Shown here: positions 1 through 45,194 of the stretch, piece after piece | Layout of the letters: each line of letters begins with the position of its first letter | Position numbering within the stretch: position 1 is the first letter of the stretch | From: a bacterium | Lineage (GTDB): Bacteria > UBP6 > UBA1177 | Direction: 5' to 3' | NCBI GenBank assembly: GCA_017961325.1 | Contig: JAGCXM010000025.1 | Coordinates: 1 to 45,194, forward strand | Length of the DNA: 45,194 nt | Program-made: the position numbers and the translations under genes | The notes under the pieces: generated by a model | The model's input: only the letters and a program-made list of their open reading frames with translations | Told to the model about the DNA's origin: nothing | Databases searched by the model: none

Positions 1-168
1 AATTTCAGCTTCCTGCGTGTCGGAATCATCATCAGCTGATTCCGAATCATGAGTGTCAGTGTCAGAATCAGGAATCGAATCGGAATCATTCTGCGATTTC
101 GATGACGAGCAGGAAAATAAGAAAATCAAACTTAAAAGAACCAAAAACAATCTCAAGTGGGTTGGCAT
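1..168 (-). CDS. Acidic surface lipoprotein, N-terminal part (cut by window edge)
   Basis: The first 56 codons of a gene that runs off the left edge. The product starts MPTHLRLFLVLLSLIFLFSC, a lipoprotein signal peptide with lipobox LFSC at residues 17-20. A linker of Asp, Ser and Thr follows (DSDTDTHDSESADDDSD). The start is fixed by a GGAGG ribosome site at 174-178. The same plan (short signal peptide, Cys, then a D/S/T-rich linker) recurs in the lipoproteins at 24880, 26293 and 35062. The linker probably holds a folded domain away from the outer membrane; that domain lies outside the window, so the function is unknown. Confidence 0.75.
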   Translation of the reverse strand, partial: MPTHLRLFLVLLSLIFLFSCSSSKSQNDSDSIPDSDTDTHDSESADDDSDTQEAEI

Positions 169-363
169 GTGCACCTCCGAGGAATAGTTATTAAAGACCA
201 TTTTTATTACCATATTTACTTTTTGATAACAAAAAAATTTAATAGTTCATGTAACATCCCAACCTTGACAAAAAACACACCTTTTATTTAGTGACACATT
301 CCCCCGATTTTTCTGATAAAAATTTGAAAAAAATTCATTTTTTTTGTTAATCCGTTGGAATGA
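169..363. other. AT-rich leader region upstream of the edge lipoprotein
   Basis: No gene here. On the minus strand, part of it (about 278-315) resembles the leader repeats found at 11841, 14492 and 15459, with a short G run followed by CACTAAATAAAAG. A TGACAC half-site lies at 292-297. A possible promoter (TTGTCA, rc near 266-271) is too weak to call. Confidence 0.35.
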
Positions 364-456
364 TTAGCTTTTTGTTGCGGAATCGTTTCCAAAAGAACAG
401 GAAATTAAAAAAATCAAACCTAAGAAAACCAAAAACAATTTTGAACAGGCCGGCAT
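364..456 (-). pseudogene. Orphan lipoprotein signal peptide (30 codons), probable gene remnant
   Basis: A 30-codon frame: MPACSKLFLVFLGLIFLISC followed by SFGNDSATKS and TAA. It has a good ribosome site (GGAGG, rc of cctcc at 462-466) and a complete lipobox (LISC), but the mature part is only about 11 residues. It closely resembles the signal peptide of the lipoprotein at 1-168 (xxLFLVxLxLIFLxSC). I read it as the 5' end of a decayed paralogue. A real micro-lipoprotein is the alternative. The bases up to 623 hold nothing further that I can identify. Confidence 0.5.
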
Positions 457-623
457 ATTCGCCTCCGTTTAAACCACAGAAAATCTTCTATGAAAAAAGA
501 TGAAAAGCAAAAAAATATCTGCCACTTTTAAAAAAAACCGTTTCGGCGCAATGCAGTAGTGTCAGTTAATGGAAAACTTACACTCACAATAAGAAAAGGA
601 AAACTGGATGTTTTAACTTTGAA

Positions 624-2831
624 TTATCGTTTATTATCCAATTTTCTCGGCACGAAATCGACCGAATCAATCATAAAATAATTGTATTTGCTGACAAGTT
701 CCCGAGGAACGATTCTGAAGTCGCGCATCCCTTTTTCAAGCCTTGAATTGAATGAGATTTCGGTCATTTTTTCGGTTCCGGCATGAAAGTTGAGTTCGGT
801 CACCTTTTTCCCGTCGATAAGGAGGTCGAAGTTTCCCATATTTTCGCTCTGAATGCCGCGGACTCTGATTTCATATTCGCCGCCCTTATTTACTTTCTGC
901 TTAAAATCGTAGTATTGTTCAAGATTTACGAATCTGCAGAACATCAGAAACTGATTCGGCAGAATAAGTTCGTAAGGGGGTTCCATTTCAAAATATTTAT
1001 CCAGATAGGATCTTTCCGGAAATGTGTTGCAGAAATCGGGACTGCCCGTCAGAGGATAGAATTTGTTTTCAAGTTCGACATGGATCTCTCCGTTGTCGAC
1101 CGGCGGGAAAAGCGGAGTAATTACAGGGAGTTCAGTGTTGTTGTCCAGCTTTTTGAAACTTGCGAGATAATATTTCCGGTCGGGATAATCGAACATTATC
1201 CGGCGGTTCTGCTTTTCGCCCAGATCGCGGACATAAATTATTTTGTTGCTCTCAAAATTGCCGAAATCCATCAGCGCGTAACCAGATCCGTACATCGTAA
1301 AAGGAGCGATGAAAACAACGCCCTCATTTATTCCGGCAACATCAAGTGCAAACTTCAGTTTTGCATCAATGTTCCAGAAACCGCGTTCGTAACTTTTCTG
1401 CAAAGCCGGAACAATATAGAAAATCTGGTATGCAGCACCGGCAATGACCAGAGAAAACACCAATATTTTTGTAATCTTATCCAAATTGCGCTTCTGAAAC
1501 AGCCCGTCTGCCGTCCTGCAGAACGCATAGGCGAAAATCATAAGAAGGAAAAACGAAGTCTCGTATAAATACCGCGGACCGAAAACATTTCCGTCGAAGT
1601 AAAAGAAGAAATATCCCGCAAAATTCACGAAAAAGATAAAGAACAGAAAGAACAACCTGCCTAAATCTTTGGAATTTCTTGCAAAAACAAAAGAGAGGAA
1701 CATCAGGATAAAAGTAAGCGGATGAAGAAAAAGGTTCATAATAAGCGGCGAAAGTCTGCGGTAGGAAACCAGCATCGCGTGCGAAAAGGTGAGGCCTTCC
1801 ATCGGCAGCTCTATCCAGTTCGAGCGCGGACAGCCCGTTCCAAGTCCGAACCGGTGACAGAAACTGCGCGGTTCGCTGTAATTAAAGAACAAATCCTGCT
1901 TGAAAATCAGCGGATTGCCGGTGTAAATCGAATTGTAGTAAAGAAGAAAAACAAGAAACGGAGCGAAAAACAGCAGCGCGAACAGACCTTTTTTCACAGC
2001 TTCGGCAAAAAACGGCAGATTACGTTTTCCTGCAATGAGATAAAGATAGTGCAGAATCAGCGCAAGACCTGCAAAAAGTGTGTTCTGCGGTCTCACAAGC
2101 GCAAGCCACCCCAAAGAAATTCCCAACAATATCGGATACTTGACCGATTTTTGTTCGAGCATATTAATATAGGCGAAAACTGCTAAAAGCGTCATGGCAA
2201 GACAGAACGAATGGGCCATATAGGTTCCGCCCATCACTATGAAAAATACGGAAAAAAGCATGAAAAACATTGAAATAACGGCAACTTTTCTGTCAAAAAG
2301 CTTTTCGGCGATTTTTCCGGCAAGAAAGACATTTAAAGCGGAAAGAAGAGGATTGGCGATGACCGGAATACCCAGAACTACAAACGGAACGATAAAAAAC
2401 GAAAATCCCGGAAGAAAGACTGAATAAACCTTTTCACCGTCCGGAATCATGTATGCGAACTGAAAAAATTCATAGTGTTCGGGCATTCTATCATGCAGAC
2501 GGCCGGCTGCAAAATTCTGCGCCATCACGAGGTAGTTCACGCTGTCCTGAATGTGCGGAATACCCTGAAAGAACAGAAACGAAACCGCCAGCGAAAGAAG
2601 AAACGCGCAGAAAGGGAGCAGAAAAAACGGCGTTCTGCCGAATTTCAGATTTTCCGCCGAAAAATCGAATTTCGCAAAAAGCACCGCAAATAAAACAATA
2701 GAGAAAAGAAAGAAAACATGAAACGTCGGGAAAAAAATCCTAAACGGAAGAAATATGTCCAGATTAGTGGCCCAGACGAAGAACATCAAAAAAACAGCCA
2801 ATGATATTAACAGTTTATTCATTCTAATCAT
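624..2831 (-). CDS. Membrane glycosyltransferase, GT-C/GT39-like (paralogue A)
   Basis: A 735-residue membrane protein with about 10-11 hydrophobic segments in the first 480 residues and a soluble C-terminal part of about 250 residues, probably periplasmic. The layout fits GT-C polyprenyl-phosphate-sugar transferases. These move a lipid-linked sugar onto a surface glycan or protein outside the inner membrane. The first loop, where GT39-type enzymes carry an Asp-Glu pair, reads GIPHIQDSVNY; the second acidic residue is Ser. The gene overlaps the stop of its upstream paralogue by 8 bases, so translation is probably coupled. An internal ATG three codons in is an alternative start. The paralogues match along their length (for example the FCRFV/FCRFT segment near residue 620). 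The acceptor is unknown. Confidence 0.75.
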   Translation of the reverse strand: MIRMNKLLISLAVFLMFFVWATNLDIFLPFRIFFPTFHVFFLFSIVLFAVLFAKFDFSAENLKFGRTPFFLLPFCAFLLSLAVSFLFFQGIPHIQDSVNYLVMAQNFAAGRLHDRMPEHYEFFQFAYMIPDGEKVYSVFLPGFSFFIVPFVVLGIPVIANPLLSALNVFLAGKIAEKLFDRKVAVISMFFMLFSVFFIVMGGTYMAHSFCLAMTLLAVFAYINMLEQKSVKYPILLGISLGWLALVRPQNTLFAGLALILHYLYLIAGKRNLPFFAEAVKKGLFALLFFAPFLVFLLYYNSIYTGNPLIFKQDLFFNYSEPRSFCHRFGLGTGCPRSNWIELPMEGLTFSHAMLVSYRRLSPLIMNLFLHPLTFILMFLSFVFARNSKDLGRLFFLFFIFFVNFAGYFFFYFDGNVFGPRYLYETSFFLLMIFAYAFCRTADGLFQKRNLDKITKILVFSLVIAGAAYQIFYIVPALQKSYERGFWNIDAKLKFALDVAGINEGVVFIAPFTMYGSGYALMDFGNFESNKIIYVRDLGEKQNRRIMFDYPDRKYYLASFKKLDNNTELPVITPLFPPVDNGEIHVELENKFYPLTGSPDFCNTFPERSYLDKYFEMEPPYELILPNQFLMFCRFVNLEQYYDFKQKVNKGGEYEIRVRGIQSENMGNFDLLIDGKKVTELNFHAGTEKMTEISFNSRLEKGMRDFRIVPRELVSKYNYFMIDSVDFVPRKLDNKR

Positions 2832-4992
2832 TTTTCAAAAACTCGAATTTATCAATTATAAAATATGTGCTTTCATTCCCTTCAAATTCCGGAACAATTG
2901 TAATAAAATTCATCCCCTTTTTGAAAAAAGCATCAAATTCGATCTTATCAAGATGGGGGTTTTCCGAATAGAAGTCCAATTTTTTCACGAATTCACCGTT
3001 TTTAAAGTAAAATCTTCCGCTTTTCGGATGAGCCGCGAAAGTAATCCGGACTTTGTAGTTCCCCTCTTTTTCAAAATATTCGCCGAAAGTGTAGAACTGG
3101 GTGCCGGAGGTAAATCTGCAGAAGAAGAAAATACGATCCGAAATCATCTCGTACGGCAAAGTAAAACCGGAATATTTATTAACAAAATCAGGGAATTGCG
3201 GAAACTTGTTGCAGTAATCCGGAGCACCGTCAACAGGATAGCTCTTATGTTCCGCTTCCGTCGAAATCAGAGAGATTGAATCATCACGGTTTATTTCAAC
3301 GATTTCGGGCTTTTTATCTTCATTCGTGCTGAAAAAAGCGGCATAGAACTTTCTCCCTTTGTAGTAATCCATAAGACTCTGATTTGACGCCAAGCCAAGA
3401 TCAAGTGCAAAAATCAGTCCGTTTTCGTCGATTCTGTGCAGATTCATAAGCGCCGCACCGTTTGCATAAAAGAAATCTGGCGAAATGAAGACGACGCCCT
3501 CCTTTATGTTTTTTTCCTCCAAGGCTCCGGCAAGCAGACGGTCTGCTCCCCACGACCCTTTCGAATAAAACGCAGCTTTTGCGGGCAGAAGACAGAGAGC
3601 TTGAAAAACAAACGATGAAAAAACTAAGGCCGAAACCAGAACGCCGCGTTTCAAAAAGCGGTTTGAAAAGAATTTTTCCGATTTTTCAAAGGCGGCTGCG
3701 ATTCCTTTCGCAACAAGCGGAAAAAGAAAGAAAGAACATTCGTAGTAATAGCGTGCGCCGTAACCGTTGTCGGCATAGTAATAAAAAAAATAAACAGCCG
3801 GGAAAATGAGGTAACCGGTTAAAAGTATTAAATCTTTCTTAAATTCTGAACGGTCTTGCTCAAGCAGGAGACAGAGAATCAGAAAGAGCAGCATAAACGG
3901 GCTGAAAATAAAATCGGAGACGAAATAGTGAAGTCTTTCGGCTGTGATTTTTGCCGCAAGCTGCACCGTCAGACCGTTTTCAGGCATTTCGTAGTAAGTG
4001 CCGAACTTGCACCCTTTTCCAAGCCCCAGTCCCATGCAGTCGTCGACGGGTTCGGCGATATTCCAATATTTCGAGTGCTTGGATTCGCCGGGATTTCCGC
4101 TTATCACATAGTTCGAATAAAGTAACAAAAGCAGAAACGGAAAAATCAGCAAACCCATTGACACAGTAATTTTCAAAAACGACTTTTTGTCAATGGAAAC
4201 AAACAGACAGCCGATAACAAACAAAAGAACGAAAAGGGCGTTCTGAGGACGTATAAACATCAGAAATGAAATGAAAAACGCCGAAACAAGTACCAAAACG
4301 AATCTTTTTGTTCCGCAATTTTTCACCGCAAGAAGCGAAAAATAAAAAGCTCCGAGAGTGCAGACGGCGCAGAAGGAGTGAGCCATCAGAGTTCCGCCCA
4401 GAAGCACTGTAAAAAATGAAAAGGAAGAGAGCGCCATCGTGACTAATGCGACAGTTTTTCCGTAAAATTCTTCAGCTGTTTTCCCGATAAAAAAAACGGC
4501 TGTTGCGGTAAGAAGCGGATTGCACAAAAACGGCACGTTAAAAAAGACAAAGGGAGCCAAAAAAACGGAATAACCAATCTGGTATATTGAATAAGTACCT
4601 GAAATCGTTGGATTTGTATATAAAATATGAAAAAATTCGTAATGCGGATGGAGCGGCGTAGTAATTCTTCCGTCAAGAATAGCTTCCGCCAGATATTTGT
4701 AATTTATCTCGTCAGGAGCATGCGGCAGACCGCTGAAAAAAAAGCGTGAGATGCAAAGTGATAAAACAAACACCAGAAACGGAAAAATATAAAACCGGTA
4801 AGGCTCGATTTTCCTTATCGCCGCGAGAATCCTCTCTTCGGGGAAAAACGCGAAAAAAGCCGCTGAAAGAAGAAAAAGTACCGTCATTACCGGCAGATGG
4901 ATCAGTAAAAGCTCGCTGAAACTGCCGAAAAACGCCCAAACGAAGAAAATCAGAAAAAGAATTGAGGCGGTAAAGACCTGAACTTTTTTCAA
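2824..4992 (-). CDS. Membrane glycosyltransferase, GT-C/GT39-like (paralogue B)
   Basis: 722 residues, the same architecture as the downstream neighbour: a multi-pass membrane half, then a C-terminal extracytoplasmic domain that may bind carbohydrate. The first periplasmic loop has the intact acidic pair (GLPHAPDEINY), as expected for an active polyprenyl-phosphate-sugar dependent enzyme. Shared landmarks with paralogue A include GTLMAHSFC/GTYMAHSFC, FIRPQNALF/LVRPQNTLF and GYGARYYYE/VFGPRYLYE, so the two arose by tandem duplication. The gene starts 14 bases after the response-regulator stop and is probably in the same transcript. The sugar and acceptor cannot be told from sequence. Confidence 0.75.
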   Translation of the reverse strand: MKKVQVFTASILFLIFFVWAFFGSFSELLLIHLPVMTVLFLLSAAFFAFFPEERILAAIRKIEPYRFYIFPFLVFVLSLCISRFFFSGLPHAPDEINYKYLAEAILDGRITTPLHPHYEFFHILYTNPTISGTYSIYQIGYSVFLAPFVFFNVPFLCNPLLTATAVFFIGKTAEEFYGKTVALVTMALSSFSFFTVLLGGTLMAHSFCAVCTLGAFYFSLLAVKNCGTKRFVLVLVSAFFISFLMFIRPQNALFVLLFVIGCLFVSIDKKSFLKITVSMGLLIFPFLLLLLYSNYVISGNPGESKHSKYWNIAEPVDDCMGLGLGKGCKFGTYYEMPENGLTVQLAAKITAERLHYFVSDFIFSPFMLLFLILCLLLEQDRSEFKKDLILLTGYLIFPAVYFFYYYADNGYGARYYYECSFFLFPLVAKGIAAAFEKSEKFFSNRFLKRGVLVSALVFSSFVFQALCLLPAKAAFYSKGSWGADRLLAGALEEKNIKEGVVFISPDFFYANGAALMNLHRIDENGLIFALDLGLASNQSLMDYYKGRKFYAAFFSTNEDKKPEIVEINRDDSISLISTEAEHKSYPVDGAPDYCNKFPQFPDFVNKYSGFTLPYEMISDRIFFFCRFTSGTQFYTFGEYFEKEGNYKVRITFAAHPKSGRFYFKNGEFVKKLDFYSENPHLDKIEFDAFFKKGMNFITIVPEFEGNESTYFIIDKFEFLKND

Positions 4993-5006
4993 AATCGCTC
5001 CCGGGA

Positions 5007-6371
5007 TTAAAATTCGTCGTCTTTTGAAAGTTTGCGGTAAAGCGTGCGCAGAGAAAGTCCGAGAAGTTTAGCGGCCTGGTTTTTGTCGCCTTTCGTGTAT
5101 TTAAGGGTGGCTTCAATCATTTCGGTTTCGATTTCGTCCATCGTTTTTGTACCGATTTTAAAGGAAACGACCGCCGCGCTGTCCGGATTTGCCATACCGT
5201 CGGAATTGGCTCCGTCATCATCGGCTGCGACTGCCGAACCCATCAGAATAAACCGTCTGACATAGTTTTCGAGCTCTCTGACATTGCCGTTCCAGTCTCT
5301 TCTGACGAGTTCCTTCACGCTTTCCTGATTCGGATAGACGGCGTCCTTCTTAAATTCCCGCGACGCCTTTTCCACAAAGTGGTTGATGAGAAGCGGAATG
5401 TCCTCGCGGCGTTCCCGAAGAGAAGGGATATGAAGAATGAACGTGCTGAGACGGTAGTAAAGATCTTTCCTGAAATTCCCTTTTTCAGCCTCTTTTTCAA
5501 GATTCTTGTTAGTCGCCGCGATTATTCTGACATTGGCGTGAAGCGGCGTCGACCGGCCGACCGGAGTGTATTCCCGCGATTCGAGGAAACGGAGCAGTTT
5601 CGTCTGAAGGGAAAGCGGCATGTCGCCGATTTCATCGATGAAAAGCGTACCTCCTTCCGCCGCTCCGATATAGCCGGGAGAATTTTTGTCCGCACCGGTA
5701 AAAGCACCTTTTATATAGCCGAAAAGCTCCGATTCCATCAGCGATTCGTTGACGGCCGCGGCATTGAACGGAACAAACGGAGCGCCGACGCGGTTGCTTT
5801 CACGCAGAATGTAGTGTGCTATGAACTCTTTTCCCGTTCCGCTTTCGCCCGTAATCAGCACCGTTGCATCGGTTTTCGCGATTTCGGAAGCCTTTTTCAG
5901 CAGATTTTCCATTGCCTCGCTCTGAAAAACGATGCGGTATTTGTCGGCGGCGATATCAAGGTTTTCCTTTTTCAAACGGACGTTTTCCTTCATGATGTCG
6001 CACAGTTCCACCGCTTTTTTCATCTGCTGCAGCAGAACTTTCGTATCTATCGGCTTCGTAAGAAAAGTAAAGGCGCCGATCTGCATCGCCCTGACAGCAT
6101 TTTCGATGTTTCCGTATGCGGTGATCATAATGATCGGAATTTTTGTCTCAAGATCCCTGACCGCTTCGATTATGTCAAAACCGTCGAAACCGCCTGGAAG
6201 CGAAAGGTCGGTAACGATGACCGACAGTTCATGTTCAAGTTCCTTAATTATTTTAAGACCTTCCGGTGCAGACTGCGCCGTCATCACCGTATAGCCGGAA
6301 TTGCCGAGAACGAACTTCAGCGAGGCTAAAATCGGTTCTTCGTCATCAATCACAAGGGCGATTCTGTTCAT
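5007..6371 (-). CDS. Sigma-54-dependent response regulator, NtrC/AtoC type
   Basis: 454 residues with three domains. A receiver domain comes first, with acidic residues D9/D10, phospho-acceptor D55 (VTDLSLPG) and K106. An AAA+ activator domain follows, with Walker A GESGTGKE at about 175-182, the sigma-54 contact loop GAFTGA at about 222-227 and Walker B (TLFIDEIGD). A Fis-type helix-turn-helix ends the protein (AAKLLGLSLRTLYRKLSK). It should activate sigma-54 promoters when phosphorylated by a histidine kinase. No such kinase is in the window, so the partner is elsewhere. It lies 4 bases downstream of the MFS gene and 14 bases upstream of the glycosyltransferases. I did not find a convincing sigma-54 promoter nearby. 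Confidence 0.93.
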   Translation of the reverse strand: MNRIALVIDDEEPILASLKFVLGNSGYTVMTAQSAPEGLKIIKELEHELSVIVTDLSLPGGFDGFDIIEAVRDLETKIPIIMITAYGNIENAVRAMQIGAFTFLTKPIDTKVLLQQMKKAVELCDIMKENVRLKKENLDIAADKYRIVFQSEAMENLLKKASEIAKTDATVLITGESGTGKEFIAHYILRESNRVGAPFVPFNAAAVNESLMESELFGYIKGAFTGADKNSPGYIGAAEGGTLFIDEIGDMPLSLQTKLLRFLESREYTPVGRSTPLHANVRIIAATNKNLEKEAEKGNFRKDLYYRLSTFILHIPSLRERREDIPLLINHFVEKASREFKKDAVYPNQESVKELVRRDWNGNVRELENYVRRFILMGSAVAADDDGANSDGMANPDSAAVVSFKIGTKTMDEIETEMIEATLKYTKGDKNQAAKLLGLSLRTLYRKLSKDDEF

Positions 6372-6375
6372 AAAA

Positions 6376-7971
6376 TCAAGCCTCTTTGATGTGCTTTTTG
6401 AAGAAAGGTCTCAGAATCAGAAGTCCGAGCGGAGTCACAAGCGCCATTCCGCCGATTATAACCCAGACCATGTGGTGATTAGGATAGCTGGAAGCGATTT
6501 TTCCTGCTTCGTCAAGCGGAACATACGAGCTTACGAGCCAGCCGGAAAGCGGAGCGACGAAGAATTTCGCAAAGAAGAAGGGAAGAACCGAAAGCGAAAT
6601 GTAGGTTCCCTCTTTTCCTTTCGGTGCGATTTCAGCCGTGAACTGCATAAGTCTCGGGGACCAGATAGATTCGCCGATAGTGAAAATTATGAAGAAGAAA
6701 ATCAGCGACCAGTACTGCATCGAAAGCGGATTCTGTGCAAAGAATTCCTGAAGTCCGTTCATATCATTAGCGATTCCGAGCCATTTGATGAAGATGATCT
6801 CACTCAGAACGGAGTCGTTGAGGAAAGAAAACATCGTTCCCGGAAGAACGGCGATAAAGCAGCTTGCAGCCGAAACGAGCGAACCGATGACGAGCATTTT
6901 GTATGACTTCGTCTTTCTCGTGAAAGCTGCAACGAGCGGGGTGAGGTAAATGATCAGAACGGGGTTGAGAACGCCGTAGATCGAGCCGATTTTCGCACCT
7001 TCGCCCAAAACTCTGATTCCGTATTTCGGGAAAGTATAGTGGAGGTGGAAGAAAACAAAACGGACGAAAAGGGTGATCGTCAGAATACCGATGAAAATCC
7101 AGAAATAATTTTCTTTTACAGCGTTTCCTATCTTCTGACCCATTGAAACGGCAGCACCTTTTACGGCCTGAATCCCGCTTCCGTGATGTTCGACGGGCTT
7201 TTTGATGATTTTGGAAGTGGTTTTACCCGATTTGTCGGTCTCTTCAACGACTTCGATTCCGTCACGTATGAAAATTATTACTGCAGCTCCGATAATCGTA
7301 AGTACGACAGCAATGAGAAAAAGCATCTGATAACTCGAAAAATGGATTCCCAGAAGGTCTACACCTGCGTTTTCATTAACGATTTTACCAGCAGCATCCC
7401 TTTCGGCGAAAGTGTCTCTGACAAAGTCGATGAGCCAGCCGCCGACAGCGTAAGCCGCATTCATGATGACGTAGAAAAGACCGAATCCCAAAGCCGCGCC
7501 CTCTTTCGTCGTGTATCTCTTGATCGAAACCGAAATAACGGGCGAAACAAGTGCGAAACCGAGTGCAAACGGAATGAAACCGACGATGAAAACGACCACC
7601 GGATTGGTGATGAAAGTCATCGCAAGCCGTGAAATGAAAAGGAAAGTTACACTTAAAAACATGACTTTACGGACGCCGATCGTGTCGACCAGAGCTCCCG
7701 CAACCATGCCGATGCACGAAAGAAGTATCGACCATATCATGATTACGTTTCCCGCGGTTATGTCACTGAGCCCGCAGTCGGCGGAAAGCCACAGGGTAAG
7801 AACAGGGTTCATTGCGGCATAGGCGATATACTGAATGACCATGTATCCGAAAAGAATCCACATGTCGCGCGGCGATTCGTGCAGATCTTTGACATATTTC
7901 CATACAATTATTCCGGCGGCAACGACGGCAACTACCAGAAGCACAGCAGCAAGAACAGAAGCAGCATTCAT
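6376..7971 (-). CDS. MFS transporter, substrate unknown
   Basis: 531 residues with about 12 membrane helices and the major facilitator pattern, including VDTIGVRKVMFLS between helices 2 and 3. A charged cytoplasmic loop of about 50 residues sits in the middle (EVVEETDKSGKTTSK), and there is an unusually long segment in the second half. The start is taken at 7971, not at 7992, because an AGGAGG ribosome site lies 7 bases upstream of this ATG. It follows slyD by 30 bases and precedes the response regulator by 4. The pairing with a sigma-54 regulator and butyrate kinase suggests uptake or export of a fermentable compound, but nothing in the sequence names it. Confidence 0.85.
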   Translation of the reverse strand: MNAASVLAAVLLVVAVVAAGIIVWKYVKDLHESPRDMWILFGYMVIQYIAYAAMNPVLTLWLSADCGLSDITAGNVIMIWSILLSCIGMVAGALVDTIGVRKVMFLSVTFLFISRLAMTFITNPVVVFIVGFIPFALGFALVSPVISVSIKRYTTKEGAALGFGLFYVIMNAAYAVGGWLIDFVRDTFAERDAAGKIVNENAGVDLLGIHFSSYQMLFLIAVVLTIIGAAVIIFIRDGIEVVEETDKSGKTTSKIIKKPVEHHGSGIQAVKGAAVSMGQKIGNAVKENYFWIFIGILTITLFVRFVFFHLHYTFPKYGIRVLGEGAKIGSIYGVLNPVLIIYLTPLVAAFTRKTKSYKMLVIGSLVSAASCFIAVLPGTMFSFLNDSVLSEIIFIKWLGIANDMNGLQEFFAQNPLSMQYWSLIFFFIIFTIGESIWSPRLMQFTAEIAPKGKEGTYISLSVLPFFFAKFFVAPLSGWLVSSYVPLDEAGKIASSYPNHHMVWVIIGGMALVTPLGLLILRPFFKKHIKEA

Positions 7972-8001
7972 AAAAAAACCTCCTATAATCAAATAGTTAA
8001 G

Positions 8002-8547
8002 TTAGTGGTGATGTCCGCAGCCGCAGTTACAGTCATGATCGTCACAGTCGTGATCGTCACAATCGCAGTCATCTCCGCATTCCTCGCAGCCGCAACCGCA
8101 GTGATGATGAGGAATTTCAACGCCTGTAGCCACGAGTTCCATCTCGAAAGTGAGCGTTTTTCCCGCCAGCGGATGATTGGCGTCAAGATAAACGGTATCA
8201 CCTTCGATCTTTGAAATGACTACCGGAATAACTTCGCCCTGATCGCTCTGCATCTGGAAGATGGCACCTTCGTGAATGTCCGCATCTTTCGGGAATTCCG
8301 ACTTGCTGACATCGAAAACATATTCCTCCATCCTTTCACCGTAAGCCTGATCCGGCGGAATTACTATCGTTTTCTTGTCACCGATTTCCATTCCGATAAC
8401 GCCGTCTTCAAAGCCGGGAATAACCATTCCGCCGCCGACTTCGAACTTTATCGGCTCGCCGTTTTCATAGGAATTGTCGAATTCCTTACCGTCATCCAAG
8501 CGGCCGATGTAGTGAATCGCCACTTTGTCACCTTTCTGAACTGCCAT
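8002..8547 (-). CDS. slyD: FKBP-type peptidyl-prolyl isomerase, SlyD-like
   Basis: 181 residues. The N-terminal FKBP domain (KGDKVAIHYIGRLDDGKEFD, VIPGFEDGVIGMEIGDKK) carries an inserted flap of SlyD type (about residues 70-120), and the FKBP fold closes with NHPLAGKTLTFEMELV. The C-terminal 35 residues are almost only His, Cys and Asp (HHHCGCGCEECGDDCDC, then repeated DDHDC). In SlyD this tail binds nickel and helps load hydrogenases and other metalloenzymes; here it is notably rich in Cys. The start at 8547 is chosen for the GGAGGAG site just upstream and the exact family N-terminus MAVQKGDKV. The gene lies 87 bases after butyrate kinase. Confidence 0.93.
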   Translation of the reverse strand: MAVQKGDKVAIHYIGRLDDGKEFDNSYENGEPIKFEVGGGMVIPGFEDGVIGMEIGDKKTIVIPPDQAYGERMEEYVFDVSKSEFPKDADIHEGAIFQMQSDQGEVIPVVISKIEGDTVYLDANHPLAGKTLTFEMELVATGVEIPHHHCGCGCEECGDDCDCDDHDCDDHDCNCGCGHHH

Positions 8548-8634
8548 TTTTTTCTCCTCCGAAATATTTACAAAATCGAGATAACTCTCAAAATCGCGGT
8601 ATTTTAAAGATTTATGAAAAAAGTGCAAAGAATA

Positions 8635-9708
8635 TTAATAGATTTTCGCCTTTTCTTTGCCGTCGACGACTCTGAAGGCGCCTTCCGCAAGCGCAGCGAG
8701 CTCGTCTTCGCCCGGATAAACGAAGAAATCTGCCATCCAGCCGGTGTATTCCTTGAGATCTTCAACGAATTTCTTGAAGTATGCGCATCCGCCGGTAACG
8801 ATGATGCCGTCGATCTTTCCTTTCAGAGCTGCGGCATAGGCACCGATCTCTTTCGCGACCTGATATTCGAAAGCGTCGAAAACTTTAAGAGTTTCGGGAT
8901 CTCCCGCTTTAACGCGGTCTTCGATGTCGCGGAAGTCTTCCGTCCCGATGTATGCCTTGAATCCGCTTTCACGCGAGAAAATGCGGATTACTTCCTCTTT
9001 CGGCATCGAATAGCACATGTTTATGATCCCGATGAGCGGCATAGCGCCTGCCCTGTTCATGCTGAAAGGTCCCATTCCGAGAAGTCCGTCGTTTACGTCT
9101 ACGACTTTGCCCCCTTCGAGTGCAGCGATCGAGATACCGCCGCCCAAGTGAGCTACGACATAGTTCGCTTTGTAGAAATCCTTTCCCTGTTTTTCGGCGA
9201 TCTTTCTTGCGACCGCCTTGATATTGAGTGCGTGAACGCGGCAGATCCTCGTGATTCCCGGAAGTCCGCTGAGACGCGCCTTGTCCAACATGTTGTCGGT
9301 CGTTACAGGGTCAACGATGTAACTTTCCTTGAGGCCGAAATCCTTTGCCAGTCTGTCTGCGATTATTCCGCCGAGATTCGATGCGTGGTTTGCAAATCTG
9401 CAGCTGTTGAGGTCATCCAGAAGCGCCTGATTGACAAGGTATGTGCCGCCTTCGAGCGGTTTTACCGGGCCGCCTCTGCCGACAGATGCAACGACCTGAA
9501 AGCCTTTTTCAGCGACGACTTTGTCAACGGCTTTTTTTATCATCGAATACCTGAAATCGAACTGCTCCGAAACGAGTTTGAACTTCGCGAGCTCCTCCTG
9601 CGGATGCCTTACCGTCTCTTCATAAAGCGAACCTTCGCGGCTGAAAACGGCGAATTTCGTTGAAGTTGAACCTGGATTAACTACGATTGCGACTTCTGTT
9701 TTTGTCAT
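8635..9708 (-). CDS. buk: Butyrate kinase
   Basis: 357 residues of the acetate/butyrate kinase (ASKHA) family, with the phosphate loop VNPGSTSTKFAVF near the start. Further family segments are VGRGGPVKPLEGGTY, NLGGIIADRLA, VDPVTTDNM, VAHLGGGISIAAL and IIVTGGCAYF. The length and the butyrate-type segments separate it from acetate kinase (about 400 residues). It converts butyryl phosphate and ADP to butyrate and ATP, the energy-yielding last step of butyrate fermentation. Branched acyl phosphates may also be used. Its usual partner ptb lies about 6 kb upstream on the same strand, not adjacent. It has a GGAGGAG ribosome site and its own promoter at 9742-9769. Confidence 0.95.
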   Translation of the reverse strand: MTKTEVAIVVNPGSTSTKFAVFSREGSLYEETVRHPQEELAKFKLVSEQFDFRYSMIKKAVDKVVAEKGFQVVASVGRGGPVKPLEGGTYLVNQALLDDLNSCRFANHASNLGGIIADRLAKDFGLKESYIVDPVTTDNMLDKARLSGLPGITRICRVHALNIKAVARKIAEKQGKDFYKANYVVAHLGGGISIAALEGGKVVDVNDGLLGMGPFSMNRAGAMPLIGIINMCYSMPKEEVIRIFSRESGFKAYIGTEDFRDIEDRVKAGDPETLKVFDAFEYQVAKEIGAYAAALKGKIDGIIVTGGCAYFKKFVEDLKEYTGWMADFFVYPGEDELAALAEGAFRVVDGKEKAKIY

Positions 9709-9741
9709 TTTTCTCTCCTCCTTCTCAAGTCAAACCGGCGC

Positions 9742-9769
9742 ATTATATTGAAAAACGGACTAAAAACAA
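9742..9769 (-). promoter_or_regulatory. Sigma-70-type promoter of buk
   Basis: On the minus strand, TTGTTT (9764-9769), a 16-base spacer and a perfect TATAAT (9742-9747), about 35 bases upstream of the buk start. Transcription should begin near 9735. Confidence 0.65.
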
Positions 9770-9814
9770 GGCGCTGAGAGTCAGTTTGTTTTGCCGGAAC
9801 GCAGACATAGACTG

Positions 9815-10906
9815 TCATCTTACACACTTGACATAAAGAATGCCGCTTTTATAGCGAAGGGTAAAATACGAAGAATCACCGTATTTAAAATCCACACAAA
9901 AAGCATAATTGTCATAATAACCGGGACCGCAGTTTTCGTCTTCATCGGCGCAAAGCGCTGGAGAGAACATCAGATCCGTTGTGGAACTCCAGAATATTTC
10001 GGGGATCATATCCGGAAAAGAAGACACGGGTTCAGTTTTGTCGTAATCAATTAATGAAAGAAGCTCGTTTCTGTTTGGAAGCCGCCAGTCGCAATATCCT
10101 GCATATTCAAGATTTTCGCAGTAGTCCAGAGCCTCTTTCCATGTCAGCATCGTATGGCTTTTCTGCCATATCAGATTGGAATTTTTATCGGTAACGATTT
10201 CGTCACCGTTTTTAACCGAAGGTGTAAAATTTGAAGCAGCATATATCGGTTCACCCCTGACACAGCGGACGGCTTCATGATTGCCCTCATATATCGCATC
10301 CGTATATCCGCTCCAAAAGTAGACTACCCATGCATTGATCGGTTCACTTCCTGAAGCCCTTCTCTTTTTTTGAGAACTCCAAAAAAAAGTTTTCGGAGTG
10401 TTCGGAAAGTAAGTTTCGTCTATATTCTGGCAGTTTGATTCAAAACAGCGCAGATCAATCAAAGAGACAAGTTCATGCATTGACGGCACCCGCCAGTCGT
10501 TAAAACCGCCGTATTCAAGATTTTCACAGTAGTCCAGAGCCTCTTCGTAGGTATATGTGCCGGAAATTTCCTGCTGCCATTCAAGTCCGGTGACTTCATC
10601 TTTCACAACGATTCCGTTTGTGTCATCTCCGCTTTTGGAATAACTATGCTCACGACAAGCACCTAGTTCGGCATAATAAGCATCCTGACCGAAAATCTCT
10701 TCTCCTTCAGCCGGACATTCAATCTCGAACTCTCCCGGTATTCCTATTGCAGATTCAGGTCTAAAATCAGTGTCGCTGTAGCATGATTTCTGCCCTGTAC
10801 ATAGAACTTTAGAGGCTTCTTTTCTGTCGCTTTCTTCTTTTGATGAACACGATACAAAGAATGCAAATCCCAAAAACACCAGAAATAAACTCAAATGTTT
10901 CCGCAT
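9815..10906 (-). CDS. Lipoprotein with two Lcl (DUF1566) domains
   Basis: 363 residues. Residues 1-20 are a lipoprotein signal peptide ending in the lipobox FVSC. Two repeats of the Lcl C-terminal/DUF1566 fold follow. The first has VTGLEWQQE, EEALDYCENLEYGGFNDWR and VPSMHELVSLID. The second has SNLIWQKS, KEALDYCENLEYAGYCDWR and LPNRNELLSLIDY. Each ends in a FWSS/IFWSST strand. DUF1566 is common in secreted proteins of Gram-negative bacteria and relates to fold families used for surface adhesion; a specific role is not known. It has a GGAGG site and starts 62 bases after the preceding gene's stop. Confidence 0.85.
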   Translation of the reverse strand: MRKHLSLFLVFLGFAFFVSCSSKEESDRKEASKVLCTGQKSCYSDTDFRPESAIGIPGEFEIECPAEGEEIFGQDAYYAELGACREHSYSKSGDDTNGIVVKDEVTGLEWQQEISGTYTYEEALDYCENLEYGGFNDWRVPSMHELVSLIDLRCFESNCQNIDETYFPNTPKTFFWSSQKKRRASGSEPINAWVVYFWSGYTDAIYEGNHEAVRCVRGEPIYAASNFTPSVKNGDEIVTDKNSNLIWQKSHTMLTWKEALDYCENLEYAGYCDWRLPNRNELLSLIDYDKTEPVSSFPDMIPEIFWSSTTDLMFSPALCADEDENCGPGYYDNYAFCVDFKYGDSSYFTLRYKSGILYVKCVR

Positions 10907-10968
10907 ATTAGCCTCCGTTTCGGCAAATGAACGAATTATGATAAGGAAAAAGAGGAAAAAAGAAACTT

Positions 10969-11835
10969 TTAAATGAACAGCATCGAACAGCCGTCGGATT
11001 TGCTTTCTTCTTTGTTTTCGCTGTCAGCAGTGTCTTCTTTAGGTGCACCGTCGGTCGGAGCTTCAGTATTTGCAGCATCTGCCGCGCCGTCTTCAAGGTC
11101 AGTACCGCCTTCTTCCTCAGAATCATCACCGCCTGAATGAGCATAGAGACCGCACGGGTCGCAGCATTCTTTATTTTCGCAGCTTTCGGCAGCTTCGAGG
11201 CACTCTGCATAGCCTTTGTAGTCTTCCTCTCTAAGTGTATCTTTGTAGCAGCACATCGTGATTACCTGCGCCATAGCATCCTCTCCTGACGGAATATCAA
11301 GAACAGCTTCGAGCTCTTCATCCGTAATAGGTTCAAAGCAGGTGTTCGTGAAAAGTTTTGCGTATGAAACGCAGGTGTTGAGGATTTCTTCATCTGTACA
11401 TACAATTCTCGGTGTCGCAAGTTCAGTTCCGCATTCTTCGACAAGCGTGCTGTCACAGACTCCGTTTTCAAAAGTTTTTTGGCCGCTTCTCGGATAGTCA
11501 AAACCGTAGCACCAGCATTCGTAATCCCCGTTCTGTTCCAAAATACATTCTCCGGCTTCGTTTTCACATCTGAATCCGGCACCTTTGCAGACATTTTCAA
11601 GTTCCGCCCTGCACTCTTCTTCTGTCGGCAGAGTAAAATTCAAATTTCCATCAGCATTAGCTGCGTCTTCACCGCTTGTACTGCCGTCGCGGCAGACACA
11701 TTCCAGACTGAATGACTCGTCAGAAAGCGTGTAGGTGCATTGTCCGAGTTCAGATTCACATGAAACACTTTCGTTTTCCGCAAAAAGAGTGGTCGCAAAC
11801 ACAAGCATCGCAACAAGAATCAATGATTTTTTCAT
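10969..11835 (-). CDS. Secreted Cys-rich protein with acidic linker and GCSMLFI C-terminus
   Basis: 288 residues. Residues 1-19 form a signal peptide (MKKSLILVAMLVFATTLFAE) without a lipobox. A Cys-rich body follows, with many paired cysteines (CECVC, CWCYGF, CCDPCG). An acidic low-complexity stretch of about 50 residues (SEEEGGTDLEDGAADAANTE) then leads to a final SDGCSMLFI. The start at 11835 is set by GGAGG just upstream of MKKS. I do not recognise the body; the cysteines suggest disulfides and a periplasmic or surface location. The short tail recurs in relics at 12002, 12864 and 15336, and a relative (GCSATIL) ends the metallophosphoesterase at 32626. Its upstream region is leader repeat copy 1. 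Confidence 0.75.
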   Translation of the reverse strand: MKKSLILVAMLVFATTLFAENESVSCESELGQCTYTLSDESFSLECVCRDGSTSGEDAANADGNLNFTLPTEEECRAELENVCKGAGFRCENEAGECILEQNGDYECWCYGFDYPRSGQKTFENGVCDSTLVEECGTELATPRIVCTDEEILNTCVSYAKLFTNTCFEPITDEELEAVLDIPSGEDAMAQVITMCCYKDTLREEDYKGYAECLEAAESCENKECCDPCGLYAHSGGDDSEEEGGTDLEDGAADAANTEAPTDGAPKEDTADSENKEESKSDGCSMLFI

Positions 11836-11840
11836 CTCGT

Positions 11841-11981
11841 CCTCCATAAAGTTAAAAAAACTAACTCGACATATATTTAGTACCACAAAATCCAATTTTT
11901 ATTGAGAAAAAATCACCCTCCATTAAAATTTTTGCAACTATTTGATTTTATTAAGAAATTATTTGTACAAATTTTTGTGGT
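11841..11981 (-). repeat. Leader repeat, copy 1 (upstream of the 288-residue secreted protein)
   Basis: About 140 bases shared with 14492-14625 and 15459-15595. Common blocks (plus strand) are aagttaaaaaa, atatttagtaccacaa, tttttattga and tttgattttattaagaaat. Transcription of the downstream gene probably starts here. The -10 element seen in copies 2 and 3 is poorly kept in this copy (TTGCAA, 16 bases, TGATTT). Confidence 0.7.
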
Positions 11982-12001
11982 TTTGGGGACAGTGAAGCGA
12001 A

Positions 12002-12032
12002 ACTTTTAGATAAACAGCATCGAACAGCCGTC
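12002..12032 (-). pseudogene. Relic C-terminal tail (DGCSMLFI-stop)
   Basis: On the minus strand it reads in frame DGCSMLFI then TAA, at 12008-12031. It matches the end of the secreted protein gene at 10969 nearly base for base, including about 8 bases after the stop (AAAGTTTC). No gene now runs into it: the PBECR4 gene stops one base before, in another frame. It is the left-over 3' end of a lost paralogue. Confidence 0.65.
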
Positions 12033-12611
12033 CTATCCCTTAAAATTCTTATGCCGAAATAGGATTTCTTCAGTGTTAGCGGATTTATTGATTTTCTTTT
12101 TAAAAAGCAGAGTCCATTTTTCCTGACCTACGGAATAATCTCTTTTCTCTTTCGGGAAGAATGAACGGCAGAAAAAATTATTATCCTGATTTTCAGCAAG
12201 AAAAATATAAACTGTCTGTTTCTCAGAGGTGTTTTCAAGCAGATAATCAGCATCTATCAAAGAAAAATTGTTGTTTTGCTTATTGTATTTGAAGATTGTC
12301 TTATTGCTGTCCAACAAAGCCTGCAAAGAGGGCAATGCAGCAAGTCTCCGTTCTATGCTTTTATAAAACAGCGATTTTTGAATATCTTCTATTGTTATGC
12401 TCCGATTTATAATTTCATTAAAGATTATTCTGTCATCCTGCTTCAAAAATACAAGGTCTGGGAGATGCTGCAAGTCTGCAAGATGAGGAAAATGTCTCTC
12501 TTGAAAAATCAGATGAATTGTTGCTTCGACATTCTTTTTTCCAAGAACAAAAACATACTCTGTATCAAGCAGTTCTTTAAAAAGAGAGGCGGCTTTATAT
12601 AAAACATCCAC
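12033..12611 (-). CDS. Predicted PBECR4-family nuclease, stand-alone; toxin candidate
   Basis: 192 residues from a GTG start with GGAG 6 bases upstream. A longer frame from the ATG at 12650 would begin inside a terminator hairpin and is unlikely. The sequence fits the PBECR4 family (phage-Barnase-EndoU-ColicinE5/D-RelE-like nuclease 4): a conserved RHFPHLADLQHLPDLVF segment, then SITIEDIQKSLFYKSIERRL, NFSLIDADYLL, KQTVYIFLAE and FFCRSFFPKE. Family members are predicted RNases found in phage polyvalent proteins and as free small proteins. The gene is visibly more AT-rich than its neighbours, a sign of transfer. A promoter, a structured RNA and a terminator lie directly upstream. Family assignment is from memory of the conserved pattern; activity is inferred. 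Confidence 0.7.
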   Translation of the reverse strand: MDVLYKAASLFKELLDTEYVFVLGKKNVEATIHLIFQERHFPHLADLQHLPDLVFLKQDDRIIFNEIINRSITIEDIQKSLFYKSIERRLAALPSLQALLDSNKTIFKYNKQNNNFSLIDADYLLENTSEKQTVYIFLAENQDNNFFCRSFFPKEKRDYSVGQEKWTLLFKKKINKSANTEEILFRHKNFKG

Positions 12612-12621
12612 TTTTGACTCC

Positions 12622-12652
12622 AAAAAAAAATGCTTGCAGGAAGCAAGCATTT
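12622..12652 (-). terminator. Intrinsic terminator between the RNA and the nuclease gene
   Basis: On the minus strand, stem GCTTGC/GCAAGC extended by A-T pairs to about 10 bp, a 5-base loop (TTCCT) and a run of nine T. The plus strand has no T run after the stem, so it works for the minus strand. The nuclease GTG lies 11 bases beyond the T run. Confidence 0.8.
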
Positions 12653-12771
12653 AATGACATTTTAGTTGCTGGCTTGTGGCTGAATGCCGAACCCGTCGAG
12701 AGCTCCTCAAAGAACTGGATGCCAGCCCAGAACCTTGGATCAACGCAAAGCAAGCACACGAGTTACTTGCG
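12622..12771 (-). ncRNA. Predicted structured RNA of about 150 nt (antitoxin RNA or attenuator candidate)
   Basis: A strong promoter (12778-12805) and an intrinsic terminator enclose about 150 bases with no plausible gene on the minus strand. The RNA can form a 5' hairpin (GCAAG with CTTGC), a CTGG/CCAG hairpin and a GGCTGG/CCAGCC-type long-range pairing. The 5' GCTTGC could also pair with the 3' arm of the terminator (GCAAGC), which would give an anti-terminator. Two partial repeats start ATCCAAGGTTCT and ATCCAGTTCT. The size resembles 6S RNA, but I cannot place the conserved 6S parts. Its position directly ahead of a nuclease gene favours a regulatory or antitoxin role. Confidence 0.5.
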
Positions 12772-12777
12772 ACATTT

Positions 12778-12805
12778 ATTCTATTCAACTTTTCTTTATT
12801 GTCAA
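12778..12805 (-). promoter_or_regulatory. Strong sigma-70-type promoter of the structured RNA
   Basis: Minus strand: consensus TTGACA (12800-12805), 16-base spacer, TAGAAT (12778-12783). This is the best -35 match seen in the window. The expected start is near 12771. Confidence 0.75.
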
Positions 12806-12863
12806 GACTAAAAATAAAAAATTTTAATTCGAGTAAAACAAATTCGTTTTAAATAAACATTTC

Positions 12864-12947
12864 TTAGACAAACAGCGTAGAACAGCCGTGAGCACTTGTT
12901 GCAGAATCTGCAACAGTTCGATTTTTGTCAAGTTCCACTTCATCAAA
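12864..12947 (-). pseudogene. Relic C-terminal tail (HGCSTLFV-stop)
   Basis: About 27 in-frame codons on the minus strand, reading FDEVELDKNRTVADSATSA, then HGCSTLFV and TAA. The frame overlaps the stop of the acyltransferase gene in a different phase and has no start of its own. It is the end of another paralogue of the GCSxLFI family, cut off when the acyltransferase took its place. Confidence 0.55.
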
Positions 12948-13962
12948 CCTTATCTTTGCATGTCACGATCTTATAGATTTTCAGCATCAGTTTTTCATAT
13001 AACGCCGAAAATCTGTCTTTCCCGAAAATATAGACCGTCAAGCCTGCAAAAACAGCACCGCCGATGAAGGTGAAATAGAGGTTTTTATAAACTTCAAAGC
13101 GGTGGAACAGAAGCGATTTCAACAAAAAGAACTGCATTATGTAGGGAATCATTGAATTTCTTCCGATTTCAGAAGCGAAGAATCTTTTCTGCGGAGTCAG
13201 AACAAGAAGTGCTGCTATACACATAAAAGCCCATGCAAGATTTATAAATCTATAGAGCATCCCTTCTTCCCAAGCCATTTTGAGAGCTTTGTAGCTGTAG
13301 GAATTCAGATACAAGCCGTAGTGCAGCTTCACTTCCGACACATAAACAAGGGCTCCGGCCAGAACAAGAACCGATAAAACCGCATAAACCGGAAAAAATC
13401 TGCCGCTTTTTATTTTTTCAACGAATCCTCTTTCCTTGAAAATGTTTCCAAGCACGAAAAACGGAAACAGAACCAGCGTTCTTGAAATCGAAAGCGGATA
13501 GCCTATCGAGCTGACCATGCCGGCGACAAGCGCAACAACCACACTGATTACCAAAAGGAAACGTATTTTATAAAGCAGTTGAAACGATATTCTCCAAAAC
13601 GCGAGACTTAGCAGATACCACAGGATCCAGTACGGAGCCAGATCCAAAGTTTTGCCTGAAAATTCATGGAAAACAACCCAATGGAAAATCTCGAAGACCA
13701 ACTGGAAAAAGAAAAGCGGAACTATTTGATTTAAAAGCACTTTTTCAAAGATTTTCCCGTCGCCTTTCCGCGCGAAATAGCCTGAAACAAAAACAAATCC
13801 CGGCATGTGGAACAGGTAGATGAACTGCCACGCAACTCTTGTCGGTTCACTTGCATAGATGCTCTGAAAATTTTCAATGAAATGACCGTAGACAACCAGA
13901 AAAATCAAAAAACATTTCAGATTGTCGAACAGGCTGTTTCGCTTTTCCATAGGGTTTTCCAA
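12943..13962 (-). CDS. Membrane acyltransferase, acyltransferase-3/OafA type
   Basis: 339 residues with about 10 membrane helices. The N-terminal motif NLKCFLIFLVVYGHF carries the His typical of acyltransferase-3 proteins, which move acetyl or succinyl groups from the cytoplasm onto surface sugars. Related segments are FVFVSGYF, LWYLLSLAFWRI and SMIPYIMQFFLL. The first codon is TTG at 13962, with GGAGA 8 bases upstream; an ATG four codons later (13950) lacks a close ribosome site. It lies between the small lipoprotein gene and a tail relic, so it looks like an inserted cassette. The glycan acceptor is unknown. Confidence 0.8.
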   Translation of the reverse strand: MENPMEKRNSLFDNLKCFLIFLVVYGHFIENFQSIYASEPTRVAWQFIYLFHMPGFVFVSGYFARKGDGKIFEKVLLNQIVPLFFFQLVFEIFHWVVFHEFSGKTLDLAPYWILWYLLSLAFWRISFQLLYKIRFLLVISVVVALVAGMVSSIGYPLSISRTLVLFPFFVLGNIFKERGFVEKIKSGRFFPVYAVLSVLVLAGALVYVSEVKLHYGLYLNSYSYKALKMAWEEGMLYRFINLAWAFMCIAALLVLTPQKRFFASEIGRNSMIPYIMQFFLLKSLLFHRFEVYKNLYFTFIGGAVFAGLTVYIFGKDRFSALYEKLMLKIYKIVTCKDKV

Positions 13963-13988
13963 GATGATTTCTCCGAGAAGACCTGTCT

Positions 13989-14001
13989 TGACACAGTGTC
14001 A
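13989..14001. promoter_or_regulatory. 13-bp perfect palindrome, operator candidate
   Basis: TGACACAGTGTCA reads the same on both strands around its central base, between the small lipoprotein gene and the acyltransferase start. On the plus strand it is followed by AGG and TTTTT, so a weak plus-strand terminator is the alternative. The half-site TGACAC recurs upstream of the genes at 1-168 and 43178-44020. Confidence 0.4.
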
Positions 14002-14006
14002 GGTTT

Positions 14007-14486
14007 TTAGAACTCGAATGTCACTTCGTAATTATGTTCTTTGTAGGAAACTTTTATTCCTTTGATCGTGGTGATCTCTTCTTCCGATTTTCCTTCGTAA
14101 ACCATCGGCATGACGTGGCAGCATCCGGCACATTTGGCGGTAGCATCAGGATCTTTGTCATGCTGCTTAATCGTTACTTCGAGAATGTTGTTTTTTACAC
14201 CGCCTGTTTCATAGCCGAATTCCCAGTCGTCTCCGCACGGAAAATTGCCATACCACTCGAAATTGAGAACTTTTCCTTCTTTTTTAGTGACTTCAAGATA
14301 GTCGCGGCATGCAGGAGAGGCCTGATTCTCAGGATAGATTTTGTCTTTCATTACAATCGCAGGGTTTTCTGCAGGGTCTTCATAAATGCACTTCCCAAGA
14401 TCAACCGGATCAAAATCCGCACCGTTGCAGCAAGTCAAAAACATGAAAACAACTGAAAGTGCAACCAAAACAAGTAATTTTTTCAT
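14007..14486 (-). CDS. Small lipoprotein of unknown function
   Basis: 159 residues. The start at 14486 has GGAGG 5 bases upstream. MKKLLVLVALSVVFMFLTCC is a signal peptide with probable lipobox LTCC, the second Cys the likelier lipidation site. The mature part (about 140 residues) has a conserved-looking C-terminus, EEITTIKGIKVSYKEHNYEVTFEF, and a CAGCCHV Cys cluster. I do not recognise the family. It is driven by leader repeat copy 2 with a poly-G promoter spacer. A truncated second copy of its 3' end lies at 15336-15460. Confidence 0.7.
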   Translation of the reverse strand: MKKLLVLVALSVVFMFLTCCNGADFDPVDLGKCIYEDPAENPAIVMKDKIYPENQASPACRDYLEVTKKEGKVLNFEWYGNFPCGDDWEFGYETGGVKNNILEVTIKQHDKDPDATAKCAGCCHVMPMVYEGKSEEEITTIKGIKVSYKEHNYEVTFEF

Positions 14487-14491
14487 GACAT

Positions 14492-14625
14492 CCTCCATTA
14501 AGTTAAAAAAAGCAAACTTGTCTTATATTTAGTATCACGAAATCCGATTTTTATTGAAAAAATTTTACCCCCCCCCGAAAAAAATTGACAACCATTTGAT
14601 TTTATTAAGAAATTTTTGCGTGATT
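14492..14625 (-). repeat. Leader repeat, copy 2 (upstream of the small lipoprotein)
   Basis: Same blocks as copies 1 and 3: agttaaaaaaagcaaac, atatttagtatcacga, tttttattgaaaaaattttac and tttgattttattaagaaattttt. It carries the poly-G promoter annotated at 14562-14591. Confidence 0.75.
14562..14591 (-). promoter_or_regulatory. Promoter with nine-G spacer tract, possibly phase variable
   Basis: Minus strand: TTGTCA (14586-14591), an 18-base spacer that includes nine consecutive G (14568-14576), then TAAAAT (14562-14567). The equivalent promoter in copy 3 (15520-15545) has five G and a 14-base spacer. Other promoters here use 16 bases, which seven G would give. Confidence 0.5.
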
Positions 14626-14673
14626 TTTTTTAAAAAGTTTGCCTTAGAAATAACTAATTTCAGGGACAACTGT

Positions 14674-14967
14674 TTAAATTGAATTTTCGGAATAAGGATA
14701 ACTGTCACGGTAAACAGTTTCCGGCGCAATGTCTATTTCGCCGTTATTCCATGTTATGATTCCGTGAAAAAGCGTGGGATTATTGAAAATTTTTTCGTCG
14801 GAAAGCGGCGCGAAAGCCGAGCCTTGCAATTTTGTGGTGTCAAAAAGCCTTTTCTCACCGGTCGAAAATGTCACGATCAGCATTCCGCCTGGCAAAGTTT
14901 TGACATCTGTGATTTTAATATCTTCCTCAAAATTTCCGGCGTAGCAGATTCCGTTTAAAACATACAT
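14674..14967 (-). CDS. DUF2442 domain protein
   Basis: 97 residues matching the small DUF2442 fold: ITDVKTLPGGMLIVTFSTGEKRLFD, then an L-x-G-x-AF-x-PL segment (LQGSAFAPLSDEKIF) and the closing ITWNNGEIDIAPETVYRDS. DUF2442 proteins are often encoded next to DUF4160, as here, and the pair has been suggested to form a toxin-antitoxin or DNA-binding module. It starts 8 bases after its partner's stop with an AGAGG site. No function is proven. Confidence 0.85.
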   Translation of the reverse strand: MYVLNGICYAGNFEEDIKITDVKTLPGGMLIVTFSTGEKRLFDTTKLQGSAFAPLSDEKIFNNPTLFHGIITWNNGEIDIAPETVYRDSYPYSENSI

Positions 14968-14975
14968 CTTAACCT

Positions 14976-15242
14976 CTAATTCATCGGAGGGATTTTATCA
15001 AAATGCTCGCCTTTTACAGCAAGATTCCAAGCCTTATAAGCCTCTTCCTCGTGGAACGCGAGCCAACCGGTAACGATTTTCAGCTGCTTCTGCGGCATAG
15101 AACCTGCCAAAAGTTCGCCGTCAATCGCCACAACAGCTTCATATTCGCCGTAATACACATGAACATGCGGCTTGTTGTGCTGTCCAGTATCATAAAACTG
15201 CAAATATACTATCATTCCAGCGAAACGGCTTAATTCAGGCAT
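14976..15242 (-). CDS. DUF4160 domain protein
   Basis: 88 residues with the full DUF4160 pattern: MPELSRFAGMIVYLQFYDTGQHNKPHVHVYYGEYEAVVAIDGELLAG and WLAFHEEEAYKAWNLA in sequence. The HNKPHVHV His cluster is the family hallmark. GGAG lies 7 bases upstream of the ATG, and a TATAAT box at 15275-15280 (with a weak TCGATT -35 at 16 bases) probably drives it. It forms a two-gene unit with the DUF2442 gene and sits between a tail relic and leader copy 2 as a compact cassette. Confidence 0.85.
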   Translation of the reverse strand: MPELSRFAGMIVYLQFYDTGQHNKPHVHVYYGEYEAVVAIDGELLAGSMPQKQLKIVTGWLAFHEEEAYKAWNLAVKGEHFDKIPPMN

Positions 15243-15274
15243 TGCAATTCTCCATAAAAAAACAAAAACTCTGC

Positions 15275-15302
15275 ATTATATTCAATTTTCGGAAAAAATC
15301 GA
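15275..15302 (-). promoter_or_regulatory. Probable promoter of the DUF4160/DUF2442 pair
   Basis: Minus strand: perfect TATAAT (15275-15280) with a 16-base spacer to a poor -35, TCGATT (15297-15302). Start expected near 15268, about 25 bases ahead of the gene. Confidence 0.45.
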
Positions 15303-15335
15303 GATTCTTAACAGTTTTTGTGCCGCCTTAAACTT

Positions 15336-15460
15336 TCAGATAAACAGCACCGGACAGCCTGTCGGAGTTGCTTTAGAACTCGAATGTCACTTCGTAACTA
15401 TGTTCTTTGTAGGAAACTTTTATTCCTTTGATCGCAGAAATCTCTTCTTCAGATTTCAAG
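15336..15460 (-). pseudogene. Truncated copy of the small lipoprotein gene plus relic tail (GCPVLFI-stop)
   Basis: On the minus strand 15373-15460 repeats the last 28 codons of the gene at 14007 almost exactly (EEEISAIKGIKVSYKEHSYEVTFEF-stop). Directly upstream it joins the leader repeat at AAGTTAA, so the ribosome site, start and about 130 codons are missing. Past the stop, another frame reads SSSKATPTGCPVLFI and TGA (15336-15338), the same short tail as in the secreted protein at 10969. It is a clear deletion remnant. Confidence 0.8.
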
Positions 15461-15595
15461 TTAAAAAAGCAAACCAAACATATATTTAGTACCACAAGAT
15501 GCCGGTTTTTATTGAAAAAATTTTACCCCCTAGAAAAATTGACAACTGTTTGATTTTATTAAGAAATTTTTACACAGATTTTTATGGTTTCATGT
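15459..15595 (-). repeat. Leader repeat, copy 3 (upstream of the truncated copy)
   Basis: Matches copies 1 and 2 over about 135 bases. Its promoter reads TTGTCA (15540-15545), 14 bases with five G, TAAAAT (15520-15525). It now drives no intact gene. Confidence 0.7.
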
Positions 15596-15639
15596 CGGAA
15601 CGCTTGCGGATTGCCAGCAATTTGTCTTTTCTCTCAATA

Positions 15640-15909
15640 TTAAATTGCGAATTTTACATCAGGATGAGCTTTCAACGCCTCGTAAAGAGCGTGCATCTTC
15701 TCTTTGTTTTCGACATAGACCGGAACTGTGTAGGATGTGTACTTTCCGGCAGAACTTTTGTTTTCGGTCACCTTTCCTCTGAGCGGGATCTCTGTTTTTG
15801 CAAGGATATCCATCAGATCCGCGACATTTCTGCCGGCTTCCTCTTTTGAATGCATGACCACTTTCAAATGGATCAGGACCGGATATTTTACTTCGTGCTG
15901 CGCTGTCAT
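15640..15909 (-). CDS. DUF493 (YbeD-like) protein
   Basis: 89 residues of the DUF493 family, small ACT-like alpha/beta proteins: VKYPVLIHLKVVMHS, then VADLMDILAKTE, and SSAGKYTSYTVPVYVENKEKMHALYEALKAHPDVKFAI at the end. The family has a suspected regulatory role in which small ligands may bind; E. coli YbeD sits near lipoate genes. Here it begins 3 bases after the ptb stop and should be co-translated with it, which hints at a link to acyl metabolism. Its role is unproven. Confidence 0.8.
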   Translation of the reverse strand: MTAQHEVKYPVLIHLKVVMHSKEEAGRNVADLMDILAKTEIPLRGKVTENKSSAGKYTSYTVPVYVENKEKMHALYEALKAHPDVKFAI

Positions 15910-15912
15910 GGC

Positions 15913-16836
15913 CTAACTGTGAGCGTTTACGGTGATTCCGAGAACGAGCGAATTGATCTTCGCCCTTGCGTCGTCGGCACGCGAACTCAGAAGAACGGGA
16001 ACTTTTGCACCTACGATGACATGGCCTGTCTGAGCTCCGCCCCAGTAGTGGACGAGCTTGCCGAGAACGTTTCCGCTTTCGATGTTCGGGAAAATAAGGA
16101 TGTCTGCGCATCCCGCCATGACGGAATTTATTCCTTTGACTTTCGCGGCGTATTCCGAAATCACGTTGTCAATCGCATACGGACCTTCGAGGTAAGCGTC
16201 GATGTCGTCGAGCTCGCCTTCAGCCTTCATCCTCTGGATCTCAGCCGCATCAACGGTAGACTGGATTTTCGGAGAAACAGTTTCGATCGCCGAAATGTAT
16301 GCGACTCTCGGTTTTTCAAAGCCGAGTTTGTGAAAAACCTGGACTGCGCCGCGTGTCATCTCGATCTTCTGCTCAAGAGTCGGAAGCGGGATTATGCCGC
16401 CGTCCATAAGGCCGACGAGACGCTTGCCCTCGCCTTTTGAAAGCGGATCTTCGTAAATGAGGATGTCGCTGACGACTGCAGCCGCCTTGAGCCCGTTCTC
16501 CTTTCTGAAAACGGCTTTCATTACCTGCGCGGTCTCGACGCTTCCTTTGAGAAGGATATTGACTCTGCCGTCTGCCGCATAATCGGCAGCTCTCGAGCAG
16601 CTTTCTACGTTGTCTGCACACGGAACGATCTCGACTTTCCCTTCAAGGACAGTCCCTTCGATGAGGTGATTTATTTTTTCCGCGTTTCCGAAAAGGACAG
16701 GAATTGCCAGATTTTCGGTGACCATGTCTATTGCCGCTTCAACTGCGACAGGCTTGTCGGCACCGACGACCGCAACGACCTGCTTCTTTTCCATTTTCTT
16801 AACAAAATCGATCATTTCATCAAAACTTCTGAACAT
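15913..16836 (-). CDS. ptb: Phosphate butyryltransferase
   Basis: 307 residues of the phosphate acetyl/butyryl transferase family. Recognisable segments are VAVVGADKPVAVEAAIDM, VNILLKGSVETAQVMKAV, GLMDGGIIPLPTLEQK, YLEGPYAIDNVIS and LIFPNIESGNVLGKLVHYWGGAQTGHVIVGAKVPVLLSSR (read in parts). It converts butyryl-CoA and phosphate to butyryl phosphate, the substrate of the buk product. The start at 16836 is preferred over an upstream ATG because GGAGG lies just ahead of MFRSFDEM. DUF493 follows 3 bases later. Unlike the usual ptb-buk operon, buk is about 6 kb downstream, beyond the accessory array. Confidence 0.93.
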   Translation of the reverse strand: MFRSFDEMIDFVKKMEKKQVVAVVGADKPVAVEAAIDMVTENLAIPVLFGNAEKINHLIEGTVLEGKVEIVPCADNVESCSRAADYAADGRVNILLKGSVETAQVMKAVFRKENGLKAAAVVSDILIYEDPLSKGEGKRLVGLMDGGIIPLPTLEQKIEMTRGAVQVFHKLGFEKPRVAYISAIETVSPKIQSTVDAAEIQRMKAEGELDDIDAYLEGPYAIDNVISEYAAKVKGINSVMAGCADILIFPNIESGNVLGKLVHYWGGAQTGHVIVGAKVPVLLSSRADDARAKINSLVLGITVNAHS

Positions 16837-16977
16837 TTCGTCCTCCGAACAAAAATAGTCAATAATCAAAAACCGCACAATAGTTGCATTTTAAAAGTTT
16901 GAAATCAAGAAAACGGAAAAATTTTTTAGCAGATAAAAAATTAAAAATCAGCACAAATGCGAATTCCGGATTATTTA

Positions 16978-18939
16978 TCACTTATCCAGACTTGCTTTGT
17001 ACTGGAAGATCTTGTCGCGCAGTATCGCGGCGTATTCGAAATCCCAGCTTTCGGCCGCTTTTTTCATCTCGGCTTCGAGTTCGGCGATGAGTCTGACTAT
17101 CTTGTGTCTCGGCGCTTTCGGGGAGTCGTCCTTCGAATGACCCGGGATGTGCGATTCGATGTCCAAAACAGCTTTGTTGGTGACGCTGTGCGGCGTGATG
17201 CCGTGCTCGGCATTGAATTTTTCCTGGATCTGCCGTCTGCGCATGGTCTCGTACACCGCGTTTTTAAGGGAGTCGGGCATGGAGTCGGCAAAAAGAAGCG
17301 CGCGCCCTTTTTCGTTTCTCGCAGCTCTTCCGATCGTCTGAATGAGTGACGCTTCACTTCTGAGAAATCCTTCTTTGTCGGCATCCAGAATGGCGACGAG
17401 CGAAACTTCGGGGATGTCGAGACCTTCTCGCAGAAGGTTTACGCCGACAAGGACGTCGAACATGTTTTTCCTGAGTTCCATTACGATCTTGAGTCTCTCG
17501 ATGCTGTCGATGTCGCTGTGGAGATACTTCGCTCTGATGCCGCGCGCCTTGAGGAAGTCGGTGAGGTCTTCCGCCATTTTTTTCGTGAGCGATGTGACTA
17601 AAACTTTGCCGCCGCCGGCGGTTTCCTTAACTATTTCGTCGTAAAGTTCCGCGATCTCGTTTTTGGCCGGAAGTATCTGCGGAAGCGGGTCCAAAAGTCC
17701 CGTTGGTCTGTTTATAAGTTCAATGATTTCAGAGACCTGGTTGATTTCATACTCTTTGGGAGTCGCAGAAACAAACATCACTTTGTCGGTCTTTGAAATG
17801 AATTCGTCGAAATTGAGAGGCCTGTTGTCGAGTGCGCTCGGAAGGCGGAAACCGTAGTTCACGAGCACCTCCTTTCTCGCGCGGTCGCCGCGGTACATCC
17901 CCTTTATCTGCGGCAGAGTGACGTGCGATTCGTCAACTATCACCAGAAAATCATCGCCGAAATAATCCATGAGCGTTGGCGGCGTTTCTCCCTCTTCGCG
18001 GTTCGTGATGTAGCGTGAATAATTTTCGATCCCCGAGCAGTAACCGGCAGTCTCCAGCATCGCAAGATCCTGAGTCACGCGCTCCTTTATCCGCTGTGCC
18101 TCGATGAGTTTGTTGTTTGTTTCAAAGTATTTTATCCGCTCGGCAAGCTCAACTTTTATTTTTTCGACAGAGCGCTTCAGGGTTTCCTTCTCCGCGACGT
18201 AGTGGCTTGAAGGATAGACGCTGACCGAGTCTAAGTTCTTGATTTTCTTCCCTTCGAACGGCTTTATCAGCGAAATCTCCTCGATTTCGTCGCCGAAATA
18301 GGAGATCCTGACCGCGACATCCTCTTCGTAAGGCGGAAAAATCTCGACGACGTCGCCTTTGACGCGGAATTTGCAGCGGGTAAGGTCTGTGTTTGTCCGT
18401 TCGTACTGCGTTTCGACAAGGTCCTCGCACAATTTTTTCATCGGGTATGTATTTCCGACGAAAAGTTTTATCGTGAGATCCTTGTAGTATTCAGGAGAAC
18501 CGATGCCGTAGATCGCACTTACCGAAGCGACGATCACACACTGCCTGTTTTCAAGCAGGTGAGCCGTAGCGTAGTGGCGCATCCGCTCGATGTCGTCGTT
18601 GCGGAGCGCATCCTTTTCGATGTAGGTGTCGGTCGTCGGAATGTAGGCTTCAGGCTGGTAGTAATCGTAAAAAGAGATAAAGTAACCGACTGCGTTTTCG
18701 GGGAAAAAGTTCTTGAATTCTCCGTAAAGCTGCCCGGCAAGCGTCTTGTTGTGGGCGATGACGAGTGTCGGCACGTTCAGAGCCTTGATGAGATGCGCCA
18801 TGACGAAAGTTTTTCCCGTTCCAGTCGCACCAAGGATGAGTTCGCGCTTCGAGCCGTTCCTGAAATTGCTTATGACCTTTTTTATTGCCTCCGGCTGGTC
18901 TCCCGCCGGCTCAAACTGCGAATGAAGCTTGAAATACAT
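16978..18939 (-). CDS. uvrB: Excinuclease ABC subunit B
   Basis: 653 residues, normal length for UvrB. Walker A is GATGTGKTF (about 40-48). The damage-probing beta hairpin is FISFYDYYQPEAYIPTTDTY. The helicase motifs include DESH and the C-terminal block GVNLLREGLDIPEVSLVAIL, with IQTIGRAARN. The C-terminal UVR coiled coil (AELEAEMKKAAESWDFEYAAI) binds UvrC. It is the damage-verifying helicase-like subunit of nucleotide excision repair. The ribosome site is weak (GAAACCG). It follows the gtrA-like gene by 12 bases, so it may be transcribed with the glycan genes upstream. Confidence 0.98.
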   Translation of the reverse strand: MYFKLHSQFEPAGDQPEAIKKVISNFRNGSKRELILGATGTGKTFVMAHLIKALNVPTLVIAHNKTLAGQLYGEFKNFFPENAVGYFISFYDYYQPEAYIPTTDTYIEKDALRNDDIERMRHYATAHLLENRQCVIVASVSAIYGIGSPEYYKDLTIKLFVGNTYPMKKLCEDLVETQYERTNTDLTRCKFRVKGDVVEIFPPYEEDVAVRISYFGDEIEEISLIKPFEGKKIKNLDSVSVYPSSHYVAEKETLKRSVEKIKVELAERIKYFETNNKLIEAQRIKERVTQDLAMLETAGYCSGIENYSRYITNREEGETPPTLMDYFGDDFLVIVDESHVTLPQIKGMYRGDRARKEVLVNYGFRLPSALDNRPLNFDEFISKTDKVMFVSATPKEYEINQVSEIIELINRPTGLLDPLPQILPAKNEIAELYDEIVKETAGGGKVLVTSLTKKMAEDLTDFLKARGIRAKYLHSDIDSIERLKIVMELRKNMFDVLVGVNLLREGLDIPEVSLVAILDADKEGFLRSEASLIQTIGRAARNEKGRALLFADSMPDSLKNAVYETMRRRQIQEKFNAEHGITPHSVTNKAVLDIESHIPGHSKDDSPKAPRHKIVRLIAELEAEMKKAAESWDFEYAAILRDKIFQYKASLDK

Positions 18940-18951
18940 CGGTTTCTAAAT

Positions 18952-19341
18952 TCACACCTTATAAATCCAAAGTTTTCTTATCAGGAAGTTCCAGATGAAA
19001 ACGATTCCGGTTGCGATTATTTTCGATAGCATGTCGCTGATGCCGACTTTTTCGACGGCAACGAACATGATAGCGATATTCATCAGAAGTCCCAGGACGC
19101 TGATTAAATAGATTTTGAAAATCTCGCCGGCAACATTCCGGCTTTTTTGCCTGAAGAGAATCAATTTCCCGAATGCCCAGTTTGCAAATGTCGAAAGAAT
19201 GAAGGCTAGCGGAGTTGAAATCATGTAATGAATCCCGCAAACGGAGTCAAAGACATAAAAAGCTCCCCATTCCACGACAGTTGCAAGCGCACCGACAACA
19301 AGATAAAGGAAAAGTTGTACTGTCGTCTGTTTAATTTTCAT
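18952..19341 (-). CDS. GtrA-like membrane protein
   Basis: 129 residues with four membrane helices in the GtrA pattern: LYLVVGALATVVEWGAFYVF, STPLAFILSTFANWAFGKLILF and VGISDMLSKIIATGIVFIWNF. GtrA proteins are thought to move polyprenyl-phosphate-linked sugars across the inner membrane. The start overlaps the stop of the upstream glycosyltransferase by 11 bases, which suggests coupled translation and a shared task: GtrA supplies the lipid-linked sugar and the GT-C protein transfers it. Confidence 0.85.
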   Translation of the reverse strand: MKIKQTTVQLFLYLVVGALATVVEWGAFYVFDSVCGIHYMISTPLAFILSTFANWAFGKLILFRQKSRNVAGEIFKIYLISVLGLLMNIAIMFVAVEKVGISDMLSKIIATGIVFIWNFLIRKLWIYKV

Positions 19342-21040
19342 TATTTCCCTCTGAGCTTACAAGGCAGACCGATTTGTCTTCATAAATAATTTTATGCGAT
19401 TTTTTGAAATCGGATTCGGCCTGTTTCTGCGCTTTCGGAAGTTTGGGAGAGAGCTTTTTGTCAATTACGAGAATCTTTTTAGCCCCTTGCTTCAACGAGC
19501 GGAACTTTGTATTCATTTCCTTTATATTCTTGATTTTATAGACGCGCTTCCCCGAAGCACCTAATTCCTGAGGCGGATTGTTAGGAATTTCATGCGAGAA
19601 GGAAAAACAGACATGCTCATAAGAGGTTTTTTCCCTCAGAACTTTCGCCACATCGAAATCAAACTGATATTGCGAGCTTCTCGACTTATAAAAATCGTAC
19701 GATGAAAACGGGACTGATGTCAAAACAAGCATCGAAAGAAACATGATTGTGAAAAAGAATGAAAATTTTGAAATTTTCTCTCTTTCAAAATCGAACATGC
19801 GGCATAAAATTGTTGAAACAATCAGCGGAAAAACCGCAAAACACCATCCGAATTTCATCATTGAAAACTCGTGAACCGCCGAGTGGCTTTTAAGCAATGC
19901 GACCTGTAGAAGAGGAGCGATGAAACCGACAAGAAAAACGACTCCGTTTCTGCCGAAAACCGATTTTTTCAACACCGTTTTGAAAGTCACTCCCGTCGGT
20001 TTCAAACCGGCGGAATAAAAACAGGCGAAAACGGCAAGCACGATCATCGGCAGCATTCTTGCATTCCCTTCCAGTCCGAAAGCGAATTTGAAATTGTCAA
20101 TCAGATTGTCCGCAAGATAATCGTAAGTATTGAATCTGCTCTCCGTTGCGCCGGTGCGGAAGAGGAATCTGTTTTTGAGTGCATCCTGCCAGTTCGGCAC
20201 GGAAAAAAGCTGACAGGCGAACGCACACAGCGCCAGAACGACGGGAATTATATACCACAAGGCGTTCAAAACGATCGATGCAACCGGTTTCCTTTCTTTT
20301 ATTGCAATAAAAAGATGGAAAACAAAGGCTGCGAACACGAGAATCCAAAAGTAGTAGTCGGTCATAACGCCAGCAAAAATCAGGTAGGATTTCAGAATAT
20401 TCAGCAGAATGGAAAGCGGTTTGTCCGTTGAATAAAGGCTTTCGTATTCGACAAGGAGAAACGCAGTCACGAACAGGATGACGCACTGGTCGGCAAAATA
20501 GATGTTTGCCAGATACCAGGCGTTTGTCGGAAGCCACATCCAGAAAACGGCGGTAAAAAACGTAACAAAAAACTTTTCTTTTTCCGACTTTATTCCTATC
20601 CGTGAAAGGAATCTGAAAACGAAAAATGCAAGCAGCAGCACTTCGAGCCAGAAACATAAGCCCTGAAAATGCTTCAGAAACGAGAGATCAATTGATTTAT
20701 GACCGGTCAGTTTTGCAAAAAAGTAAACAAAAAACGTCGTTCCTGACGGATATGAAACGTAAGGACCGCGCTCTGAAAGCCTGTTGAATTCAATCGAATA
20801 GGGAGCCTCGAAATTGACGAAATGAAGTTTCTGCGGCGTTTCTGCGAGCCAGTTGTTGACGAATTTCAAAGTCGAACCCGAAAGCCAGTTGTGAAGTCCG
20901 TTGTTGTTTTCGTAATCGATTTTGAACATGATTTTGAAACTTAGAACAAAAACGACCGTCAGCAGAATCGAAATTATCGTGAAATTTATCGCAGATTTTT
21001 TAGCAGCCTGCAGGTTCCTAATTCTGCTTACTAACCTCAT
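19331..21040 (-). CDS. Membrane glycosyltransferase-like protein, GT-C type
   Basis: 569 residues with about 11 hydrophobic segments. The first extracytoplasmic loop is long and ends [17 protein letters not shown], a placement and composition seen in GT39/ArnT-like and related GT-C proteins. The C-terminal 130 residues are hydrophilic (periplasmic). No clear Asp-Glu catalytic pair is visible in the first loop; ENNNGLHNW takes its place, so the family call is by topology and context. It overlaps the upstream oxidoreductase gene by 23 bases and the downstream GtrA gene by 11, so the three genes form one tight unit for surface glycan modification. Confidence 0.65.
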
Positions 21041-22577
21041 GGTATTCCTTTTCGGTGTTTACGTTCCAGATGTTCGACTTGCCGGTAACGCCGCCGAGAA
21101 TGTTTTTTACAGTCTCGAACGAAGTCGCCATCGAATGGTCGATGTTGTTGTATCTGTGCTGCCCGTTGCGTCCCACGCAGTAGAGATTGGGGATCGTATC
21201 AAGCCAGTTTCTGAGCTCGTCCATCCGGTCGTAAGTATCAAAATATGCCGGATAAGCCTTTTTCACCCGTTCGAGATGGAAATCCAGAACATCGTCGCGG
21301 CTTCCGATAAGACCGAGCTTCATCATTTCGCCGATGCCGAGATCTGAAAACTCCTTTTCAGTCATGTTCCACATAGAACCGCCTTCGTTAACAAAGTATT
21401 CCAGGCCCAGCCATACTGTATTTTCCAAATCACGGACCATGTAGGGAGACCAGTTGTTGTAAATCTGGAAGCGCCCCATTTTAACGTTTCTGTCCTGCAC
21501 GTAAACCCAGCAGTCAGGCACGATGTTTCCTACCGTTTTGAGCTTGGTTCTGTTTTTGAGTCTGAGCTTTTTCACCAGAACGCCGAGCGTCATGTAATCG
21601 CGGTAAGGCAGCCCTTTAGCAATCTGAAAAATGTCGTCCGGGACATCGTTCATTCCGCAGACTAAATCCCTTACCGGCATTGAAGAGATGAAAATGTCGC
21701 CTTCGGTTTCGGTCTTAACGCCGTCTTTTTCATAAAAAAGCGAAACCAGTTTTCCGCTTTCGTCCTTTTTAAAGCCCGAGACCCTGGCTTCGGTAATGAT
21801 TTTTCCTCCCATTTCGCGAACCTTCCCTGCAGCCACTTCCCAAAGCTGCCCCGGACCGAATTTCGGATATTTGAACTCTTCGATCAGAGAAGTTTCGACT
21901 TTGCGGTTTCTGCGCTTGAAAATTTTCCCGAAAACATCTTTCAAAACTGCAGTAACCGAAAGCCCCTTCACGCGCTGGGCACCCCACGAAGCGTCGATTT
22001 CTCGCGGATGACGCCCCCAGAGATTTTCGGTGTAGTATTCAAAAAAAAGTTCGTAAAGCTTTCTGCCGAAGCGGTTGATGTAGAAATTCTCGAGATTCGT
22101 TTCCGGCAGTTTGTGAAGCATCGAACGGAGATATGAAAATCCGACTTCCATCGTCGTGAAAAGCCCCATGTTTCTGAGCGTTTCCATTTTCAGTGAAACG
22201 GGATAGTCATAAAATTTCGAATCAAACAGAATACGTGAAACGCGGTGACGTCTGAGCATAACGGCATCTTCGTTTTCGGGATCAGGACCGCCGTTTTCAA
22301 GCGGAACAGTGCGGCCGAGAATAATGTCATCCTTTGAAAGTTCGCCCTGAAGCGGAAGCAGTTTTTCCCACCATCCGTTCACTTCCTCCATTTTCGAAAA
22401 GAAGCGGTGCCCGCCCATATCCATGCGGTTTCCGTTGTGATTCACAGTGCGTGAAATTCCGCCGAAAACGGAAGATTCTTCAAAAACCGTGACATCAAAA
22501 TCCTTTGACTTTTCAAGCAGTTCGTAAGCGGCGGTCAGACCTGCTGGTCCCGCCCCGATGATCAAAACCTTTTTCAC
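21018..22577 (-). CDS. FAD-dependent oxidoreductase, UDP-galactopyranose mutase/amine oxidase-like
   Basis: 519 residues. The N-terminus is a dinucleotide-binding fold: [20 protein letters not shown] (GxGxxG at about 8-13) with acidic [35 protein letters not shown] segment follows, and the C-terminus has [19 protein letters not shown], where FAD-contacting residues sit in this family. Relatives are annotated as protoporphyrinogen oxidase-like or UDP-galactopyranose mutase-like, and occur in polysaccharide clusters. Its overlap with a GT-C gene and GtrA favours a sugar role here. It lies 5 bases after the Fe-S gene's stop. The substrate is not certain. Confidence 0.8.
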
Positions 22578-22582
22578 GGCAG

Positions 22583-23962
22583 TTATTCGTTGTTGTTGAT
22601 TCTGCCCCAGACATTGCGGACAGATTCGTAAAGGGTTTTAAGGTCTTCGGCATCTTTGGTCGCAGTAATCCTTAGGAAAACGCACTGATCGATTTCTGCG
22701 ATGCCGCGCGCAATGTCTTCCGCAAGCGACTGGCAGCTCGGAGATCCGCACATTCCGCAGTCGATGTTCGGCAGAACCTGCATGATCGTATCGACATGCT
22801 CCATTTTTTCGAGGGCCTTTTCCATGTCATCGTCCAATGAAAGCATCGATCTCGGCTGAAGTTTGTCAAGTTTGAACGCTTCCTGAAGATATTCGCTTCC
22901 GCATTTGCCGAAAATACGGCAGTTCTGGCACGCCGGTTCGGTTTTATCCTCTTCCGGCTTGCCACACGGAGGCAGATTTTTACGCTGAAAAAGATTCCGC
23001 ACGGTAAGAAAACGGTTACCCGGAACAAGAATTCCGCCGGCACAGCTTTCATCGCAGGCTCTGAGCTCGAGGAAAGATATATTTTCGTCAAGCTCACCGT
23101 TTTCAAGTTTGTCCAATATTTCTATGACGTTGTGGATTCCGTCAACCGCCATTGCATGGTTGTCGCGTCTTGCACACTCGCCGCCTGTAAGTTCCCACAC
23201 CACGTGAGTGTTGTCAGCCGGACGGCAGAGCAGACCTGAATCATTTTTATCGTTTGAGACGAAAGAATAAATTTTATTGTAGATGAAATCCATGTTGATG
23301 ACACCGTCGATACCCGATTTTTTCTCACCGACCGGGTGTTTTATCGCGACGATTTTCGCAGCACACGGAGAAACATAAAAAATGCCTATTTCGGCAGGAT
23401 TGATTCCCGCCTTCTTCAGTTCGTTGCGGCAGTGAAGCGCAGCGATGTCAAGCGGCGGCTTGATTAGTGCGATGTGCTTGAGAAGCGAAGGGAACCGCAC
23501 CTGGATAAGCCTTACGACCGCCGGACAGAAAGACGATATCAGCGGAAATTCGGCGTCGCTCCTTTTTTCATACTCCTTCTGAGCCTCTTCGAAAAGGGCC
23601 GAAGCGCGGGAAACTTCATAAACATGCGTAAAACCGACACTTTTCAGACCCTCAAAAACCGATTTCGTTCCCGCTTTTTCGTCAAACTGTCCCATCATAA
23701 CCGAAGGAACGAGTGCGACGCGGTACTTGTAGTTGAAAATTTTCTGGAAATCATCCTGTTCGACGATTATTGCGTCGTGTTTACACGAAATCATGCACAT
23801 TCCGCAGTCAACACACTTGTCGGGATTTACCGAAGCCTTGCCGCCGCGGATTCTTATCGCGTCTGTGGGACAAGTCCGCATGCAGTGGGTACAGCCGATG
23901 CATTTATTCTTGTTGATTCGCAGTGCGTGATGAAAAAACGGGCGTTTGTTGTGTGTCGTCAT
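22583..23962 (-). CDS. [FeFe]-hydrogenase-like iron-sulfur sensor protein
   Basis: 459 residues. A two-cluster ferredoxin domain comes first ([12 protein letters not shown], about 18-29; [12 protein letters not shown], about 46-57). The hydrogenase large-subunit C-terminal domain follows, with modified H-cluster motifs: SSFCP for TSCCP, VSPCAAK for MPCxxK and ACDESCAGG for the third. The cysteines that hold the cubane are kept, but the proton-relay Cys of the first motif is Phe. A third Cys domain ([19 protein letters not shown]) ends it. Such proteins accompany DRTGG and HATPase genes near hydrogenase operons and are thought to sense redox state or H2. The start has AGGAGG 5 bases ahead. No catalytic hydrogenase is in the window. 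Confidence 0.88.
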
Positions 23963-23973
23963 TCGGCCTCCTG

Positions 23974-24387
23974 CTATTCAAGGTTGAAGGATAGTGTCAG
24001 TTTCGTTCCCTTTCCGACCTCGGTTTCTATTTTCATGTCGTCAACGTTGGCTTTGATGTTCGGCAGACCCATTCCCGCGCCGAAACCCATCTCGCGGACT
24101 TTTGTCGAAGCTGTCGAATAACCCTGCTGCATCGCAAGGCCGATGTCGGGAATTCCGGGACCTTCGTCGTCCAGTACTATCTCGATTCTTTTCGGAGAAA
24201 TGTCGGCAGTGATCTTTCCGCGGTAGGCATGCGCCACGATGTTGACCTCGGCTTCGTACAGCGCGACGACGACGCGCTTCAGCACGCCGGTATCGACATT
24301 CAGTTTTTTCAGAACTTTCTTGATGTTCCCCGAAGCATTTCCCGCGTTGAGGAAGTCACCGCCTTCGACATTGTATTCAAACTTCAT
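23974..24387 (-). CDS. HATPase-fold regulator (anti-sigma/serine kinase type)
   Basis: 137 residues, a lone GHKL ATP-binding domain. The N box is VALYEAEVNIVAHAYRG with its conserved Glu and Asn. The G1 box is DEGPGIPD and the G2 box GFGAGMGLPNIK. There is no His-phosphotransfer domain, so it resembles RsbW/SpoIIAB-type anti-sigma kinases. In several anaerobes this gene sits between a DRTGG gene and the hydrogenase-like sensor, exactly as here (gaps of 16 and 11 bases). It is likely to pass the sensor's signal by protein binding or phosphorylation. The target is not visible. Confidence 0.88.
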   Translation of the reverse strand: MKFEYNVEGGDFLNAGNASGNIKKVLKKLNVDTGVLKRVVVALYEAEVNIVAHAYRGKITADISPKRIEIVLDDEGPGIPDIGLAMQQGYSTASTKVREMGFGAGMGLPNIKANVDDMKIETEVGKGTKLTLSFNLE

Positions 24388-24403
24388 GGCTCACCCTAAA
24401 AAA

Positions 24404-24748
24404 TCAATAAACCGGACTCAAACCGTGAGTGTAAAGAATACCCGAAATGTGATAAACCGAAAGCGGACATTCAATTATAACGGCATCGTTTTCCTGCGCC
24501 AGAGAGATCATCTCTTCGGTCGCCTTTTTCTTTCTTGCAAGGATTATCGCCGAAACATCCATCATGTCGGCGGTTCTGATCGACTGCGGATTTGCGAGAC
24601 CGGTAATGAGGATTCCGTTGTCAAAAGGAGTAGTAAGAACGTCGCTCATCAAGTCTGAAGCAAACGCTTTTTCGATTTCGCGGTCGGAAAATTCCTCGCC
24701 GCAGACGATTTTTGCATTGAGAAGAGTAGCAATTTCACTTATTTTCAT
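24404..24748 (-). CDS. DRTGG-domain protein
   Basis: 114 residues of the DRTGG family: MKISEIATLLNAKIVCGEEF, then KAFASDLMSDVLT, ILITGLANPQSIRTADMMDV, AIILARKKKATEEMISLAQEN and the closing CPLSVYHISGILYTHGL. DRTGG domains occur alone or with CBS domains and probably bind a nucleotide or other small ligand. As first gene of the three-gene sensor unit it may report the energy state. It is read from a promoter that shares its -35 box with the divergent lipoprotein genes. Confidence 0.88.
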   Translation of the reverse strand: MKISEIATLLNAKIVCGEEFSDREIEKAFASDLMSDVLTTPFDNGILITGLANPQSIRTADMMDVSAIILARKKKATEEMISLAQENDAVIIECPLSVYHISGILYTHGLSPVY

Positions 24749-24796
24749 GTTTCAAGCACCACATCAAAAAACGGTAATAAACAAAAAAACCGCATA

Positions 24797-24846
24797 ATTT
24801 TAAAGATATTCGGCTAAATTGCAAATTATTCCGCAGCAACTATAAT
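24797..24846. promoter_or_regulatory. Divergent promoters sharing one palindromic -35 box
   Basis: The palindrome TTGCAA (24819-24824) has TATAAT (24841-24846) 16 bases to its right for the plus strand. TAAAAT on the minus strand (24797-24802) lies 16 bases to its left. The plus promoter drives the lipoprotein genes, and the minus one the DRTGG/HATPase/sensor genes. One polymerase should exclude the other. Confidence 0.65.
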
Positions 24847-24879
24847 CTGCCGTTTTTTGTCCGATTTGCGGAGGTCGAT

Positions 24880-26253
24880 ATGAAAAAGTTTTTTGTGCTT
24901 TCACTTATTGTTTTATCAGTGATTTTCCTTGTTTCATGCGGCGGCGGTTCAAAAGAAGAGAAAGAGAACGGGAAAAACGGATCGGAACAAACGGATGATT
25001 CAGATTCCGGCGGCACAGACAGCGGCTCGCCCGAGGATTATAAAGTCGACGAGAACATTCTTGAAGTTCCGGCCGATCAGGACAATACGGCCGGTGCGCT
25101 GTGCGATCCGAAAACTTTTGTCGAATCATGCGACGGCAACGCATATATCGACTGCTACGAAGACTGGGTGGACGACGAAACCTATGCATATATTGTACAC
25201 CGGACTGAGTGCAGCGGAGAAGCCCCGATATGTTTTGTATCTAAGCATAAAAATGAAGAAGAAAACAGGGAATACAACTGGGCTAACTGCTATTCATCAT
25301 GCGAAAACGAAAATACAGGCAAAAGTGAGGGCTGCACCAGCTATGACAACGGCTACTCATTTTTACTTGAAGAATACGAATGCGTTGAGACTAGCAAGGG
25401 AAAACTTAAATTCACCGGTGGTGCATATAAACCATGCGACTCAGGCTGCTCGGCAGACGGAAAAACCTGCGAAATAAAGAAATGCGACCTTGAAAAAGAC
25501 AAACCTTACTGCGATGAAAACGGCGTTCTGCACGAATGCAGCAACTGGGAAGAAGGGATGGTTTATCAGGAAGCATATTTCTGCGGAAGCATGAAAATGA
25601 TGACCTGCAGATACGATGAAGATTTCGGAGGTTTCGGCTGCTTTGAAGACCTTTATGCAGTTGATGAAGATCTTGCCGAAATTCCGGAAGATCAGGACAA
25701 TACGGAAGGTGCATCGTGCGACCCGGACACTTTTATTGAATTCTGTGACGGAAACACAGTTGTTTATTGTTTTTCTACGGAGTTTGAACAAAACGGGCAT
25801 GTTATCAAATCGACATGCGACTGGAACTATCCTGTCTGCTTTACACATGCATACGAATATGAAGAAAAACCCTGGAACGTAGCGGGCTGCTATGCATCCT
25901 GCGACGGCGAAAATGTCGGTGACGGGGAAATCTGCCTGACTTATGACTCCGGATATACTTTTGAACTTGAAAAATACAAGTGCATTGAGACAAGCAAAGG
26001 GAAACTGAGATTTCTTGACGAAAGCACGACCTGCAATTCCGCCTGCTCCGAAGACGGCAGATCATGCGAAATAAAGGAATGCGACCCCTCCAAAGACAAG
26101 GCTTACTGCGATGAAAACGGTGTTCTGCACGAGTGCATCGAATGGTCCGGCATGGAAATCGCCAGTTTCTGCAATTACGAGGATTCGAATATGGTTTGCG
26201 AATACATTGAATATGATGAAAGGTTCGGCTGTAACTACAAGCCGGCTGATTAG
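24880..26253 (+). CDS. Cys-rich lipoprotein with two repeats of one module
   Basis: 457 residues. Signal peptide with lipobox LVSC (17-20), then a D/S/G/E-rich linker (about 21-54). Two copies of a module of about 200 residues follow, from about 56 and about 261. Both start VDE(N/D)xxExPxDQDNTxGAxCDP and have TF(V/I)ExCDGN. Each then runs through CYxSC, a YxCxETSKGKLxF strand, a CxSxCSxDGxxCEIKxCD turn and CDENGVLHEC. About 40 Cys residues suggest a disulfide-rich surface domain. I do not recognise the family. A GGAGG site precedes the ATG. The next gene encodes a paralogue with a single module. Confidence 0.85.
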   Translation: MKKFFVLSLIVLSVIFLVSCGGGSKEEKENGKNGSEQTDDSDSGGTDSGSPEDYKVDENILEVPADQDNTAGALCDPKTFVESCDGNAYIDCYEDWVDDETYAYIVHRTECSGEAPICFVSKHKNEEENREYNWANCYSSCENENTGKSEGCTSYDNGYSFLLEEYECVETSKGKLKFTGGAYKPCDSGCSADGKTCEIKKCDLEKDKPYCDENGVLHECSNWEEGMVYQEAYFCGSMKMMTCRYDEDFGGFGCFEDLYAVDEDLAEIPEDQDNTEGASCDPDTFIEFCDGNTVVYCFSTEFEQNGHVIKSTCDWNYPVCFTHAYEYEEKPWNVAGCYASCDGENVGDGEICLTYDSGYTFELEKYKCIETSKGKLRFLDESTTCNSACSEDGRSCEIKECDPSKDKAYCDENGVLHECIEWSGMEIASFCNYEDSNMVCEYIEYDERFGCNYKPAD

Positions 26254-26292
26254 TTGAAAAACAGAAATTTCATATAACTATCGGAGGTCAAA

Positions 26293-27162
26293 ATGAAAAA
26301 GTTTTTTGTGCTTTCATTTATGGTTTTATCAATGATTTTCTTTGTTTCATGCAGTAACAAAAGCAACAAAGATGAAATTGCCGGCAAAGACGGCGATCAG
26401 ACAAACGATACCGAGACTGATGATTCTGGTAACGACGGCGATGCCGACACAAGCGATTCCGGCAACGATACTGACTCAGGTGATTCGGCAAACGATGATG
26501 ATACCGATCCCAATAATTCCGGAACCGATGATATTGATCCTGAATTTGTAGTTGACGAGAATCTTTTTGAAGTTCCTGCCGACCAGAACAACACTGAAGG
26601 TGCATTGTGCGATCCGCAAACTTTTGTCGAATTCTGCGACGGCAATGCATATGTTTACTGTTCCGAACAATATGAAAATGACGAAATAACCAACATCGTG
26701 GAAAAATATGAATGCGACGATGAAGAAAGTCCTGTCTGCTTTACCTACCGGAGAAACGATGAGGGCTGGGAGCACAACTGGGCTGCATGTTTTTCACGTT
26801 GCGAAACCATAGGCAAAGGCTCGGAATGCACCAGTGAAGATGACGGATTTTATTTCTGGTATTATGAATCTACATGCAAGCAGACAAGCAAAGGGAAACT
26901 TCTGTTCTTCGGCGAATACATACCGTGTAACTCGGCCTGCTCCGAAGACGGCAAAACCTGTGAAATAAAAGAATGCAACCCGGAAACAGATGCCCCCACC
27001 TGCGATGAAAACGGCGTTCTCCATTACTGCGACGAATACTCTAATTTCACAGCCGCCGAATTCTGTGCATTAGACGGGGCTGTATGCGGATATGACGAAT
27101 TTTTCGAAGAATCTGTCTGCATCTATTCCGAAGATGAAGAGGATGAATGGGGAAACGATTAA
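26293..27162 (+). CDS. Cys-rich lipoprotein with one copy of the module
   Basis: 289 residues, a paralogue of the gene 39 bases upstream. The first 20 residues differ only slightly (MKKFFVLSFMVLSMIFFVSC), and the GGAGG site is kept. The linker is longer and strongly acidic (about 21-90; repeats of DSGND and related words). One module follows (VDENLFEVPADQNNTEGALC onward), with the same CDGNAYVYC, TSKGKL and CDENGVLHYC marks. The pair shows gain or loss of whole modules. It should be co-transcribed with the upstream gene and with the channel gene 18 bases downstream. Confidence 0.85.
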   Translation: MKKFFVLSFMVLSMIFFVSCSNKSNKDEIAGKDGDQTNDTETDDSGNDGDADTSDSGNDTDSGDSANDDDTDPNNSGTDDIDPEFVVDENLFEVPADQNNTEGALCDPQTFVEFCDGNAYVYCSEQYENDEITNIVEKYECDDEESPVCFTYRRNDEGWEHNWAACFSRCETIGKGSECTSEDDGFYFWYYESTCKQTSKGKLLFFGEYIPCNSACSEDGKTCEIKECNPETDAPTCDENGVLHYCDEYSNFTAAEFCALDGAVCGYDEFFEESVCIYSEDEEDEWGND

Positions 27163-27180
27163 TTAAAAACCGGAGATTTT

Positions 27181-28425
27181 ATGCAGACATTTTTTAAAAT
27201 GATAACGCCCGATTTTTTGTCGGATTTTTTCGCGAATCACATTTTAATACGAATGCTTTTTGATTTCATCGCAGTTTCGATTTTAGCGTTTATACTCACT
27301 TTCGTTGCGAGAAAAATAGTTGACGTCATCATCAAATTCACCGTTACACGGACAAAAACCAAATGGGACGACGTCTTCTTCAGGCACGGTGTTTTCTCGA
27401 AATTCGTGAACATGGTGCCGGCACTTGTTTTCTTCTGGTCGGCTTCTTCGTTCGAACGCGGCAGTCACTGGCTGAAAAAGCTCTCGTTCTGCATAATCAT
27501 AATCGTTTTCATGGACATCATCAGAGCCGCCAACAAGGCTATGCTCGAAATTTACGACTCCTTTGAAATCTCGAAGGACAGACCGCTCAAAGGTCTCATG
27601 CAGATAATTCTGATTGTGATCTACTGCGTCGGACTCATCGCGATAGTTTCAATACTTCTCGACAAGTCCCCTGCCCTGCTCCTCAGCGGTTTAGGAGCAA
27701 TGACGGCAGTCATAATGCTGATTTTCAGAGACACCATCCTCGGTTTTGTCGCCGGTCTGCAGATTGCTGCGAACAATTCGATAAGGAAAGGCGACTGGAT
27801 CGTCATGCCGCAGAACAACGCCGACGGCGAAGTCGTCGACATAGCGCTCCACACCGTAAAAATCCAGAACTGGGACAAAACAATTGCCAATATTCCGACG
27901 CACAAGTTTCTGGAAGAGAGTTTCACGAACTGGCGCGGAATGGTCGAATCTGGCGGAAGACGCATCTGCCGCGACATTCTGATAGACGTTTCATCGATCA
28001 GATGCCTGACCGACGAAGAGATTGCAAAATTCAGCAGAATCGAACTTTTGTCCGACTACATGAAGGCTAAAACCGCCGAAATTTCGTCATGGAACGCAAA
28101 AGTTAACGCTGAAATTCCCGTGAATACGCGCCGTCTCACGAATATCGGCACTTTCCGCGAATATGCCCGCAGATACCTGCTGAACAACGACAAACTGCGT
28201 CAGGATCTCACGCTTCTGGTAAGATTTTCCGACTTCGGCGAACACGGAATCCCGCTTCAGATCTACGCTTTCACGAAAACGACGGAACTTGCCGAATACG
28301 AGGCTGTTCAGGCCGATATTTTCGATCACCTTATCGCTACGGCAGGATTTTTCGGTCTGACGCTTTATCAGCAGCCGGGCTGGCATGACATTCAAGTTTT
28401 AGCCGAAAATTTCAAGGGAAAATAA
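27181..28425 (+). CDS. MscS-family mechanosensitive channel, YbdG-like
   Basis: 414 residues. About five membrane helices precede the pore helix region SGLGAMTAVIMLIFRDTILGFVAGLQIA. The MscS beta domain comes next (IRKGDWIVMPQNNADGEVVDIALHTVKIQNWDK in parts, IPTHKFLEES). The helix 1-4 arrangement, the RRICRDILIDVSSIR segment and the length match the YbdG/MscM branch, which opens on hypo-osmotic stress in the inner membrane. Its stop shares one base with the next start (TAATG), so translation of the phosphoesterase is coupled. Confidence 0.92.
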   Translation: MQTFFKMITPDFLSDFFANHILIRMLFDFIAVSILAFILTFVARKIVDVIIKFTVTRTKTKWDDVFFRHGVFSKFVNMVPALVFFWSASSFERGSHWLKKLSFCIIIIVFMDIIRAANKAMLEIYDSFEISKDRPLKGLMQIILIVIYCVGLIAIVSILLDKSPALLLSGLGAMTAVIMLIFRDTILGFVAGLQIAANNSIRKGDWIVMPQNNADGEVVDIALHTVKIQNWDKTIANIPTHKFLEESFTNWRGMVESGGRRICRDILIDVSSIRCLTDEEIAKFSRIELLSDYMKAKTAEISSWNAKVNAEIPVNTRRLTNIGTFREYARRYLLNNDKLRQDLTLLVRFSDFGEHGIPLQIYAFTKTTELAEYEAVQADIFDHLIATAGFFGLTLYQQPGWHDIQVLAENFKGK

Positions 28426-29384
28426 TGCAGAGCGTAAAAAAACTGATAAAAATCCTGAAAAACAAAAACAGAATATTCATCCAGACGCACAACTATCCCG
28501 ATCACGACGCCGTTGCATCGGCATTCGCGCTGCAGTATCTGCTGCGGAACCTAAAAATCGAAACGAAAATCATCTATCACGGCGACATTCTGCGCGATTC
28601 GCTGCAAAAAATGAATGAAAGGCTGAAAATCGACATTCTTCCGCACTACAAATACAAAATGAACGGAGAAGACAGCATAGTTCTTGTCGATTCGAACAAA
28701 AAGAACAAAAATGTCGCGGAGCTTAAAGGAAATGTCGTCGCCGTAATCGACCACCATCCGGGCGAATCGTTTGAAGATCTGGAGTTCTGCGACATCAGAA
28801 GCAATTACGGAGCGTGCGCCACGATAATCTTTTCATATTTTGCGGAACTCAAAATGGAACCGAGCGCCGAAGTCGCTACGGCACTTCACACCGCGATAAA
28901 CTTCGACACGCACCAGTTCACAAGAAATGTCAGTCCGATCGACATTGAAACAGTGGCAATGCTTTACCGGGTGAGTGATGTAACGCTTGTCAATTCGCTT
29001 GTCCGCAACTCGATAAAAATCGATGATTTCAAATATTACCGCTATCTGATCGACAACATCAGAATTGAAAACAATTTCGCATACTGTCACTTTACGCAAG
29101 GTTGCAACAAGGATCTCCTCGCGATTCTGGCGGATTACATCCTCTCTGTCGAAGAAATTAAATTTGTCCTTCTTTCAACACAGTCAAGCGAAGGAATTTC
29201 TTTTTGCGTCAGAAGCGAAAACCCGAAAATTCCTGCAAACACCGCGATTCAGACGATTCTTCAGGGAATAGGTTCCGGCGGCGGTCATATTGATATGGCG
29301 GGAGGAAGAATCCCGGAGACGAAAGATTTTAATCAGGAAAAGATTTTCAAAAAATGCCTGAGTATAGCGAAATCGGGATCTTAA
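28425..29384 (+). CDS. DHH-family phosphoesterase, NrnA-like
   Basis: 319 residues with the DHH/DHHA1 plan. The metal-binding motifs are HNYPDHDAVASAFAL (about 22-36), VLVDS and the DHH triad VIDHHPGE (about 108-115). DHHA1 ends with IGSGGGHIDMAGGRIPE. NrnA-type enzymes degrade 2-5 nt RNA and can dephosphorylate pAp; related family members cleave cyclic dinucleotides. The sequence does not decide between these. It is the last gene of the plus-strand unit and runs toward secA. Confidence 0.88.
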   Translation: MQSVKKLIKILKNKNRIFIQTHNYPDHDAVASAFALQYLLRNLKIETKIIYHGDILRDSLQKMNERLKIDILPHYKYKMNGEDSIVLVDSNKKNKNVAELKGNVVAVIDHHPGESFEDLEFCDIRSNYGACATIIFSYFAELKMEPSAEVATALHTAINFDTHQFTRNVSPIDIETVAMLYRVSDVTLVNSLVRNSIKIDDFKYYRYLIDNIRIENNFAYCHFTQGCNKDLLAILADYILSVEEIKFVLLSTQSSEGISFCVRSENPKIPANTAIQTILQGIGSGGGHIDMAGGRIPETKDFNQEKIFKKCLSIAKSGS

Positions 29385-29425
29385 TAATATCGTTATCTCG
29401 TGATTACGTTATCCCGATATCCCGA
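29372..29425. repeat. Inverted repeat in the convergent spacer, REP-like/terminator candidate
   Basis: ATCGGGAT (29372-29379) pairs with ATCCCGAT (29411-29418) across 31 bases. The middle contains ATCTCGTGAT. The words ATCTCGTGAT and ATCCCG also occur in the spacer at 38070-38140, where two gene ends meet again. There is no T run, so plain intrinsic termination is not supported. Confidence 0.45.
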
Positions 29426-29427
29426 AA

Positions 29428-32160
<2,733 letters not shown>

Positions 32161-32189
32161 ATCGGAACTCCCGAATATTTATCGAAAAA

Positions 32190-32492
32190 TTAAAATTTGA
32201 AAAGATCTCCGAGCTGGGTTTTCGCTTCGATTTCCTCGCTGCCGTCCTCACCTTCGTTTTTAATGAATTCGAACGAAGCGCAGAAATTCGCCTTATCCCT
32301 TTCGCGTATGAAGGAACGCGAGTCTTCACGGCATTCGTTCGTGTAGTTCTCGTCGTGGAAACGACAGTTCATGCAGCAGTGAAGGTCTGAATAACAGAAA
32401 GGACAGACGTCCTGTCTGCCGACTTTTCCGCGGATGTCTTCGAGTTCGTCGTCAAGCGATTTTTTGCAGTTGTGACAGATATAAACAGCCAT
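32190..32492 (-). CDS. Small Cys-rich (zinc-ribbon-like) protein
   Basis: 100 residues starting MAVYICHNCKKSLDDELEDI. CHNC and CPFC look like one zinc ribbon; CCMNCRFHDE and NECRED with NFCASFEF form a second Cys/His cluster. The start at 32492 has GGAGG 5 bases upstream; longer frames lack a ribosome site. It lies directly ahead of secA in the same direction. I do not know its function; metal binding is inferred from the Cys spacing. Confidence 0.75.
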   Translation of the reverse strand: MAVYICHNCKKSLDDELEDIRGKVGRQDVCPFCYSDLHCCMNCRFHDENYTNECREDSRSFIRERDKANFCASFEFIKNEGEDGSEEIEAKTQLGDLFKF

Positions 32493-32521
32493 ATTTTCCT
32501 CCAAAAACAATAAAACGCAAA

Positions 32522-32549
32522 AGTATAGTGATTGGACGGGAAAAATCAA
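32522..32549 (-). promoter_or_regulatory. Promoter of the Cys-rich gene and secA
   Basis: Minus strand: TTGATT (32544-32549), 16-base spacer, TATACT (32522-32527), about 30 bases ahead of the start. It stands back to back with the plus-strand promoter at 32571; only 21 bases separate the two -35 boxes. Confidence 0.6.
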
Positions 32550-32570
32550 ATTTTGCTAAAATTATACCGG

Positions 32571-32598
32571 TTGACTATAATAATTTTTGTATTAGAAT
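32571..32598 (+). promoter_or_regulatory. Promoter of the metallophosphoesterase gene
   Basis: TTGACT (32571-32576), 16-base spacer, TAGAAT (32593-32598), 27 bases ahead of the ATG at 32626. Confidence 0.65.
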
Positions 32599-32625
32599 AA
32601 TCGGTCTTTTTGTTGAAGGTTATAT

Positions 32626-35052
32626 ATGCAGAAATTAAAGGGTTCAGTTTTTTTCCTCGTATTTTTGGTTATTTCGCTGCTTTGCGCGAAAGAATCAATG
32701 GTTTCAGTAAACCGCTGGTCGTCCACCGACAATTACCCGGACTCTTTCGAGGATTATCTTCAGACAACGCAGACAAAAGCGATCCTTGATCCGAAGATAA
32801 ACGGGATACTCTACCCCGTTATCGGTTTTCCGGCGATGGTGACTCCCGACGAGCCTTGTTTTTCTGTCATTTTCCGACACGAAAACAATTTTTATTGTGA
32901 AGATGTCGTGGCTAAAATCATCCGTATCGACGACAACGGAAGAACCGAATATCTGACTATGCGCTCCCGTATGGACAACCACTTTATCAGTGCCGGCGAA
33001 CATCACCGGAAATTGCGTAACGACATTCAAAAAGTCATGTTCTGCCCGGACATAATCCTTCCCGAAGCGAAATACGACCTTGTCGTCAAAGTTTTGGGAG
33101 AGGAAGAAGAGATGATCTCACGCAATGCCGTTTTCTTTCCGCACTACGAAGAGGATGATCCTGCGAAATTCCTCATTGTAGCAGACCCTCAGATCGAGGA
33201 TCTTCTGAGCAAAAGAACCGATGACATGAACTTCAACCCTGAAAATTATCCGTTCCATGCCGAAAACTCCCCGCTCAACTACGACCAGCAGTTCGGAATC
33301 ATAAAAGCGACGTTTTCACATTTGAATTCGGCGGACACAAACTTTTCGATCATGCTCGGTGACATCGCCTACGGAATAAACTACCAGCAGGAATACATGG
33401 ATTTTTACAACCTCATGACAAACCTTGAAATTCCGATGTTCTCGATCCCCGGCAACCACGACGGATACGCCCAGTTTACAACAGTTGATGATCTGACATC
33501 GCCCCTCGAATCGGACGGTCTTGAATATTGGGCAAAGTTTCTGGGTCCGATGAACAACGCATTCAACTTCAGAAACAAAACCTACCTTCTGCTCAACACA
33601 TACGACGGAACTCCTCAGAGACGCGCAAGCAACCAGATCGGAATCGGTGACACGGGCGCTTCTCCAGTAGCTAACTGGGGCGGATACCTTGCTGAAAAGA
33701 CACTGGACTGGGCTCAGAAAATTCTTGAAGACTACGATGTTGCGGCTGTTTTCGGTCACATGACGCCGCTCGGCCAGGACGGGACGGGAAAATACCATCC
33801 AAACAGGGCTTTCTCGAAGATCTACGGCATCGCGAGCGTCATTGACGATCAGGAATGGAACTTCGATTCGTCAGCATGGGACAGTGATCCGACCGACGGA
33901 ATATTCAACGAAACGCAGACATCAAACAACGCAGTTTCGCTCACTTCATTCGTTGCGCAGAAGGAAAATCCGCCTATATATTTCTCCGGTCACACGCACC
34001 ATGACAAAGTCTTCACCTTCGAAAAAGGTGACGAACTTATTCCGAACACAGGAGTCATCGCGCCGGAAAAAATGGAATTCATTATGACGACAACGATGGC
34101 GACGAGCGGAAGCGGTGACTTCTGGGGTTTCAGAAGAGTAGAGATGTCGGATGATGACGTTTCTTACAACTATACCTGCGAAAGATACGAAAACTGCGGG
34201 ATCAGCAAGAGTAACCGCGGAATCCAGTCTGTTCCTTCCGGCAATTTGTGGGTCAGCTATTCTTGGCAGCACGGCTCCGAAAGCAGAGAATCGATCTTTT
34301 CAGGCGGCGACGGTACGGCTGTAAAAGTAACTGCCGAAATCGTGAACTACCTTCCGACCGAAGAAAATGTGACTCTGCGCTTCATCATGCCCAAAGCGGA
34401 GCACGGCTATAAACTCGACAACGGGAACTTCAGAATTGTCGACGCGGCGGCTTCACGGGATCTCTCAAACGTGATTATAGTCGCGAAAGGAAAAATAGCA
34501 GCCGGAAGCACTTTTGATGCTTTCTATAACAGAAATTTCACGAAAACGTCCGAATACGTAACGATCTCGCCTGAGTCGGAAGTCGAAGTTCCGGTTCCTG
34601 AAATCGAATACACCGAAACTGTTCCCTACAGCTATCCGGGCTATATTCCGGCAACCGGAAAAGTCCTGAACGCTGACAAATTCGCCTCTCTTATCTGGCA
34701 AGTCAGGGAAGACGATGAAATTTTTGATTTTGACTACGGCGAAGACTTTGAATACTTTGTCTTATCGGAACCTTTCACAAAAATGGATTTTTATCTCAGA
34801 TACACGACTCAGGAAGGAGCAGCAGGCATTATAAGTTTCCAAGTCGAATTCGAACAGCCTGAAGAGATTGATGATGATTATGAATGCGACTGTGAATTGG
34901 AAACTGAAGACGACGAAACTGCTTCAGACGACGAAACTGCTTCAGACGACGATTCCGCTTCAGACAGACCTGACGAAAGCAAAGATCCGGGTGAAGACAG
35001 CAATACAACTGAAAAAAAGGGCAGTTCAGGCTGCTCGGCAACCATTTTATAG
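32626..35052 (+). CDS. Secreted calcineurin-like metallophosphoesterase with GCSATIL C-terminus
   Basis: 808 residues. Residues 1-21 are a signal peptide (ending LLCAKE). A beta domain comes next, then the phosphoesterase with its metal ligands: FLIVADPQI (about 182), LGDIAYG (about 243), IPGNHDGY (about 275), VFGHM (about 376) and SGHTHHD (about 455). A C-terminal beta-rich part of about 250 residues follows. The end is an acidic repeat (DDETAS twice, then DDDSASD) and KKGSSGCSATIL. The substrate is unknown; relatives include purple acid phosphatase-like and nucleotidase enzymes. The short Cys tail resembles the GCSMLFI end of the protein at 10969. The Gly-rich lipoprotein gene starts 9 bases after its stop. 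Confidence 0.88.
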   Translation: MQKLKGSVFFLVFLVISLLCAKESMVSVNRWSSTDNYPDSFEDYLQTTQTKAILDPKINGILYPVIGFPAMVTPDEPCFSVIFRHENNFYCEDVVAKIIRIDDNGRTEYLTMRSRMDNHFISAGEHHRKLRNDIQKVMFCPDIILPEAKYDLVVKVLGEEEEMISRNAVFFPHYEEDDPAKFLIVADPQIEDLLSKRTDDMNFNPENYPFHAENSPLNYDQQFGIIKATFSHLNSADTNFSIMLGDIAYGINYQQEYMDFYNLMTNLEIPMFSIPGNHDGYAQFTTVDDLTSPLESDGLEYWAKFLGPMNNAFNFRNKTYLLLNTYDGTPQRRASNQIGIGDTGASPVANWGGYLAEKTLDWAQKILEDYDVAAVFGHMTPLGQDGTGKYHPNRAFSKIYGIASVIDDQEWNFDSSAWDSDPTDGIFNETQTSNNAVSLTSFVAQKENPPIYFSGHTHHDKVFTFEKGDELIPNTGVIAPEKMEFIMTTTMATSGSGDFWGFRRVEMSDDDVSYNYTCERYENCGISKSNRGIQSVPSGNLWVSYSWQHGSESRESIFSGGDGTAVKVTAEIVNYLPTEENVTLRFIMPKAEHGYKLDNGNFRIVDAAASRDLSNVIIVAKGKIAAGSTFDAFYNRNFTKTSEYVTISPESEVEVPVPEIEYTETVPYSYPGYIPATGKVLNADKFASLIWQVREDDEIFDFDYGEDFEYFVLSEPFTKMDFYLRYTTQEGAAGIISFQVEFEQPEEIDDDYECDCELETEDDETASDDETASDDDSASDRPDESKDPGEDSNTTEKKGSSGCSATIL

Positions 35053-35061
35053 GAGGATCGC

Positions 35062-37005
35062 ATGAAATTTTCCAAAATTACCCTCATTTTTTCATTACTT
35101 CTGCTTATTGTCGCATGCAGCGACGGCAATTCCGGTTCAATTTACGATCAATATGAAAGCGAAGGTGGAAATTCGGGCAAAACAGACAACGATAAAAAAA
35201 CCGATTCCGATGCAACTGATCCAGATTCAGAAAATCCCGCCGACTCAGGCGATCCGGCAGATTCGAGTGATTCAGAAAATCCCGTTGACTCAGATGATTC
35301 TACCGATCAGGGAGACTCCGCTGACCCGGTCACAGACAACGATCCGGCAGATTCAACCGATTCAGACAGCAGCGACACCGGCACCGCGAACGATGACGAA
35401 ACGGATTCCGGAAACAATTCGGACAACGATTCTGCCGACTCGGGCAATGAAACAGACAACGATCCGGCAGACAGCGTGAACGACAACGAGGAAAACGATA
35501 ATGAAACGAGCGATGCGGAAACAGCTGACGCAGATACGAATGACAACGATACGAATGACAACGATACAAACGACAACGATACACCGGAAATTCCTGACGA
35601 AGAGATAAATTTCAACAAAGCCGTTTTCGTGGACAAATACCACGGCAACGATTCAAACTACGGAACAAAAACAGATCCTGTTCAAACTATAAGCAGAGCA
35701 ACAGAAATCGCAAGTGCCGGCAACAGAAACCAGATAATAATCTACGGCAAAATTTTCAATGAGAACTTTACTCCCAAAACCGGAATTTCATTTATCGGAG
35801 GTTATAACAACAACAACGGTGTCTGGAATGAAGCCGAGGAATATACTGTTTTCAAAATTCCGGCATCGGGCTGGCTTTTAAACAATCATCACAACATAAC
35901 ATTTTCAAGAATACAATTTTTCTCAGAGGCCAGTACAAATCACGGAGGAAGTTCAATCGGACTCATTCTCAACAAATGCAGCAACATACTGTTCAAAAAA
36001 ATCGAAATCGTCACTTCAGACGGCAACGACGGAGCTGACGGCGAAAAAGGAGCAAACGGTGATAACGGCGGAGAAGGCTTACCGGGTAGTAAAGGTTGCG
36101 AATACTCTACAGCCAGTTTCATCGGAATAAGCCCATGCTCAGGTCCGTGTCCAAGACCTCAGGGCGGAGCCGGAGGTTCATCGACATGCGGCGCAAACGG
36201 CGGAAAGGGCGGCAATGCCGGAGGCGCATCAAGTAACGGGGACAACGGAGAAAACGGTACCGGATCGACCACAAACAGCGGAACAGGCGGAGATATCAAT
36301 TACCTTGACAACGGATATAAAGAATGCTCAAAAATCGTAGAAAAAACTAACGGCGGTAACGGTCAAAGCGGAAATTCCGGAGCAAACGGCAAAGGCGGAA
36401 AAAGCTACGGCATATTCTCAATTTCCGGATACGCAAACGCTGACGGCGAAAACGGTAAAACCGGTGAAAACGGCCAGGGCGGCGGAGGAGGCGGAGGCGG
36501 TAAAGGCGGAACCACACTATGCGACAGCTACGGCAGCAGCGGCGGCGGCGGCGGTGCAGGCGGATGCGGCGGCAAAGGAGGCGGAGGCGGCCAGGGCGGC
36601 GGTGCAAGCATTCCGTTGATAATTCTTTCTTCGACAAATATTGCCTTTGATTACGCAGTTATCCAGACAGGAAAAGGCGGTAACGGCGGCAACGGTGTCA
36701 AAGGCGGAGAGGGCGGTAAAGGCGGAGACGGCGGCAAAGCAGGTCCATACGGAGGAAAAAGCGAACAGAACGACGGCGGATGCGGCGGAGACGGCGGAGA
36801 CGGCGGCAGCGGCGGCAGCGGCGGAACAGGCGGCGGCGGCGGCGGCGGTCCGACAATCTGCCTCGTAATGAAAAACAGTACTATTTTGAATGAAAATTCA
36901 ATGAAATGCGGAAACAGCACCCCAGGAAAAGGGGGGGAAGGCGGAAATTTCGGTGAAAAAGGAAAAAGCGCCAAAATACTTGATCTTGACAATACGGAAG
37001 AATAA
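35062..37005 (+). CDS. Lipoprotein with acidic repeat linker and Gly-rich surface domain
   Basis: 647 residues. Signal peptide with lipobox IVAC (about 14-17). A low-complexity linker of Asp, Ser, Asn, Thr and Pro spans about 30-175; it includes three perfect or near-perfect 15-base repeats coding TNDND (35536-35580). A DUF1565-like beta-helix start follows: VFVDKYHGNDSNYGTKTDPVQTISRA. From about residue 325 the chain is full of GGxGGxGG repeats, broken by short Cys-bearing stretches. Such Gly repeats fold as extended or beta-solenoid surface parts. It probably sits on the outer membrane and pairs with the phosphoesterase in one transcript. Seven consecutive G near 36931-36937 could slip. Confidence 0.8.
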   Translation: MKFSKITLIFSLLLLIVACSDGNSGSIYDQYESEGGNSGKTDNDKKTDSDATDPDSENPADSGDPADSSDSENPVDSDDSTDQGDSADPVTDNDPADSTDSDSSDTGTANDDETDSGNNSDNDSADSGNETDNDPADSVNDNEENDNETSDAETADADTNDNDTNDNDTNDNDTPEIPDEEINFNKAVFVDKYHGNDSNYGTKTDPVQTISRATEIASAGNRNQIIIYGKIFNENFTPKTGISFIGGYNNNNGVWNEAEEYTVFKIPASGWLLNNHHNITFSRIQFFSEASTNHGGSSIGLILNKCSNILFKKIEIVTSDGNDGADGEKGANGDNGGEGLPGSKGCEYSTASFIGISPCSGPCPRPQGGAGGSSTCGANGGKGGNAGGASSNGDNGENGTGSTTNSGTGGDINYLDNGYKECSKIVEKTNGGNGQSGNSGANGKGGKSYGIFSISGYANADGENGKTGENGQGGGGGGGGKGGTTLCDSYGSSGGGGGAGGCGGKGGGGGQGGGASIPLIILSSTNIAFDYAVIQTGKGGNGGNGVKGGEGGKGGDGGKAGPYGGKSEQNDGGCGGDGGDGGSGGSGGTGGGGGGGPTICLVMKNSTILNENSMKCGNSTPGKGGEGGNFGEKGKSAKILDLDNTEE

Positions 37006-37024
37006 CCGGATCGGAGATTGATTC

Positions 37025-38059
37025 ATGTGGAGACAGGCCGCATCTGCACCGCAGAAACTTGCGGTAATAAACGGGCTTCTGCCGTTAACGGCAAGTGAAT
37101 TTCTAAAAGCCGTAATATTTTTCTGCGGCGACGATGACGAAAATGTTCAGAAAGCCGCAATAGAAAGGCTGAGATTTACCCAGTCGAACGAAATCAAAAA
37201 GACAATTTCGCCCGAAATTCCGGAAAACTCGGTCAGAACTTTGACAAAACTCGCAGGAGAAAGAAAAGATTCGTCAATCATCATTTCGCTTCTGCAAACC
37301 GGCAAACTTCAGAGAAAGTGGATTCTCGATTTCCTTGCCAAAAACGATGCAGTATTTTGGAATACACTCGTAACCCACAGGGATTTCGTAGCGTTCACAC
37401 TGCCGCAGAGATCTGAATTCAAACAACTTTTCTCGGCAATCAGCGATGTCATCGAATCACTTTACGAAGAGCAGCTGACATACTTCCCTGAAGCGCAGAA
37501 GGAAACTCCGCAAGAGGAAGAAAAAGCTGCTGAAGCCGGAACAGCCGAGGAAGAGGAAGAAGAAGTCGTCGAACTTGAAAACACGATTTTCGATTTTCCC
37601 GACTTCCTCACTTCCGAAACAGCTTTCGACGGTCTGAGCGCCGACGATATGCTGGAACAGCGCAAAACCATTTCAGAAGCACTTCGCGATATGAATGTCG
37701 GTCAGAAAATCAAAGTTGCCATGCTCGGCAACCTCGAAGTGAGGAAAATACTCATAAAAGATCCGCGGAAACAGATAGTCATGGCTGTTTTGGGAAACGC
37801 GAGAATCACAGACAAAGAGGTTGCTTCGATTGCGGGCGATCCTTCGTCATCACTCGATGCGATAAGCTACATCGCCTCAAGCAAGTCTTTGAGCAAAAGT
37901 TATCAGGTCAAACTCGCTCTCGTCAACAACCCCAAAACTCCGATGAAAACGGCACTCATGCTTCTCGAAACGATAAGAATGAACGACCTCAAAAACATCG
38001 CAAAAAGCCGCAACGTTTCAAATGTAATAAAGCAGAGAGCGGCAAAGAAGATCAAGTAA
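37025..38059 (+). CDS. Helical-repeat (HEAT/ARM-like) protein of unknown function
   Basis: 344 residues, no signal peptide. Residues 1-150 and 205-344 read as paired amphipathic helices of HEAT or leucine-rich-variant type (QKAAIERLRF; KVAMLGNLEVRKILIKDPRK, IVMAVLGNARITDKEVASIA, VKLALVNNPKTPMKTALMLL). Between them is an acidic linker (EEEKAAEAGTAEEEEEEVV). The NPKTP and NARIT turns repeat at a regular distance. It should be cytoplasmic and bind protein. It starts 19 bases after the lipoprotein gene. I do not recognise a named family. Confidence 0.7.
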   Translation: MWRQAASAPQKLAVINGLLPLTASEFLKAVIFFCGDDDENVQKAAIERLRFTQSNEIKKTISPEIPENSVRTLTKLAGERKDSSIIISLLQTGKLQRKWILDFLAKNDAVFWNTLVTHRDFVAFTLPQRSEFKQLFSAISDVIESLYEEQLTYFPEAQKETPQEEEKAAEAGTAEEEEEEVVELENTIFDFPDFLTSETAFDGLSADDMLEQRKTISEALRDMNVGQKIKVAMLGNLEVRKILIKDPRKQIVMAVLGNARITDKEVASIAGDPSSSLDAISYIASSKSLSKSYQVKLALVNNPKTPMKTALMLLETIRMNDLKNIAKSRNVSNVIKQRAAKKIK

Positions 38060-38067
38060 GCGCACAG

Positions 38068-38142
38068 TTTTACCGAGATTACGGGATTTCTGGATTACGA
38101 GATCCCGAAGCGCGCGAGATTCCGAGATCACGAGATCCCGGT
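38068..38142. repeat. Short repeats and hairpin in the convergent spacer, REP-like
   Basis: GGGATTTC pairs with GAGATCCC over an 8-base loop (one G-T pair). The word CGAGATCCCG occurs twice and near-copies (CGAGATTCCG, CGAGATTACGGG) surround it. The words match those in the spacer at 29372-29425. The right end overlaps the last codons of the pseudouridine synthase gene. Confidence 0.45.
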
Positions 38143-38841
38143 CAATTTATATAAATACCGGACTTCTTCTTCAGTGAGTCTCCTGATTTCACCCAATTTC
38201 AGCCCGCGGCAGGTGATGTTTCCGAATGCGAATCTTTCAAGTTCCAGAACACGGCAGTTCAAAGCCTTGAAAAGCTCTTTGACTTCGCGCTTTTTCCCTT
38301 CGTGAAGAGACACCGTTACATCAGAGATTCTTCCGCGCTTCGATGTAACCGAAACTGCTTCAGCCTGCATGAATTCACCGTTTATTTCAATGCCTGACTT
38401 CATCATTTCCGCTTTTTCCGGTGTAAAATCGCCCAGAATTTTTGCACGGTAGATTTTGCGCACCCCGAAAGAAGGGTGCGTCAGGCGGTATGCAAGTTCA
38501 CCGTCATTCGTAAGAAGAAGAACTCCCGTCGTGTCGAAATCGAGCCGTCCGACCGGAACCGCATGCGTTCCATGCGGCAGAAAATCGGTAACGACTTTCC
38601 GCCCTCTGTCGTCGCTTGCCGCAGAGATTACACCTGTGGGCTTGTTCAAGATAAAATAGTCATAACTATCAGGAATAACTAATTTTTTACCGTTATATTC
38701 AACAGTATCCTTTGCAGGATCGACATCATCGGCAAGAACGGCGACCCGCCCGTTTATTTTGATTTTTCCGCCTGTTACGAGCTCTTCCGATTTGCGCCTC
38801 GAAGCGACTTTGCATAGTGCGAGAAATCTGTTTATGCGCAT
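38128..38841 (-). CDS. Pseudouridine synthase, RluB/RsuA type
   Basis: 237 residues. An S4 RNA-binding domain comes first (MRINRFLALCKVASRRKSEELV). The catalytic domain has PVGRLDFDTTGVLLLTNDGEL, where the Asp of GRLD is the nucleophile, and VSLHEGKKREVKELFKALNCRVLELERFAFG near the end. It isomerises uridine in rRNA, probably 23S U2605-type (RluB) or another site of the RluE/F/RsuA group; the sequence does not settle which. The ATG at 38841 shares one base with the upstream stop (TAATG), so it is translated with the KAS-III gene. A longer upstream frame lacks the family fit. Confidence 0.9.
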   Translation of the reverse strand: MRINRFLALCKVASRRKSEELVTGGKIKINGRVAVLADDVDPAKDTVEYNGKKLVIPDSYDYFILNKPTGVISAASDDRGRKVVTDFLPHGTHAVPVGRLDFDTTGVLLLTNDGELAYRLTHPSFGVRKIYRAKILGDFTPEKAEMMKSGIEINGEFMQAEAVSVTSKRGRISDVTVSLHEGKKREVKELFKALNCRVLELERFAFGNITCRGLKLGEIRRLTEEEVRYLYKLTGIS

Positions 38842-39914
38842 TACTTTTTCGACCAGTGGTAAGTCATTCCGCCCATGAAGTAACCCGCACCGAAAGAGAT
38901 CGCGCAGCCCCTCGTTTTTTCGTCTTTGAGCGGCCTGTCCGCATCCTTGAACCACGTTTCGAGAACGAACATCACGCTGGGAGAACTGAAATTTCCGTAT
39001 TTTTGGAAAATAGACTTGGAGCGGCTGATCTGCTCTTCATTCAAACCAAGAATTTCCGGTTCGGTAAAGCGCATAAGGATCGGCATTCCGCCCTGGTGAA
39101 GCGACCATTCTTCAATATTTTCCGGAGTTACGCCCAAAGGCTTTATTATTTTGTCATGAACTATATCAGGAACGGTATCTTTGAGATTGTCTTCCAGAAC
39201 GAGCTTGCCTTCATGCATCGAAAGCGAACCGCCTTGAACGAAATCAGTAATAATTTCATCAACTTCCATCAAAGGAAAATCAAATTTTTCTCTAAGATTT
39301 TCCGGAATCACCAGAATTCCGGCTGCACCGTCGGCAAAAAGAAGCGTCGTTTTGAGATTTTCCTTAAATTCGGGAGCATCGACATCGTAAGTCGGATTTA
39401 CGATCCATGAACACTGGTCGAAAAGAAACGTTATCGCCGCCTTTCCGTGCTCCTGACAGTATTTTACCGAAGATTCAAGCGAAAACAAACCCGCCGCACA
39501 TCCCAAATAAGCCATTTCCTGCGGGGGATAATCGAGTTTCAGACCGCATTTTGACGCGATTTTGCTTGAAAGACTCGGCAGAACGTCCTTGTCGCAGCGG
39601 ATATTGTAGGCAATAGAAAGGAATCCGACATCTTCCCTGGAAATGCTTTTCTCCTGCAGAAGCTCCTCTACCGCGCGGCTACCCCACTCCAGCGGATGAT
39701 ACTCCGGACTATCCATTACCCTCTCCGGGAAAGCCTCCCGTGAAAGTATCGTCGGACGGTAGGTTATCCCGACGGCATCGACGGAACGTCTTGCAAAACG
39801 GTGCGGACGACCGTTGTCTATAGACTTAGGATAAATAATTTCAACGACCTCTGAAGACGAAAGCAAATGCGGAAGAATCGTAGTTATTTCAGCTATATAA
39901 ACTTTATTTTTCAT
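38841..39914 (-). CDS. 3-oxoacyl-ACP synthase III-like (thiolase-fold) enzyme
   Basis: 357 residues from the ATG at 39914. The active-site Cys lies in MAYLGCAAGLFSLESS. The His is in EWSLHQGG and the Asn in YGNFSSPSVMFVLE, giving a Cys-His-Asn triad. The segment around the Asn and the final GAGYFMGGMTYHW match type III polyketide synthase and FabH-like enzymes more than housekeeping FabH. It should condense an acyl starter with malonyl units. No partner genes for a lipid or polyketide lie next to it; only the coupled pseudouridine synthase follows. The product is unknown. Confidence 0.8.
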   Translation of the reverse strand: MKNKVYIAEITTILPHLLSSSEVVEIIYPKSIDNGRPHRFARRSVDAVGITYRPTILSREAFPERVMDSPEYHPLEWGSRAVEELLQEKSISREDVGFLSIAYNIRCDKDVLPSLSSKIASKCGLKLDYPPQEMAYLGCAAGLFSLESSVKYCQEHGKAAITFLFDQCSWIVNPTYDVDAPEFKENLKTTLLFADGAAGILVIPENLREKFDFPLMEVDEIITDFVQGGSLSMHEGKLVLEDNLKDTVPDIVHDKIIKPLGVTPENIEEWSLHQGGMPILMRFTEPEILGLNEEQISRSKSIFQKYGNFSSPSVMFVLETWFKDADRPLKDEKTRGCAISFGAGYFMGGMTYHWSKK

Positions 39915-40015
39915 AGAAATCCCGTTTTTCAAAAAATCCAGTTCAAAAAACAACGGGGAATAATATGCATTCAAAACTTTCAGTCAATTTTTGAGCGACA
40001 AAAGCACAAAAAACG

Positions 40016-41230
40016 CTATTGGTCCTTCCCTCTGAACTCATTTTCTATCACGTTTATCGCTTTGATTTTCTGCTCCGCACTCGCATGCTGGTAGATTTCA
40101 TGCACCATGACCGATCTGTGTCCGACAAGTTCCATCACGACGTTCATCGGAATTCCGTTCGCCGCGCAGAGAGAAACGAAACTGTGACGAAAGCTGTGGA
40201 AACCGTAAATCACGCATTTTCTCGAACACCCTTCCCGATCAGTTATCGTCTCGATGCCGGCTTTGCGGAACAACGCCTGAACCATGCCGGAAACCGCTAT
40301 CGGTGAAGAAAGATATTTTCCTGCGATATCCGGTAAAATATAAATTTCACCGCTTTTCCGCCCGGCACGTATCCGCTCAAGTTCTTCACGAAGTCCGCCT
40401 AAAAGCGGAATTTCCACATTCTTTCTAAGTTTCCTCGTTTTATTGGGCAACCTCGAAATAAGAGAGTTTTCGAAATCGACCTCCTCCCACTTCAAAGTCG
40501 CGGCATCACCCAATCTGAGGCCTGTATAAAGCCCTATCATGCACAAGGTTCTCATACTGCCGCCGGCAAGTAAAAAAATCTGTTTCAGCTGCGCCTTTGA
40601 AAACGGACGCTTTGAAACCGGCCCCTCGGACATCTTGTCAACCGACTGCCATACGTTTTTGCGGAGCCCGGCATCTTCCGCCAAAGCACTGAATATCGTT
40701 CTGAATTTCGTTATTCTGTCATTGTAAGTGCGTTCCGTTATCCCCCGTTCCCATTCCGAAGAGAGAAACTTTTCGGCAATAACCTTGTTGATTTCGCTCA
40801 AAAACTTCACTTCATGAAAATTATTATTCACGAATCCGACGAATTTACACCACAAATTGCGGTAATCCTCGTAAACTCTTTCGGAAATCGTCCGCTTTCT
40901 CGGCTTTGTCCTGAAAAGTCCGAACGCCTCTTCCAACGTGACCGTTTTAACTTTAATGCCGTTCAACTCTTCGATTGCACTCCGTAAAGCCGCCTCTTTC
41001 GCTTCCGGATCGAGCAGATTCACCTTTTTTATCACCTGTTTCAGATAAAAATACCAGTCCAGATCCAGTTTAAGTTCCATAGTTCTCTCTTCAGCTATTT
41101 TCGATGCTTTCCGAAACGAACTCGTCCTTGTTGATTCAACGATCCGTCTGCCGTTAATCATCACCTGAAAATAGTAGTTTTTGCTACCGTTTTTCCTGAA
41201 AACACGAACCATTTCAAAATTTTCAAACAC
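40016..41230 (-). CDS. Tyrosine recombinase (integrase)
   Basis: 404 residues. The N-terminal part (VRVFRKNGSKNYYFQVMINGRR) is an arm-binding type strand region, a SAM-like core-binding domain follows, and the catalytic domain has Arg in TGLRLGDAATLKWEEVDF. The HxxR box is FHSFRHSFVSL, the second His is in ELVGHRSVMV and the Tyr nucleophile in IYQHAS. All key residues are present, so it should be active. The first codon is probably GTG at 41230; an ATG six codons later is an alternative. No tRNA gene, excisionase or clear direct repeats flank it in the window, so I cannot define an integrated element. Confidence 0.93.
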   Translation of the reverse strand: MFENFEMVRVFRKNGSKNYYFQVMINGRRIVESTRTSSFRKASKIAEERTMELKLDLDWYFYLKQVIKKVNLLDPEAKEAALRSAIEELNGIKVKTVTLEEAFGLFRTKPRKRTISERVYEDYRNLWCKFVGFVNNNFHEVKFLSEINKVIAEKFLSSEWERGITERTYNDRITKFRTIFSALAEDAGLRKNVWQSVDKMSEGPVSKRPFSKAQLKQIFLLAGGSMRTLCMIGLYTGLRLGDAATLKWEEVDFENSLISRLPNKTRKLRKNVEIPLLGGLREELERIRAGRKSGEIYILPDIAGKYLSSPIAVSGMVQALFRKAGIETITDREGCSRKCVIYGFHSFRHSFVSLCAANGIPMNVVMELVGHRSVMVHEIYQHASAEQKIKAINVIENEFRGKDQ

Positions 41231-41273
41231 AAAATGAAGTTACAAATCCAACTGTCAGAAACCGAATAAATAC

Positions 41274-43166
41274 CTAGTGCCTTTTTCTGCTGCCAGTAGC
41301 CTTGTCATTCAGTTCGAAATTTTCGAATTTTATGTAATTTATTAATTGTTTCAACCTGTTAGAGTCAAGTGCTTCTGCAAGATTGTCGTTTTCAAGAGGA
41401 TCGGTTTTAAGGTCGAAATAATAATTTTCACCAGTAACGTGGTTGAAAAAGAATTTGCGGTTTCCGTCCAGGATTCCGCTGTGGAGATTCATCGCTCTCG
41501 TGTAGATAAAAACAGGCGAACTCCTGCCTTCAAACATATTATTGCCGCTCCACGAACTGTCAGGCTCGATTCCAACCAATTTGGCAAGCGTCGGAGCGAC
41601 GTCAAGAACAGTTGTCGGATTCGTGATTGTTTGCGGTGCCGTGTCGGTGATCCCTTTTGCGTAGATCAGGAAAGGAACATGGAGATTTTCATCCCAGAGA
41701 TAGTTCGGATGGATGAAGTTGCCGACTTTCCTGCCGAATGCCTCGCCGTGGTCGCTTGTAACGATAACTATTGAATTTTCAAGAATATTTTCCTCTTCAA
41801 GCCTGTCCAGGAACTCTTCCATTTTTGCGTTTATGTATTCCTGAGACTTGTAGTAACGCTCCAGAGAATCAAGTTTTGAAGTGTCTTCAAACGGGACTTC
41901 GTAAGGCGCGTGTGTCCAATACGGAAAATAGAGGGCGAAAAACGGCTTGTTTTGAGAGTCAAGTCCATGAATATGCTTGAGAAAATCTTCCTGAACGATT
42001 TCTTCTTCTACTGCAGTCTGCGTTCCGAATTCCCTCTTGAAAGAGCCGTTTTTGATTATTTCCGACGGTTCGAAAACATACTCTATTCTCTTGACAGGTT
42101 CGGCATTTCCGAAGTTGTCGAAATCAAGGAGAACGGGTGAAAAGAAAGAGGTCGAATAGCCGTTTTTCCTGAAAACATCGAAGAGAGACTCGCAGTCGAA
42201 AACGATGTCAGTTTTTGTGATTGATGCGTAATCTGTTCCGACATGATTCGAGCAGAAAAGTGAAAGGACCGATCTCGTGGTCGCCGGGAAAACAGTTCTG
42301 TGCGAAACAAAACTTATTGATTTTTTTGACAAATCTGTCAAAAAAGAAAACTTGCTCCCTTTATCCCCTCCGAGCGGAGTCTTTTCAAAAGCAGTACTTT
42401 CAATAATAACAAAAATCACATTTTTTTCTTTTGTTGCTGAAAAATCAAAATCAATTTTCGGGAAAGTTTCCTTCTCACCGGCAATTCCGGGATATTCCGT
42501 TTTTTCAACTTCTTTGCTCACATCAAGATAATGACTGCTTAAGATCCTTGTCGAAAAATACTCGAAAACAGGATTTTTTTCAAGTCCGACAGTCTCTTCA
42601 AACGGGAGAAACTGCAAAATAGAAAAGAAAGCGATATTCACAATCAGAAGAATCAAGATAATGCGGTCGGAAAAAGGTTTGATAAGGCAAGCTTTCTTTT
42701 TTATGACAAAAAGCAAAGAGGTAAAAAGTAAAAAAAGATAGGATGTAGCAATGACCACAGAAAAGAAATTTACGGAAAAAACATTATATCTCGCAGTTTC
42801 TTGCGCACTATAACTCAAAAATCTTTCTAATCCGAAATTGTAAAATCCCCTGAAATATAGAAAAAGGGCGATATCACATACGCAAAAGGCTCCGGCCGAC
42901 ACAAACAAAACAAAACATAAAAAAGGCTGAATCTTGAATTTACTAAAGAAATCTAAAAATTTAAAAACAATGAAGAGAAAAATGAAATCGAATGAGGCCA
43001 AAATTAGCGAAAAAAGCGGAAAAAACAGAATTGGCCGACTGTTCGGAACCGAATAAAGGTACTGGCAAGCTAAACACATTTTGTAAATCAGCATAAAAAG
43101 GCAGGAAATCGTGAGAAAATACCTTGAATTAACTGAGATTTTCATTTTTGTTTTGAAACATTTCAT
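41274..43166 (-). CDS. LTA-synthase-like sulfatase (membrane phosphoglycerol/phosphoethanolamine transferase type)
   Basis: About 630 residues: five membrane helices, then an extracytoplasmic sulfatase-fold domain. The metal site has VIIESTAFE, the Thr nucleophile lies in VFPATTRSVLS, and further ligands are in IVTSDHGEAFG with NFIHPNYLWDENLHVPFL. In this family the enzyme transfers a phospho-head group from a lipid to a glycan, or acts as a sulfatase. The ATG at 43166 is chosen; a TTG at 43181 overlapping the stop of the Lgt-like gene (TTGA) is also possible. It is translated after the Lgt-like gene. The natural substrate is unknown. Confidence 0.82.
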   Translation of the reverse strand: MKCFKTKMKISVNSRYFLTISCLFMLIYKMCLACQYLYSVPNSRPILFFPLFSLILASFDFIFLFIVFKFLDFFSKFKIQPFLCFVLFVSAGAFCVCDIALFLYFRGFYNFGLERFLSYSAQETARYNVFSVNFFSVVIATSYLFLLFTSLLFVIKKKACLIKPFSDRIILILLIVNIAFFSILQFLPFEETVGLEKNPVFEYFSTRILSSHYLDVSKEVEKTEYPGIAGEKETFPKIDFDFSATKEKNVIFVIIESTAFEKTPLGGDKGSKFSFLTDLSKKSISFVSHRTVFPATTRSVLSLFCSNHVGTDYASITKTDIVFDCESLFDVFRKNGYSTSFFSPVLLDFDNFGNAEPVKRIEYVFEPSEIIKNGSFKREFGTQTAVEEEIVQEDFLKHIHGLDSQNKPFFALYFPYWTHAPYEVPFEDTSKLDSLERYYKSQEYINAKMEEFLDRLEEENILENSIVIVTSDHGEAFGRKVGNFIHPNYLWDENLHVPFLIYAKGITDTAPQTITNPTTVLDVAPTLAKLVGIEPDSSWSGNNMFEGRSSPVFIYTRAMNLHSGILDGNRKFFFNHVTGENYYFDLKTDPLENDNLAEALDSNRLKQLINYIKFENFELNDKATGSRKRH

Positions 43167-43177
43167 GAAACGTCTCT

Positions 43178-44020
43178 TCAATTGCGAGATGAATTTTTGA
43201 ATGATTCTGTAATTTCTTTTCTGTTTTTAATGAAAAATACCAGACTTGCCGCAATCAGCACGAGAGAGATCCACTGTGACATCGAAAGTATGCCCCAGAA
43301 TTCGCGCGGATCGATCCTGAAAAATTCGACTGTAAAACGGCCTAAACCATACAAAAACATCTGTGCAAAAAAATAAAAATAGGGGTATTTCGTTTTATTT
43401 TTGCAAAAAAGAATCAATAAAAACAAGAATATAGCAAAATTACCCATTGATGAGATGAGTTGTGTCGGCAACAGCGGTACAGTTGAATTTCCGACAATAA
43501 ACTCTGTTCTTTTCAAATGATAAAAAGCATTCGTCCCTTTCGGGAAAGAAATTCCAAAAAATTTGTTAGGGCTGCCAAAACAGCAGCCATTCAACAGACA
43601 GCCGAGACGCCATATTGAATACAGCATCGAAGTAGATATAGCAGCGATATCAAAAAATGCCGGCAACAATTTCCGCTTGAATATAAAATCGGCAAGCCAC
43701 AAGCCGAATATTGCACCGAAATACCCGCCATACATAACTTTTCCATTTGATTTTAAAGGATTAAAAGCTTCAAGAATCAAGATCCATGCAGATTTTTTCA
43801 ACAAATAATACGACGAGTCAGTTCCGTTAAGAAAAATAAAAAAGAGTGTCGCAAACAATAAACCGAAATAAAGAGCAAAAATCGGAACAAACCAATTCTT
43901 TGCCAACTTTATTGACCTCACTTTTAGTAAAATCAGAAAAACTATAAAATAAACTATTGCAGCAACTGAATAGATATCGACACGACTCTTTTCGTAAACA
44001 GAAATTATGTCTGTAAGCAT
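43178..44020 (-). CDS. Prolipoprotein diacylglyceryl transferase-like membrane protein
   Basis: About 280 residues with seven membrane helices. Family marks are MYGGYFGAIFGLWLADF, RLGCLLNGCCFG and, near the end, YGLGRFTVEFFRIDPREFWG. Lgt attaches diacylglycerol from phosphatidylglycerol to the lipobox Cys of pre-lipoproteins. The usual HGG is YGG here, so this could be a divergent paralogue and not the main Lgt. The start at 44020 follows a GGGGGG-rich ribosome site. Its pairing with an LTA-synthase-like gene suggests a role with phosphatidylglycerol-derived groups. Confidence 0.8.
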   Translation of the reverse strand: MLTDIISVYEKSRVDIYSVAAIVYFIVFLILLKVRSIKLAKNWFVPIFALYFGLLFATLFFIFLNGTDSSYYLLKKSAWILILEAFNPLKSNGKVMYGGYFGAIFGLWLADFIFKRKLLPAFFDIAAISTSMLYSIWRLGCLLNGCCFGSPNKFFGISFPKGTNAFYHLKRTEFIVGNSTVPLLPTQLISSMGNFAIFLFLLILFCKNKTKYPYFYFFAQMFLYGLGRFTVEFFRIDPREFWGILSMSQWISLVLIAASLVFFIKNRKEITESFKNSSRN

Positions 44021-44367
44021 ATTTCCCCCCACCTCATATCATCAATTTTACGCATGAGGTGTCAGAAAAGGTGTCACTAAAAGAGAGAAAAAATATTGCC
44101 GCCTGTCAGCACTTTTTCAATCCGCCACCTCGGCAAAAAACAAAATCCGCTTATTATACTAAAATTTTTTTTAATTGCTAAAATAAAAATGCAATAAAAA
44201 AAATGCAAAAAATCTCTTCACAACCAGTGTAAAAACTGATGTAAAATTTGTTTCAAAACAGTCAAAAAACTGTAAAAAGGATAAAAAAAAATGAAAAAAA
44301 TTACCAGCATTTTCAAGTTTCATCGCAATCCGGGCATGATTTTGGCCGGAAATTCCACATTATATGA
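44021..44367. other. AT-rich spacer with a direct repeat and an orphan 28-codon frame
   Basis: AGGTGTCA is repeated at 44057-44064 and 44069-44076, 12 bases apart, ahead of the Lgt-like gene: an operator candidate. Further right, 44291-44377 is a 28-codon frame (MKKITSIFKFHRNPG..., TAG) with AGGA upstream. It may be the severed 5' end of the frame that begins at 44368. Confidence 0.4.
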
Positions 44368-45194
44368 TACAAAATAGCAACATTATTTAAACAAGATTTA
44401 GAAAGCCCGTTTTTTACTGCTTGCAAAGCAGATTGCTCCGGCAGATTCAAGAATGGTACTGAATTCTTCTGCGGCGACGGTGTGGTTCAGAAGAAATCAG
44501 GAGATACTTCGGGCTGCGACACAAACGGAGCGACATGCGAACAAGTCAAAGGCAGCGGCAGCAATCAGTATCCGGGACCTGGCTGGACAGGCAGTGCTTC
44601 CACATTCACAAGTGAACAATGTGATCCTGCAGACACAAAGAACAGCAGCTCGACCAAACTTACGACCAACAAGCTCTGCAACCTGGCAAACAACACGAAC
44701 TACAGTGACTACAACGCAAATTCGGACATTTCATGCAGCACCAGCTGCACACTCATCAATACGGATCAGTGCGCAAGATGCGGTGATGGTGATGTCGGCT
44801 CCGGTGAAACCTGTGATATTGCTTCCAACGGTGATATTATGACAGCCAGCGGTAATTATGGAAGAAAATGCAACAACGACAGTTGGAGTACATCGCAGTC
44901 CACATATTGGATTGTTCCGGCAAATGGACAATATAAGATAACGGTTTACGGTGCTCAAGGCGGAACAGGACGTGGCGTGAGTGGTGGTGTTGGTTGCAAC
45001 GGTGCAAAAGTCTGGGGAACATTCGATCTGACCAAAGGCGAGACATTGTATATCAGAGTCGGTGCACAAGGTGCAAACGGAGCTGATAAGTATGGTGGAA
45101 ACGGCGGCGGCGGTTCCGCTGTTAAAAAAGGCGGAACTCAAAACGGCAAAGACGGCACTTTGATGCTTGTTGCCGGCGGCGGCGGCGGCGGCGG
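44368..45194 (+). pseudogene. Start-less Cys- and Gly-rich surface protein frame (cut by window edge)
   Basis: An open frame of over 270 codons in the plus direction with no ATG, GTG or TTG near its left end; it opens just after a TGA at 44365-44367. The protein has a Cys-rich part (ACKADCSGRFKNGTEFFCGDG, EQCDPADTK), then a DUF4215/Notch-like CGDGDVGSGETCDIASNG unit. A Gly-rich ALK-type domain follows (WIVPANGQYKITVYGAQGG, LYIRVGAQGANGADKYGG), reaching VAGGGGGG at the edge. The first half is lost or frameshifted, so this is probably a truncated gene or a silent cassette. An unseen start by frameshift from 44291 is the alternative. Confidence 0.6.

Follow-up and report, generated by a model that had tools for sequence, protein, structure and literature searches.

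A predicted palindromic -35 box shared by two opposed promoters, with a lipoprotein cassette probably docked on a resident promoter, in an uncultured rumen bacterium

Examination of the window – the whole stretch of DNA that was analysed, 45,194 nucleotides in length, to which all positions refer – identifies at 24797-24846 a symmetrical arrangement of TAAAAT on the minus strand, 16 bases, TTGCAA, 16 bases, and TATAAT on the plus strand, located between a unit transcribed leftwards from a DRTGG-domain gene and lipoprotein genes transcribed rightwards. We interpret this site, with a probability of roughly 0.7, as a pair of opposed sigma-70-type housekeeping promoters that share their -35 box, in which a lipoprotein cassette has docked on the resident promoter of the DRTGG unit. 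TTGCAA would be the box of the promoter that serves the DRTGG, ATPase and hydrogenase-like genes, and the lipoprotein cassette, bringing its own -10 box and leader, would sit across from it and read the same six bases on the other strand. The features concerned are as follows.

22583-23962, minus strand: protein with ferredoxin, Fe-hydrogenase large-subunit C-terminal and FeS domains (Pfam Fe_hyd_lg_C, E 6e-24)
23974-24387, minus strand: RsbW/SpoIIAB-like ATPase (Pfam HATPase_c_2, E 6.3e-12; NCBIfam anti-sigma F factor, below cut-off)
24404-24748, minus strand: DRTGG-domain protein, first gene of the minus unit (Pfam DRTGG, E 6.9e-06)
24797-24802, minus strand: predicted -10 box TAAAAT (ATTTTA on the plus strand) of the DRTGG promoter, 16 bases from TTGCAA
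24819-24824, both strands: predicted shared palindromic -35 box TTGCAA, read from the sequence and invariant in the four genomes of the genus that carry it
24841-24846, plus strand: predicted -10 box TATAAT of the lipoprotein promoter, 16 bases from TTGCAA and invariant in 4/4 of those carriers
24870-24874, plus strand: GGAGG, the likely ribosome-binding site of the lipoprotein gene, read from the sequence
24880-26253, plus strand: cysteine-rich lipoprotein, first gene of the plus unit (signal peptide with lipobox in the translation)
26293-27162, plus strand: second lipoprotein with a related signal peptide (from the translation; weak PG1828-type lipoprotein match below cut-off)

The first of the two lipoproteins gives no match in Pfam or NCBIfam at E 0.001, and the start regions of the two genes are 92% identical over 71 bases. 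They are followed among the plus genes by an MscS-type channel and then a DHH protein, both recognised by Pfam. On the minus strand, the first-pass annotation had described a 'hydrogenase-type sensor unit', which was a reasonable guess from the DRTGG, RsbW-like ATPase and Fe-hydrogenase C-terminal domains, with the sensor role itself best regarded as putative. A search with Rfam at gathering scores across positions 22000-28000 gave no match to an RNA element. We note that the cysteine-rich lipoproteins occupy the gap in one or two copies (24880-27162 in the window), and that many similar lipoproteins are found elsewhere in the genus, with start regions alike at the DNA level from the leader into the signal peptide. 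We also note that 13 of 15 genus genomes encode a second, distant DRTGG protein (25-26% identical; for example at G000:C43:119512-119829).

An ortholog of the DRTGG gene is present in all 15 genomes of the genus, and the 260 bases upstream of it contain exactly one TTG-16-TAnnnT on each strand in every one of them. Four genomes (G000, G008, G001 and G003, the window's genome included) have the shared box, and the divergent gene is a lipoprotein in all four. The remaining 11 have two separate 16-spaced promoters and a different divergent neighbour, which is a DUF1538-like gene in nine (called from translations in four of these and from DNA likeness in the other five) and a response-regulator-like gene in two; here and below, DUF1538, response-regulator-like, purM, udk, radC, uvrB and methylmalonyl-CoA mutase are putative names, given on reading the translations. 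The minus-strand promoter in these separate-box genomes has TTGCTA or TTGCCT as its -35 box, and the plus-strand promoter is TTGAAC-16-TATAAT or TTGCAA-16-TAGAAT. The minus -10 box across the genus is TAAAAT in 12 of the 15 genomes, TAAAGT in one and TATCGT in two. As 11 of the 15 genomes have separate promoters, the fused box goes with the lipoprotein and does not reflect a fixed need for coupling.

The four carriers and the nine genomes with a DUF1538-like neighbour can be aligned across the box, where the nine have AAATAGCAAA and the carriers have AATTGCAAA. One A-to-T difference accounts for the TTG on the plus strand, and in the minus box it changes position 5 only (TTGCTA to TTGCAA). Insertion of the cassette together with this A-to-T change (TAGCAA to TTGCAA on the plus strand) would have created the shared box. 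The DUF1538-like gene comes after the lipoprotein in G008 and G001, and in G001 the neighbour's own promoter, TTGAAC-16-TATAAT, persists downstream of the lipoprotein and ahead of the DUF1538-like gene, which places the cassette between the pair of promoters found in those nine genomes.

The first-pass annotation had proposed conservation of the TTGCAA core and of both 16-base distances in relatives as a check on its reading, and both are retained in all four lipoprotein carriers, the window's included. None of the 18 box columns varies among these four, as against 12 of 32 spacer columns (Fisher p 0.0019), although these sites, being orthologous, are not necessarily independent of one another. 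Variation is limited in the plus spacer too (4 of 16 columns), and the closeness of the carrier sequences accounts for part of the conservation of the boxes. A locus tree built from the DRTGG gene into the hydrogenase gene scatters the lipoprotein carriers, which form no clade and require four changes. We note that the locus itself (22583-24748 in the window) is mosaic: the DRTGG start and the gap are nearest G008 by a small margin (89%, with the others at 76-89%), and the segment 23750-24050 is nearest G011, G005 and G010 (86-89%, with the others at 77-83%), which suggests that exchange may have occurred between species. Because the carriers are not a clade and the locus is mosaic, the reverse polarity, in which the separate-box state arose by loss from an ancestor that had the shared box, is possible.

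If the boxes act as promoters, the housekeeping polymerase would bind the shared box either way round and melt the -10 box on the side that it faces. The two core promoters overlap physically through the single hexamer that is common to both. Their -10 boxes are separated by 38 bases, and the transcription starts, predicted ~7 bases downstream of each -10 box at ~24790 on the minus strand and ~24853 on the plus strand, by ~63 bases, both spans being shorter than two polymerase footprints. One polymerase at a time would therefore be expected on the box, with exclusive occupancy for as long as it stays bound, and the first-pass claim that polymerase can use the site in only one direction at a time is a fair reading of this geometry. 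The further claim, that the two units are mutually exclusive in expression or share a regulator, finds no support: coupling is not maintained in the 11 of 15 genus genomes in which the DRTGG unit has a separate promoter and another divergent neighbour, and no palindrome longer than the box itself is conserved there. Each direction would cost the other only when firing is frequent, and the effect on expression would depend on promoter strength.

An exclusive switch, with polymerase at one promoter blocking the other and a regulator deciding between them, would make the sensor unit and the lipoproteins alternate in expression; we regard this alternative as unlikely, even with core promoters that overlap as these do. 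RNA polymerase is described as acting as a switch on the overlapping divergent promoters Pc and Pr of plasmid pLS20, where a strong and a weak promoter operate with a dedicated regulator and DNA looping (PMC4207663). The present site resembles Pc/Pr in that divergent overlap lets polymerase hold only one promoter at a time, and differs in that both promoters look complete, one hexamer is shared exactly and no regulator is known. Against alternation are the separate promoter of the sensor unit in the 11 relatives, the use of the same layout by unrelated gene pairs (see below), and the lack of a longer conserved palindrome around the box, this being the only kind of regulator motif sought. A study of five bidirectional promoters in Escherichia coli, which share -10 boxes, likewise reports that basal firing was too low for directional competition, which appeared once one direction was strengthened (PMC12825309).

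The closest described relatives are the bidirectional promoters of bacteria and archaea reported by Warman and co-workers (among them those of PMC12825309), in which the -10 element is shared or reciprocally overlapping and starts are 7-25 bp apart, mostly 18 (PMC10268837). Both arrangements use a symmetric element to serve both orientations and both give overlapping occupancy; theirs share the -10 element, and here it is the -35 box that is shared, with the -10 boxes outside and the predicted starts correspondingly far apart. With 38 bases between its -10 boxes the window's site falls outside the bidirectional class as so defined, and its layout, in which the two promoters have the -35 box in common and the -10 boxes flank it, is a variant of the bidirectional promoters described.

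The palindrome itself was confirmed in the sequence, TTGCAA being its own reverse complement with a -10 box exactly 16 bases away on each side, and it follows from the sharing, since two boxes that begin with TTG can have all six bases in common only as TTGCAA. The exact triple is unique in the window's genome (2.35 Mb, 97.9% complete). Both promoters are listed by a consensus scanner as near-consensus sigma-70-type hexamers, with 10/12 matches on the plus strand and 9/12 on the minus strand; the minus strand can also be read one base shifted, as TTTGCA with a 17-base spacer, again at 9/12 by the same scanner. It is quite doubtful that only one of these promoters is real and the other half a coincidence, a reading prompted by the AT-rich DNA of the gap (131 bases between the DRTGG gene and the first lipoprotein gene, 36% GC) and by the tendency of consensus scans to over-predict (18 promoters against 10.7 expected in 10 kb). 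In 200,000 dinucleotide shuffles of the gap, A...TA-16-TTGCAA-16-TA...T appeared 11 times, the stricter AT..TA/TA..AT form once, and the loose form allowing any spacer length from 15 to 18 appeared 149 times; the layout TAAAAT-16-TTGCAA-16-TATAAT is thus unlikely to have arisen by chance. The invariance of all 18 box positions in four species, the occurrence of the minus promoter alone with the same spacing in 11 relatives, and predicted starts located 27 (plus) and 42 (minus) bases before the start codons also argue against coincidence.

That TTGCAA is the operator core of a dimeric regulator and not a shared -35 box is very improbable, for although it is a palindrome between divergent genes, nearly symmetric in the window as TAAATTGCAAATTA and followed by a right flank, AATTATTC, that is invariant too in the four carriers, the left flanks of these differ (CTAA, CGAA, CTAA and CGGA), the 16-base link to both -10 boxes is conserved and recurs at unrelated loci, and TTGCAA occurs among the genome's own promoter-like matches (3 of 30 sampled TTG-16-TAnnAT). 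The longer operator-like palindrome TAAATTGCAAATTA was rejected as a candidate, its left half not being kept across the four carriers.

The opposed-promoter reading agrees with the spacing of promoters in the organism as a whole. In a sample of 444 kb of the window's genome (the window and 399 kb of other stretches), which provided 148 regions upstream of called genes, a search for TTGNNN-k-TATAAT with k from 12 to 22 gave 17 matches, 10 of them at k=16 and seven over the ten other spacings, including one at 17 and none at 15 or 18. Sixteen bases is a sharp local norm, and the site fits the organism's own promoters. The distances of exactly 16 on each side to which the first-pass annotation drew attention are correct, and they lose their special symmetry, since two equal distances need no special explanation where 16 is usual. 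Start regions of related lipoproteins in the genus follow the same rule, with TTG-16-TAnnAT in 11 of 22 and three matches over the seven other spacings from 13 to 20 (the 22 being 28 rows less the window site and its orthologs, four rows, and two rows without a start codon). The rule is not absolute: the purM promoter has a 16-base spacer in 10 of 14 genomes and a 17-base spacer in four, the window's own genome among them. Compared with the sigma-70-type core promoter, the likeness lies in TTGNNN and TAnnAT at a set distance upstream of genes, and the difference in a spacing sharply at 16, where the textbook optimum for E. coli is 17.

Whole genomes were searched for the pattern ANNNTA-n-TTGCAA-n-TANNNT, counting full six-base overlaps only; orthologs were counted separately, so that loci matter more than site totals. 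The 15 genus genomes contain 19 sites at n=16, two at 17 and two at 14, and the reversed pattern at n=16 gives two sites. Across 28 genomes of the phylum, in which the 15 are included, there are 40 sites at 16, 20 at 17 and 13 at 15. The excess lies in the order without family f4, whose 25 genomes have 33 sites at 16/16, nine at 17/17 and three at 15/15; family f4 (three genomes) shows no enrichment, with seven at 16, 11 at 17 and 10 at 15. By an automatic ORF rule, divergent gaps hold 14 of 37 distinct sites at 16/16, two of 12 at 17/17 and none of 13 at 15/15, and 16 of the 37 sites at 16/16 are called coding. The counts by this rule take in 37 of the 40 sites at 16/16, 12 of the 20 at 17/17, all 13 at 15/15 and both at 14/14, a spacing for which the search was confined to the 15 genus genomes; every one of the 11 remaining sites belongs to family f4. 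Its calls misfit in places because of spurious or over-extended ORFs: the window's own site was called 'codirectional' and two sure sites, L069 and L101, 'coding'. L196, probably a coding repeat, was called 'divergent', and the counts were left unchanged.

The shared-box layout is clearly rare per genome. In the genome sample, two of 37 called divergent pairs have 16-spaced TTG/TAnnnT on both strands and neither shares a box, with a caller that overlooked even the window's own pair. The stricter form AT..TA/TA..AT with spacers of 15-17 gives seven sites in the 15 genomes, six of them 16/16 at two loci, and the reversed pattern gives none. A search of the same genomes allowing up to three mismatches (forward plus reverse at least 278, against at least 56 for the reversed pattern) was set aside, since its count is inflated by lone unidirectional promoters and the reversed pattern, which includes a CG, is a poor control.

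The clearest of the other loci is purM, found in 14 of the 15 genus genomes with a TTGCAA box at its promoter in all 14, in 10 of them as TTGCAA-16-TATATT. A gene for udk is divergent on this box in three genomes (G008, G003 and G004) with a -10 box at 16, and TAnnnT at 16 bases beyond the purM box is present only in those three. The predicted resident box at purM thus has a partner in three genomes and none in the others. At another locus, in G000 (C12) and G010 (C29), the promoter and plus gene are alike and the minus gene differs (the G000 site is called coding by the ORF rule), and in these two species the partner seems to have been swapped at the shared-box promoter (L101 1501-1550, L100 1501-1550). 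Further divergent 16/16 gaps include one in G007, radC/mutase in G017 and G018, uvrB in G020 with a like gap in G021 (coding by the ORF rule), lipoprotein/lipoprotein pairs in G015 and G016 (the latter with TATAAT as both -10 boxes), and a single one in the f4 genome G026. These loci lead us to propose, tentatively, that throughout the order any TTGCAA -35 box can be docked on from either side, owing to the near-rigid 16-base spacing, and that unrelated gene pairs have repeatedly come about in this way. With a -10 box placed 16 bases away on the unoccupied side, an arriving gene or cassette would have a working promoter at once.

The order to which these genomes belong consists of uncultured bacteria of the ruminant gut, and the window's genome is that of a rumen bacterium. 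On our reading of the sequences, living relatives display both states, with and without the putative newcomer, at the window site and at the udk/purM site, and sister species thus give natural with/without comparisons. For annotation of this uncultured group, we offer the rule TTGNNN, 16 bases, TAnnAT. The arrangement suggests a route by which new genes may acquire promoters: an opposed neighbour's -35 box is borrowed, with as little as one base change in it.
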